Shown here: one piece after another, positions 1 to 64,000 of the stretch
How positions within the stretch are numbered: position 1 is the first letter of the stretch
Layout of the letters: the number at the start of each line of letters is the position of its first letter
DNA from: Henricia sp. BOLD:AAB3569
Lineage: Eukaryota; Echinodermata; Asteroidea; Spinulosida; Echinasteridae
Length of the DNA: 64,000 bases
Direction: 5' to 3'
Assembly (NCBI GenBank): GCA_037783545.1
Contig: JBBELK010000218.1
Coordinates: 620,001 to 684,000, forward strand
Notes under the pieces: generated by a model
The model's input: only the letters and a program-made list of their open reading frames with translations
Told to the model about the DNA's origin: nothing
Databases searched by the model: none
Made by a program: the position numbers and the translations under genes

Positions 1-339
1 TGACTCACCCCCGAGTTCAACCCCGTGTCGATTCACACTTGTTCTGAATCTCGCCCCAGGGCGTACTCACCCCGGAGATCGGCACCTCATCCCTCACCTG
101 AACAAGTGATAAACTCGCCCCTGCTCTTTTTCCCACTACCGTTCTCGCCCTGGGGAAAGTGTCTCGCCCTGGGGCCAAATTTTTCAACCCTGGTCCCGAG
201 CAGGGTTGAACTCGCCCCGTGGAATGAGCAATCTCGGGGGTGGCGCGGTGGTGAGACTTGCAAGTGGGAATCAGGGCTTATTTTCACCCCGGCGTCGCCC
301 AGGGCCATCCCCGAGAGTTTGTCTAGTGGGAAAAGGCCT
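1..339. mobile_element. Right part of a TIR (MITE-like) element, truncated by the window edge
   Basis: The stretch ends in GTGGGAAAAGGCCT (326-339), the exact ending of the complete element at 25536-26309. Its interior repeats a G+C-rich word, CTCGCCC followed by a G run, near 49, 114, 145, 162 and 212, with a related copy near 295, in both orientations. G+C is much higher than in the following sequence. An open frame of 120 codons crosses it but only reads through these words. The left end lies outside the window. Membership in one element family is inferred from the shared end. Confidence 0.55.
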
Positions 340-862
340 CTAGATTACCTTATTTTGATAAATATTTGCAACATATTTGCTGTTTAGAATAAAGGCAAAT
401 AAAGAGGTGTGAACAAAAATGTGAATGACATTTTAAATGTCTACCCTACATGTACTTCATGTACTCTCACCACTTCCCCCCACCCCCCAAGGTTGCAGGG
501 TTGAAAAGGGGATTCCCCCTCAAGTAAACCAGAAATGTGTTTGATGCGATAAAACTTGTGCCAAGTTTTGCCATTAGGTTTTAATGATACCATTTATGTT
601 TTATACATGTTTATCTGGAATCCAGTCGTAACATTTTAAATGTTTTCTTGGTTGTTTTCTTGGTACAACATGTATTGTCTTCTTTGAAATTGTGTGGGCA
701 TTGTTTTCAAAAAGTTTATTCAGCAATTTCTTGGCATAAGCATTACAAAATGTTAGGTTAATGAGTCTGTCACACAGTCTGGGCTAAGGTTTCATGGCCA
801 TAACTAAAATAATGTTTCCAATGTAATACTATAGTTATTGGGCGCATTCACATAGTTCAAAA
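340..862. other. A+T-rich intergenic DNA
   Basis: No gene, RNA or repeat recognised. A C-rich tract lies near 474-490. Confidence 0.6.
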
Positions 863-1010
863 GGTCATGGCTCACTGTTTGCTTGTCCTCCAGATAGGAA
901 GAGAACAATAGAGTATGAATAGAGCCACGTGGAGAAACGCACGTGTCTGCCAGCAAAAAATCACGTGCCCTATTGTTGTTTCCCGTTCTGGAGGACAAGC
1001 AATAGTGACC
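863..1010. mobile_element. Small foldback element with three E-boxes in the loop
   Basis: Imperfect inverted arms begin GGTCA (863) and end TGACC (1010). Their best block, TTGCTTGTCCTCCAGA near 879-894, is matched by its complement near 988-1003. The loop carries three CACGTG hexamers at 926, 940 and 962. It looks like a short non-autonomous DNA transposon; the family is unknown. Confidence 0.5.
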
Positions 1011-1050
1011 TCGGGTCAAGTCAATACGCTCTATAACTGGTCAAGTTTTT

Positions 1051-1516
1051 ACGGAGCCCCTGAAGGGACGAGCACGAAAAATAAATCAAGAGAGAGAAAT
1101 ATTTTTGGGTGCTCAAAATCATTTCGTGTTCTCGAAATCATTACGTGCTCTCAAAATAATTTCTTGCGCTCAAAAAAATTAATTCGTAATTCGTGCGCAC
1201 GAAATAATTATCTCGTGCGCTCGAAATAATCATTTTTGCGCGCTCGAAATAATCATTTTGCGCGCTCGAAATAATCATTTTGCGCGCTTGAAATCATTTC
1301 ATGCTTAACAAATTATTATTTTGTGTTCACGAATTAATTTTTTCGAGAGCACGAAATGATTTCGAGAGCACGAAATGCTTATTTCGTGCGCACGAAATTA
1401 ATTGGATCGTACGAAATGATTTAAAGCACACGAAATGAGTTCAAGCGTATGAAATAATCCCACGAAAATATTTCTCTCTTGAATTATTTTTGGTGCTCGT
1501 CCCTTATGGGCTCCGT
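1051..1516. mobile_element. TIR element filled with CGAAATAAT-type repeats
   Basis: Long inverted termini: the left starts ACGGAGCCCCTGAAGGGACG and the right ends with the near complement, CGTCCCTTATGGGCTCCGT. Homology extends inward about 50 bp, through the GAGAGAAATATTTTT block. The interior is a degenerate array of words like GCGCTCGAAATAATCATTT in both orientations. No coding capacity; a non-autonomous element of unknown superfamily. Confidence 0.65.
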
Positions 1517-2138
1517 AGGTTTGAGCTCACTCAAACGTCATCATTGATCGAATTGTTAAAACATCAGCAACAGATTTCTAGTTCTGGTCACACAAAAAAT
1601 AAGCCCAGACTCTGCGACATCATCATTTCTCCAAAGCAAGTCACATATTACCTTTGAAGCTTTAAATACATGTGATGCTCGACCTCCCCTCTAACCATGT
1701 TCAGTCTGACCCACAATGGGTTGTAAAATCCAAAGGATTATCAAGTCACCCAAAGAAAAAGACTTCTTTTGGGCAGACAAAATCCTCTTTTGGACAGAAT
1801 AAGGCTGTGATACCTTAAGAGCAGAGTGGGCATTGTGCTCATTGAGTAAAGCTACTATCCTTGTCTGTTAACTTTTGGACTTAATCAGATTATAAATTTG
1901 TCAATGAGCTTAACAGCAAAAAGACAGGGGTAGTCGTTTTTTGCTCAATGCAGGACACCATCATTTGACTGAGAACTGTTCATCTGTTCATAATAGAGTT
2001 TTAAGCTGATGCCATTTGATTAGCCGTAGGTCCAATGTGATTTGTGCCAGAGGGCATTCCCTGCTGCCCTTTATTATACCTTTTACTTAGGGAATAAAAG
2101 TGGGTTTGGCCAGTCTTAAACATACGTTTAAAACCAGA
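1517..2138. other. Intergenic DNA
   Basis: Nothing recognised. Confidence 0.5.
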
Positions 2139-2196
2139 TAGGGGCCTGGACGAGTGATAATGGCATGAGCCGCAGTATCACTCGTCCAGGCCCCTA
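2139..2196. repeat. Perfect 21-bp inverted repeat (hairpin)
   Basis: Arms 2139-2159 and 2176-2196 are exact reverse complements around a 16-base spacer. A related direct repeat (GGCCAGTCTT, then TTTAAAAC) flanks the area near 2108 and 2499, so the hairpin may belong to a larger inserted segment of about 400 bp. Confidence 0.8.
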
Positions 2197-3299
2197 CACT
2201 CCTTTCGCATTGGTTTGCGGGCCTGGTTTCGTCCGCTCTAACCACTGCTCAACTTCGCAATGTATCCTGCGAAGCGCATGCTTGACGTCACCCAAGGCCA
2301 AGGCTGGATAACACTTGACATGATTGGCCAGATCTGTCACCTGATGCAGTAAAAATGTCGCTTGACAGTCAGGGGACACATTTTGCTTTCGGGCGTGTGC
2401 AGTTTCTGTGTGCGTGTGCGTGTGCGTGTTCCATATGCGCTGACTAGGGTGCGGGCACAAACGCGGGCCAGGCAAGAAAGTTTTTATTAAAACTTACTGG
2501 CCAGTCTTTATCGTGCATTTAAAACTGGCCACGTGACGTGCTCTCAACCAATAGGTTCTTATGAATAACAAATGAAACCCCTCCCAGTAAACCTGAAAGA
2601 AATTCCTACAAAATCCCTTCAAAATCCCTGAGATATTTCAGACACAATGTAGTCTATGTTTAGCCAATTCTTGCAGTGCATTTTTATGCTGAGTCTCTTG
2701 CAGCTTTTTTGCTTGAGCATCTGTTTAACATGCCAGTCATAAGTTTAAAAGGTAATAACTTTCAAATTTGTTTTTTCAAGGTTAAATCCGCCAATGATGA
2801 TAAAAGTTCACCTTGGGTTTATACCTGTATATTACATGTACTACACATATTGGATAAAGATAAATAGTCTGTTATATCTTTTGACCCTGAGTTAATAGGT
2901 CAAGTGTTGTTTAAAGACAGATGGACTGGTTATTTCAAATGGTATTTGAAGGATGGAGTCCAAGTGAACATGATTAATTTTTGGCATAAGACGCTTTTTA
3001 TGATTTCCCCCTTTATTAGTTGTGCACACTATTCTTGCCATATTGGTAGAGGGAGCTAGCACTGTCTTTTGATGGTGTCGGTGCATTAAACCGGAGACTT
3101 AGTGAAAAATCCTTTGGTTTCCCGTCGCCATCTCCAGATACTCTCCAGGTTGCTGCTTAAACTGTTTGTTGTTTAAAGTTGTTTCAGAAAAGAAAATAAA
3201 AAATAGTTAAATTTACATGAAATTCTTACTGACTGTCCCCATTCTCTTCTGAAACCCCCACAATTTCAATTTGCTTTCTGTAGGTTTAATTGCAGCAAT
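2197..3299. other. Intergenic DNA with a short GTGTGC microsatellite
   Basis: A GTGTGCGTGTGCGTGTGCGTG tract lies near 2409-2430. Otherwise no gene or element recognised. Confidence 0.5.
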
Positions 3300-3385
3300 T
3301 TCGGTTAAATGCCTTGCTCAAGGGCACAGGTACCACAACTGAGTCAAGGACTCAAACCACTAGGCTACTTATGTATATACCCCTG
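3300..3385 (-). mobile_element. SINE fragment (TTGAGCAAGGC core)
   Basis: Read on the minus strand it contains CCTTGAGCAAGGCATTT, the core also present at 36217-36235 and, diverged, at 40466-40482. A decayed tRNA-like segment precedes it. A remnant only. Confidence 0.4.
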
Positions 3386-3880
3386 GCCACACAACCTGAG
3401 CACACATTCTGAAGATCCCCCTCTCATGCTCCCAGCCCCCAGATCCGGTTCAGGTTTACAACACCATCAGGTATTAAACCCTCCCCTGCCTCTTTAAAAA
3501 CAGATTTCGGCCTTGTTGCCTGCTTATGTTACCATTTACCCCAGCAGTACCTGGAACCAAAACGTGACTCATAGGGCACATTAGCACTATGGGAAAACCC
3601 TAACCCTGCCAAAAGCTTGGTTTGAAGTTTGTTCACAAAAGATAGTGGCCAAGGTGAATTTATGAAATCTGCTAGACATGTTATTTCTACTCTGTCTGGG
3701 GAAGGTTATGCCAATAAAAAAATAGATTGACAATGTCAAGTGATATGTCCAGGGTACGGCATTTCCGGTCAATTTTCTTTTTTTACCTAGATTGTTTGAT
3801 GACCTTCATTTTTGCCAAAACCAATTTGCTTCCAAACACAGAAAGTTTCTGAATCCTTCAAATTCAATATGATTTTTACA
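3386..3880. other. Intergenic DNA
   Basis: Nothing recognised. The last bases include the direct repeat TGATTTTTACACAATG, which recurs just right of the next element (4747-4762). Confidence 0.5.
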
Positions 3881-3888
3881 CAATGCAA

Positions 3889-4736
3889 CAGTGTTGTAGT
3901 CGAGTCACCAATATCGAGTCCGAGTCTCGAGTCATTAGCCTCAAGTCCGAGTCCGAGTCTCGAGTCATTAGCCTCGAGTCCGAGTCCGAGTCTCGAGTCA
4001 TTAGCCTCGAGTCCGAGTCCGAGTCTCGAGTCATTAGCCTCGAGTCCGAGTCACGAGTCACTTGTTTGCCAAAATGAAATTGAATCTGCTATAGTTTCGT
4101 ACACACAATATGTTAGATAACTATTTTTCCCGTATTAGGACGACCGTTTTGGGTAGAGTGCTTACAGAGACCACTAAAACCACAAAATTGTCGGAAAGAA
4201 ACTCATGAATTGACACCCATTTTCTCGACCTAATTCTCTGAAAAAATGGTTTGCGACCTAGACGAAAATGGTTTGTGACCTAATAAAAATGGTTAAGAAC
4301 CTAATAAAAATGGTTTTTGACCTAATAAAGATGGTTTTTGAAGCACTTGGCGTTAGGACGACCGGCTATCGGTCGCCCTAATGCGGTCGGTCGTCCTAAT
4401 ACGCCGTTTTTACCCATAACCGGTCGACCTAAACGCGAAAGAGTAAGTTGTGAAATTATGACGTGCTCATGCGCTCCTTGCCGGCCTGGTGGGGCAGTGT
4501 ACATATTCACGCATTGTACTGTGCTTTTTCCTCCAAGAATCCCGCATTAAGGGCGTAATTATATATATATTTTATTTTTTTGGGAAATATGTGACTCGAG
4601 TCGCGAGTCACCATGTCCGAGTCCGAGTCATCATGGTCGAGTCCGAGTCTGAGTCATTTACCAATGTGACTCGACTCGAGTCGAATCCGAGTCACAAAAA
4701 ATGTGACTTGAGTCAGACTCGAGTCCTACAACACTG
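3889..4736. mobile_element. hAT-like non-autonomous transposon with perfect 8-bp target duplication
   Basis: Starts CAGTGTTGTAG and ends CTACAACACTG, an 11-bp perfect TIR followed by GTCGAGTC-like bases on both sides. The flanking octamer CAATGCAA is identical at 3881-3888 and 4737-4744. CA(G)NG termini and an 8-bp duplication are the hAT signature. The 848-bp interior has no transposase. It contains GAGTC-rich minisatellites near both ends and an inner 16-bp inverted repeat (CGTATTAGGACGACCG at 4131-4146, complement at 4388-4403) that may mark a nested or shared core. Confidence 0.8.
3899..4065. repeat. Minisatellite of GAGTC-rich units inside the hAT-like element
   Basis: About four units of roughly 36 bp built from CGAGTCCGAGTCTCGAGTCATTAGCC-like sequence (quoted in part). 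A related but irregular GAGTC cluster occupies 4592-4726 at the other end. The open frames here translate to Ser-Glu-rich or Ser-Pro-rich repeats and are artefacts. Confidence 0.85.
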
Positions 4737-4744
4737 CAATGCAA

Positions 4745-5142
4745 TGTGATTTTTACACAATGGGTCATTTTTTAAAAAGCAATTGCCGATGCCTGCACTA
4801 TACACCAATCCGGTAACTAAAGTCTCCTTCCCTATACATCTGTCATACATGTAGCTGGGGGCTTCCACTGACTGAACTGTATGTTTTTGCTGTTGCTGAA
4901 GCTTCATTTGTTTACTTTGAACAAGTTGCGCGAGTGTGTAGGCCTGTGTGTACGCAAAGGGTTGTGTGTGCGCAAAGGCAGACGTGTCGCGTGTACGCGA
5001 AGGAGGCGCGTTCGTGCATGTAATGGATGAGCACTTTTCGTTCTACACAAAATGCACAGCCCATGCACTGGATGCCTTAGTTACCGGAGACCTTAGTTAC
5101 CGGATTGGTCTATAGACACTGTATGTTAGTGGTTATTGGCTA
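4745..5142. other. Intergenic DNA
   Basis: Short GTGTGTACGCAAAGG-type repeats occur near 4937-5010. Nothing else recognised. Confidence 0.5.
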
Positions 5143-5823
5143 GTGAATTTTGTCAGACCTTAAAAAAAATGCTTAATTCAAAATTTGTTTGCTTTATAAA
5201 AATGGGTTAATAGTCAAAACAGTACATGTATGTCAACTTGTGTTTTTAGCAATAATAGCAGAACACCAGTCAATGCATAGTTCCGAGATTGCCCAGTTAA
5301 CCCCGCCCCTTAGATATTGTTGCTATGCGCTCACAAGCCATCGCAAAAAAATGGCGAGACTACGTACAAAGCAACGGGACTCGGCATGGAAAGCACAGAT
5401 TCATTGGAGAGAACTCAAAGGTATTTATGTTTTGAGGTCGACAGTTAACGTAGCACACACTGAGCGAAGGGCTAGTAATGCAGGGATGACATATCTTTCA
5501 TAAAAATGCGCTTTCCTACCTTTGAACAGCGAATCGCCCAACATTGAAACCAAAATTCACCCGGTCACTGGCGCATACAACATACAAACTGTATGGGCAG
5601 AAAATTGCGTGATGTTTGTGATGATTGCATCACTTTGACCTTTGTGGGCGCCGTCTGCTAGCTCTGTTGTGATTGGTCGCGGGTTCGGCTTGATTGACAG
5701 GTCGGAACTATGCATTGTAATATACATCACATAAGATTTTTACTGCTAACCCATTTTTTTTAAGCAAACAAATTTGGGATTAAGCAATTTATTTCTGCTA
5801 AACAGCTTGATGAAATTGACCCC
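5143..5823. mobile_element. GGGGCCAATTTC-type MITE, split by a nested element
   Basis: The outer arms (5143-5270 and 5718-5823) match the intact MITE at 9827-10043: both contain AAATTTGTTTGCTT, AAAATGGGTTA and a TGAAATTG(A/G)CCCC end. The left terminus is decayed. The nested insertion sits near the centre of the parent, which dates it as younger. Confidence 0.65.
5271..5717. mobile_element. 447-bp TIR element nested in a MITE, promoter-like content
   Basis: Bounded by CAATGCATAGTTCCGA and its exact complement. A second copy, in the opposite orientation, is at 36904-37342. Shared blocks run along the whole length, including a CCAAT-type box (complement GATTGG), a GGGCG box, TTCGCTGTTCAAAGGTA (splice-donor-like, minus strand here) and a TTTGAGTT/CTCCAATGA block. 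No transposase. Whether it is an unusual MITE or a captured gene start is open. Confidence 0.6.
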
Positions 5824-5995
5824 TGTATGTTTTATAGAAGGTTTTGTCACTTTAACTTAGAATAACCACTTAAAGATGGTATTTTCATAGAATTAATTAT
5901 ATTAATAAGTAAAAAGGGACTGATGTCACATTTTCAGATAAGCATGGTTTTTAAACATGACTTTACTTTTGACAGGAATAAATTCACTCTCTTAT

Positions 5996-6208
5996 TGTAA
6001 AAGAGTGAAAACCACTCTTTTAAGAGCCATATAAGGGACAGCTCGTTTTGGAGTGAATATTTCGCTCTTTTAGAGTGCTTTTTCACTTTAGAAGAGAGTT
6101 AAAACACACTCTAAATATTTAGTGAAATCTCCACTAAAAAGAGTGAAATTATCACTCCAAAACGAGCTGTCCTTTATATGGCTCTTGAAAGAGTGATTTT
6201 CACATTTA
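5996..6208. mobile_element. Foldback element with GAGTG-rich arms
   Basis: Arms of about 60 bp: the left contains AGAGCCATATAAGGGACAGC and TCGTTTTGGAGTGA, the right their near complement. The central loop is also made of ACTCTTTT-like words. Non-autonomous, family unknown. Confidence 0.7.
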
Positions 6209-6967
6209 GAAAACAAATTTATGTCAGTATTTCATTTATCCTTTCAGTTGTCATTCATTTTGTTAAAATTGGGAAATCTTCCCAAAGGTAGCTTTTGAAA
6301 AAGATAATTCAACTGCCTATGCATTTAGTTTGAATTTACAATCAACCCCACTCTAGTTCAGTGCACAGTAAATCTCTATCCCCTGAAATCTGCATGTGTT
6401 CTCTTCTGCAACACTATTGGTCAAAAGTGTGCTGCAGCTCAGCCAATCAGTGCAGTGGGGGATGTGGCCTAGTCAGAGTAGGTGTGGCCTAAATTGTCAC
6501 AACCCTGGCCAGTCTGCAGGCTAGGCGTAGGCATGCAGTCATTAGACTTTTCACCTTGTACAGTGTGTATGTAAAGGGGTGATTATGGGGCCAGCTAAAT
6601 GGCAGTTGGGGATGGTTGAATTGACCTAAATAAGGTCATACCATATAGTTACCCAGGAAAAAAAGCAGGTGGTTAACAACAATCGGGGTTCTTTTTTATT
6701 GGCATGACTACACATGCCTTTACATTAGAAAAAAAAATAGAAAGAATAGGCTACACAGCTGCTCATTGGCATTGAGGGGAAAAAAGCAAATTTGGCCTTG
6801 CGATCATTTGGTCAATGTCATCGCATTTTGTTCGCACTTTGCACCACACTAACTGATATTATCCTGGTATTAATTGTTTGGTTTTGAAGGTTTTATCATA
6901 TGTTATCACATAAAGTTAAATGTGGAGAGGAAAAACATTTTCTGTATGGGGGAGAATCCCAGAGTTA
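6209..6967. other. Intergenic DNA
   Basis: Nothing recognised. Confidence 0.5.
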
Positions 6968-7574
6968 AAGGCCCTATTGTATCATTTGCAATGAACCCAA
7001 TTTTGTTTTTCATGAGTTGACAAGAAAATCCTTACTCAAAGTGTTGATAGCAATGGTAACAAACACCACATGAATTTATTTCCGTCAAAAATGGTATTTC
7101 ATGTTGGAAATTGACAACCAAAGGTGGGTTTCTAAAAAAGTACGCAATAGGCATAATGTACAAGTACATTATGTTAGTATAATTTGGATGGAATTTGGAG
7201 GGATTTAAAGGCCCATTGTTTCATTTGCAATGACCCAATTTTGTTTTTCATGAGTTGACAAGAAAAACCTTACTCAAAGTGTTGATAGCAATGGTAACAA
7301 ACACCACATTTATTTCCGTCCAAAATGGTATCTCATGCTGAAAATTGACAACCGAAGGTGGTTTTCTAAAAAAACGTCCCGTGCACGGGACTTTTTACCA
7401 TTAACTTGTACACAAAATCCATATATATAGATTTTTGAGGTTTTCTGAAGCATCGATGCATCTATGTAGAGCACAAAATTCAGGCTAGTTTACCAACATT
7501 CTTCCTTAGATATTTCACACTCTTATTCCACGAATCTGTAAAGAGTTGTATCTTGCGAATGATACATAGGGCTT
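6968..7574. mobile_element. Dispersed family A: truncated copy followed by a full copy
   Basis: A partial copy (6968-7150) and a longer one (7207-7574) share about 150 bp, both starting AAAGGCCC and then ATTTGCAATGA(A)CCCAATT. The far end, ATGATACATAGGGCTT, is a rough complement of the start, so this is a TIR element. Other copies on the minus strand lie at 30128-30440 and, more diverged, 38018-38360. Confidence 0.65.
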
Positions 7575-8194
7575 GGTCTCTTTTTCAAGTCAACCTTATT
7601 GAACCTGCGTGGATCCGCATGTCTCCCAAACAGTCCTACAAGTGCAGGAGCTCGGACACTGGAGAGGCACTTTAATAGACAGAGTGGTGCACTCTGCCTC
7701 AGCGGCTCTTACCTCTGCTGGTGCAGTCAGCCTTGCCACAAGAGGTGGTCATACACACGTAACTTGTTACTGACCGATAAAATGTATTACATCTCTTAAC
7801 CTCCTTGATCTTTCGATAAGAGTACAATTTGCGTTTGTTTTTTTAATTATCTGTTTCTCTCTGACATGCATTACGTTTTGTATGTTGGTTTGCGAGAAGT
7901 GATATCACTTTTTAATTCTGACGTTTAACGTCACTCGAGCCTTAACCAATTTTATGCAAAGCAGGAATTGTGTGTATTGAGTAGATTTCAGTGGGGGCAT
8001 GAGTTGTGGCGCTGATGCAAGGTCTGTACAGCTTGGTGCTTTTCGGGTAATAACTCATTTTTAGTGCAAATATAGGACACACTAAACATGACAATACACC
8101 AGAAGTTGACAGAGAGACATTGTCTTTGGTTGGTTGGTTCGTTGGTTGGTTAGGGGAAGGAATGTGGGTTGCAAATAACCTGAAAGTATACCAC
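7575..8194. other. Intergenic DNA
   Basis: A GGTTGGTTGGTTCG-type microsatellite lies near 8128-8150. Nothing else recognised. Confidence 0.5.
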
Positions 8195-8345
8195 TGTGCC
8201 TCATATCTCAGCTGGTAGAGCATCTGCCCGACATATTAAAGGTCTCTGGTTTGATTGTTGATAAGGACTAGGCCTGTAATTGTTTGTCATTTTTTTCATT
8301 TCCATAATGATTAGGCACTACACCAAATATTGTGCTTACTAATTT
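8195..8345 (+). mobile_element. tRNA-derived SINE
   Basis: The head is TGTGCCTCATATCTCAGC followed by TGGTAGAGCATCTGCC, a tRNA 5' half with a recognisable A-box. The B-box is decayed (GGTTTGATTGT). The tail has TAGGCACTACACCAAATATTG, which recurs near 61342-61362, close to the related tRNA-like head at 61062-61134. Confidence 0.6.
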
Positions 8346-8964
8346 TATTCTTATAAGCATTTATATTGCCAAAATCTCTCAATTTGTGACATGTTTTCTG
8401 ATGATGCAGGCAATTAAAGTACACCTTGTCCATCGTTTAAGCTCTGTTTAAGCCGTGGATATTAATCCACGTGCAAGGTTCTCTCATTTTGGAGGGAGGG
8501 GAATTAAATCTGGATTTATGAGTAAACAAACACAAGGATTAAAAGATTGTCTATAGGTGTTAACTTCATTGGTTTCTTGACATTGGAGAGGAATTCTTTT
8601 CAAGTCCTTCACGACTCTGAATTGCAACCACCTCATTTGACTTCAGACGAACCAAGGATTCTCTTTGAAACTAGCACTTTTCATTGAAAAGGGATTTGGT
8701 TCCGAAGTAAAGACAATGTTGGAAGGTTTGTTTATGTTACCTGAGTATTAAGCAGGGAGAAACGTTTCATCCCTTACCAAGGTTTTTTTAATTCAGATTG
8801 CGAATAACACTTGCACGACGTATATATCAATCTTAATTTTGTGTTGGTTGTCGAAAGAGAAAGGACACGTGTCTGGAACGTGGGTCATAGACCCTATTTT
8901 CACACCGAAGGATGGTTCATTTGTAATCCCTAAATTAGTTCTGTAGAATACATAAAGCTGATTT
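8346..8964. other. Intergenic DNA
   Basis: Nothing recognised. Confidence 0.5.
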
Positions 8965-9355
8965 TCAAGGACTCGGACTCGGGCGGTAAGGACTCCGAGA
9001 TTTGGGCCGAGTCCATCCGAGTCCAGTGAAAAAAATAAATATACATTATTTTACCGAAAGTACATTATACAGGCACCGAAAAGTGTCTATTGTAATTTTT
9101 TTGGGGGCCGAAAGTATTTCGAAAGTATGTAAAATAATCATTTTTACCGCTTAAAATAATTTTGAACACTCGAAATGTATCTCACCTCCCAAAGAAATTT
9201 TTTTCTCGGCCTAAAGCAAACTTACGAGCTGCCAAAGATCACAGGCATGATCATTGACACTTGCACTTGAAATTGAAATAAGGACTTGGGACTCGGACTC
9301 GGCCTGTTAAGGACTTGGATGTTTGCTGGACTCGGAAAGTAGGGACTCGACTACA
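8965..9355. mobile_element. Relic of a hAT-like GACTCG element
   Basis: Both ends are rich in GGACTCGGACTCGG-like words. The right end reads GACTCGACTACAGCCCTG, close to the CTACAACACTG terminus of the element at 3889-4736. The left terminal bases are missing. The interior holds CGAAAGTA and AAATAATC words resembling the 1051-1516 element. Confidence 0.5.
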
Positions 9356-9497
9356 GCCCTGCCAGCTACAGATGCATTCCAAATCTTGTTGTCAAGACGA
9401 GGATTAGTAGTCTGGAACCTTTTTCAGCAGCAGTTTGTACTCTGTATGACTGATTCTGGGGACACGTTTGAACTGTCCTTCTGTGTGAAATGAGCAT

Positions 9498-9826
9498 GAC
9501 CAGATCACATTTGTGACAACCCCATTTTTCCCATGGGTGTTGAGATTTTGATACCATATCATGTGTCATATTATTCTCATTGCCATCCTGAAATTTCGCA
9601 CTCTCAATCCGTATATTTCCAGGGATATCGTTAAAAATCCACCAAAATTTAGTAAACTAATTTGTCTGGTTACATGAAGCAGTGCAGTTATTACACCAAC
9701 CTTTTTGCTTCCACATCCAAATGAGAGATTGTAAATTTCCCGTTTTCTTCCCATGGATAGTATTTTGGGGAAGTATTTTATATGATTGTTAGGTTAGAAC
9801 GAAATCCACTTTTCTTGACATAATCT
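9498..9826 (+). repeat. Dispersed family B, copy 1
   Basis: About 320 bp shared with 48735-49045 and 51355-51690, and in part with 33752-33905 (minus). Diagnostic blocks are GTTGAGATTTTGATA, AGTAAACTAATTT, AGCAGTGCAGT and CATGGATAGTATTTTGGGG. The ends read GACCAGAT and AATCTGG, suggesting a short TIR. No coding potential. Confidence 0.7.
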
Positions 9827-10043
9827 GGGGCCAATTTCACAAAGCAATTAAGCAAAAAAAATTTATAAAAATGAGTCAATAGTCGAAATTGCATGTTGAC
9901 TTGCGTTTTTCACAAGAATATCTGCTATTCTTGCTAAAAACACAAGTTGACGTAAAATTTTGATTATTAACCCATTTTTTTAAAGCAAACAAATTTTTGA
10001 TTAAGCAAATATTTTTGCTTAACTGCTTTATGAAATTGGCCCC
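9827..10043. mobile_element. GGGGCCAATTTC MITE, intact copy
   Basis: Begins GGGGCCAATTTCACAAAGCA and ends with the near complement, TGCTTTATGAAATTGGCCCC. It abuts family B copy 1 directly. The central part contains an inverted pair around AAGAATATCTGCTATTCTT. Confidence 0.75.
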
Positions 10044-10804
10044 TGGTCAGGCTCCTTGGTGCCCTTGCTTTTGATGACTTTTACCAGCAGTGGGGGTGCA
10101 AATACTTTTGGAATGAGCACACTGTACTCATTTGAAGCAAATGGGGGGGGGGGGGGGTTAACATGTGCTCCCCAGCACCCCAAACACTCCGCCCCCCAAC
10201 CTTCCAAACCCCCCAGGCTTTTTCCGCACTTTTCTTTTGTGTTTCCTTTATACATTGTAGCTTGATTTCAAAACTTATGTACCATGTAGCGTTCAACTGT
10301 ATTTACAGTTGTCATAAGTTTTACACAGAGAAACCGCCTCCACACTTTACGCATCATAGTTCAGCTAATGGTACCAGGGTAGCACTACTTCCGGAACAAG
10401 CAATTTCTTTGTTCAGTCTAGTTTAGGGTCCACGTACACTGCTGGAATTTGGGCGAGGTGTTGAGTATGGGAGAACGACTGGTTTGAACTGGATTGAACT
10501 GGTCCTGCTAAGCCCCTTTAAATAGTTAAGGACATCCAGCATGGCAGGGCAAAAAAATTGCTTTGTAATTGTTGCGCCGGAGGTGTATGGTTTTTTCTGG
10601 TAGTCATGGTCAGCAAAATGGACTGTGTCCGAGTTCATTGGCTGTGGCTTCAAATAGCACATGTCCACATGAGTTTGTAGCCGGCTTGATCACATTCCAT
10701 TTACTTGTGTGTGATTTTATCTTTTCAAGCCAACGAATTTAGACTTGGCTACAGGCTACAGCTACATCAAGTAGGGCATTTTCATGGTTTGTAACATTAC
10801 GGTG
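10044..10804. other. Intergenic DNA with a 15-base G run
   Basis: The G run is at 10143-10157. It is followed by C-rich sequence that creates open frames on both strands without coding character. Confidence 0.5.
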
Positions 10805-10975
10805 TAACATCAGTTACTGTGAAAATGGATATAATGACCCAGCGGGCTACATACAACATATGTAGTGTGTCATCCTATGACACGGCATATCCTGCATTAT
10901 ATGACATGCTACATGTACATTGTAGCTCGCTAAGTCATTATACATTTAATGTAATTTCAGTCAACGTGAAAATGC
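10805..10975. repeat. Imperfect palindromic element
   Basis: Left arm ATAATGACCCAGCGGGCTAC and right arm, complement ATAATGACTTAGCGAGCTAC, enclose smaller palindromes (TGTCATCCTATGACA, CTACATGTACATTGTAG). A small foldback element of unknown family. Confidence 0.5.
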
Positions 10976-11256
10976 TCAGCAGCATATCTGATAGCAGATT
11001 GGTTCTCAGTTTTCATATCACAGGATCAATGCCTCCTATTCACATATTCCCATTAAAAGCTATAGTAAGAAATGACTGTTAAATGGGACATCACCGTAAC
11101 TGGTTCGGATCGCGGTTTGGGACGCGTGTGCATGTAGAGCGTTTTGTGTTAAAAAAACAACACGCACGATCATCTCAAACATTGAGAAAGTGCAAGGTTT
11201 TACATGAAAATCATTGGGAAAGTGCATGCCCAAACCATGCAAATGAGGTGCCCAAA

Positions 11257-11341
11257 ATTTCCAATATACGCTCGTAACCGGGACAGACGCTTGTGTTACA
11301 TTTTAGGCCGTCCCATGCAGTTACGAGCGTATATTGGAAAT
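11257..11341. repeat. Perfect 22-bp inverted repeat
   Basis: Arms 11257-11278 and 11320-11341 (ATTTCCAATATACGCTCG then TAAC, and the exact complement) are separated by 41 bases. The perfect match suggests a recent foldback element or a maintained structure. Confidence 0.8.
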
Positions 11342-11717
11342 TCGTACAAAGGGTTTTTAGAAAGGCATATGTTGTCACACTATTTGTAACCCTTTTTGGG
11401 CCTAAGTTATCTCTTCAAAACAACTGAAACTTATTTTCTTTATTTTGAGACCAGACAAAGGTCTGTTTTGCCAAAATGCCCCCTTTACCGTGAAAAGACT
11501 CAAATCTCTTCATTTAAACCTTGTCAAATGATTCAACTTCCCTGTTGTGAACAAGGTCTTTGACTCAGGAATGTTACTGTAGATTAGCTTTGAGGGAACA
11601 CTCCTCACGCAAGCTAAATCAATTACCAATATGATTTTACATACACCCTAGAGAGTTAGGCTTAAAAGGGTTCAAACTGGATATGAGTATGTAAAATGGA
11701 ACCATCCGTCACTGGGG
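11342..11717. other. Intergenic DNA
   Basis: Nothing recognised. Confidence 0.5.
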
Positions 11718-12355
11718 GCGTTTTACAGTAGAGGCGCCACCAAGAGTTTGACGCGGAAAGGCTACATTCACTGTGCGCACGCGCGCGCGCGTCAGGGAAA
11801 CAAAGTTGAAACGAGCATTGCTTAGCCGTGTGACAAAACATCTATCCTCGAGAAAAGAGCATAGATTGAACTTTTTTCTTCGCAAACATTGTTAACCATG
11901 TTTAAAAAAATCTAGGCTTCCTAAATAAACTTCAACCTCTAAGTCAGGAATGCAATATCTGGTATGGTGCCTGATCACCATTGAAATGAAACAATGTGAT
12001 TGCCACCTAAGATGACTGCCATGCTAAGGGTAGATGCCCGTATGTAATTTTGACATATTCGTTAAGCATCTGATGCAGTCTGAGTGCTTGTTGAATACAT
12101 GAAAGGCGTGTCTAAAAACAACTTTTTGACAGTTGAAGAACATGTGACCAGGCCTGCGTAATCACTTCGTAAATTGAAGAAAGTGTTCACATTAAAAATT
12201 AATTTTGTCGAATTAAATTTATTTTGTCGAATGTATTCGTTTTCAATCAAATCTGAATTGTTTGTGCAATAAACGAATACACCGATGTCGACCGCTCTGT
12301 CAGAAAATGCCCTCTCCGGCAGAAACGCTTGGTGGCGCTATGCATTGTGAAACGC
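11718..12355. mobile_element. TIR element (GCGTTTTACA ... TGTGAAACGC)
   Basis: Termini of about 35 bp: the left has GCGTTTTACAGTAGAGGCGC then CACCAAG, the right the near complement. An alternating CG tract (CGCACGCGCGCGCGCG) lies near 11777-11792. The interior, about 560 bp, has no recognisable gene. Confidence 0.6.
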
Positions 12356-12802
12356 ACTAATTGTAATCAAATGGGTGGGGAGGGGGATAGGAAGGGGTGG
12401 GGCAAGGCAACACCGACCCTCCCCGCTCCCCCTCCCCTCAAACTCACTGCAGCTCAAATTTAAATTCCATGTCAAGTATTTCAAATAAACACTGGCAGCC
12501 TAATGCATCAGCTTTGCATTTTATCACAATACAAAGTTCATCGGCACCACAAACATGGCAGGTGTGCAGGAGCTCTCAGTAGATAGCTTCTGGACCCAAA
12601 ATTCCACAAATTACACAAGCTCATAACCAAAGTTTGGAAACTTCCCTTCACCCCCTTAATGGTGCCCCTCTTTTGCATATTAGTTTGCCAGGTGCAGATC
12701 ATGCCATAAGTTTTGTAACCATGCTGCTGTACCCCTGTGACCCAAAAGTGTGACTGTGAACTTTTAAAGGGATGGTTGGTCTTGGTAGAAATGTAAATTA
12801 AT
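12356..12802. other. Intergenic DNA
   Basis: A purine-rich GGGTGGGGAGGGGG tract lies near 12371. Nothing else recognised. Confidence 0.5.
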
Positions 12803-12806
12803 TTAA

Positions 12807-13201
12807 AGGAAGGGACAACTCTTGCAAAGGTTCGCCTAATTCTGTATGCTTTATGTAAGTCGCCATCTTTTGCAGTTCGGCATCTCGAACTTGAGAGGGC
12901 GTGAGTCAGGACCCAACAGATTTTTACATACATTTTACATACGGCGTATGGGTGTCGGGAAACAAGGCATCAATCTTGATGTCATCCATGCAATCGTTGC
13001 ATGGTTGACGTCATAATTCCTTTCAAAATTTCAAATATGGCGCAGCACATAGTTGCATTAGTTGCAGAGTTTATCATCAAAATTAATTGGGTTGCCGACG
13101 TTGAAAACAAGATTCTCTGATTCTCATAAAGGTTTATGCACCGGGCAATACATCGGTAATACATCGGTAATATTTTTGATTAAAAAGTTTTGTCCCTTCC
13201 T
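12807..13201. mobile_element. TTAA-flanked MITE (AGGAAGGGACAA termini)
   Basis: TTAA at 12803-12806 and 13202-13205 flanks a 12-bp perfect TIR, AGGAAGGGACAA. A TTAA duplication is characteristic of piggyBac-type insertion; a TAA duplication with a one-base longer TIR is the alternative. No transposase in the 395-bp body. Confidence 0.65.
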
Positions 13202-13311
13202 TTAAGCATGCACTGGTCTTTAATAACTGCTAGGGTTGTAAAATATGTGTGGTAGTGCTCACATAACATGTACAAAGTTTCCTGCCTCTGTTTTGGAGGC
13301 ATGGTGCTGAT

Positions 13312-13385
13312 AAAGCACATTCGGCCTTTGGGTGCATGGCCCATGGTTCGAATCCTGGTCAATACCAATGTGATTATGAGACAGT
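13312..13385 (+). mobile_element. tRNA-like SINE remnant
   Basis: Contains a good B-box-like stretch, ATGGTTCGAATCCTGG (13344-13359). The A-box region is poor. A fragment only. Confidence 0.35.
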
Positions 13386-13680
13386 TTTGTCAAAGGCCTT
13401 GGAATGGTCTCACCAAGACCTTTTGATAGCTTTCCCCAATTGAATTGGTTGTAACTTGTGACGAGTACTTAAAAAATGGTATAAAGTGTCCATTCCATAA
13501 TGGCAAATCCGGATTTATTTCTTGACCATCACTTAAAGGCAGTTAGTATATATCATTGGTAATCTCGAAAATCAGAAATGTTCACAGATTTACACCTAAC
13601 TTACACAATATAAACATGATGACCGTATGAAACTTCCCCTTAAATCGTTCTGTCTGAGTCTTTGAGAAATTAGTAAAACA

Positions 13681-13858
13681 ATTCGCCCCGAAACCATTTC
13701 GCCCAAGTGCCATTTCGCCCCAAACCACTTCACCCGAGTGCCATTTCGCCCCAAATTACTTCGTCCAAACACTATATTGCCCAAATGCCACTTCGCCCCA
13801 AAACCACTTCGTGCACAGGGCGAAATGGTTCAGGGCGAAGTGGTTTTGGGGCGAAATG
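13681..13858. repeat. Minisatellite of CATTTCGCCCC-type units ending in a hairpin
   Basis: Irregular units of about 16-24 bp (CCATTTCGCCC plus AAGTG or CAAAC). At the right end CGCCCCAAAACCACTTCG is followed by its complement after a short spacer. No cas-like gene and no regular spacers, so not a CRISPR array. Confidence 0.75.
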
Positions 13859-14062
13859 ACTGCAAACCCTTTTTTGACTGTTTTCTCAAAGGTTAGACAA
13901 AGTACGGAGCTGGTTTTTGCTCAGGTTGGTTTTAATCATGCATATCTTCAATCACACAGGGGATAAAACTATTTGTAACAGTTTACCAATCATGTATACT
14001 ATCTTTAATTATTCTTACATGTATTTAAAAACTCTCACAGAGATCTTGACTACACTCCGAAC

Positions 14063-14170
14063 TGTGTAAATAGAAACCCACAGAATCAAGTAAAAACTGA
14101 AAACCCATCTTGCCCCAGCCTGGATGAGATTCGAACCGGGGCAAGTGATAAAATCACTGGTGCACAAACC
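14063..14170 (-). mobile_element. SINE copy (B-box GGTTCGAATCTC)
   Basis: On the minus strand it has a B-box followed by GATGGGTTTTCAGTTTTTAC and TGATTCTGTGGGTTT. The same order recurs in the copy at 16285-16400. The A-box part is decayed. Confidence 0.5.
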
Positions 14171-15422
14171 AGATTTTTAGAATAGTTAAAAAGCTGTCTG
14201 ATGTACAAAAAGATTTATAACAAAGCTGACTCGATTGCGGCAAGGGTTTTGTCTAAAATTTTGCCTCAGGACATTCCGGCTGCTTTTACAGCCCATGAAT
14301 ATTTCAAAATAAAAAGTCACAGACGTCATTGTGGAAACAGGAAGAGTATTTAGCACTCCATTTTAAATGGTAGTTTGTCATTTACAATTGCACATGCGTC
14401 ATAAAAAATGGTGATAAAAGCATGTGTGTTTTATCTTTGTAAGGGCTGAATATTTCCAAGTCGGCTTCAAAAAATGAATGAATTGTAAAGAATACCACCG
14501 TGTGGTTTTTGACAGGTGTTGGAGATGTTTTTTGGGGATTTTTTTTGAAACTTTTTTTTAAAGGTTACAAAGCATTATGACTTTCAACGATTTTTCCCCA
14601 GATGAAAACTCTAACAAACCAAAAAGAATTACATTTGTAACACTTACACACGACCAAAAAACAAATTGTAGTTCTGATAGAGATCCCATTCTAAAATTTT
14701 TGAAAAACCTGATACATGTAGGCTGTAATGAACTTTAATGGATGGCTGAAGTGAACTTTAATGGATGGCCGGAGTGGAATAATTTGACATCAACTGAAAC
14801 ATACAATGTACGCAAAGATTTGGAGATGATTTTGGACCATAGTGTAGTTTCTTGTTGAGTTTGCCCCTTTCTAAATTTGGTGGCCATTCTGCTTGCTTGA
14901 GAATTTTGTAAGGTGATATTGACCCCCTTTACCCTAGTCTCTTTACCCTCCCTCATTGCCTCAACCCCCCTCCCTTCGGCATTCTTGCTCTTTCTGACAA
15001 ATATTTTCTTAAACTTCTAAGTGTCGGAATGTCCATTGGCCTATAGCCTGCTATTGTTTGATTTTTTTGTCCTTTTGCCCGTCAGCAGGGGTCGTAAGAA
15101 TTATCAAATCCCATTTATGGCATCAAATTTAATTCTTCTGAGCATAAGGGACGTGCTGGCATTGTCCAGTCAAAATGTCCAATTGTTAAGTGGTCAGCCT
15201 ATCGCGCAGCTTGTGCCACAGAAAAGCCGACTTGCTCTCTTCTGAATTGCATTCCTTTATCCTAGACTTGAGACAGATTGACCAATGGCAGTGCTAATAT
15301 TTATTTGAAGGCCTTGAGCATATTGAATCAAATGGGTCATGAAAATCAGTCTATTCACCCCAAAGCAAGTCGTTGTTTGTATTGAGTAGGCCATACTTCC
15401 GCCGGTCTCTTGTTATTAAGAA
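14171..15422. other. Intergenic DNA
   Basis: Nothing recognised. Long T and A runs occur near 14530-14560. Confidence 0.5.
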
Positions 15423-15444
15423 GGGGGGGGGGGGGGGGGGGGGG
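15423..15444 (+). repeat. 22-base G homopolymer
   Basis: Uninterrupted G run. Its length in an assembly is often unreliable. Confidence 0.9.
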
Positions 15445-16284
15445 AGGCGGTTGCTATTACTAATCAGTGGACCTTTACAAAAAAAATCCCCATTGTGCGT
15501 TTATTGTAAAGGGATTGTACTTGACAGTCATGCTTCATATCTGAGCTTGTGGGTCAGAGGTTGGGCAGGTGATTCCAGGTGTTGCAAAAATGCTGAGGCT
15601 CGTGCCACATCAGGTTGTCAAAAGAGAAGGTCTTTTTTTTGGTACGAGGTCACTTTATGATTGGTCCGTTTCCTGTGTGGTTACCAGGGGACAATAGGGT
15701 CCCCACGTGGAAGGCGCATTGTCTACCCTGGGTGGCACGCGCCCCAGAGCTTAATCAACAGTCTCAGCTCCTATTGGGGATTTTTTTTTCTGTTTACACT
15801 CCAGTGAACTCTTTGATCTCTTGTGATAAGATTTTGGTGCCTCAGAACTTTGTCTGTACCCCTTTTTAGAGGCCACTTTACCCTTGTGCAGTCTAAGAGC
15901 CCACTCCCAATCCTGTCGGTATTGTTGGAAGTACTTGCAGGTTGCCCTAATCACAGAAATTTCTTGTCCCATTGTTGGGGTTACATGGAGGTGAGAAAGG
16001 TTAAAATCCCATCAAGTGTTGTCAAGAGGGTGGTGTTAAATTCTTGCATCAACTTTTTTCCTTCAGAAAGGAGACATTCTGGCTCCAATCTCTTTGGTAA
16101 TTGCCACAACTTTTCAGTAACTTTACATGTTTATTATTACTAAATATTTCTGGTTTTGAAACCAATGATTCCTCAAAAGCACCTGTGGCACTGTAGCTTA
16201 TAATCCTGAGGAAACATGTGAAGAGAAGACAATGAAAAATGCTCAGTTTTAGGGGTGGGAGGAAAACCCCCTCCACATGTATAG
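15445..16284. other. Intergenic DNA
   Basis: Several overlapping open frames of 70-106 codons are present, but none resembles a protein I know and none has exon-like borders. Confidence 0.45.
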
Positions 16285-16400
16285 GTACGTAAAACCCACA
16301 AAATCAAGCAGAGACTGAAAACCCAATCCACTGACCTGGTGACAGGATTCAAACCAGGGCCATTAGGAGTGGAAGGTGAGAAAAGTACTGCTATATACCC
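16285..16400 (-). mobile_element. SINE copy related to 14063-14170
   Basis: Minus strand: CTGGTTTGAATCCTGTCACC, then GATTGGGTTTTCAGTCTCTG and TTGATTTTGTGGGTTTTACG, the same sequence order as the 14-kb copy. Confidence 0.55.
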
Positions 16401-17865
16401 CACTGACTCGGGTTTTGAGAACATCTCAGAATCTGGGATCAAATCAACATATTTGTAAAATTGTTGCTATAATACTTATAATAGCTTACTGAAAAAGCAG
16501 AATTTCTTATGTCTCAAATTTTAGGAGGCAAAAAAGGGCAATTGTGTCTTCTTTAAACCAGAAACTATGATGAAGAATTTGTAACAAGGGTCCTTGTCTT
16601 TTCAGTGAAATGGAAAAAAACACTCGCTTCAAGGTGTGAAGATTGAAAAATATTATGAACAACCAATTTATGGACACTGTCAAGCAAGAGCACCATTGCG
16701 AAGCAAATTAAAAGTTCAAAAGTACCTGCAGAAATACAAGTTCATGGAACTACATGTGTGGTGATTCGAGCAAAAAAAAACCTTCTTCACAAAGAAGTTT
16801 TATTTTTTGTGTGTGTAAAGGAAGGAAAAGAAACCAGTAAATTTTCAATAGAGTCACCTTAAGGGTCTGCTTATTTCTAATCAGGCAAATCGGACTAATT
16901 TAATCTCAAAATCCAGGGGTAATTGTTCACTCTGCCGGCCACCTGCAGTCTCTGGCACATTCCAATACACAGAGGGGTTGAACCTTTATTAGCTTTTGTT
17001 CTGCCCTTGACACGTGCCGCATATTGTTCATTTAGTTGTCGAGCACGCGACCACTGAGTTATCACGCTTCCTTGCCCCGGCAGACTTTTTTGGAAAAAAT
17101 GAAATGGTTCTCTGGGTTTTTGTCTCTCTTTTGTTAGTAGGTTTCTATTCAGCATTTTTTTTTCTCAGTTTAATTTTTTTATTTTTTATTTTTTCTCTTG
17201 AGCAAATAGGCCTAGGTGTTTCCCAGGGTGGGATTTTTACCCAATTCGTCGGATGGAAGTTACGACTTTGGTGCCAGTGTATTGAATAGCTTTTGACCAA
17301 TAAGAGGGAGGCTATTTATCAGCACGAGACTACTTGTCTTTAGCCTGTGGGAGAAAAATCATTGTGCAGAATTGTGCAGAGCCTGAAGATATCTATGTAT
17401 TGTGGTTGGATATACACAGCTGTGCTTAGGAATGTAGGCTGTTTCAAGCGGGGACATAACCCTGCACTTTACTGCCAAAATGTGGGCGGTGCTGCAAGCT
17501 GGCTGTAGGGCATATATGAATTTATATTACAAATTTGGGGAGTGTGTTCAGCAGCTTGTTTGTCCAGCCCCTTTTATTCCAGTAAAAGAACATTAAAATT
17601 TCGTCCCAGGGGCTGTTACAGATTTTTTTAAAGGAAGAATGGGTGTACAAGGAATAGAGGGTGTAGGGGGCACAAAACCTGCTGGGAGTGCACTGCATAC
17701 ATTAGGACATAATATGTAGTTTTTTATTTGCCATCTTTTCGGGGTGAGGGTGGGTGGGATGCAGGGCAGGGGTGGGCACAGTATAGTCTGCTAAGGGACT
17801 GTTTTAATTTTGTTCAATTGAATACAAAGAAAATGTGACTAGAAGTTGATTGCATTTAATTATTA
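16401..17865. other. Intergenic DNA
   Basis: T-rich stretch at 17155-17190. No gene or element recognised. Confidence 0.5.
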
Positions 17866-17930
17866 GGATTTGCAACCGGGATCTCTGGACCAGTACAGTA
17901 CATGTACCAACTGAGCTACATCCACCCATA
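17866..17930 (-). mobile_element. tRNA-like (SINE head) sequence, probable seed of the adjacent satellite
   Basis: On the minus strand: GGTGGATGTAGCTCAGTTGG (A-box TAGCTCAGTTGG) and, 30-40 bases on, CCCGGTTGCAAATCC, a weakened B-box. The acceptor and T stems do not fold properly, so it is not a functional tRNA. Its 5' half is the sequence reiterated in the array at 17963-19733. Confidence 0.5.
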
Positions 17931-17962
17931 CACTTTCATTCATTTTTACTTAGCTATCTACC

Positions 17963-19733
17963 CATTACTAACTGAGCTATCCTCCCCCACCAACTGAGCT
18001 ATCCACCCCCACCAACTGAGCTATCCACCCCCACCAACTGAGCTATCCACCCCTACCAACTGAGCTATATATATATCCACCCCTACCAACTGAGCTATCC
18101 ACCCTACCAACTGAGCTATCCACCCCACCAACTGAGCTATCCACCCCTACCAACTGAGCTATCCACCCCTACCAACTGAGCTATCCACCCCTACCAACTG
18201 AGCTATCCACCCCTACCAACTGAGCTATCCACCCCTACTAGTTGAGCTATCCACCCCTACCAACTGAGCTATCCACCCCACCAACTGAGCTATCCACCCC
18301 TACCAACTGAGCTATCCACCCCCTACCCAACTGAGCTATCCACCCTCACCAACTGAGCTATCCACCCCTACCAACTGAGCTATCCACCCCTACTAACTGA
18401 GCTATCCACCCTCACCAACTGAGCTATCCACCCCTACCAACTGAGCTATCCACCCCTACCAACTGAGCTATCCACCCCACCAAATGAGCTATATCCACCC
18501 CTACCAACTGAGCTAACCACCCCACCAACTGAGCTATATCCACTCCTACCAATTGAGCTATCAACCCCTACCAACTGAGCTATCCACCCCACCAACTGAG
18601 CTATCCACCCCACCAACTGAGCTATCCACCCCACCAACTGAGCTATCCACCCCACCAACTGAGCTATCCACCCCCACCAACTGAGCTATCCACCCCTACC
18701 AACTGAGCTATCAACCCCTACCAACTGAGCTATCCACCCCTACTAGTTGAGCTATCCACCCCTACCAACTGAGCTATCCACCCCACCAACTGAGCAATAC
18801 CACCCCTACCAATTAACTGAGCTATCCACCCCACCAACTGAGCTATCCACCCCACCAACTGAGCTATCAACCCCTACCAACTGAGCTATCAACCCCTACC
18901 AACTGAGCTATCAACCCCTACCAACTGAGCTATCAACCCCTACCAACTGAGCTATCCACCCCTACGAACTGAGCTATCCACCCCTACCAACTGAGCTATC
19001 CACCCCTACTAGTTGAGCTATCCACCCCTACCAACTGAGCTATCCACCCCACCAAATGAGCTATATCCACCCCTACCAACTGAGCTATCCACCCCACCAA
19101 CTGAGCTATATCCACTCCTACCAATTGAGCTATCAACCCCTACCAACTGAGCTATCCACCCCTACCAACTGAGCTATCAACCCCTACCAACTGAGCTATC
19201 AACCCCTACCAACTGAGCTATCAACCCCTACCAACTGAGCTATCCACCCCACCAACTGAGCTATCCACGCCCACCAACTGAGCTATCAACCCATACCAAC
19301 TGAGCTATCCACCCCACCAACTGAGCTATCCACCCCACTAAATGAGCTATATCCACCCCTACCAACTGAGCTATCCACCCCTACCAACTGAGCTATCAAC
19401 CCCTACCAACTGAGCTATCAACCCCTACCAACTGAGCTATCCACCCCACCAACTGAGCTATCCACCCCACCAACTGAGCTATCCACCCCACCAACTGAGC
19501 TATCCACCCCTACCAACTGAGCTATCAACCCCTACCAACTGAGCTATCCACACCCTACCAACTGAGCTATCCACCCCTACCAACTGAGCTATCCACCCCT
19601 ACCAACTGAGCTATCCACCCCCTACCCAACTGAGCTATCCACCCTCACCAACTGAGCTATCCACCCCTACCAACTGAGCTATCCACCCCTACTAACTGAG
19701 CTATCCACCCCCACCAACTGAGCTATCCACCCT
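17963..19733 (-). repeat. Satellite of tRNA A-box units (22-23 bp, roughly 80 copies)
   Basis: Head-to-tail array, plus-strand unit CCACCCCTACCAACTGAGCTAT. On the minus strand each unit reads TAGCTCAGTTGG, an exact match to the pol III A-box consensus TRGCNNAGYNGG. Unit variants (CAACCCC, TACTAGTTGAG, CCAAATGAGCTATAT) recur in blocks, showing segmental amplification. No B-box lies inside the array. The minus-strand open frame at 18446-18658 is only the repeat translated. Confidence 0.95.
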
Positions 19734-20713
19734 CATTTAAACTACTTGTAAAATTATGTGTAATGTTATTGACGCATATTTATCAAAATTACTTGCAATT
19801 TGCACTTGTAAACTGCTAAATCAGATAACCTGCAAAACTCACAAATATGAACTGAAATAGAGATGGACGAAATGCTGAATCTAGTAACAGACACAAACTA
19901 CCTGTGCTGCGAATCATTTTGGCAAATTGATAGGGCAGATTATTATTTTGGCACGAAAAGATCCAAAAGGAAGTTTTGGACAATGAAATCGACCACCAGT
20001 GGCATTTTGAGGGTTGAAAAGACCCACATATGAGCTTTTATATCGACTACCACACAATGTCGTTGTGGGGGTAAGATCCGGTTTATATTCAAACACTGGT
20101 TATTTTTGTTGAGTATTTCTAAATCTTGCAAAAAGGTTTCAGGTCACTAGCTGCGACATACATCCTAGGTATTATGTAATGTTCACATAGATGACAAAAC
20201 TCTTCATATTTGTCGCATTTTTGTTTTATTTGTCATCAAATCTAAGAGAATATGAGGAGAAAATGCTCAGTTTTAGAAATCAAATCCACATCAAACCACT
20301 GCTGGGCCACAGAAGGATAAGACAATGAAAGAACCACTGTCAACCAGATTATCCTCATCTTTGCTATGGAAAGTGATTGAGGATGTGTGTGATAAAAACT
20401 TTCACTCATGTAAGACATATTTGTACCACCATGTTTGTTTATTATAGCAAAACCATGTGGCTCAGGTACAACTGCCCTGGCTAAAACTGAAAGCGTTTTA
20501 GCTGAAACCATTCATGCATCATACTAATTATTTGCAGCCGTTCTTGTTCAGTACCAAACCTACCCTCCGCGGTGGTTTGTTAAGATCACTATTTTAGCGG
20601 TGTGATAAACCATATTGCTAAAAGTTGTAAAACCGTTCATGCACCGTATTAGTGAAACATTTTGCACAGAAACAAATTTAACCAGTGTTACAAGCAAATT
20701 GAATGCAGTGTCT
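19734..20713. other. Intergenic DNA
   Basis: Nothing firm. CATTCATGCATCATACTAAT near 20507 and CGTTCATGCACCGTATTAGT near 20634 look like a diverged local duplication. Confidence 0.45.
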
Positions 20714-20717
20714 TTAA

Positions 20718-20850
20718 AGGCACAGACTCGTCAGCAATGCGCGCGCGCCAAATTCGTGCTACGAAATACGCAGCTCCATAGCAAAGGCATGGAGCTGCGT
20801 ATTTCGTGGCACGAATTTGGCACGCGTGCATTGCTGACGAGCCTGTGCCT
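20718..20850. mobile_element. TTAA-flanked hairpin MITE, copy 1
   Basis: TTAA at 20714-20717 and 20851-20854. The body is one long near-perfect hairpin: AGGCACAGACTCGTCAGCAA at the left, the complement at the right, and GAGCTGCGTATTTCGT-type sequence near the turn. Other copies: 30031-30128 (deleted), 43644-43777 and 62439-62524. TTAA points to piggyBac-type mobilisation. Confidence 0.75.
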
Positions 20851-20899
20851 TTAATAATAAACGACTATAAAAAGGTGCAACTATTGTGCCGTGTCCATG

Positions 20900-21215
20900 A
20901 AGCCCCAGTCACCGTGACACTGGACCTGCGACCACGTTACGATAGCTGTGACCGAAAAATGTTGGAATCACGGGCAAATCGTAGAAAGAGCGCGCGACTG
21001 GTCGCAGAAATCGTGGGTGATCGTTAGAGGAAAATCAGTCGCAGCAAGGTCAATGGTCATGTTCAAAACTTCTGACCAACTGGTCGTGCCACCTGACGAT
21101 TGGTGGCGCCACCTGTCCTACGACGGTCACTGATCGCCATCACTAGTCCCACTATTACCTACGATTGATCTTGCGATCGATCTTCTCCAATCGATGGTGA
21201 TCGCACGATCACGCT
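20900..21215. mobile_element. Part of a TAAAGCCCYAGTCACAC element
   Basis: The left end, AGCCCCAGTCACC, is followed by sequence complementary to 42890-43594 (shared blocks GACCTGCGACCACGTTACGA, GATCGATCTTCTCCAATCGATGG). The match stops near 21215 at TTAAGCCCCGGTCACAACGA, which looks like another TIR. At 21025-21040 it preserves the empty site for the pair of elements inserted at 43167-43471. Confidence 0.6.
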
Positions 21216-21329
21216 TAAGCCCCGGTCACAACGAACCCACGACGCATTTGTACCACGACACGACAGAAAATGTGTGCAAACGTTTTGTGAAATTGGTTCA
21301 AGGCTGGACATGCCCTCCCATGTAAGTGT

Positions 21330-21459
21330 AGACCGTGTAAAATAGCAACCATTTCGTGGGGCAGTTTCCTTGTTCCTTCAGGACATGCATGGTTGCACAT
21401 ATTGTGCTTCCATTGTTGAACGGTTTAAGTAATGAAATGGCGGCTATTTGATACGGTCT
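21330..21459. mobile_element. TA-flanked MITE (AGACCGT termini), copy 1
   Basis: Left AGACCGTGTAAAATAGCAAC, right the near complement (GCTATTTGATACGGTCT). The middle, GGACATGCATGGTTGCACAT, is shared in reverse with the copy at 44187-44335. Flanking TA bases suggest a Tc1/mariner-type relative. Confidence 0.65.
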
Positions 21460-22245
21460 ATAGATCGATTTTCAAGCCAAATTTTAATCCCAACTTTGCC
21501 AAGGTCTTGGCAAATGTAGAACCAGGGAAAATGCAAACTTATCTCTTGGCCCAAAGTCATATCCCAGGCAATTTACAGGCTAACATTCTTCAGGACAGGG
21601 TGTGATGTGGCAAGGCAAGAAGTGATCCATAAATTACTCTCGGAGACCAAAGTTCAAGTTCTATGGAAGAACGAAACTCCTGTGAAAGTGCAAGTCAATT
21701 TTCCCCCCTCTAATAACTGCTGTACTTTTTAGGTATTTGCAAGCTTTTCTTTCTCCTTTTCCCCTTTTCCCCTCGACCACATTGTGACAACAGGTTGCCC
21801 TCAGGCATGCAGAGTTTTTGCTAAAAAATTTGCCCAGAGAATTGAACTATTCATCATTACAGGGGTCAGAGCAAGTCAGACCTCTGCAAGGGGGGAGTAT
21901 ATATAATGCTTAACTTTGGCTTCACCTTTGTGAGGGAAAAAAGAAACCAGACAGTTATGCATTCAGGTATTAACGTCAGTAACTATAAAAATGTTCACAT
22001 GGAACTTCTAGAATAAAACTTTCAGATATTTTCATGGACTGAAATGGAATTGATGCTGGGCGGAATTACAAACTGTTTTACACATTGAATGATTCTCCAC
22101 AACGTGAGCAATGATTTAGCCAACTTACGACTTCTCCAAGACACCTCAGGGAAAGCGGCACATGTCAGAACAAATTTGTTTTAAGTTGCTTAGAGCTTTA
22201 GCCAGTGTACAATCTCTACCACAATTTGAACCTCTCCGTAGTACA
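21460..22245. other. Intergenic DNA
   Basis: Nothing recognised. Confidence 0.5.
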
Positions 22246-22844
22246 TGTGCGGCTTTTCACACTAGGCAGACTCTCGGACTTTAATTGGGAATCACTTATC
22301 CTTCCAATCGCTTCCTTACGTAACAAAACTCTCAGGCCCCAGGGCAAATAAGGTATGAAATACACTGCAAAGCCACCCCAAAATTGCCATTTTCCCACAT
22401 GGAAAGTTCAACCCTGTGAACAATTTACCCATGGTAAGACACATTTAGAGTCTTGTGTGAAATGGCACTGGGGTGAAATAGCAAAACTCAGACCAGTGTC
22501 ACTCAATGGCCTTCTGACCCGGGTAACTTTTTACCCAGGAAGCTGCAAATAACCAGGAGTTTCGTTTCACACTTAAAATTCTAACTCAAAACACTTATCC
22601 ACTGCAGGTACCTTATTAAATGGGCGCAACAGTGACCCAACCATGGCTATAGTTAACTAGTGCCATTTTTGGCCAGTTAACCCGGGTAAATGGCAAGCAC
22701 AAGATTGTGGATAGGAAATGAACACTTAACCAGGGTATAATATCAGGGTTAAATTTTTCCGTTATCTGGGTAGCTCTCAGGGATATATTGTGGAAAGAGA
22801 CCTATGGTCTTGAGGTTTGATGCGCTCGTGTGAAATGCCCCATT
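22246..22844. mobile_element. TIR element (GCGGCTTTTCACAC) with ACCCGGGTAA words
   Basis: Left terminus GTGCGGCTTTTCACACTAGG, right the near complement of TGGGGCATTTCACACGAGC. ACCCGGGTAA-like words occur near 22518 and 22681, with variants (ACCCAGGAAG, ACCAGGGTAT). The TIR resembles that of 25536-26309, so I place both in one superfamily. Confidence 0.55.
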
Positions 22845-25081
22845 GAATGATGAAGCATTTTAACATCTTTGCTCAGAACTACAGCTGCATATGGTTTCTA
22901 TGTAAGTAAAATATTTTCTTTGTAAGTTCTTCTTGATCCTCTCCTTGATATCTAGTATGCCTCAAGATTTTACATTTTGTCATGTAGGATTCATAGATTC
23001 CTTGTGACTGAATTGAGTGCCATGCATCCCTGTACTCCATCAATTCCGTTTCCCCCACATTCCTGCCAATCGAAGCCGAAAAGACCACCACACACTGGGT
23101 GACATTCAATTCAACTCTTCCCCAAAGTATTATTATTACTTCAAACTAGCAACAGGCAAATTCATTTTCTGGCCAAAAATAAAAGTCAAGAACACCCACA
23201 AGGATCTTTAACCTTACTACTCTGCCGTTCAACCACAAAGCATGTCTGCAGGGAAATTTTTCTTCTTGCCACTTCTAGCGGCAATATCGTTTCAACGTAC
23301 ACCAGCAGTTGAATGCACACAAAAAAAGGTTACCAAAAGTACGTCCTCGCTGTTGGAATTAGGAGAAGGGTTCCTGGAGGAAGTTCAGTGGGTCGTGTGA
23401 TGGTTCTATAAAGGACATTGGCGTCAGTCTCCAGCCAAGAATGTAATCACCTGGAATTCAATTGGTACTAGTGTCAAATTATAGTCCAGTGCCTGGCCTC
23501 ATGTGTGTGCAGTGAATGCTTGTGGATTGCTAGAAACGAAAGAATAGCGTTGTTGCGTTGTGTTTTCTTTAGTGCGAGGAAGTGGTCTCGGGTGCTTTCT
23601 CTGAAAACTCAGATTCGTCTAAAGGTTAAAATTAAGACCCATTCAAAATAAGTAGTATTTATAGCACTGATACAAACTTTTAAACGCATAAATGCCTATT
23701 TATGTAGGTTTAAAATACTATATTTTTGTTGGAATTAAGGAAGGATAAATAAATCAGAACATCAATCCAAGGTCCCTTGGTTTAGCCTACCACTGTTACT
23801 TATAGATCTAGTTTTTACACTCCATATCCTTCCCAAACAAATGGATCCTATTTGCAAATTTTACATACAATAATGAACTCTCATTAGAGCACTTTTTATA
23901 GGCTCAAACTAATATGATCTTTATATCTGCAAAGTTCTATAACTAAGTATCCAATATGCACAGTACAAAATGATAGGACTTCTGGGGGAGGGGGAGATTT
24001 TTGTATCATTAGGTTTCTATCAGGGGGTGCTCCAACAGGAATATGTCGGGTGCACATTTTTGAATGTACACTAGAAAATATACATACTTTTTTTATACAG
24101 GTGCTACCTGTAAAGTGTATGTTTCTCCTCAATTGCTCAGGATTAACTTTTTACAAACCTTGCGCTTACGTATATCATACTCCTTGGCCCGTGAACCATA
24201 GCTGATATGGTGTCAGACACGGAACACTGGCTCACTGCCTGGTTCCGGAAGTTATTGAATATTCAATTGAGTTCGGTATCCATTGTGTCTGTTGATACTT
24301 TAGGCCTGATCAATATTTCTGTGAGGGGATGAATGATTTGAGTTGGTAGTCAAATTGTTTTACTGTCCGATCACAAATTTCAAACTTGATTTTAAGTTGA
24401 TGGTGGTATTAATAATAGATTTTAGTTAAAAAACTGGTGTGAAATGAATCAGGAAAGCTTAAGTGATGTTGTACTATATACAGTGCCCCTTGTGGAAATG
24501 AAATATTCCCCTGTGCAACAAAAAGCAGATATATTGCTGAATTGAAAAGACATTTTCCACAAAGATTGGTCTGTATTTTGTTGGAGGTTGGGAGCTTTTC
24601 TTTCGAAAACAAAAAAATTGGGCTTTTAACCATCAAAAGCTCTATGATAAAAGAACTGGTATCGCACAAGGTATTGAGCTGTGTCGTTAGGTGAACAGCG
24701 GGAGGTAGACAGTGTACACAACTGTACAGACCCCTTCAAAAGAGTTTCTTTTCAGCCTCAAATTTCCAACTCATATTTGTATGAATTGAACATTTTTTTT
24801 CTTGCGGAAGGAGGGGAGCGTTCGTATTGTGAAGTGATACTGCAAAAGTAGATCAGACGAGGCAAATGTGTTAACCAGGGTCATTTGGGAGTTGTGTGAA
24901 TTCTTGTGCGTCTTTGTTGATTGACTGCCAGCTGCCTAGTTTGTTTGACCAAAGTTTGTGTTTCTGTCTCGGAAGGTGTTGTCATGCATTCATTTGTCGT
25001 CCTTCAAGCTGAAACTTTGATCACCTCACACTTTTACTTTTTGAATAGTTCAAGTCAAGACCATGACCCTGTCTTCATAAC
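22845..25081. other. Intergenic DNA, 2.2 kb
   Basis: No gene or element recognised. Several open frames under 90 codons lack coding character. Confidence 0.45.
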
Positions 25082-25288
25082 CAGTAGCGTCGCCAGACAT
25101 TTCAAAGTAGGGAGGTGCCAAAGGGGTGGCACAACAATTTGGGAAAAAAACACACTAATTCTTCCAATTATACATGCAGATTTTCAAACCTCAAATTTCA
25201 TTTGGGGAGGGGGAACAAGGGGGAGGGTGTATGACACCTTTTTTGGCATGTGCTCCCCCCAAGGCTGTCTCCCTTGGCGACACCACTG
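25082..25288. mobile_element. hAT-like MITE (CAGTRGYGTCGCCA termini)
   Basis: Begins CAGTAGCGTCGCCAGACAT and ends TTGGCGACACCACTG, a near-perfect TIR starting with CAGT. The outer octamers (TTCATAAC, CATCTAAC) agree only in part, so the target duplication is decayed. The interior has G-rich and C-rich tracts. Confidence 0.6.
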
Positions 25289-25535
25289 CATCTAACTCAT
25301 ACCTTTCCTCAGCCATTTTCAACTTTATAAAATCCTATATGCCTTTAGCTCCAACCCCTTATACCTTCTAAAAACACAATCTCAAAAGGAGACACAAATT
25401 ACTCTCAACAGGTATTCAAAATCCGAGCTAAATGAGAATACCTGAAGAAAAAAGTCTAGAAAATTAATTCAATTGACCTTATAAGTATATGTAATTAACA
25501 CCTTGTTGGTGCAACTTCATTGTAAATCCTACATG

Positions 25536-26309
25536 AGGCCTTTTCCCACAGCACTTTAACCCCGAGATAACCCGGGTAACAGAAAAATTTAACCCCGAGA
25601 TTACCCGGGTTAAGGGTTCGTTTCCCACGGCAAATCTCGGGGTTACGAATTACCCGGGTTATCTGGCAAAAAATGCCACTTAACCCGGGTAATTTCTAGC
25701 CCTGCTCGGGAGGTGGGTTAACCCACCAATCTCGGGGTTAACGGCGACCTTGAGACGATTCTCCGGGTTAACGTTTGTCGTGGGAAACGACGACAATAGC
25801 CTACCCGGGTAGGCTATTTAGCGAGTTAAATTCTTGCCGCAATAATGATTGGCATTGGCTTGCCGCGCTTGAATCGCACTGTCAAACTGGTACTCTTCTG
25901 AAGGTAGTGTACAACAAAATACGCGTGGGGCCAGTGACAAAGCACACAGTACACATCGATAAATATTATTAAACATGCGAAATATTAACAGCAAAATTGC
26001 CAGCGATGTTTCTGTGTCGTCCGCCATGTTTGTGTGTGCGTGCGCAGCCTGATCGATCGATCGATTTTCCACACGCAATGGTTTGCGGGTATTTGTGCTG
26101 ATTGGTGTACCCGGGTACGTGCGCATGCAGAAATGCCGTGGGAAAAGGGTCGCTGTTGTACCCGTGTAAGAGACGACCCGGGTAAGTGCTTCTCCGGGTT
26201 AACGCTTGTCGTGTGAAAAGAAACTCCGGGTTAAATGTAACCCGGGTTATTTACCGCTACCCGGGTAGAAAAGTTACCCGGGTAGGAGGTGGGTAGTGGG
26301 AAAAGGCCT
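25536..26309. mobile_element. TIR element packed with ACCCGGGTAA palindromes
   Basis: AGGCCTTTTCCCAC at the left and GTGGGAAAAGGCCT at the right form an exact 14-bp TIR. I count ten ACCCGGGT cores at 25569, 25604, 25652, 25684, 25803, 26108, 26176, 26240, 26260 and 26276 (approximate), plus CTCCGGGTTAA variants. All lie in the outer thirds; a word-free middle (25830-26090) separates them. No transposase. Confidence 0.75.
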
Positions 26310-26648
26310 ATGCTGTTCTTTGCTATCACAATTGGATTTGTAAGCTCTAGCTCTTGGCACTGTTCCGAAGAGGGAGGTGGTTTATTAGTGTGGACACTAA
26401 AGATGCATCCCATTCTTGTGGTTTAGAGAGTGACACATCAGTACCTATTGTGTGGGGATTGTTGAGAATATCTCCTCCAAATATTATGCTGTCATGAAAG
26501 ATGTTGGAGAGGTTTTTTTTCTCTCCAAAGAATGTTGCTGCTGAATTACTTAATTGCAGGTTTGTGAGTGATGTCTTACGGGATGTTTTTGTTACCTTTA
26601 CTTTGTAACAGCGCCTTATTGACCCCCTTCGAACACGTGCGAATACGC
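26310..26648. other. Intergenic DNA
   Basis: Nothing recognised. Confidence 0.5.
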
Positions 26649-26843
26649 CATTTTGGGAGTCAAATAATGCTGAGTCATTGTGGAAGCGATGTGCGTGCGC
26701 GTTGTGTGTCTCTCTGGTGGGCGTAATGCGGTTTAATTCACCAATGGGAGCCTCAGCATAGCGCGTTACGCGCGCTATGGACACACACAACGCGCACGCA
26801 CATTGCTTCCACAACGACGAGGCATTATTTAACTCCCAAAATG
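26649..26843. mobile_element. Long-hairpin foldback element
   Basis: Arms of about 62 bp, nearly perfect: the left has CATTTTGGGAGTCAAATAAT and GATGTGCGTGCGCGTTGTGT, the right their complement. The remaining loop contains GCGCGTTACGCGCGC. The 169-codon minus-strand open frame over this region reads through the hairpin and is not a gene. Confidence 0.75.
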
Positions 26844-27249
26844 ACGTCATTGGCACGAGCTTAATTGAAAGGTCTTGAAGAGTTCCATATGTACAATGTA
26901 CCTATTTTTAGTATTTGCAGGACTCGGTGAAAATGAGTTTCAGTTAAATGTTTATGGACACACTCTGGATGAATAAAAAATGGAAAGAACACTTTACTAC
27001 ATGTATATTCAAGTTGTGTTTCTGAATGGGTACATTTCTTTGTCCGATTGCGGAGAGAAAATGCAAAGATGTAAGTGTCATAAGTCATGAGATCATGGTG
27101 TCAGTTTTACTTTACAAGTACTTTACACATACGGCTTAATACATTTTTTCCATGATACAAATTGATTTTTCGTTGATGTAACATTATGCCAGTGGAGTAC
27201 CTTTCTCCATGGTAACCGTAGTAAGGTTGGATTCATACTGACCTTTTTG
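26844..27249. other. Intergenic DNA
   Basis: Nothing recognised. Confidence 0.5.
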
Positions 27250-27470
27250 TGTGCATTTAAAACGTGTATAAATTTGTCACGAATTGCCTTGAGAAAATGT
27301 AGTGTGGAGAGAATTTTATGTAAAAATAATGCACCGAAAACCGCGGAATCAACTTGGTCGGCGAGCATTTTGGGATCCTGTGGTTTTCAGTCTGTCACTT
27401 CACATCAAATTGGCTCTACATTGCATTTTCTCGAGGCAGTGCGAGTCACATTTATTCACATTTAACATGT
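27250..27470. repeat. Imperfect inverted repeat
   Basis: The left has GCATTTAAAACGTGTATAAA and GCCTTGAGAAAATGTAG. The right reads as their diverged complement (GCATTTTCTCGAGGCAGTG, then TTTATTCACATTTAAC). Probably an old foldback element. Confidence 0.45.
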
Positions 27471-27494
27471 GGAGCAAGGTCAGTGATCCAGCCT

Positions 27495-28068
27495 AAAGTG
27501 GTGTTCCCATTGGACCACGATGTAAAACGTACAGGGCGAGAGAGGCTGCGGAAACTTTCCGCTCAACCGCGGGAGTTTTACAGGGCCCTCGAAAGGTCCA
27601 ATGGGAACAGCGCCGCCCTGTAAAACTACCGCTACCGCTGTGTAAAATGCCAAATGGATGACGTCACTTCCTGCATCGTGCAATCCCACCACACATTGCG
27701 CGAACAAATTATGGTTATTATGTACGGGCCCTGTATGTACGTACGCACGTGTTTTTTCATGCTCTTTTCTTCGCAAATATAATGGCAAGTTTAATCGAAG
27801 TTGTTCGAAATTTGATTGGGTTTCGTGCAGCATGCACACAATTAATAATTTCGCGCCAATATGTGTATCGCATGGCATGTCAAACATCCTGTTAGGTCAA
27901 AGGTTATGTAAACCACGCCCTCAATTGACCACATATGGCCAGCTGAGTAGCTAAATTTTTCGCTCGCGTCGTGTAAAATATATGGTAAGTGGGAACGCAC
28001 GGGAGATTTACAGGAAGGAATATTTACAGGGAGTCGCGGAAAAAGAAGTCCAATGGGAACACACTTTA
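27495..28068. mobile_element. TIR element with TTTACAGGG words
   Basis: Left AAAGTGGTGTTCCCATTGGA, right the near complement (TCCAATGGGAACACACTTT). AGCCT flanks both ends (27490-27494, 28069-28073), a plausible 5-bp duplication. TGTAAAAC or TTTACAGGG words recur in both outer parts; the middle is free of them. Confidence 0.65.
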
Positions 28069-28073
28069 AGCCT

Positions 28074-28930
28074 GGTAAAACTTCCCACTGCACACCATAA
28101 AGGTCAATTTCAAGGATTGACACTTATTTGAAAGTTCACCGACTGTTCAGATTGGACAAGGCTCCATATAAGGAACCCAATGATGACACAGCTTTACTGG
28201 ATGAGCAGTACTTGACAATGGGGGAAGTTTACCCACGGTCCTGCAGTGAAAATGACCCTTAACCCATATTTGTTCAGAAAGAACGGTGCAGGAGGTAGGG
28301 GGAAGGTTCATCCGGCTGCACTTCGATCTGAAATATAGCAACAAGCAAAATTATAGTAAATATTTCAAGGACAACAAATAATGCTCTACAAAGTATGAAT
28401 GTCCGAAATCAATTTCGGACATTCCTCAAATGTTTTTGCCTTGTTATCTTGTTCCAATAATTAGTCAAAATTGTAGCTGACAAAAAATACCTCTTGTAAA
28501 AAAACTACAGCCGTAGATATCTGGAGATAAATGCATGTGATAAGCGCCGGCATTTATCACAGAAAGGGTGCAATATTTAGCAGCCGTAAACAGTGTCTGG
28601 GTTAAGTCGGTCGTGTCTTCTTTTGTCCTGTCTATCTCAGTGACATGGAGAGGACACACTCGAGTAAAGACTTCAAAGTAATCAATGAATTCACCATTCA
28701 TTATTCCGTTCCTTGAGCTGGTATCTTTCAAACCTTTCACAAGTTAATAAATTGTTATTCCGTAGGGTCACTGTTGTCAGTTGGAAAAGTGCAAGGTGCT
28801 TTTGCCCAAGAGTGCTTGGTAAATTTACCCTTGATCTTATGGCATATATGGGAGCTAAAATTCCTTGGCTGACAAAAATTATCCAGCTTTGATATTACGA
28901 TACCCTGGGAATACTCTTTCTGGTGTGAAT
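28074..28930. other. Intergenic DNA with a short perfect palindrome
   Basis: AATGTCCGAAAT and its complement, with a two-base centre, form a near-continuous palindrome at 28398-28423. Nothing else recognised. Confidence 0.5.
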
Positions 28931-29302
28931 CTGGTGGTCTACATGAACCAACATTTGTTGGCCAACAAGGTCCAACACGTGTCTGACGATGTCGGCCGAC
29001 CAAAAGTTGGATTGTGTGGACGTCACTCCAGACAACGTCCAACAACATATCCAACTAGTTGGAACATGTTGGAACATGTTTCTATCGCCCGACTTTGTTA
29101 GAGCTTGTTGGATAAACGGGCCAATAGCAGATTAGAACACCTCACACGTTAAGGCAGCAACCAACTGCAGTCGAGATATGCTGGAACATGTTGGTTCGCA
29201 CGGTCGAACACATCCATGTACTGCCCAACAAGTTCCAACTATACATGTACATGTGTGTCGTTGTTGGCCGACAAATGTTGGCTCGTGTAGATGGCCGGCC
29301 TT
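28931..29302. mobile_element. TIR element with GTTGG/CCAAC words
   Basis: The left has GGTCTACATGAACCAACATT then TGTTGGCC; the right mirrors it (GGCCGACAAATGTTGG, CTCGTGTAGATGGCC). The body is dense with CCAACA and TGTTGGAAC words, including GTTGGAACATGTTGGAACAT near 29059. No coding capacity. Confidence 0.6.
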
Positions 29303-30026
29303 TAGCTGGGGGCAAACTAAAAGATCTGTCTGATATTCCGATAGGCCAGGACAGCTACAGACTTCATGGCACCTCTTTCTCATCTGATTTTCCCTTCAAA
29401 TTGAAACTCAGATTTTAAAATGCACAACTTCTTCACAAAGCTTCCCTGCAGTCTCTGTGATTAATGGGCCGAATGCATAATAGAAGCATGGTGAGAAACC
29501 ATTCCCGTACCACCCCCGCGTAGAATTAATCAGAGACCTTACCGATAAGGTACTGTCTTCGTTGTCAGTGTTATCTTGCATAGTTGTTGCAATTGCAAGT
29601 ACATGCAACTATGCCATGCACACCTCCATAGTCAAGCCAACTTAGTCACCTTTTGTTTCCATTCTTGTCGCAATTATAAAGGCAGTGATGGGTTGGAGAT
29701 GTACCCTTGATATTTTCATTGTATAAAGTATGAGTTTGCTTATTAATCTTTTTACTGGAAAATTTTAATTAATGATAGAGAGACACTTAACAATGACCCA
29801 GTTATGTCATGTCCAAAATACTTGTCTTTAGAACTCATCTGAACTCGTTCTGTGAAGGTTGTGACTATTCAAACCTATTGAATTCAGGAAAAATAAATAT
29901 TGTAGGGTCTTTCTTGGATCTGCAGCCCATTTTGATAATCTACACGTAAATAATATTTTTCTACAAATGCCTTTTATTTTATCTCAAAGTAGAAGAAATA
30001 ACTTTAACTTGGTCTAAGATGATAAC
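29303..30026. other. Intergenic DNA
   Basis: Nothing recognised. Confidence 0.5.
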
Positions 30027-30030
30027 TTAA

Positions 30031-30128
30031 AGGCAGAGGCTCATCAATGCGCGCGTGAGGCCAAATTCGTGCCATAACATACGCAGCTCCATACCTTTGC
30101 TATGGAGCTGCGTATTTGCTATGGAGCC
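30031..30128. mobile_element. TTAA hairpin MITE, copy 3, right part deleted
   Basis: TTAA at 30027-30030 then AGGCAGAGGCTCATCAATGC, as in the copies at 20718 and 43644. After the hairpin turn (GCTATGGAGCTGCGTATTT) the right arm is lost except GAGCCTGT, and family A begins. Confidence 0.65.
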
Positions 30129-30440
30129 TGTACAAAAGCCCTATCATTTGCAAGATAAAACTTTTTACAGATTCGTGGAATAAGAGTGTAATATATCACT
30201 AAAGGAAGAATGTTGGTAAACAAGCCTGAAGAAATTTTAGCTACTTAGATAATGCTTCAGAAAACCTCGAAAATCTACATGTATACATGGATTTTGTGTA
30301 TAAGTGAATGGTAAAAATATTTTAGAAAACCACCTTCGGTTGTCAATTTTCAGCAAGAAATACCATTTTGGACGGAAATAAATTCATATGGTATTTGTTA
30401 TCATTGCTATCAACACTTTGAGTAAGGTTTTTCTTGTCAA
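30128..30440 (-). mobile_element. Dispersed family A, reverse copy
   Basis: Reverse complement of 7215-7574: shared blocks AAGCCCTATCATTTGCAAGA, CAGATTCGTGGAATAAGAGT, CCTTCGGTTGTCAATTTTCA and CATGAAAAACAAAA. The distal end is truncated near 30440. Confidence 0.65.
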
Positions 30441-30474
30441 CTCATGAAAAACAAAAAACAAGAAATATTTCCTT

Positions 30475-30720
30475 CTAAAAAGCTGATACGAACTTCACAA
30501 AGAATGGCAATTGCAGCGATGCGTCGCAGTAAGGGTGCCGCCATTTTGTCCGAATACTGTTTTTACGAACAACTTTTTCGTGTATTGCCATAGGAATGCA
30601 CGATGGACTTGTACGGAAAGACGTCATTCTTTGCCTAGTATTCGGACAAAATGGCAGCGTCCATAGTGCAATGCATCGCTAAAATTACCATTCTTTGTGA
30701 AGTTGGTATTCGCTTTTTAG
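30475..30720. mobile_element. Foldback element with about 95-bp arms
   Basis: The left begins CTAAAAAGCTGATACGAACT then TCACAAAGAATGG and runs to CCATTTTGTCCGAATACT; the right is a close complement. Only about 60 bases of loop remain. The termini are CTAAAAAGC and GCTTTTTAG. Confidence 0.75.
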
Positions 30721-31653
30721 TGGATAATATTTTATGTTCTTTGCATTACAATAATGTACGAGCTGTACTTGTTGAGCACAAGGTCTTTTGTTTTTTGGGT
30801 ATAATTCCCCTTTGATATGTCATTCCTTAAAAGGCCCCTAAAATGCTCAATAACTTGAAGGATTACTTGTGTCATTTTTATACTCCATGAATAAAAAGTG
30901 GCATTGTTCAACTTTGAATTTTTTTCTCACATAAACGCATGTCACTTTAGGAACACACAGCAGAAAAGCAAAGAAAATCATAAGACTTAAAACAGGAGTT
31001 TTTTCATGGTTTGCAACAGGCAACATGTAAAACAAACCTAAACTGTCATGGGTTACACAAGTTTCAGCAAGTTGGAGAAAATTGTGGAAACTTTGGTGCA
31101 CAGTTGAATGAGATTTTCCCGTGTTTTCCTAATGTGACATCACCACTTTGCTCATGCATATGTAAATTTTCATTAGCATAAAAATCAAAAACCTTGATTT
31201 TAACCCCCCCCCCCCCCCCCCCAAGCAACTTCCAAGTGGGGTTTTTATGATTGTAAATTAATGGACTAGTTCCATAGCACAGATTTCATTGATAAAAACA
31301 CCATTTTAGGGGTCCTTTAATACTGTTTAACACCTGAGCTCCCTGGGCAGTATACAATCCCCAGCTACGTAGGTACTCATGAGCTCATCAAACATGTAAC
31401 ACATCCTCAGCTACCCTTCCATGTACCCATTTACTGGGTGGAAATATCACATCAAAACCTGGAATATTTTAGAACATGCTTATTAATATTTATGAATTGT
31501 GTGGGTTGTATTAAAAACCTTTGATCACTATACTAAACATTACTCCCGCAGGAAAAATTTCCTTCAGGCAAGGATTAGTAAAATAAAATCAGTCTAAATT
31601 AAATTCTGACTAATTGCAATCCCCGTTGCGAAATGATTCGAACCGGCCATTCA
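30721..31653. other. Intergenic DNA with a 19-base C run
   Basis: The C run is at 31204-31222. CTCCCTGGGCAGTATACAATC near 31340 resembles the complement of GACTGTATACTCCCCAGGGA near 36336, a fragment of a shared dispersed repeat. Confidence 0.5.
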
Positions 31654-31657
31654 ACAC

Positions 31658-31800
31658 CGGCTAGCTCGGTGGTCGAGTGGTTAAGACGTCTGCCTTGTTT
31701 GCAGGAGGTCGTGTGTTCGAGTCCCTCCTGAGCACGCTATGAAGTTTTTCATAGTGTCTCGGGAAGGCACTGAGTATACAGTGTTAATAAATACGTCGGG
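31658..31800 (+). mobile_element. tRNA-derived SINE
   Basis: The head contains GCTAGCTCGGTGGTCGAGTG (A-box region), TCTGCCTTGTTTGCAGG (anticodon-arm-like, TGT in the loop) and GTGTTCGAGTCCCTCC (B-box). The acceptor stem does not close, so this is a SINE rather than a tRNA gene. The tail, TCGGGAAGGCACTGAGTATA, follows. Confidence 0.6.
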
Positions 31801-33751
31801 TAGGGGCAAAAACAACCTTACTTAAGATTAGTAAAATAGTTTTTATATTTATTGGACACAACCCCATTCCCACAGTCAAATATATCAAAGTCCAACATAC
31901 ATGTATCTGCAAACCGGAAATATTGATCTTCGATAAAAAGATTTCTTGTCCATTGTTTGTTTAAAGCAAACCGAATAACGGATATGGTTAGATAGTGCAG
32001 GGGAGACTCCAGGCGCCTTTGATTGGTACAAAGTTCAATTGGCTGTTGTCATTCCTGAGAGGTTTGTGTCCCAGCTGTTCCAATTCCAGAGGGTGGGAGG
32101 TTGAAGTGAGCTTTAGGCTCTAAATAATGGAAGTTTTTGTTACAATTCTAGTGCTAAGGGTACCAGATTAAAAGTAAGTGAATTTGAGACAGAAATTGGC
32201 ACTGGTACTTTTTTTATTCTTGCCCCAGATTTGTATAAATTTTCTTGTCATAAAGTTCTTTCTTTTCTTACTGACCCTTGAATTTTAGCAAGAAGGTGAA
32301 GAGTCAAATGTAGAATAAAAAATAAAAACACTTGGAGGACTTTGCATAATCGTGATATTTTGAGAGGCAAACACTAAAGTTCATCAAAGTGGAATTGCCT
32401 GATAAAATGTTAAAACTGATAAAAGCACTTAAGTAAATATTTTTGGTGTGCGCCATTTTTGGATACCGTCATAAAATATATTTATGGTTGGATTGCTGTT
32501 CCAAGCACACGCACGCATGGGAGGCATAGAATTTGTGAGGATTTATTGAGTATCCTGGTCTTTTTTGAGCTCATCTTCAGAATAATTTCTTAAATGCCTG
32601 TTTCAGTCTTATTGCATTCATTGTCTTTTTGTGTCACAATTGGCCAACGTTTTATTTACTGTTTGTTTTCCGGTATTTGTGTCTGTAAATGCTGGACTTT
32701 TACCCGAAATTAACTTTTGGCCAGTCACTTTGCTCTTTAGATTTTGGGGAAAAAAATAAACAAATTAGTCACGTGACCTGGTAGTTTGAGGTATTTGACC
32801 CTAATTTCATTTCAAAAGAGATTGAAGATTATTGCCAAAGTCATTAGTTTTAATGAGTGTGTCAATTTGTCTGATTACCCGGATTAATCAAGTTTGAGGT
32901 CAGAGTGCTTTTGGTTGTCTGTCACGCCTCAGGAAGCTTATAGGTGGGGAAATGGAATAAATTTTTATAATGTTAAATGTACATGCAATCTGTTATTATC
33001 ACTGATATCGGATCACTTGCTTGATCACCCTGAGTGCTCGGAACAATACAGCGAACAGCAGTTCACGGTACTGGCCAGAGCATGCAGTATCATGCATCTC
33101 CACATGCTCGAAGCTATGTATATCCACTTCACTATACCTGTGTTATGTCACCAGAAAATTTGTTCACACGCTACATGTAGTCTAACAGCGCATGCGCAGT
33201 AGTGTACTCCCTGCTGTTGCCAGCTGTGGTATCAGCGCGTAGCATTCTGATTATGTCGTCACTGCTCTGCAGCCTTATATTTGCACCAATAGCGTACCCA
33301 CACCATTTCTTGCGTTTTGCTTAATTATATTTTCTTATATCGGATTGTTTTAATTTTGGTTTGCAAAAACATACATTCAAAAAAGCACTGATGACAGTTT
33401 CCCAGTAGTATATGCACAGGGCTGAAATGGCCCCAAGCCCAGTTACATTTATTGTGTACTGCTCCTGAAGTAAATCCCTGAATTACATAATAATTTTCAC
33501 AGCAATAAAAGGTGTTTGGCTGGCCTTCAAACTTGACAATGGATTCCAATGATCTTATCCTTTACCACATGTTTTCTTTGGTCTTGACCTCTGTGATATG
33601 TACACCAACACCCCCCAAATTTTGCAATATTGCTATTCTATTCAAATCACTGGTGCCCTTTAATAATTGGCTGAAGATCGTGAGGGACCTTGGTCTGATA
33701 GACCCTGGAGAAGTCAATAAACGATTAAAGGAGCTTGTTCGGATTTTTCCA
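31801..33751. other. Intergenic DNA, about 1.9 kb
   Basis: No gene recognised. The 220-codon frame starting at 33512 continues into repeat sequence and is treated as chance. Confidence 0.45.
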
Positions 33752-33905
33752 AAAAATTATATAAAATACCTCCCCAAAATAACATCTATGGGAAGAAAAA
33801 AAGGAAATTTGAAATCTCCAATTAGTTTACAAAACATCAGTGTTTTTTTGTATGATATCCTTGAAAATATACGGATTGAGAGTGCAAAATTTCAGAAAAT
33901 CATGC
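33752..33905 (-). repeat. Dispersed family B, truncated reverse copy
   Basis: Reverse complement of family B: blocks TATAAAATACCTCCCCAAAA, ATCTATGGGAAGAAAA, AATTAGTTTACAAAACATC and AATATACGGATTGAGAGTGC match 9600-9780 in order, with an internal deletion. This explains the largest open frame in the window (33512-34174). Confidence 0.6.
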
Positions 33906-34037
33906 CTGGAGTTTTGCCACTGACAGGGCACTATCATTGGCTTATACCCATTGCATGGTGCACTGCATGGTGGTCATTTTTGGGGGTAACTATATTGTCA
34001 CTTTGCGTGATGCATGAGAAGGCGCTTTGTGAGCTAC

Positions 34038-34101
34038 TGTCACATCATTTAAATAAGCAAATATGTCCCCTAACATGGCCGTCTGTGCAAAGGATCTATA
34101 G
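34038..34101 (-). repeat. Short dispersed repeat (TATAGAC...TTTGCAC), copy 1
   Basis: The minus strand reads TATAGATCCTTTGCACAGAC then GGCCATG and CTTATTTAAATGATGTGAC. The same 60-65 bp recur at 45398-45458 and 53242-53305 (plus strand). Confidence 0.55.
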
Positions 34102-34222
34102 TATTGGATATTTTCTTGTGCTTGTAAAGGGTATTTCCAGTAGAATATTAAAGAGCTATGGCAAAAATTACTAAATGCACCAATAAAGGTTGTAGCCACA
34201 GTCGTGTACGTTATGTTTCTGC

Positions 34223-34428
34223 CTTGTTTGATCAAGTACTTTTCCGAGTACTTTCAGCATTTCAAAGACCATAAGTAATTGTAAAAGCCAAACTGGGGTT
34301 ATTACTTTCAAACCAAGTATAAGTACAGTTCTTATTGTACAGCGAGTTTGACATTTTCTGTGTAATCATAACTTATATTAGACAACATTTCCTTCAAGTA
34401 CTCGAAAAGTACTCGACTACAACACTAA
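34223..34428. mobile_element. Relic of a hAT-like GAGTACTT element
   Basis: The right end, AGTACTCGACTACAACACTA, is one base off the CTACAACACTG terminus of 3889-4736. The left has AAGTACTTTTCCGAGTACTT. Interior about 150 bp, non-coding. Confidence 0.5.
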
Positions 34429-35206
34429 AATTTTCCAGATCTTTGCCAGGATGAAGGTGAATGTAATTAGCACAATTAAGCTAAAGATGTGTTTGCACTG
34501 TGTCTCTTTTAGTTTTTAAAAAAATCCACTGGCATAATAATGCATTTGTTAAACCCATTTAACAAAAAGTGATTACAACACTAATAGAGAAGTAATTACA
34601 ACCCTTGGTGTATTGTGTTCTTGAGCAAGACCGTTCGCATTAAATTGCTTCTTTTGGGGTTTTTTCATCCAGGACCAAGTTTTCCTGTGTTGCAGAGCTG
34701 CCAACCCTCCCGGATTTTGCAACTGATCTTGTGACTCCTGACATGGATGTATCCCTCCTGGATTGTCAATTAACAACCTCAGAGATTTATAGAGGTATCT
34801 GACGTCAGGAGATCAACCTACTTTCCATGAGTTTTCGTTAAAATCTGTGCAAGTTGGCAGCTCTGGCGTTGTAATCTTATTGACCTGTGATTGCATAATT
34901 GCAGCCGTGTTACAGGAAATAAGAAGGTCATAAATGAATGTTAGTGAGCTACATGATTACCAGGGGTAATAGTGATGTGTATAACACTTAGGTCTGTCTG
35001 TACCACACTCTGTTTGATAATGTGGTTTGGTGTTTCGTTGAATTTACCCTTGCAGATTTAAGGGTAGGACACCTTGGTATGCTGATGACTTGAGCTTAGT
35101 TTGAGCACTATTTCATACTCGAGACATGCTTAAAAGCATCCGTGCTTGGAGGCTGCTGTTGTCTAAGACAGTGTCATACCGTAAACAAAGTTCCGCTCAG
35201 CTAGTA
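34429..35206. other. Intergenic DNA
   Basis: An inverted pair (GAGCTGCCAACCCTCCCGGA near 34697, AGTTGGCAGCTC near 34851) suggests another old foldback element. No gene. Confidence 0.4.
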
Positions 35207-35700
35207 ATACCCCGTTTACACTCGATTCGCCTTTGCCGAATCCAACTCCGCAATTTCCAAAAAGGGGAGTTGAAGCCGGGTATAGTGTAAACGCAAAAGG
35301 TGAATTGAAAAAGGCGGATCAGACCCGGATCTGATTCGCCTTTTTCAAGTCACCTTTGGGGTAGGGTTGAACCCCGCAATTGCGGGGTTGAACCCTGCAA
35401 TCGTCAAGGTCGCTTGTAGTGTAAACGCTACCCGAATACAGATTCGGCAATTTGAGTGTCCTTGGGGCGGTGCCCGCAGTGTAGTAGATTTAATTGACCA
35501 ATCTGGCACTAGTGCAGCAACACCTAACAGCTCACGCATGCGCTGCAGTTACATTTAGTGGTGACTTTTGCGGTTTCTGAACCGAGTTGAAGCGATTTGG
35601 GGTGTTGTGTAAACGCGGCAAATGTTCAGTTTTGTGGTCGCAATAAAAATGCTGGATCTGTATCCACCTTTGCCGATTCGAGTGTAAATGCGGTGTAAGT
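35207..35700. mobile_element. TIR element with GATTCGCCTTTT and GTGTAAACGC words
   Basis: Left CCCCGTTTACACTCGATTCG then CCTTTGCCG; right the near complement (CTTTGCCGATTCGAGTGTAA). GTGTAAACGC recurs near 35285, 35419 and 35609, and GATTCGCCTTT/AAAGGCGGATC near 35224, 35310 and 35334. Non-coding. Confidence 0.65.
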
Positions 35701-36023
35701 CTCATTTTCAATTGCTTATCGTTTTATGACAAGATGTTTTCTTGCTGAATTATATCCTATCTAGAAAATTAATTCTTACATGTTCTGTCTGAAGTTAATT
35801 TTGGGCAGGGTTACCAGGTCTCTTGTCTGTAACCCCGATCTGTCACCCACTTGTCTCTGGTTCAGATCAAAGATCCTAAAGGGGAGGTGTCTGGAAACAT
35901 AGTTCAGCTGGTGGTTACTGATTAATGTAGCGTGTATATATAAATTCAAACACCAAAATAGGGGGTGGAGACTCCACCCCCCTAAACTGGAGCCACTGCA
36001 TAATACCCCAGATACAAAAATAA
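35701..36023. other. Intergenic DNA
   Basis: Nothing recognised. Confidence 0.5.
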
Positions 36024-36260
36024 CCACAGTGCAATGGTGAAGCGGTCCAGTGAATCAACTTTGGTTGGTTCTAAAGGTTGTGGGTTCAAAGTCCGGTCCA
36101 GTCCGGTCTGGTCCAATCCAGTCCGGTCTGGTCCAATCCAGTCCGGTCTGGTCCAATCCAGTCCGGTCTGGTCCAATCCAGTCTGGTCCGGTCCAGTCCA
36201 TCCATGGTACGTGTACCTTGAGCAAGGCACTTTGCCACACATTGCTTCTCTCCACCTAGG
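36024..36260 (+). mobile_element. tRNA-derived SINE carrying an internal minisatellite
   Basis: Head with GGTTGTGGGTTCAAAGTCC (B-box-like), then a 20-bp tandem repeat, then the SINE core CCTTGAGCAAGGCACTTTGCC shared with 3300-3385 and 40391-40545. The minisatellite arose just after the B-box. Confidence 0.55.
36091..36200 (+). repeat. 20-bp minisatellite, about five units
   Basis: Unit GTCCGGTCTGGTCCAATCCA, near-perfect. It produces overlapping repetitive open frames on both strands that are not genes. Confidence 0.9.
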
Positions 36261-36903
36261 AGTAGAAATGGGTACCTAAGGGGGTATAGTGAATGCTGTT
36301 TGATTAGCCATTGAGTGCCTGATTGGCAGCCGGGACTGTATACTCCCCAGGGAGCCGAGATGATGGAGTGATTTAGTGGAGCCCTATGATCAGGGGTAAT
36401 AATAATGATTATTGAGTCATTGGAAGATCTTGCAAGTCCTTGCAAGTTCATCCTTTGAAATGTAACTCATTTGAAACTCTTGGTGGCAGCAAACAACGTG
36501 GTCCTTTTCCATCGTTTGTGTCACTTTAAGCATGTGCACTTTAACATTGACAATAATAATATTAATTGTTCCAGTCTTATAGAGCACATTTCACACACAG
36601 TCCCAATGCGCTTTACATTATTACCCCTGGCTATTGGGCTCAATGATATCATTCCCTTATCCTTCTCAATTCCCTTTGGATCATGCAGTCCCTTATGCAG
36701 CTTACGCGCACAGGGACTAATCAAACACGGCACCGCTCACTCCCCTCGCAGATACCCATAATATTTACTCCTGGGTGGAGAGAGGCATTTTGTGACAGAG
36801 TACCTTACCCAAGGGCACACGCACCCTGGACGAGCTGGGATGGAATTTGAACCAATGACTTGTGGATTTGTACATGTATTGTACATGTATTCAGTATGCC
36901 CCA
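36261..36903. repeat. Dispersed repeat fragments
   Basis: GACTGTATACTCCCCAGGGA (36336) matches the complement of sequence near 31340. CACAGTCCCAATGCGCTTTA (36596) and TTACCCAAGGGCACACGC (36806) look like pieces of old retroelements or SINEs. Assignment is tentative. Confidence 0.35.
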
Positions 36904-37342
36904 TAATGCATAGTTCCGACCTGTCAATCAAGCCGAACCCACCGACCAATCACAACAGAGCTAGCAGACACCGCCCACATAGGTCAAAGTGCATTGCCTC
37001 ACAACAACACAACAACATACAGTTTGTACAGTATTGTATGCGGTGATCCGGGTTAATTTTTGGTTTCAAGGCCGGACGATTCGCTGTTCAAAGGTAAGAA
37101 AGCATGTATTTCATGATGATATGAAATCCCTGTATTACTGGCCCTTTACTCAGTGTGTTCTAAGATAACTGTTGACCCTGAAACATGAATACCTTTGAGT
37201 TTTCTCCAATGAATCTGTGTTTTCCGTTGAAAGTCCCATTGGTTTGTGCAGTGTGTGTGGACATTTTGAGGGATAGCGTGTGAGGCATAGCAACAATATC
37301 CAAGGGGCGGAGTTAACTGGGCAAACTCGGAACTATGCATTG
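36904..37342. mobile_element. Second copy of the 5271-5717 element, inverted
   Basis: Bounded by AATGCATAGTTCCGA and its complement. In order on the plus strand: ACCAATCACAACAGAGCTAG, CCGCCCAC, a block ending GATTCGCTGTTCAAAGGTAA (donor-like), AACTGTTGACC, TACCTTTGAGTTTTCTCCAA, and AGCAACAATATCCAAGGGGC. About 439 bp. Confidence 0.6.
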
Positions 37343-38017
37343 TTTTAAAAGTCTCATATTTGGTCCTTGCCAGAAATCGAACTCACTTTTCGACTAAGAC
37401 TACTATAGTGCATGTGCTAGACCACTTTGCCTTCGCCGTAAGTTATTCTAAATATAACCCTCGCTGCCGTTTTCCAAAGAATATCCAAATAAAACGTGAA
37501 TATCTGACTTGTGTGTCCATATCTACGTACGTCATGCCACCTTTTCTAATCCTTATATGGGGATAAGGTATGGAGTTAGCTCAGATACTTGACCATTGCA
37601 GGGCAGGGAATTCAGAACTCTGGTTATTTGCACTGCTGAGATAAAGCATACAGGGACCTGGCGGATTTCTGTGTGCGTGTTTACTTTCTGTTTTGGGAGT
37701 TATCACGTCACAATAAAAACCTGTTGCATTCCATGGAGTTGCGTGTATAGGTTGGTTGCGATTGGCACGAGGCGAAACACCTGCTCCGCTTGTAGGGGGA
37801 GTTTTAGGAGAGGTTCCCCCTAACTCTTCCGGTTTGGAACAAGACATTTTCTGCTGAGAAATTTCATGAGAAGTTTGGAATGTAGAAACACCAATTCCAT
37901 AAATTTCTTGGGAAATTCTGAAAACAGAGAACCTGAAGTCCAAACAGTTACTGCAAACAAAAACTATCAGGAAAATCAAGAAATAAGATCAACGAGATAC
38001 TAGTTCAACACATTCGG
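37343..38017. other. Intergenic DNA
   Basis: The 132-codon minus-strand frame here has no recognisable domain; weak resemblance of its end to family B translations suggests repeat origin. Confidence 0.4.
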
Positions 38018-38360
38018 TCTTAAAGACAGATTACATGATTGGGAAAACTTTTAAGAATAGGAACAACAGCTTTACATAACCGAAGAGTAATGTTGATAAA
38101 CTGCCTTGTAGAAGTTTCAGCCAAATATAGTTGCAGTAATACTTCAGAAAACCTTTAAAATCCATGCATAGTTTTGTGTTTAATTAATAATGGTAAAGAG
38201 CACAGTTTGCAATTTCGCCCACAAAGGTACCATTTTACACAAGGAAAATCATGTGGCGTTTGTTACTATTGCTATAAACACTTTTAGCCGGGTTTTTCCT
38301 TGTCAACTTGTGAAGTAATTATTTTTGGTAACTGCAAATGATTTACCGTGGCTTTAATAA
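38018..38360 (-). mobile_element. Dispersed family A, diverged reverse copy
   Basis: Blocks in the same order as 30128-30440: AGTAATGTTGATAAACTGCC, ACTTCAGAAAACCTTTAAAA, TACCATTTTAC, GTTACTATTGCTATAAACAC and TTGTCAACTTGTGAA. Ends in ATGATTTACCGTGGCTTTAA. Confidence 0.5.
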
Positions 38361-40033
38361 ACACCACCATTTTGTCTGATGTTATATGCCCCAATGTACA
38401 CTAGCATCTTGCCGTTGTTTCTTAGTAACTCAAAAGGGGGACTGTTAACTGTGGCAGTCAAGAACCATTTTTCTCACCATTTGCCCCATTATCGTAGCCC
38501 ACAGCTGGTAAGCAAGTGAACAAAACAAAGATGGCCGCCCCGTGAAAATCCTAAAGTATCTGCCGACCCCATTTATCTTATCACCGACTACATGCCAATC
38601 TTGTTTTTAACACCAAGGATTTTCCAAAGTACACCGTCGCCCAGATATTTCCAAGTTTTCCCCAAAAACTGTTCCAGCACCCCGACTACATGGAGTGACA
38701 TTTATGTTTGCATTGACATGAGGTTAATTTCTCTGATACGCCTCCGGTTTTTGGGAAGTATATATTATGACGACAAATCAGCTGCACAGATTAGGCAGTT
38801 CCAAAAGTACATAGCAACAGTTGCACCCAAAATAGCCCGGACATGTGATTGGTCAAAAGTCTGGTCACGTGACTTCCACCTGGTATCCGGTGCGCCCAGT
38901 AATTACCCCGCACTATCAAAGGTTGAGACACCTTGCACTGTTTGTCCCTTGTTTACTTGTTAACGAATTGTATGCTCCTTGGTTTATAGTATGTTGACAA
39001 TTTGGAGTTTTGTTAAATATAACTTTGCATTGTCTAATTTGCAATAAATGTCAAAGTCTTCACAAAATTACCACCCTCGCTGAAATTATATCACCAGGTT
39101 TCAGTAGTTTTAGAGAAAATGTCACAGAATAATCGCACGCTTCCATTTGTGTTTTGCTGACTATTTTTGGAAGTCAAATTTTCTTTCACAGTTCAACCTT
39201 TTGTAGATTTCTTTTCTCAAACCACATCGTTCTATTTGTTGTTTTTTTTCCACCTAGGCAGACTTGTTTTGTAGCTAATTCTGTGTGGGTTATTTCGGGA
39301 TACATGCGATACTCTGCCAATGTTGTTGAATTGTATACTATTTGTTGTTATGAAATATACTTTTTTATCATTAGTTTTTTTACCAAAGGGTCACTTTCAG
39401 GGGTTTCAGGAATTCTATCACATTTTATTTGTGGTGAGGAAATAACTCGTGGGTTCAGATTGCAGACAGTTTTGGATTGTATTATTTCGGTTTTTAGGTT
39501 TCACGTTTCATGTCATGAAGCGTCAATAGTTTGCGTATAAGGTTTCTATATTTACAATCGAGTAAAAATCCGATAGACCCTATAGTTTACCAACATTATG
39601 TTTAAACCCCTAGGTGGATTTACAAACATCTAAAGGCATGACATTTGCTTTAACGACAGATTACAGGATTGGAAAACGGATATACAAATGGTGTTATAGC
39701 CATTTGTGGTCAAGGATGTGTGCAAAAACCAACCTGTGGTTATGTCAGCTCAATCTACATTCCGAGAAAACAATGAAAACAATGTCCTTGTTTTTTAGAG
39801 AAATTATGCAAAACCACCGTCTTATTTAGACTGATACCCTTGCTACACTGCGTACGCGGAAAACGGAGCTATAATATCACGGGAGTCAGAGACCTAGTTA
39901 AAACAATGCCTGTGCATACGCATTTATATAAATGTATCTTCAGTGTTGGTTTCCGTATAAGAATATATTATTCGATACAAATGTGGACAGGTATCCATGC
40001 GTTTGGGAAATCTGGATGTAGTGAAAAGCAACT
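38361..40033. other. Intergenic DNA, about 1.7 kb
   Basis: Two open frames of about 125 codons (38592-38963, 39154-39540) lack any known domain and have A+T-rich, non-coding-like composition. A piece near 39655 resembles 38027. Confidence 0.4.
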
Positions 40034-40107
40034 TGGCTCCACTGGGATTCGAACCGCGGACCTTCTGCTCAACGTGCAGACGCCCTACCAATGAGCTATA
40101 TATGAAG
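40034..40107 (-). mobile_element. tRNA-like SINE head (pseudo-tRNA)
   Basis: The minus strand starts GGCTTCA and ends TGGAGCC, which pair over all seven acceptor positions counting one G-T. The D arm (GCTC/GGGC), an anticodon arm (TCTGC/GCAGA) with GTT in the loop, and a B-box (GGTTCGAATCCC) are visible. A four-base insertion before the D arm, C at position 33 and a broken T stem argue against function. Confidence 0.5.
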
Positions 40108-40390
40108 CCAACTGGTGGTCTCGAATCACGGTAGTGCAGTTGTTCCTCACTGATTGGGGTTGGCTATCACATGAGCTTAGCAAGCCATATACAGAATCAG
40201 TTAGTCTTTTGCGTGTTTCACATGAACAGCGTCTGGTGTACTGACGTATACTTTCGCATGCACACTTAGTATCCACTTCACCAGACAAATTTTTTGTTGC
40301 TACGTAGTACATGCGGCAGGTGTGAAGTACATAATCAATACCGTGTTCACCGTAAGGGAGAATCGCACAAAGCAACCAGACTGTTGGGGC

Positions 40391-40545
40391 ACCATGGCCG
40401 AGTAGTGTATATAGCGTGCTCAATCCAAGACTTTGGTAAATCCACAGGTCGTGGGTTCGGCGCTTGGGCAAGGCGCTTTGCCATTAATTGCCTCTCTCAA
40501 CCCAGGTTTATAAATGTATACCAGCATCATGCTGGGAAAGTAAAC
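40391..40545 (+). mobile_element. tRNA-derived SINE, Leu/Ser-like head
   Basis: ACCATGGCCGAGTAGTGTAT, then CCACAGGTCGTGGGTTCGGC (B-box with a mutated end), then the core GGGCAAGGCGCTTTGCC, the same core type as 36024-36260. Confidence 0.5.
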
Positions 40546-41249
40546 AGTCTCGCTGTGTGGGAGGAGTGGCGAGCCCACCACAGCAAACTCGAAAGAGGAG
40601 TCTGGCCCCCTCTAATGAAAGAAAGATGGGCACTCCGGCTTCTAATATTGCAAGCACGACCTTTTTAACCAGACTGTTGGTTGCTAGACAATGGCTTGCA
40701 CCACGTAGCAACAACAGCGTAGTAAGTGACTTTCTAAACCGCACCTCAAAGTGAAGAATTCGGGGCATTATGCAAATGTTACACGCAAGGCTAATTGTAT
40801 TGGACTTCTGTCTTTTTTCCGGTCAAATAGTTGATAAAACATTATACAAATCCTATATAGACGGGCTTTAACTGTTTTGTTGTTGTTAGCCCACTGTACA
40901 CATTCCGCCCACCTACTCGCAATAAATGCCAATTCAAACACGCAGACTATTCCATCACGTACCCAGATCGGAAGTATTCCCCAGTTGTCACAGAGGGTCT
41001 GTCAACAACAGATAAAAAGCACGGGACAGAGGGATGGACCCGGAGACGAAAACTAAAAATATGACATTCTCATGATCGGGTTTCAAAGTCCCCCATTGTG
41101 TCAGAGAGCGTTTAAGTTCAGGGCTGCGTTGCCAACGTTCGCCACTGGTTACAGAGCTTTTGTGCACTCGTCTATTGATGAACGCTGCAAACGTTTGCAA
41201 TGTTCGCGTGTTTGGAACGCAGCTCTGGTTTATACCTCAGAGACAACCT
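40546..41249. other. Intergenic DNA
   Basis: CAACAACAGATAAAAAG near 41005 recurs near 44978. Nothing else recognised. Confidence 0.45.
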
Positions 41250-41284
41250 CCCCCCCCCCCCCCCCCCCCCCCCCCCTCCCCCCA
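41250..41284 (+). repeat. C homopolymer, 27 bases, then an interrupted continuation
   Basis: C run 41250-41276, one T, then seven more C. Length is likely unreliable in an assembly. Confidence 0.9.
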
Positions 41285-41756
41285 AAAAACGCTAATTACG
41301 GAGAAGGGAAATCCACCTGGCATGGCTGCTTAAATAAAATATATTCTTCCATTTCCACATTTCCAGTGTCATTTTCCAGTGTCATATGCCTTTTCCTTGA
41401 AGAACATTTCAACGTCGGGGGTACTCAAATGACCCCTGAAATTACAAACTTGCCAAACTAGTATCTTGTAATGTTTCATTCAATCAGCGCTACCAAAAAT
41501 TCCACAGAAATAACATACCGCGGTGTATAGCCTACCTATGGGGTCCGCGAAATGACCACAAGTACATGTTACTTTGGGTTTATTCCGTGTATTTATATTA
41601 AACGCAATAAAGAAATTTGAACTGAAAACTGCTTCAGTCTGATCTAATCTATAGTGCCAAAGGTTTATGGGTGATCATTATTACCGTGTGGCATTTTTAT
41701 TGGCTTATTAAGCACTTCTTGATAATGTTTCGTGAGGATACGAAATATTACGTAAT
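41285..41756. other. Intergenic DNA
   Basis: Nothing recognised. Confidence 0.5.
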
Positions 41757-42464
41757 ATTAAAGCCGGGCTGAAAGCTTGAAGCTACTTGGCGAGGAAGAA
41801 AGTTATTTTATAAAACGGATGTTACTTGATAAAGTTGCGTTTTTCCTGTCTTTATTGCTGACTTTATATTAGAGAGAAAAATGAAAAACTAGACAGTGTT
41901 CGTCAACCGGCAGCAGGCCAAAACGAATAACGGAGTGATGACGTCATAGTGATATGCATTGACCCCGCTGCGTCATAGCGAGGAGACAGTCACTATTTTG
42001 CAAAGCAAGTTGCATGCTTGACGCGTAGCATAATCCACCAGTCGTTATTTTTCTGTAAAAGTTTTTAACGTTTTTGGTGTATTTTCTCAGTGGTTGTTAC
42101 ACTGAATTCATTTTTGATATCAATAAAATGCCAGCTTCGTGCCTTGTTGGTGGTAACACTTGCAGCTCTGTAGAAAATCCGCGGTTCCGTGCGTGCATAC
42201 AACGTGTACGTGTTTGCATGGGAGGAGCTACATGTACAGGTACACGACCATAGTCAGTAAAGCAGCTCTGTGTGTCTCCTCGCTATGACGTCACACACAT
42301 GGTTCAAGTTGATTGACGTGACCTTTCGTTTTCAGTTTCACGTGAAAAGAGTCTCGGAAAAAGACTGAAATTTTCTGACTTTTCCAGCATGAAATTCTGA
42401 AAAAATAAGAAAGTAATACTGTTGAAAACCATGAAAGTGAAGAGAGATTTCCACCCAGCTTTAA
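41757..42464. mobile_element. TTAA-bounded TIR element with CRE motifs
   Basis: Left TTAAAGCCGGGCTGAAAGC, right the near complement (TTTCCACCCAGCTTTAA). Inside, CGTCATAGCGAGGAGACA near 41972 and TGTCTCCTCGCTATGACGTCA near 42272 form a second inverted pair. TGACGTCA occurs near 41938 and 42286. An ATG at 42128 opens a 41-codon frame starting MPASCLVGG, faintly like a THAP-domain start but too short to call. Confidence 0.55.
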
Positions 42465-42769
42465 TGTTGGGCTAGCCTATATTGCACACAGTACAGTGAC
42501 AGCTTGCCCGGAAGGCGATTGATAAGAAAACCCAATTTGTTTATCGAGAGATCGATATTTTTTCCACAAGGGAACGGTTGTCTGAATTTGTTACTGGTTG
42601 TTAATTGTCTGTGGTTGTTAAAATGATGGCAATGGTACCATCGTCGACCACCACAGATGTGACGATTAAACCCGCCCCAGCAGAAACTGATGCAGAACAT
42701 TATCACGAAAAGATGGTCCAAAGAAAAGAAGAAAAAAAGGACGATAACTATTACTTCAAAACGCGTCGT
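42465..42769. other. Intergenic DNA
   Basis: Nothing recognised. Confidence 0.5.
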
Positions 42770-43166
42770 TTAAACCTCGGTAGTCGCACCGGATCGTGCG
42801 ACTGGTGGCGATTAGGCCGACGCACGACCGATCGCCAATGTTTGCTACAATCTCCATTTGCGGTCACATACTGCGATCAGGTCATTGGTGGTAAGCGTGA
42901 TCGTGCGATCACCATCGATTGGAGAAGATCGATCGCAAGATCAATCGTAGGTAATAGTGGGACTAGTGATGGCGATCAGTGACCGTCGTAGGACAGGTGG
43001 CACCACCAATCGTCAGGTGGCACGACCAGTTCAACTGCTTGACCCGTGATCATGCACTACTGTGGTGCGACCATGCGCGACTGGTGGTACGACCATGTGA
43101 TTTTGAATCGCAGATCAGACGTTTTGAACATGACCATTGACCTTGCTGCGACTGATTTTCCTCTGA

Positions 43167-43327
43167 AGCGGGCCTCCCACTGTGCGATTTTTGCTACGAA
43201 ATTCCTACGAATTGGTACGATTTGTTACGATTGTGTGTAGAGTCAATGGACAGTATCTGGTTATCGTACCAAATCGTAGCTAATCGTACCTAATTCGTGG
43301 CCAAAATCGCACAGTGGGAGGCCCGCT
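43167..43327. mobile_element. Harbinger-like MITE, nested copy 1
   Basis: Starts AGCGGGCCTCCCACTGTGCG and ends with the exact complement; 161 bp. Flanked by TGA (43164-43166) and TAA (43328-43330). TWA-type 3-bp duplications are typical of PIF/Harbinger elements. Confidence 0.75.
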
Positions 43328-43330
43328 TAA

Positions 43331-43471
43331 AGCGGGCCTCCCACTGTGCGATTTTTGCCACGAATTAGCTACGAATTGGTACGATAATCGGAGACTGCCT
43401 ATAGACTCTACACACAATCGTACCCAATCGTAGGCAATTCGTGACAAAAATCGCACAGTGGGAGTCCCGCT
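43331..43471. mobile_element. Harbinger-like MITE, nested copy 2
   Basis: Same termini, 141 bp, directly abutting copy 1 through a shared TAA and followed by TTA (43472-43474). The related sequence at 21025-21040 (complement CTCTAACGATCACCC) shows the site without either insertion. Confidence 0.75.
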
Positions 43472-43643
43472 TTACGATCACCCACGATCTCTGCGACCAT
43501 TCGCGCGCTCTTTCTACAATTTGCCCGCGATTCCAACATTTTTCGGTCACCGCTTTCGTAACGTGGTCGCAGGTCCGGTGTGACTGGGGCTTTATGGACA
43601 CGGCACATTATAGTTACACATTTTTATAGTCGTTTATTATTAA

Positions 43644-43777
43644 AGGCGCAGGCTCGTCAATGCGTGTGTGAGGCCAAATTCGTGCCACGAAATACGCAGC
43701 TCCATGCCTTTGCTATGGAGCTACGTATTTCGTGTCACAAATTTGGTCTCACGCGCGCATTGACGAGCCTCTGCCTT
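43644..43777. mobile_element. TTAA hairpin MITE, copy 2
   Basis: TTAA at 43640-43643 and 43778-43781 around AGGCGCAGGCTCGTCAATGC and its complement. It lies about 45 bp from the end of the 42770-43594 element, the same neighbour relation as at 20718-20900 but inverted. Confidence 0.75.
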
Positions 43778-43781
43778 TTAA

Positions 43782-44186
43782 CCTCAAGACATAATATAGA
43801 ACCCATACATAAAGGTCAACGCACGGGCCTACGTGTGGTGTGTCTCGCCTGGCCTTCTAGACCTTCGCCCGAAAAAAATAAGATACCAAAAACTGTTCCT
43901 TTTCCATTTCCCAAAGGGAACCCCCAAGAGGGGCATTCCCAGGGACCCCGTCGGCACCCCTTTCTCTCCAGACGTTCCACTGGTATCTATGACGTGTCAG
44001 AGACTTCCTTCTTCCGAGAATATTAATTGATAGACCAGCTGATCTCTGATTGACCTTGGAAGTCTGCTGCAGTCTGATATCACGATAAATACCTTTTATA
44101 CGGCTACAGGCATCAGGAAATTTCTTGAGAACGTGCGTGAATGTTGGCCTAGTAGTAGTACGCAGTCAGCGTATGTGGCACTATAT
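43782..44186. other. Intergenic DNA
   Basis: Nothing recognised. Confidence 0.5.
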
Positions 44187-44335
44187 AGACCATATCGAAT
44201 AGCTGCCATCTTGTAGGGCTCCTTTTGTTGTTTAAGTTGGTCAACAATGTAAGCACAAAATGTGCAACCATGATGCATGTCCTCACGGTACAAAGAAACT
44301 GCCCTATATAAGATGGCAGCTATTCGATACGGTCT
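44187..44335. mobile_element. AGACCGT MITE, copy 2
   Basis: Left AGACCATATCGAATAGCTGC, right the near complement ending ACGGTCT. The centre is the reverse complement of the copy at 21330-21459 (ATGTGCAACCATGATGCATG, GTCCT). Confidence 0.7.
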
Positions 44336-45397
44336 GTACTAAGGTGTGACATCATGACCAGGGTAACTGGATCTAAACTTTCGCTGGTAATCTTAAATGT
44401 ACATTGCTAAGACGCGGGGAAACAGTTTACTGGTATTTGTGTAGACCTAGTACCTTGGCAATACTCAAAGGGGTGACGTTTTCAATTTAGTGCTCTTTAG
44501 CGTCTGTCCGTTCACAACTTGTGAACGATTGAAAATTGCCTCTTTTACAAAGGGGGATTTTTGGCAAAAAAAACTCCCCATTATTTTCTAAAAGGCATGT
44601 ATATAGGCCTAATTGCACAGTCACCAACCTTGGTTTCATTCAACAAAATTTCAAAAGGTGCTCTCTGCTCTAACAAAAATCCTGGCAAGTTTAGAGTTTA
44701 TTAGTTCGGAGTTTTTTAAAATCCCAGAATCAATCTTTTGTTTCAGAGTTGTTGATTTTGTTTTTAAATCCTCCTTTGTTCCAACACACAATTTTAATTG
44801 TACCAGCCTGTTACCGTCCCGGTTACCGTAACAAAAACAAAACCTCGTTGTTTAATCTGGCGAATTCCGAGTAAATTGGACTACATATAAATCGCATTCT
44901 GAAAAGGAAATGGCTTCAGATTTACGATGTGAAATCTAATGACTTATGTATACGATCTCTGAGGCCTGTCGAGTCTGCAACAACAGATAAAAAGGGCTCT
45001 GTACGGTTCTCTGCCCGACTAGTGGGTCATTATTGGCCGTTTAGTTGATTGGTAACTTCCTCTTCCTCCGCGGGATGTCGGAATCATTTTGGACCCCTCA
45101 GGGTAACATTCGAGGGAAGGAGCTCGGTGAGCTGTTTCCTTGATATAACGCAAGATGATAGTGTGCATCGTATATTCCCCACGTGGCCCCAACTGCCAAT
45201 AAATTGTATACCTGTGCGTCAGCATTTCGAATTGTCACAATTTGTTGTACAAAACCACCCTATATAGTATAGGGAAATCGCTTGGATGTTTTACACACAA
45301 TAGGGGAACAATGGAAGGTGGAGTCACTCGGTCTTACATCTTGCACCAAATGATTGTGCCTGTAGGTTGAAAAATATTTGGGGTTTACGCAGTGGGT
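44336..45397. other. Intergenic DNA, about 1 kb
   Basis: A small palindrome, GTTCACAACTTGTGAAC, lies near 44511. Otherwise nothing recognised. Confidence 0.45.
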
Positions 45398-45458
45398 ATA
45401 GACTCTTTGCACCGGCAACCATGATAGGGGGCAGGTTTTCATATTTAAATGATGTGAA
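45398..45458 (+). repeat. Short dispersed repeat, copy 2
   Basis: TATAGACTCTTTGCACCGGC then AACCATG and TTTTCATATTTAAATGATGT; matches 34038-34101 (reverse) and 53242-53305. Confidence 0.55.
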
Positions 45459-45579
45459 AATAGATCCACGAAGTGCCTACTCGTGCACGACACACTGTGA
45501 CAATGTGACTGCCCCCTGACATGGGGCGCCCGTCCAAAGAATCTATAAGTTTCCTTTTCTATGTAGGCCTGTTCTCGAA

Positions 45580-46041
45580 TTGCAAACTTTTGAAAACCAA
45601 CTTGTGAACCCGAGCACGCTAGCCGTCAAGTGCCCTATGCATGAAGTTCCAACCCAGTTCCACGCTGTCAGTATCGTGTCGCCACGGATCGGACCACCTC
45701 TGCTGAATCCACTAAATCCACCGGATGTTTTTCCACACATATTTATGGCTTTCAGTTCCTGCGTCAATTGGACTCATATGGGAAACCTCTCTCGTCCAGA
45801 TTATCTTGACAACCTTGAATTAATGTCAAAGATATCGCACAAGAACACGGATTTTCCAAATTTGCTCTCCCACCACCTCGCAATTATGTTATCTTGCCGT
45901 GTGCAAGGTATGGTACCATGTTTTGTTTGGTATTTGTGTGTTCGGAAATTAAAACATCCGTGCAATGCAGATATCTTATTCTCCATAACGGATTTTTTAT
46001 TACCGTGGAATGCTGACCCGATATACCACGACTGGGGTTAA
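45580..46041 (+). other. Unassigned open frame, 153 codons
   Basis: Open from 45580 to a TAA at 46041. The translation has no domain I recognise. It does not overlap a repeat that I identified, which distinguishes it from most long frames here, and a GCAAGGTATGG (45904-45914) could be a splice donor. A single exon of an unknown gene or a chance frame are both possible; chance is more likely. Confidence 0.12.
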
Positions 46042-46083
46042 TTAATTCAACCCTCCTGAAACCTGCTTTTAAATTTTGTCACC

Positions 46084-46310
46084 TTAAAGGTCACACCGGA
46101 TCACGATTTCTGGATCGTGCGATTGGTGGCGATTTGGCCAGAAGTTTTGAACCTGACCATCGACCTTGCTGCGACTGATTTTGCTCTGGCGATCACCCAC
46201 GACCTCTGCGACCACTCGCGCACTCTTTCTACGATTTGCCCGCGATTCCAACATTTTCGGTCACATATAGTCGTAACCTGGTCGCAGGTCCGGTGTGATT
46301 AGGGCTTTAG
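46084..46310. mobile_element. TAAAGCCCTAATCACACCGGA element, short complete copy
   Basis: Left TTAAAGGTCACACCGGATC, right the complement of TAAAGCCCTAATCACACCGG. Inside are CGATCACCCACGACC and CGATTTGCCCGCGATTCCAA, shared with 43475-43550 and, reversed, 20960-21030. Confidence 0.65.
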
Positions 46311-46345
46311 CGATTGAAATGCTGCAAAAAGTGATATCGTGTTAA

Positions 46346-47084
46346 TGGCCCAGTCACAAATCAGTTGCGATGCGTCGGCGATGGGTAAAACCGGGAAATT
46401 TGAACAAAATCTTGAGACAGATCTCACGATTTTGCACCCGTCGGAGGCGCTCTCCGGACGCCTGCGGCTTGTCGCAGATTTTTTTGGCATCGCCACACCC
46501 GTCGCGGTCCCCAACTTTGAACTTAAAATGTTAAGATTGCTCGCAAGATTTTTCACCCATTTTGGGCATTCCAGACACAATCTCTGATGACCTACGATGC
46601 CCTCCGATTAATCGGAGGCGTCCTCCGAATAATCTGAGACTAGTCGCAAGATTCTGTGTGGGATTGGAAATTCAGGTTGAGATTCAATGTCTGCGAGTGG
46701 TCTCCGGCGCCCTCCGACTGAATCGGAGGCGCCCTGCGACGATTCGTACGCTTTCTGTGATCGTCTCCGACGAATCGTACGGTGGAATCGTAGTAAATCG
46801 CCGTGTATATAAGGGCGCCTCCGATCGGATCGCTACAAGTTTGAGACGCTCTTGCTGCAAAGATGCTCGCAGATATCGTCTCCGATGCAATCGGAGGCGA
46901 TCGGAGGCTAATCCCACGATTTTTCGACAAAACCGGGTCAAAATCCTTGAAAAAATCTCAGACAATGTAACTGCTCCACTTTTATTAGGATTATTGCTAG
47001 GATTGTTCAAGGCTTCTTTATTTTCTACGACGACTCCCCGCCAAAACTAATCCCCGACAGATCGCCGACATTGTGACTGGGCCA
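46346..47084. mobile_element. Harbinger-like element with TAA duplication and TCCGAT-ATCGGAGG words
   Basis: TGGCCCAGTCACAA and its exact complement form the TIR, with TAA at 46343-46345 and 47085-47087. The interior repeats CCTCCGAT...ATCGGAGGCG palindromes (46601-46620, near 46711-46732 and 46880-46900). The 162-codon frame inside (46562-47050) is built from these words (Arg-rich) and shows no transposase motif. Non-autonomous, 739 bp. Confidence 0.8.
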
Positions 47085-47087
47085 TAA

Positions 47088-48734
47088 GGCTATCATCTCC
47101 GCGTATACGAATTTGTTCCTTCTTGGCCAGCGCTTCACATCACGTGATATGACGTCACGTGATATAACTGGGAGCAGTGGTTCGTCCTTGGCATTGACAT
47201 GAAACAATCTCATATTAAAGCAATGAGATTATTACAAAGTTTGTGTGTATGCAGCTGATTAAGGACATGGGATGGCAAATTTGGTGAGATATTTTAAGTA
47301 TACGCCACGGGCAGTTTTTGTTGCTTTGAACTGTGCCGTCTCGCCATACCCGTCGTGCCAAAACTTCCCGAGGCTACGAAAGTGTCAAAGAGAAAGCGAC
47401 ATGGCTGTTATCAAAATATTTTTAAAATAGTTGCTAAATAATAGACACCATACGGTCACAGAATACAAAGTTAGCATTTGTCATCATTCTCCTTATATCT
47501 TTTTAATTGTTAATAGCATAGAAATCTGCCTTTGATTAAAAAAGGAAAATAATTATCAAAGTTTGCTCCTGTGAAAAACCACTTTCGCACATCCTGTGGT
47601 TCTTAGCCAATCGCTATCCATTCACCAGCTGTGAATCAATACGTCATAAAACTATCAACCAATAGGCGTCCATCTTTCTCACCTCGTATTTTTGTGTGAA
47701 ACCAGAACAAACCGCAGTTTAATTCGGCCATATGACCGACTTCCACGCGACCTTTCTGCCGTACCTCGGGGTCAATACCAACCATGTTACGTTAGTCTAT
47801 GGTTGACGGACGCGCTACATCAGCCGTGGCAGTGACCTCGCGACTGAGGAGCTATTCCACGGTCACGCACTGGTACGGTCAAGACCACCAACTCCGAAAA
47901 CTATTCGACGGCCTTTTCTGTTGCCAATTCAGTGAGAAAACTGTGTTCTAAATTTATAACGAACAAATAAACCTGATATAGAAATAATGACTGTAATGTG
48001 GAAGGTTAGCCGGTATATTATGTGCTTGTTTATTGTTCTGGTGATCGGGTTAGTGAGTGGTTAAAATGGTTTTAAAAATTGGTTAAAGTTGCACTGCCCG
48101 TGTTTGGGCCGATTTGGGCGTACAATTTTTAAAAAAAGTTAAATATGTATTTTTCTAGAATAGAAAAAGTTATCAGCTTTCATTTGGTACCACGAACGTA
48201 AAAACCCGTCAAGGATTAATGCCAGTCGATTAAAAACAAGAAATGATTAAATGGCTGGCAGGTCATTTAATCGACAGGGTTATGACGTAAATGTACATGT
48301 GCGCGTACATGTGTACATTGTACACATACTATGTACATATGAGCGTACGCGCACATGTACAACATGTGAAGCACGTTTCAAGAAAAAGGCTTGTATCTCC
48401 AATTCCCGACGTCGGAAATTTAAGTTTTTGATATTTTTCGTTACAGAGACACGTAAGCTTTCTAATTCGTTGGCTTGTGTAAATTTTTTTAATCCTTTCA
48501 CCGAAACACGGGCAATGCAACTTTAATGGTTTTAAAATGGTTAAAAGTGTTAGAAATAATTATTCCAGCGGGAAGTGATCTCACAGTCACATTGAGCTCA
48601 GAAGATGAAAAATTAATGTATGCTAACGTCACGATGATACCGGCATTGTCCTGCTATATCTGACGAGTTCACAAGTTAACGTTAACGGGAAAGCAAACAA
48701 AAATCACTTTTGAAACTTAGACTTTTAAAAATGC
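47088..48734. other. Intergenic DNA, 1.6 kb
   Basis: A GTACATGTGCGCGTACATGTG-like run of ACATGT words lies near 48290-48365. Nothing gene-like was recognised. Confidence 0.45.
47139..47165. promoter_or_regulatory. Two TCACGTGA E-boxes flanking TGACGTCA
   Basis: ATCACGTGATATGACGTCAC followed by GTGATAT: two E-box palindromes and one CRE overlap in 27 bp. The motifs match bHLH-zip and CREB-type consensus sites. No transcript start is visible nearby, so function is unproven. Confidence 0.3.
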
Positions 48735-49045
48735 AGATCACAGTTTAACGCCCCCAGTTTTTCCATGAGGATTTGAGATTTTGATACCATATAAATGTGT
48801 CATATTTTTCCGATTTCCATTTTTAAACTTCACGATCTCAATCCGTATTTCCAGGGATATCGTCAAAAATCCACCGATGTTTAGTAAACTAATTTACCTG
48901 GTTACGTAAAGCAGTGCAGTGATTGCACCAACCTTTTTGCTTCAACATCCAAACATTTCCCGTTTTCTTCCCATGGATAGTATATTTTGGGGAGGTATTT
49001 TATATGATTGTTAGGTTAGAACCCATTTTTTAAACAATCTGGTCA
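48735..49045 (+). repeat. Dispersed family B, copy 2
   Basis: Same block order as 9498-9826, with the right end CAATCTGGTCACGC. Confidence 0.7.
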
Positions 49046-51354
49046 CGCTCCTTCATGAACATTTTTGGCAAAAGCTGGTGTTAAACTTTCGGAGAATAGC
49101 ATTCGACCTACGAGGCCTAGATCTACAGAAAAAAAACAATTTCAATTTGCCAAAATCGAAGCTATGGTGGTGTTTTCGATTTCTTCGGATATGATTTTCT
49201 CGACATGATCAAACGATCCGTTTGCAACCTCATCCCATGGTCTACTGCGTACAGCATGCATTGATAAAGATTGAGCTCAACCACCCTGGGCACTGAGGTT
49301 GATTCTGTTTGAGATTTTGTATATAGCATGCAACGTTTGAAAATCTGACATGCGAAAACTTTCCGGGTGAGCATGGCGTTGTTCGTGGTTTATAGGCGAC
49401 TGATCACTATCTTGGTACGATCAATTAGCAATACCACAAACGTTATCGAGATTTCTCTGTTTAGTTTGTTTCTTGTTAGTCCCTTCAGGGACGACTCCAC
49501 AAAAAAGAGACTATTGACATATTTTTTTGGGCTGAAGTTGCCCGAGGTGCGGTTCAAGACAGTGCGTGCGTGACCGGTTACTTCCGAAACAAGAGACGGT
49601 AGAGCACCGTTCTGCTTCCTATCGTATAATTTTTTTGGGTAAAATTTAGACAAGAATTTTTAAAGGTGTAAGGCTGACGAAGATTGTATGAGTTTGGTTT
49701 GTATGGTGGAAGTTTGCAAATTTGCCGATTTTGTTGGGATTTTGTCAAGAAATTGTGTCATAATGAAACGAGTGCATGTGGACATGCTGTTAATTCACAC
49801 ACTATGTTATCCAACTATACATTAAATAAAGACCACAAATGTTGTCATTTGGTGTGTGCGAAGTAGGTTTTACACAATTGCAAAAAGTGCACTCGACTAA
49901 GTTGCACAGTTCATTTATAAGTATATTGTACAATTAATGTATATCCTAATATCACTCTATATTAATATTAATTCTGTCGGTCGCCACATGCAAAATGTCA
50001 CATCCGGTAGGGCTGGAGTGAAAACAACGGTGTGCCCATGGTGACAAGCGAAGGAACAAAGCCGTTGGCAACACTTACACGTATCTGAGCATTCTCGAAT
50101 TTGTTTTCACTCCAGTCATTGTGCTATGCCCGTATATACAAAGGCATATGACACCGGGTCACAAAAGTGCCAGGATGTGCGACCGACAGAATAGACTTCA
50201 GTCTATACAGTGTGACATCAGTTGCCATGGTCTAATTCGCTGGTAATCTGAATCGTCCATTGCTATAAATAAATAAATAAGACGGATACCGCCCGGAATT
50301 TTCATTGTACATGTATTTATGTTCGTATTATTTTAATGAGTCTTGATTCCGTTTTTCTAGTTATGGTCGCAAAAACTCGGCCAAGTTTGTGCGAAATCCG
50401 ATTAATTTTTTTAGTTTTAGAATCTTAGTTTTTTTCATGCATTTCAACGCTGTTATACCCTTGACGGGGGTCGTAGAGTTGAATAAACCAACCAACCACC
50501 CAACCAACCCCCAACTATACCCAAACGGAACTCCTCAGTGCGAGACATCGAGGTCGTAAGCCTTTCAAAACCGACGAATTTGATATAATATCCCGTCGCC
50601 TATATTTACCCAAATGTTTCGTCTTATACCCTCTCCATGCAGCCTTCCTTCCTCCAATGTTTGCCGCATCGCCGAGTTCAACCTCAGCGGCCCCGATGTC
50701 ATATTCGGGAAACATCACCCTATCAATCGTCACCCCTGTTGTCACATGTCACTTTGATAGTCTGTTGTCTTTTCGCCAACAAAGAAACACGCCCATTGTT
50801 TACGTCTCGCCACATGGTTTCTTCCAAAAGGTGTTCGCGAAGACTTCCGTTCCGTTCGTCGCTATAACAATAGACAGGTACGGTACGTCCGGCCGCGTGC
50901 GCGTCCACGTGCGTCCACGCGCTGCCTGTTCATGTGGGCGGGGCTTATTGAACACAGACATGTAATGATGTGTGGCACATTGTACTCATGCGGTACCTGG
51001 ATGGAAAATATGCGCATGTCTTTTATTTAAGTAAATTTAGTGGAACAGCAGGCCCAGTTTTTTGTTATTAGAGCATCCCAGATCCTCTCTATTTATCGTC
51101 ACTGATATAATCTTGTCTTGTTTGGAAAAGCAAATTGTATACAACAGAAATCCACATTAAAAGCCATTGAATCATTTTGCAACAACCAATCTCGACAAGA
51201 AAAATAAATTCTGAAAAGACTTGGTGTCCATATAGATTGTAACAAACACTGCGTATTTTTCTCTGTCCCCGATGGTACCTTTCTGCGGACAGTTAACATC
51301 TGAATGTTGCTCAAGAAATTAGCGTGCGCCCAATTTGCATTCGTTTAATCACAT
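49046..51354. other. Intergenic DNA, 2.3 kb
   Basis: G+C rises in 50510-50950, where a GGGCGGGGC box (50938-50946) and CCACGTG occur; see the minus-strand frame at 50515. CTGGAGTGAAAACAACGG (50012) and TTTTCACTCCAGTCA (50104) are an inverted pair, perhaps a foldback element. The rest is unremarkable. Confidence 0.45.
50515..50745 (-). other. Unassigned minus-strand open frame, 76 codons
   Basis: Starts with ATG at 50745 (minus) and reads MTTGVTIDRVMFPEYDIG, with a balanced, acidic then basic composition. It lies in the most G+C-rich part of the area, with a GC box about 200 bp upstream on its own strand. I recognise no domain. It could be a first coding exon (GAGAGGGTATAAG offers a possible donor) or chance. 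Low confidence. Confidence 0.15.
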
Positions 51355-51690
51355 TTTGAACTCCCCATTTTTCCCATGGGTGTTGAGATTTTGATATAGG
51401 CCTAACCATATAATTTGTCATATTTTTCTCATTACCATTCTAAACTTTTCGCATTCTCAATTGGTATAGGCCTATTTTCTAGGATATCGTCAAAACACCG
51501 CAGATGCTTTGTAAACTAATTTATCCGGTTCCAGTAAAGCAGTGCAGTAATTACACTAACCTTTTTGCTTTCACATCCAAATTGGAGATTGCAAATTTCC
51601 CGTTTTCTTCCTATATGGATAGTATTTTAGGATATGTATTTTATATGATTGTTGGGTTTAAACGAAATCCATTTTCTGGAAAATTCTGAA
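51355..51690 (+). repeat. Dispersed family B, copy 3
   Basis: GTTGAGATTTTGATATAGGC, AAACTAATTTATCCGGTTCC, AGCAGTGCAGTAATTACAC and GGATAGTATTTTAGGA follow the copy 1 order. Two short insertions contain TAGGCCTA. Confidence 0.7.
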
Positions 51691-52066
51691 CAAGATCTTT
51701 AAACATAAAAACTATATGAATTGAAAGGGATTTCTGATCTGTGGGGCTAGCTAAACTATCTGCAGACTGGTTTGCCAAAGGAATTCATGTAATAGGCCTA
51801 CATGTAAAACAAAGGTTTATGTACAAATGATACAGTCTGCAACCATGGAGGAAGGAAACAACCTTCCTCCATGCTGCAACCATGCACTGCTTTATATTTA
51901 TACACAAATCTCGTCCACGATTTTACTAGAATGGAAAGGTCTACATCATGCCTGGCGAAATGCATTAATGCTATACGCTCCCATCTGCACCCAAAGACTG
52001 ACTCCCTCATTTCCAGTACTCTGAATTAACTCCATGCTGATGATTGTTGGATGAATCTTCACGTGA
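51691..52066. other. Intergenic DNA
   Basis: An inverted pair around GAAGGAAACAACCTTCCTTC-like sequence lies near 51850. Nothing else recognised. Confidence 0.45.
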
Positions 52067-52396
52067 CCTTGCTATGGGGTGAAGAGGACACCAATGATGT
52101 GTCTTCAGAAGTTCCCGACAGGAGACGAGATTCGTTCAAACAGCGTGGGAATTGAGCGTATATATATGAGAGAATCACCTATAAAGGAATGTCACTGCAG
52201 GATTGGGAAGACTTCGCCCCGGCGGCTGTTTCTCGAAACAAAACCACTGACTCAGTGTTGCCGCTGCGGACTAGATGTTGCAGTGCAAATTAATATCACA
52301 TTTCGGTATTTTTGCAACAATCTCTGTTGTGACCCACTCATGGACGGTCAAAGGCTGAGAATCCGAACTCAACAATCTTCCCCATTTTTAAGATGA
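52067..52396 (+). pseudogene. Open frame with remote p53-family-like motifs (uncertain)
   Basis: The frame opens after a TGA at 52064 and stops at 52396. Two stretches recall the p53/p63/p73 DNA-binding domain in the right order: HCRIGKTSPRRLFLETKP (compare the conserved AKTCP turn) and, 23 residues later, FRYFCNNLCC, like the zinc-binding YxFMCNSSC segment with CxxxC spacing kept. The roughly 70-80 residues normally between them are absent and the flanks do not match. This is eye-level similarity only. Alternatives: an internally deleted pseudogene exon or coincidence. Confidence 0.18.
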
Positions 52397-53241
52397 TTAC
52401 ATAAGCAAATGCTTTGTAGGGTCCCGTTTGGGGAAAGAAATGTATTTGTGTAATTTCCATGCTTCATATTTTGCAGTCAAACCTACTACATTAAAGCTAT
52501 TTGGTAAAGAGGCCGCCTGTTTAGCCACCTTTTTTGGTCCCAAATTGTGTAAAATCCAATGAAACAGCCGAGGGTGGACACTAAATACAAGTTACATTGT
52601 ACTGTAGTCTGTAATGTACTTGCGAAATGCAGATATATAATATACAAAAACCACCAGCGGCTAGTGATAATTTTGTATTTTGTACGACGTCAAACGGCCG
52701 TCGGATAGACGAAGAAGTGACCCTAACCAGCTGATGTCTGATTGTGCCTTTACTTTACGCTGTCGGCGCTTTGACCCTTGCAGGAAACGTCTAATTTGTA
52801 ATCGCAAAGTGGTTTCCCACAAATGGCAACACAACAGAGCGATGTCCCGTATGTTCACGAATCGTAATGTTTCTTTATGCCGAAAGATGCAATGCGAATG
52901 GGAGGTCTTTTTGACCTGGGAATGCGGATGCGCAACACAGCCCGCATGCAACACCCCAAATGTTAGACTTTTCAACCGGCCGTGCGTGTCTGGTACAAAG
53001 CATTTTGTACTGGCAGACAGATTTTGTACCAAACCAATCTGCCGGGCAACCAAAATTACTGTGTAAATTTGTTAGATGGAAAACGACATGTACTATGCGA
53101 TATCACAAGTCCAGTATAGGGACGGACATAGGGACTGTGTCGATACGTGGCGCCGCCATTTTGACTTTTACCGAAATTATGGCGCAAAGATCATATGGCA
53201 ACACCAACACCTTGTCCAAGTTGGCCACTTTCGTGTATACC
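52397..53241. other. Intergenic DNA with unassigned open frames
   Basis: Frames of about 130 codons lie on both strands at 52661-53066. Neither translation is recognised and their mutual overlap argues for chance. CCGCCATTTTGACTTTTACC near 53152 may be part of a foldback element. Confidence 0.4.
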
Positions 53242-53305
53242 TATAGACTGTTTGCACTGGCGGCCATGGCAGGGGCATGCATGTTTTCATATTTAAATGT
53301 GTGAC
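53242..53305 (+). repeat. Short dispersed repeat, copy 3
   Basis: TATAGACTGTTTGCACTGGC then GGCCATGGCAGGGGCA and TTTTCATATTTAAATGTGTG; see 34038 and 45398. Confidence 0.55.
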
Positions 53306-54061
53306 ACAGACAATATATCCACAAAATGCTCTCTCCAACTTTATACGCTTAGACCAACTCTATACCTTTTTTAGGGCAATTGGTGTGAGATTGAGACAAG
53401 AAAAATGTTTGTGACATTTCAAACGGACTTATCATTTTACACAATATTCCAGCCAGCATGAAGTCGTGGTAGCGTAATGCCATTCATTATAATGATGTAA
53501 ACACGTGTAATTTCTTTCTCTTTCATGTCAACTTGGTTACCCGTCCATGTTTTATTCTAGATTGTGCATGTGCCATTATTAAGTTATTAAGTTGGCTGGC
53601 ATGCGCAGTGCCTTTTATAATTAAAAGTGGCTTTACTTGTTACACTCCACACAATGGAAAGGGCCAACCTGCAGCCACTGACCGAGGTCGTTGTATTTCG
53701 GCCACGTAACCATGGAATGCCACTCCCAGCAATGCGTTGGCCCATTGATTCTGATGAAACAACTTGGGGCGAAACGCGAATGCTATAATGACTATAGTTA
53801 AAATATAAAAACGTATTGCATGCATGCATGCATGTACGGCTTCCTGGCGAGATTAAAGATTTTTTTATTCAGCCCAGAAATCCCTGAAGATGTATACAAC
53901 TGGGGCAAAATGAAACAGAGAGCAAGGGAACGTTTCCTTGCACTATGAATGAAAGCTGCATGTAAGTCATCTCAAATAAATTATACGATCCCAAATTTCC
54001 ATATTTTTTTCGTTCATGTGATTTTTTTTTTAATTAGCAAGTTACTTTTGCCGACTATATG
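53306..54061. other. Intergenic DNA
   Basis: A TGCATGCATGCATGCATG microsatellite lies near 53817. Nothing else recognised. Confidence 0.5.
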
Positions 54062-54489
54062 CATGTGGGTCTGTCCACAGTAATGGGGTACATTTGAAAA
54101 ATAAGTCAATAATTCCTTTCAGATGTCTTTAGTTTATCTCAGAATTAAAGAAATGTCTTTGTTTTGTTCTCAGGAGATAACTTTTGCCCAAAAAAGTAAA
54201 AAATTGCTGCCACAACCTACATTTTTGAAAAGCAAGTGCACAAATTTACGTGGACAGACAATTTTGTGACATTTTTTTCCGTCTTTGTTACATGCGTAAT
54301 GGGAAAATTTGTGCACGAGGTTTTCACAAATGTATGTTGTAGGACTATTTTTCTTACTCCTTGGTGAAAAAGTTATTTGCTCAGTTTAGCTTGATAATTT
54401 AAAGATAAAATTAAGACATTTGAAGTGAACTGGGACCTAGGATCTTGAATGTTACAGAAATGTACCCCATTACTGTGGACAGACCCATG
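54062..54489. mobile_element. Large foldback element
   Basis: Arms begin CATGTGGGTCTGTCCACAGT then AATGGGGTACATTT and end with the complement (AATGTACCCCATTACTGTGG, ACAGACCC). Similarity extends inward through CACAACCTACATTTTTGAAA and its mate. Non-coding, about 428 bp. Confidence 0.75.
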
Positions 54490-57410
54490 TACACAGCACC
54501 ATAATCCATAATGTCACAAGTCATGTATTGCAAAAAGGAAATCTGAAAACAAAAGCTGTTTGTATTAAATTTCAAAATTGATCATTTACAATATGGAATG
54601 GAGTACCGATCTTTCCCTGCAATGATGAATTCCACTTCCTAAATCGGCAAATTTTAGCACCTCGATGTCACGAGGGCGTTATTCGCGGGAGCTTCGCTCT
54701 AATTCTGGCGCTAGAAAATCTCGATGCCTGATTGGCTAAAGAAAATTGCGGGAATTAATGGCAGTATACAATATTCCTATTAAATATGCTAAATAAGCTA
54801 TTGTAAAGACGTCTTTTTGTGCTACGACGCTTTTAAATCTTTGTACAAATTAATTTAATAATTTTCAATGTTTGAAAGTAATAAATGATATCGAACTGCG
54901 CATGCGTTTTGTGAACAAGTTGGAAACTTGATGTGGTTTAACGTCACCGACGCATTGACGTAGCAAAGAAAATAAATATTCAGTTATTGAGCAACAAAGA
55001 TTTCAAGCTACATATGTTATGTACGTAGTTTCGTTTTGGGGATCATGGTCTTTACGTAGGATAGGAGGGGCTTGGCCCAGGTTTGACCACTCAGCATAGA
55101 TTTATTAATAGCAACTTCTGCCTAGCAACTTGTAGTTGTACTGGGGCTATGACGTGCCAGTTTCGCAGTTTGCTGGGTGCTTATCCAACCAGTATCTTGT
55201 TCAATGTTCATGCATAATACGTGTCCAGAAAAAAAAGGTTCTCTCCCCCTCATGTTTAAACAATTTATTCTTCAATTCAAATATACGTGATAGTTTTGAT
55301 TTCAGCTTTAATACGTGGCTCAATTTTAGAGTCCTTCCAACTGAACAAAGCACATCTACCGAAAATCGTAACAAAATTGGCCGATTTTACCTGTAAATCG
55401 AGCGTACATTGTAACTCTTAAAATGTAAACTAATGAGGAGAGTGAAAACATAAAATTAGTGGACTTCCCTTTTAAAAGTCTTCTTGTAAATGTAATTTTA
55501 CAGTATTTTGCTAAAGAGGGCTTGTGTCTAGTCTCCGATGTCAAAATATGGACCACACACCTAAAAATGCAAAACAAACCTGACATTTTTAAAGAGGGAA
55601 TGTCCAAAATAAGGACCCGAAGGACATAATTCCAAACAAAATGTTATTTTTTTTAAGTGACAAGACTTACTAAATCCTGAGTTTTATAAACAATAAAATA
55701 ACTGGAGCTGGAGCCCTTGCCCGTATTGTGGTTGCGATATGAGCGCGTAATGCATGTATGCACAGTTCATTTTCGTCGGCGACATCGGGCAAAATAATCT
55801 CCATGCGTGCTGTAACTTTGTTGACCTTTAGAAAACCTCTCAAAATAGTAAAGATAATATTTAAAACAGGAATTAGAAAATGTAACATTCTGAACACAAT
55901 TTCCACGCGAAATGCGAAGTAAGCCGAAAGTGCAAATTTCTAGCGATTTGAACTTCGCGGTACGCAGTGTCGTCGTACAGGTAGTTTGGCCCCTGAACAT
56001 GGACAATTGGTGGTTCGCTGGCGCACGTTCCTTCAGACACAATGTGCATTCGGCACGTGTGATATTCGGTACATGTACAATGCACATGGACGTTTGTTGG
56101 GTGGGGACATCCTAAAGACTGGTGTCACGAATTTAAATCGGTGTTTACGTTAATAACCATGGGGTGGTTTTGCCAAGGTTTCATGCTTTCGTGGAAAAAT
56201 GTCGCCCTTCTCGGGCACCTAGGTTGCCTAAAATGCCGTCCAGAGAAAATGACATGCACTGACAAAAAACACTATAAGCAAACACAAAGGGTAACCTAAC
56301 GCCCCCTTTTGCCAGATCAATTCAGGCCCATTCAGGCGGAGTCTCCGGCCAGCAGGTGCGTTTCCTGGCCCAGTTGGGGAATGTCCAAAATAAGGACCCC
56401 AAGTGAGGGGTGTCCACCGGTATGCATAATAGGGGTATGACCAAAGTTTTATTCCCCCCTCCCCCCCCGACTGGAAATTGACCATGGGGGACTTGGAAGA
56501 GTTAAACGGGGATTGGGAGTGGCTTGAGATTTTTGGCATGGACATAAAGTTGACAAAAGATGGTAGCTATACACGTACACGTTTTGAAATAATTTACGAC
56601 TGCTCTAAAGAGGTTAATAATGATAGTTTTTAATCATTGATATTTGTCAGTGATGTTTGTATTCATTGAATTTTTTTTTTGGGGGGCGGATAGACAAACC
56701 CTGTATCTTAATAATAGTGGTTTGTTTTTACCATGGATGAAAGAAAAATATCACAAAATACCACCTGGTGACAACTTCGGATAGTGGTTAGATCAGCTGT
56801 TTGTTCCTAAATAAACCCACTGAACAAACGAACCACTGGCTGATAATAAAATCAATTATCAGAAGTGACGTAGTTGTAAGTGGGTGGACCCTAAAACCAC
56901 GGGATGTCCGACTTGTCCGTGATCCCGAATTTATACATGTTCATCCGGAACAGCTGACCACAGTGCCAAGAGCTAATGTTTATTCATCATCTCGTCAAAC
57001 TCCCCATACACTAGTGATGCACTGTCGTATAATGTATTGCGCGTGTGCATGCGCACGGCATGCATTAACAACAAACTACAAACCGGCGTTTCGTTGTCAT
57101 TGGAATCAGTCTAGGGCCGTGTGAGCTTGAAAGCGCAACCCCAAACTCGTCTTTAAAATCTTGATGAGTTCCCAACCAAACAACTCCTGTTTTAACACCA
57201 AAATAGGAGAGTCAGTTTGTTTCAGGGAGGACTTTGTTTCAAAGGGGGTTACCACGGCCCTGAACTGAAAAAGAAATACACATTTTGCCTCAGTTATTTT
57301 CTTTTTAACTTCAAGATATAGTTCATGTCATAGATATCTGTCATCTCTTCCAAAAATCGTCTTCAAAAAAACTGGGTTGTGAGCTTGATAAACATTAAAG
57401 CTTGAAAGTC
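54490..57410. other. Region upstream of cyclin D, about 2.9 kb
   Basis: No other gene seen. GGGAATGTCCAAAATAAGGA occurs near 55597 and again near 56377 (with a one-base change), a short direct repeat. The transcription start and 5' UTR of cyclin D should lie here or further left, but I cannot place a TATA box or initiator with confidence. An ATTGG (inverted CCAAT) occurs near 57099. Confidence 0.45.
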
Positions 57411-57623
57411 ATGGCACAACTTGAACTTCTATGTTGTGAAGTCGAATTTGAAAGTGTAAGAAGAGCTTATCCAGACTTAGTACTACTAAACGACAACCGA
57501 GTTCTGCAAAATCTTCTGGACGCCGAGGAGAAATACACGCCGTGTTCGGATTACTTTGCAAACCACTTCCAGACGGACATCAAGCCGTTCATGAGGAAAA
57601 TGGTCGCCCAGTGGATGTTTGAA
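57411..57623 (+). other. ccnd: Cyclin D coding exon 1
   Basis: 71 codons from ATG to GAA, followed by the donor GTGAGT (57624-57629). It encodes the LxCxE motif and the first helix of the cyclin box. Phase 0 exit. Confidence 0.92.
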
Positions 57624-60600
57624 GTGAGTAAATACTTTATTTTTCTTAATTATTTTCATCTTTAATTTTCACTTGATCTGTTTGAAACATGTAGGCTACA
57701 ATCTACCACTGACCGGGACAAATTATCGAGTCTTCCATGTGTGCATGCATGATGAGCCGCCGGGAAACTCGTGTTGTCGGGTAGGTGGGTTTCGGCCTAG
57801 GCCTTGACTGTTGACTACATGTAGGCCTAGGTCCTACATGTAATATAGCCTAGCCTATATTAAGAAATTTTATAGTCCATCTATGTTTATAGAATAAAAC
57901 TAATTCGATTTGGGCCTTTGACAGTGCCATTTAAAATTGAAAATTTTACATGGTTCTCTGTCTTGCCTTCATTTGCAGAAAAATAATGCCTGCACTATAC
58001 TCTATAGGCCTAACAGTAACACCCTGCCTAAGCATTGCTTGCACGTACACGTGCAAAAATAGGCCACGTTTTTCCCGAACAACAGTAGACTTGGGGGCCA
58101 TTTCCACTAGTGACAGGTTCTGAGCGCGAGTTTGAAAAATGCATAGGCCTTGGTCTATATTTCATTTTTTTTACTGCCAAGTACGCCTAGTCTACGACAT
58201 TTACGAATCACGATTTTTCTTGTAGCAGCCAAAAAAGAGGGTTTAAAAATCCATTCTTGCCGTAGTTTATAAAGCGCGCAGCGCGCGAGGAGTGAGGCGC
58301 GCCCAGCTCGCGCGGTGCATTGCCCATACATGGTGCTGGGCCATCCAGGTGCCTCCGACAAAACCGCGCTCTAAAAAGTCCCGCGTAAAAATTAATAAAA
58401 ATCGGAAATTGGTTGACATGGTTGATGCTCTATTACTTTCATTATACATGTATTATAAAGTACCGTTTGACATTTCCTTCCCAATTCTAATGGTTTTCCC
58501 GCTTCTTTTGGCGTTTCCTTAAAAAAAACTCGTTGGATTGATTGTCTGTTTCCGTATCTGAACTTGGCGCGCTTTAATACCGAACCAAAACATGTAATTT
58601 TCCCGCGAAATTATTCTTTATTGTGCAGTAATTTTCCTGTAAGATCTGCGTTCTGTGTAAAAATCTCCTCCCTGCGTTGTTTCCAACATTTAAAAATATG
58701 TCCAAACGCGAACGTTTACAAAATTCTACATGTTTTAAAATATATGTTTTTAGATATTTCGCTGAGCTTTAAACAACATGTTGGCCACTGGCGGCTACGC
58801 AGCTGTTCGTGCGCCTTTTTCCACATTCTCAGCATCTAAAAGCGGAATTTGTATCTCAAGCAGTCTCAAGTCGCTGTTTGTCTTGCTGAAGCAGTTTTAG
58901 CCGTACAGATGTCAAAATACGGGAACTTTTTCTTGTGTCTTTGAATCCTTTAAAATAAAAAACGTTTCCCACCAAATAATTTTGTAAAAGTTGGTTAGGT
59001 TACAATTTCCCACTTTTTACCCTCCCCTGTCTTGTCCTGTCCCGTTTTGCTCCAGGTGTGTGAAGAACAGCGATGCGAAGAAGAGGTATTTCCTCTCTCC
59101 ATGAACTATTTAGACAGATTTCTTGCCGTTCAGCGGATAAAAAGAAGCCAATTTCAACTTCTGGGGGCCACCTGCATGTTCCTAGCTTCCAAATTAAAGG
59201 ACACCATACCGCTAACAGCAGAAAAACTCATTATTTATACGGACAATTCCATCACGCTGGATCAATTATTAGTAAGTATATTTCTCAAAAGTCAAATGGG
59301 GTAAACTTCGGGTCCAACTTTAACATTTACATGTACTTGTCTTTCAGGTTTATATTAATCGGTTATTCGATTAATTCGACAATTTAGGGGAGATGAAATT
59401 AATTTGTTTTTTTTTTTGGACTGGGGTGCACCTTCTGGTGGCCTCAACTGGCTTTCGATTTTAGGGCCAAGGGTGAAGGGATTTCTGCTCCTCGAATCTC
59501 TTTTCATCTCCGCCGGCGGATTTTGACAAGCGTTTGGAATGCCACTTGGGAATGCTCCGTTTCCTGTGGTCAATCCCAGATAAGAAAAGTCTTGAATACG
59601 TATTTAAATACAAAAGTCGGAAGCATTGGTTTTGCAGATGGCTTTGTTCGTTCCACATCTGCTGGCGCGATTGGTGGATACAAAATCCATGTTTTATCAT
59701 TGCAAATTTCGGCGATGATTGTATTTTGTCAACCAACTTCCTTTTTTGGGTCTTGGTTGCTAGTATTAAAGAACATACATGTACATCCACAAAGATTACG
59801 GTGATTACGAAGCCTAGCCAGGCCAGGCAAAGTACATGTGGGTGTACTTAAATTTCTCCAGTGTGACAACTTGATACATTTTGTCCTTTGATCGCATACT
59901 TTCGAATGTGGAACAAATTTGATACATTTTCTATGTTATGCTCCACTTGGACAGACAGTTCAATGTTGCGTCCGTTTCTAAATTTAGATACAGTCCCATG
60001 TCTAGTCTGTAGCTAGCTAGCTAGCTATGCAGAAGTTCGATCGGATGCGGATGCCGATGCATCGGAGAGAAACCGAGCTTTGGGTGGGTGGGTTAATTCT
60101 TGGACCAAAAAATTTAAATATTATTATTAGTTAACTTACCAATGTATTTAAATGTTAATCTTGCAAATGATACATTGGGCCTTTTTACAAATTTTTAAAC
60201 ACACAGGCATTGATTGGGTTGATGCATTTTTGAAGCTTTCATGGTTTATTTTAAAAGAAACATGCTGGTTTAATTGGGGACAATCTCGTCTGAACTCTAA
60301 ATGAGTTGGGCCAGAAAGCCTGACATTATGAAGCCCCCTCTTTCAACTTCTCACAAAACAGGGGATTAATGTTGAGCTTTTATTGCCTGTGTGAAAGGAG
60401 TAAATTTATCCTCACTGCAGTTAATCTCCATAACAATGAACCCATTGTATTTTGAACCAAACTGGATGGTGGAGGCCTTGTATGGTTGAAAAACGATTTG
60501 CATCAGCATTTCTGAAAGGGGCCATGATTATTGATTTTTATCAATGAAATCTATGCTATGAAACTACTCTACTCACTTACAGTGATAAAAATACTATATG

Positions 60601-62809
60601 GAGCTTCTTTTGAGAATTAAAACAGGATTGTGGGGGAGGGGGGTGCTGGTGAACGGATATGCGCCCTCACAGGCCAACTAGTGCCGACCTAATATAAATA
60701 TTACCAGCTCTGTAACAGCATTGCCCATATAGCCGTGCCTTTATAATTCTATACTTTTTTTCTATTTTTTTGCCGACAGCACCATGAATTTTATTTGCTG
60801 ACTGTACCATGCATTTGCAGAATGAAAAAATTATTGGGGAGTGTCACACCCCCCACACACCCCCACTATCTACGCTGCTGCACATCTGAATTTGTTTTAT
60901 TTTTATTTTTGTTAAATTAGTATCGTTAAAAAAAAAAATAAAAATGCAGCTGCATGTTTGTGTCTTAATTAAATTACTACAAATTTAGTTGTCAGTAAAA
61001 ACAGCCTGCTGCAAAACACCTCTGACACTGCAAATTAAACAAACATGAGGAATTCATATTGTCCTCAATGGGATTCGAACCCGAGACCTCCGGTAAACCT
61101 GGCAGATGCTCTATCAGCTGAGCTATGAGGCACAGTTGTGCAGGAAATTTACAGAGATCCCTAAATTTGCAGATTTTTTTCAGTTTTATTTACAAAATTT
61201 GTAATGGAAGTGCCTGTTGCATATACAGCAGAGCTATCTTTCACAAGGTACAAAAATAAAGTGAGAATTTTTCTCTCTCGGCTCCTCCCATTTTTCTCTC
61301 ATCCCATGTTCGGTTGTTTCATTTCAATCGTGATTACATTAGGCACTGTACCAAATATTGTTTCAACTTCATTACAAGATGGCAGTGCCCCTTGCTAATT
61401 TTCCTGAGACAAGTTTGCGGCAGATAATGTCGCAGCTTGTTCTGATTTCTGGTCCTTATAACTACATGTATTAGCATAATCTTGCTCAGTTGCTAGACTC
61501 ACTGACCTAACCAAAACCCCATTATGTGGTTTTCCTGTGGCCAAAAGTGTGTGGGAAAATTCAGTAGGTTGCACCACAATTTAAATTCCTCCTAGTTCAT
61601 CCAGTCCTTAGTCCATCTTGTGGTGATAACAGAAACCAATTTCTGGGAATGGAACTGTTTATAAACTTACAAGGGCGTGATTAATTGGGCATTTTGCAAC
61701 TATCCAATCTCGTCAAATCAGGGTCTAGTTTATTTCCTGTTGGAATATGCATGTGTTGATTATTGACAGGAAGAGGCAGGTTGTCATAAAACAAACAAAG
61801 TGCATCACCTTTGGTGTTAATTTGATAGCATTAAATTTTTGTTTGTGTAATTCTACATATAAACAGAAACAGACAAGCAATTTTTGGTGAGTTCATTGAG
61901 AATGGTTGCTCTGTTGTCAGGCATGGGCAGGGTTGAGGGTTGGGGGTTTTTCAGTATATATACTTTTGGCTAAACCTGGTGTATCAACCCAAATCAAAAT
62001 GTGCATGTGTTGAAAAAAATTGACCATTTTGGTTGACAAGCACTGAACAACTTTTGTCCTGCACTAGTGTGACAGTTAACTTTGCTTAAAACATTGGTTG
62101 GACTCGTTTCTATGAAACTTTTGGCTGACATGGTTTATGAACGGTTTTAAAAGAGAAGATCGGTTTTATCGTGCCGCTAAAACGGTAATTTAAGTTTTAA
62201 ACCACCTCAGAGAGTGGGTTTAGTGCTAAGTCTAAAGTTGTCAACATTGTTATGGTTCTACAAAGCGTAGAAGAAAAAAAATACTCTTTGTAGAACTGTG
62301 AAAATTTTGAAAATAGAAGCGGTTGCAGCAAAAACTGTGAACATTTTGAAAATAGAAGCGGTTGCAGCAATTTTGTTGGTGCTATGAAATAATGGTTAAA
62401 TTATGTAGAACGCGTCCAGTTTTCACCAGAGAAGTTAAAGGCACAGGCTCGTGAGCAATTAATACGCGCGGGCCAAACTCGTGCATGAATTTAGCGCGCG
62501 CACATTGCTGACGAGCCTGTGCCTTTAACACAAAATGTCTATTTCCAACAATAGTTATAAATTGTCAATTTATTTAGATTTTGAAACAATTTTGTTAACT
62601 TTCCTTTTTATTGTTGCCTCCTTCCCATATTTTTCTTTCTTCCCTCCAGCATTTTGAGTTGATTGTGCTTCGTAAATTAAAATGGGACATCTCTGCAATA
62701 ACGCCACATGACTTCCTGGAACAGATTCTACACAGACTACCCATCTCAAAGGAGTACGCGCAAAGACTAAGGCGACACGCTCAGACATTCATCGCCCTGT
62801 GCGCAACAG
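57411..62809 (+). CDS. ccnd: Cyclin D, exons 1-3 (partial; joins 57411-57623, 59056-59271, 62650-62809)
   Basis: D-type cyclin, the regulatory subunit of CDK4/6, which phosphorylates Rb-family proteins to permit G1-S entry; acts in the nucleus. The visible part is 196 residues plus one base. An Rb-binding LxCxE motif lies at residues 6-10 (LLCCE). The cyclin box begins about residue 55 with [20 protein letters not shown], continues through [15 protein letters not shown] and [18 protein letters not shown], and ends in view at [13 protein letters not shown]. Exon lengths (213, 216, 160) and phases (0, 0, 1) fit the vertebrate cyclin D layout. The ATG at 57411 is preferred because it places LxCxE at the N-terminus and has G at +4. 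The C-terminal exons, with the degradation site, lie beyond the window. Orthology to one vertebrate paralogue cannot be assigned. Confidence 0.95.
57624..59055 (+). other. Cyclin D intron 1 (1432 bp)
   Basis: GTGAGT donor and TTTTGCTCCAG acceptor. Contains a CpG-dense patch (58270-58320) and an E2F-like motif cluster (58495-58610). No repeat recognised elsewhere in it; TAGGCCTA words are frequent at 57770-58020. Confidence 0.85.
58495..58610. promoter_or_regulatory. Cluster of E2F-like sites in intron 1
   Basis: TTTCCCGC (58495-58502), TTTTGGCG (58506-58513), TTGGCGCGC (58564-58572) and the two-sided TTTCCCGCGAAA (58599-58610) lie within 116 bp. The first and last fit the E2F consensus TTTSSCGC exactly. 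A CpG-rich stretch with TATAAAGCGCGCAGCGCGCG (58267-58286) lies 200 bp to the left, so an internal promoter or enhancer is possible. No experimental evidence is available here. Confidence 0.4.
59056..59271 (+). other. ccnd: Cyclin D coding exon 2
   Basis: 72 codons, GTG to TTA, between CAG acceptor and GTAAGT donor (59272). It encodes residues 72-143, including the MNYLDRFL helix and the SKLK segment whose lysines in vertebrate cyclin D1 contact the kinase. 216 bp. Confidence 0.93.
61062..61134 (-). mobile_element. tRNA-derived SINE head in intron 2
   Basis: Minus strand: GTGCCTCATAGCTCAGCTGA then TAGAGCATCTGCC and GGTTCGAATCCC, a good B-box with an A-box one base off consensus. The acceptor stem pairs only partly (CCTCA/TGAGG). 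Related to the head at 8195. The tail-like TAGGCACTGTACCAAATATTG lies at 61342-61362 in plus orientation, so the arrangement is rearranged. Confidence 0.55.
62295..62371 (+). repeat. 39-bp tandem duplication
   Basis: Two units beginning ACTGTGAA and sharing TTTTGAAAATAGAAGCGGTT then GCAGCAA, with one clear substitution (AAATTT versus ACATTT). Confidence 0.85.
62439..62524. mobile_element. TTAA hairpin MITE, copy 4 (short), in intron 2
   Basis: TTAA at 62435-62438 and 62525-62528; the termini AGGCACAGGCTCGT and the complement match the 20718 copy. The hairpin tip is deleted, leaving 86 bp. Confidence 0.75.
62650..62809 (+). other. ccnd: Cyclin D coding exon 3
   Basis: Starts CAT after CCTCCAG and ends ACAG before GTAAAC (62810). 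53 codons plus one base, exit phase 1, 160 bp. It encodes residues 144-196, including [20 protein letters not shown]. Confidence 0.93.
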
Positions 62810-64000
62810 GTAAACATTTTTTTGGTCTTGAAAGAAATTGTTAACTTGTGAGCGTACAGGGCTCTTTTTTTGCGAAATTCCGAGGAAAGAAGACACAAGA
62901 TGATGCATCACGTTCTTCAGAAGTTATCGTTGAGGTGATTTTTATGGTTGTGCAAATCTGGTTGGAAAATTGATATTTACTTGACAGTCGGATATATGTA
63001 CATCTAAATTTGCCCAAGGTAAGTTGTCAAGTTAGCAGATTTCAGGCGAAATTCTGTGTTTTGTTTTTTTTATATAATTTTTTTAAACACACAAAAAAAC
63101 ACAAAACTGGCCACTAGAAACAGGCGGCCACTTCACAAAGGTTGCATGGGTGGCCACTATAAACAGGTGGCCTCTTTATCAAGGTGGCCTTATTAGCAAG
63201 TTTGACTGTATTAAACATTTTGGACCAATCACTTGGCCTCTTAATTGGTAGTTCCCTCCTGGTAAATCCTCATTAGCCAATCAGAATGCAGATTTCTTTG
63301 GCAAAGCCAGCCAACCACTCAGAGAGGACCCAGTCATAAAATAGCTGGTAAATGTCAATAGAGGGCTCTCTGCCCAGCAACAAGACCACCAATGGGCTGA
63401 GGGCATTGATCTGTATTGAGCCTGGTGTGAAGTGTCATATAATCACACATTGCATAATAGAATTGTAAATTGGTCTGAGGTATGTGATGCATTATTCCCC
63501 AAGACAAGTTACCAAGGCCTCCAGGGCAACAAGCAGTCTTTTGTCTTGCAAATTTCTTCCCAGCTGACTGAGGTAGTTAAGACCAGTGCCAACGAAATAC
63601 ATACATGTACAAAATGATTTATGCTGTGGCTTCTTGTACTATAACTTGTTATGCCTGTGTGGGCAGGGGTGCTTTGGAGAATAAGTTTAGAGCATTCTCT
63701 GAGCTCTTTGTGCTTCTGTCTGAATTGTGTAGGGGTACCATTTTTCTTTCTGATTTATTTACCAGTAGGTTTTTTTGTTACCCACAACTTCATCTATTAT
63801 GCTGCTTCAATTCCACTCTGCCATTCCACTCTGCCAATATGATTTGAAATGTTTCAACATTTTAATAAACCATTTGACTGGAAAAACCTTGGAGACGGTC
63901 CAAAGTTGTCAACAATTTCACGGTTCTACAAATATTTATTTCTCTTCTCATTATGGCAGTTGTCACGCTTCTGGTGGACATACAATGTAGTAAATATATT
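62810..64000 (+). other. Cyclin D intron 3 (start; continues beyond the window)
   Basis: GTAAAC donor. No further cyclin exon (FKF...MYPP-type segment) is visible before 64000. GTGGCCACTATAAACAGGTG-type words occur near 63110-63190. AAAGTTGTCAACA...GGTTCTACAAA appears near 63901 and near 62233, a short dispersed repeat. Confidence 0.75.

Follow-up and report, generated by a model that had tools for sequence, protein, structure and literature searches.

The window (the whole 64,000-nucleotide stretch of DNA analyzed here) contains a minus-strand array of short tandem units, most of which carry an exact A-box of the Pol III promoter. Judged from the sequence comparisons below, this array is probably a tRNA-derived minisatellite that arose through a 46-nt deletion in a 68-bp array and then grew by slippage or exchange, and that is unstable and has no dedicated function. 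The features on which the argument rests are the following.

17866..17930, minus strand: tRNA-like head, a full-length but diverged relative of the 68-bp unit, located on the 3' side of the array as read on this strand (alignment)
17866..17877, minus strand: B-box-like stretch in the head, GGTTGCAAATCC, 12 nt long where the consensus has 11 nt
17907..17918, minus strand: A-box of the head, TAGCTCAGTTGG (motif search)
17935..17979, minus strand: degenerate edge units TAGCTCAGTTAGTAATGGGTAGA and TAGCTAAGTAAAAATGAATGAA between head and array (unit parsing)
17948..19732, minus strand: tandem array, consensus unit TAGCTCAGTTGGTAGGGGTGGA (Tandem Repeats Finder and unit parsing; 81 units, two of them degenerate and located at the edge with the lower coordinates)
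18280..18411, minus strand: 132-bp segment with an exact second copy at 19579-19710, an internal block duplication (exact-repeat comparison)
C155:2247150-2248650 (L059) and C219:630700-631800 (L074): 68-bp tRNA-Ala-like arrays (flank match)

Structure of the array

Tandem Repeats Finder described the array at 17948-19732 as period 22 with 80.7 copies and 89% matches, and unit parsing resolved it into 81 head-to-tail units, its limits extending to about 17935-19732 once the degenerate edge unit is counted. Minisatellites or VNTRs form single arrays whose head-to-tail units span roughly 10-60 bp, and the window array agrees with them in arrangement and period. Unit lengths were 22 bp (n = 50), 21 bp (20), 24 bp (7), 23 bp (2), 27 bp (1) and 30 bp (1). 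The exact A-box 12-mer TAGCTCAGTTGG was present on the minus strand in 66 of the 81 units and, in a second assembled copy of the locus on contig C99, in 84 of 107, both unit totals taking in two degenerate edge units. Counted on both strands of the window, TAGCTCAGTTGGTA with at most two mismatches occurred 79 times; shuffled sequence gave a mean of 0.38, and 0 of 100 shuffles reached 79, which rules out a chance origin of the run of A-boxes. Thus, the satellite of about 80 A-box units proposed in a first-pass annotation is borne out, whereas the units, given there as 22-23 bp, are rather 21-22 bp long and the statement that each one holds an exact A-box was too strong.

No B-box was found in the 22-bp window array within two substitutions of the strict consensus GGTTCRANTCC, and the array accordingly does not have the organization of a type II Pol III promoter, in which an A-box is followed by a B-box at a spacing of 31-93 bp in the yeast data reported in PMC11724288. 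ARAGORN called no tRNA in the array or the head, Rfam called none at its gathering threshold, and a permissive Rfam scan of the array stretch (L012) did not find a tRNA either. A coding role of the array is ruled out by the stop codons seen within the unit; Pfam gave no match for eight open frames located between 12541 and 26901. Further tandem repeats of the window lie at 3915-4059 (33-bp unit, CGAGTC-rich), 36097-36200 (20-bp, GGTCC-rich) and 1190-1403 (22-bp, TTCGTGCGCACGAAAT-rich).

Origin of the 22-bp unit

The 22-bp consensus is identical at 22 of 22 positions to the junction of two units of a 68-bp array at C155:2247444-2248337 (L059; 14.8 copies, 95% matches; unit TAGCTCAGTTGGTAGAGCACTTGTATGGCAAACCAGAGGTCTCGGGTTCAAATCAACATAGGGGTGGA), compared with 16 positions for the best of 300 shuffled 68-mers. 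Put differently, taking 46 nt out of the 68-bp tandem unit, with TAG at each breakpoint, yields the 22-bp unit, and the B-box lies in the part taken out. The complete match holds in four equivalent registers, indicating a 3-nt TAG microhomology at the 46-nt deletion. The ten letters before the A-box in the C155 array are TAGGGGTGGA at 6 of 15 A-boxes and TAGGGCTGGA at 5 of 15. Of the proposal that a 5' segment of a tRNA or SINE had been amplified, derivation from a tRNA and tandem amplification therefore stand; the unit itself, spanning the 68-bp junction minus 46 nt, does not correspond to a simple 5' segment.

The probable 68-bp parent is a tRNA-Ala-like unit that has tRNA-like relatives dispersed in the genome. 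The last unit of a short sister array (L061) is a tRNA-Ala(ggc) according to ARAGORN and scores 50.9 bits as an Rfam tRNA, and the Rfam tRNA matches in the C155 array itself lie under the gathering score (best 26.9 against 29). An array with a 75-bp unit on C164 (L058) gave eleven-odd weak tRNA matches, one of them above the gathering score (32 bits). A dimer of the 22-bp consensus agrees with this 75-bp unit at 24 of 25 letters, nearly as good a match, so the exact parent inside the family is uncertain. When the 740.7-Mb assembly (2104 contigs) was searched with the 21 letters around the A-box of the head, GTAGCTCAGTTGGTACATGTA, at up to three mismatches, 93 matches were obtained against 13 for the reversed control; among the stretches fetched at 20 places from this match list, several proved to be tRNA-like copies standing alone, in some cases with a B-box, and several others lay inside tandem arrays. 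In addition, two exact A-boxes 38-68 bp apart occurred at 282 places (control 0), 121 of which are accounted for by the two assembled 22-bp arrays; the 68-bp array on C155 was among the remaining places listed.

Head beside the array

The A-box and the B-box-like stretch of the head are 29 bp apart. Outside the A-box, the 3' part of the head aligned with the 68-bp unit at a score that 0 of 2000 shuffles reached, with typed and extracted letters alike. Weaker alignments were obtained with a dispersed SINE-like copy typed from L024 (score reached by 13 of 2000 shuffles) and with the tRNA-Ala-like unit of L061 (36 of 2000), and the 3' part of the 75-bp unit did not align with that of the head (921 of 2000). 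Since the 68-bp unit matches both the 22-bp consensus and the head, the array and the head are most likely members of one tRNA-Ala-like family.

The head had been annotated as a complete tRNA-like element with the same 5' half as the array units. It is indeed tRNA-like and carries the same A-box, but it is not a complete tRNA: besides the absence of ARAGORN and Rfam calls and the 12-nt length of the B-box-like stretch, a permissive Rfam scan of 17780-18120 detected no tRNA and the RNA fold of the head was no better than that of shuffled sequence (141 of 200 shuffles folded at least as well). The tRNA searches and the fold comparison rule out a tRNA gene in the array or the head. A 101-bp query holding the head was found only in the two assembled copies of the locus, identical in both, and a 27-mer from the head likewise matched only these copies at up to three substitutions; the idea that the head belongs to an abundant SINE of almost the same sequence is thereby rejected, within a search that passes over very common words. 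The tRNA-Thr of the window was likewise rejected as a relative of the head. This tRNA-Thr-like gene lies at 31663-31735 on the plus strand (ARAGORN anticodon tgt; Rfam 38.6 bits). Dispersed tRNA-like heads with TAKCTCAGCTGRTAGAGCATCTGCC occur in the window at 8204 (plus strand) and 61113 (minus strand), the second with a perfect B-box.

One locus, assembled in two copies of different length

Pairs of exact A-boxes 5-30 bp apart matched 121 times genome-wide (control 0), 53 times in the window and 68 times in the stretch fetched from C99, placing such pairs at one locus that is assembled twice. A 40-mer of two units gave 71 matches at up to two mismatches, all on C99 and C218; both searches depend on exact or near-exact units, and a diverged array elsewhere would escape them. 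C99 is colinear with the window from end to end in pieces of at least 300 bp at 87-99% identity, interrupted by gaps and accompanied by a few off-diagonal matches between repeats. Colinearity also holds for 6 of 7 pieces of a stretch lying some 600 kb left of the window. From this colinearity, we infer that C99 represents the other haplotype, the two assembled copies apparently being alleles. A 149-bp satellite, about 97-99% alike, occupies some 10 kb of C218:1580001-1589930 and some 23 kb of C99:3330165-3353345 (fetched stretches L028-L033) and is a candidate for a major or centromeric satellite; its presence at matching parts of the two contigs is consistent with colinearity, unique alignment being impossible within it.

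Between the same flanks, the array measures 1,786 bp (81 units) in the window and 2,377 bp (107 units) on C99, a difference of 26 units. The two copies of the locus are several per cent apart, with 97.79% identity in the left 2-kb flank and 94.9% in a 1.1-kb piece of the right flank from 19741; the array thus changes faster than its surroundings. Copy number therefore varies between colinear flanks as in a VNTR, with allelic status inferred and lengths taken from an assembly. Within the C99 array, 712 bp match exactly when the sequence is offset by 672 bp, which corresponds to 30 units copied in tandem, a length reached by 0 of 300 unit-order shuffles, whereas the longest repeated unit string of the window array comprises 5 units and was reached by 12 of 300. 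An exact 100-bp stretch also recurs in the window array, besides the 132-bp segment listed above. The difference in length and the shifted 712-bp match support slippage or unequal exchange, in agreement with the first-pass annotation.

Other tRNA-like tandem families

A search of the genome for similar arrays, which had been advised, placed exact or near-exact 22-bp units at the one locus only; it did reveal tRNA-like tandem families with units of 68, 75 and 76-80 bp. The 68-bp junction pattern (up to two mismatches) matched at 162 places genome-wide (control 0). The 100 of these that were listed fall on eight contigs (C155, C171, C205, C219, C266, C308, C387 and C882) and are often 68 bp apart; with listed junctions on 8 of 2104 contigs, the 68-bp satellite may be restricted to one chromosome or region. 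None of the 100 lies on C218 or C99, and thus no intermediate array was seen at the locus among them. Comparison of the flanks of ten fetched stretches identified two haplotype-like pairs of matching loci, L059/L074 (C155/C219; 14.8 and 5.8 copies) and L077/L078 (C387/C205; 6.3 and 6.3 copies). The unequal first pair adds to the evidence for turnover in this kind of repeat, and the equal copy number of the second counts against it. The L059 array is flanked by two coding-like stretches, one matching EF-Tu domain 2 and EF-G domain 2 in Pfam and the other without a Pfam match. We take both to be parts of a mitochondrial EF-G-like gene, and the position of the array between them indicates that the 68-bp array of L059/L074 is probably located within an intron of that gene. 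An intron-bearing EF-G-like gene, together with the genome size and overall appearance, suggests an animal, probably other than a squamate. The third family, with a unit of 76-80 bp, is represented by ten fetched arrays (L062-L071).

B-boxes that fit the strict consensus are rare in the fetched arrays of these families. None of the 15 units of the C155 68-bp array has a strict B-box (13 are one base off), and the same is true of the 12 units of the C164 75-bp array. A 65-bp relative of the 68-bp array (L060) has it in 3 of 10 units, and the ten 76-80-bp arrays in 1 of 61, GGTCTTGGGGAAAACC or a similar sequence replacing it elsewhere. That one unit is the last of L069, and in L061 too the last unit has a strict B-box. 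Overall, a strict B-box in most units was found in 0 of 19 fetched arrays with at least four A-boxes (L058-L060, L062-L071 and L073-L078), whereas it was present in 6 of 13 single copies (L038-L042, L044-L050 and L056), whose B-box state was judged from the sequence letters (Fisher p = 0.002, which overstates the difference because units are shared by descent, two pairs of loci match and all places were selected by A-box). This count leaves out the window and C99 arrays, L043, L051-L055 and L057 (tandem, 321 bp fetched) and L061, L072 and L079 (two or three A-boxes). One could tentatively suppose, although we find it rather doubtful, that tRNA-derived heads in this genome repeatedly become satellites, and do so after damage to or loss of the B-box, as though an intact Pol III promoter prevented tandem expansion or was selected against in it, the 22-bp array with A-boxes only being the extreme of the series. 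In the 68-bp family most units retain a B-box that differs from the strict consensus by a single base, which argues against this hypothesis.

Alternative explanations

Amplification of a 5' tRNA or SINE fragment directly, with no 68-bp intermediate and with the 68-bp arrays as an independent amplification of the same family, would fit both the A-box region common to single dispersed tRNA-like copies and the absence of the 68-bp junction from C218 and C99 among the 100 places listed of 162. We consider this origin unlikely, since the leader GGGGTGGA is joined to TAG exactly as a deletion within a tandem 68-bp unit predicts (22/22) and the leader TAGGGGTGGA already precedes 6 of 15 A-boxes in the C155 array. 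That misassembly created the array length and the 672-bp duplication is conceivable inasmuch as the lengths come from one assembly and the 672-bp repeat is exact, yet the array has the same flanks on both contigs, and its two copies agree at their ends and differ in unit order through much of their length, leaving such an artefact very improbable.

The remaining alternatives assign a function to the array, and the pattern of change among its units bears on them. Among 29 distinct unit types, substitutions in the A-box did not differ significantly from those in the rest of the unit (12/348 against 17/290 sites, p = 0.18). Positions 1-7 of the unit (TAGCTCA) were nearly invariant (1/203 against 28/435 sites, p = 0.0003), and with indels included the changes lay mostly outside the A-box (17/348 against 54/290, p = 5e-8). 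The invariant positions and the indel-poor A-box could hint at constraint, in tests that are post hoc, use units that are not independent and have TAGCTCA as the parsing anchor; the indels are located in runs of G and in TA repeats, which are prone to slippage. Such constraint, together with the exact A-box kept in 66 of 81 units, would favor the idea, raised in the first-pass annotation, of TFIIIC binding or an ETC-like insulator, here in a form in which many weak A-boxes act jointly, and a second A-box-like motif drew some tauA in the yeast work of PMC11724288. The same source, however, gives nanomolar TFIIIC affinity for the B-box and micromolar affinity for the A-box, reports that binding was almost abolished on DNA with only an A-box and that a pseudo-A-box was no substitute for a real one, and ETC sites are described in PMC12409998 as B-box sites. 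With no B-box within two substitutions, the array would be a poor TFIIIC target, and the assembled copies differ by 26 units; the TFIIIC or ETC idea is therefore unsupported and, in our estimate, highly unlikely. Scarcely more probable is a live Pol III unit at 17866-17930 with the array as its upstream modifier, supplying extra A-boxes or spacing sites. The head does combine a perfect A-box with a B-box-like stretch, and the 101 bp that include it are identical in both assembled copies, but the B-box is imperfect, no tRNA is called, the fold is no better than that of shuffles and the gap of 29 bp is under the 31-93 bp described for yeast (PMC11724288). Moreover, a single recognisable A-box of the array, and an imperfect one, is found no more than 93 bp from the B-box-like stretch, at a distance of 90 bp, the next being 112 bp away.

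Discussion

The explanation that we favor, a tRNA-derived minisatellite, would involve the following steps. A tRNA-Ala-like sequence occurs as a 68-bp head-to-tail repeat, with an A-box and a near-B-box, at many places in the genome. In a small 68-bp array, slippage or a deletion at the TAG microhomology may then have produced the 22-bp unit, a loss of 46 nt that would remove the anticodon and the part of the T-arm with the B-box. Expansion of this unit presumably followed through slippage during replication, together with unequal exchange or gene conversion, and the resulting array would persist as an unstable, nearly neutral repeat with no dedicated function. The locus thus offers a traceable case of the possible birth of a short minisatellite, from tRNA-like sequence to 68-bp unit, microhomology deletion, 22-bp unit and unequal growth. 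In addition, the arrays of this genome with and without B-boxes provide a natural test of whether the integrity of the Pol III promoter limits tandem expansion. Our literature search found no report of an array with only A-boxes derived from a tRNA, which is a weak negative.

Several known systems share part of this organization. In the squamate SINE-derived satellites (sSats), as presented in PMC10702118, a portion of a tRNA-related element likewise gave rise to the tandem units, one end has a longer terminal unit and copy number differs at some orthologous loci; here, the head at 17866-17930, whose similarity to the 68-bp unit extends past the A-box, forms such an extended terminal unit. However, the sSat unit is about 70-290 nt rather than 22 nt and occurs at many loci rather than one, and the parent in our case is itself a tandem repeat, with no SINE body or LINE-derived tail identified. 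Because 22 nt is far under 70-290 nt and no SINE body was identified, we do not file the array as an sSat of the squamate type. The amphibian families PolIII/TAN, OAX, Rana/polIII and Hy/polIII, as cited in PMC10702118, are also tandem tRNA-like sequences, and Hy/polIII reportedly lacks box B; unlike the window array, with its 22-nt unit, single locus and traced parent unit, they have units of about 200-360 nt where given, and Rana/polIII makes up as much as 10% of its genome. The tandem tRNA arrangements of Entamoeba histolytica mentioned in PMC2888827 resemble the array in having tRNA-like units in tandem, but there tRNA genes are repeated, whereas ARAGORN and Rfam call none here. ETC sites share with the array a Pol III promoter motif without a gene, but those characterized in PMC12409998 hold B-boxes; with only A-boxes found, the array is not, by its sequence, an ETC site. 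Finally, the Alu-derived minisatellites and the mouse B1 VNTR listed in PMC9659126 have a short tandem unit born in a SINE-like element and variable length. Although the source here is a tRNA-Ala-like tandem unit and the repeated units bear an A-box or near-A-box, the window array, by this analogy, appears to work like a SINE-born minisatellite.
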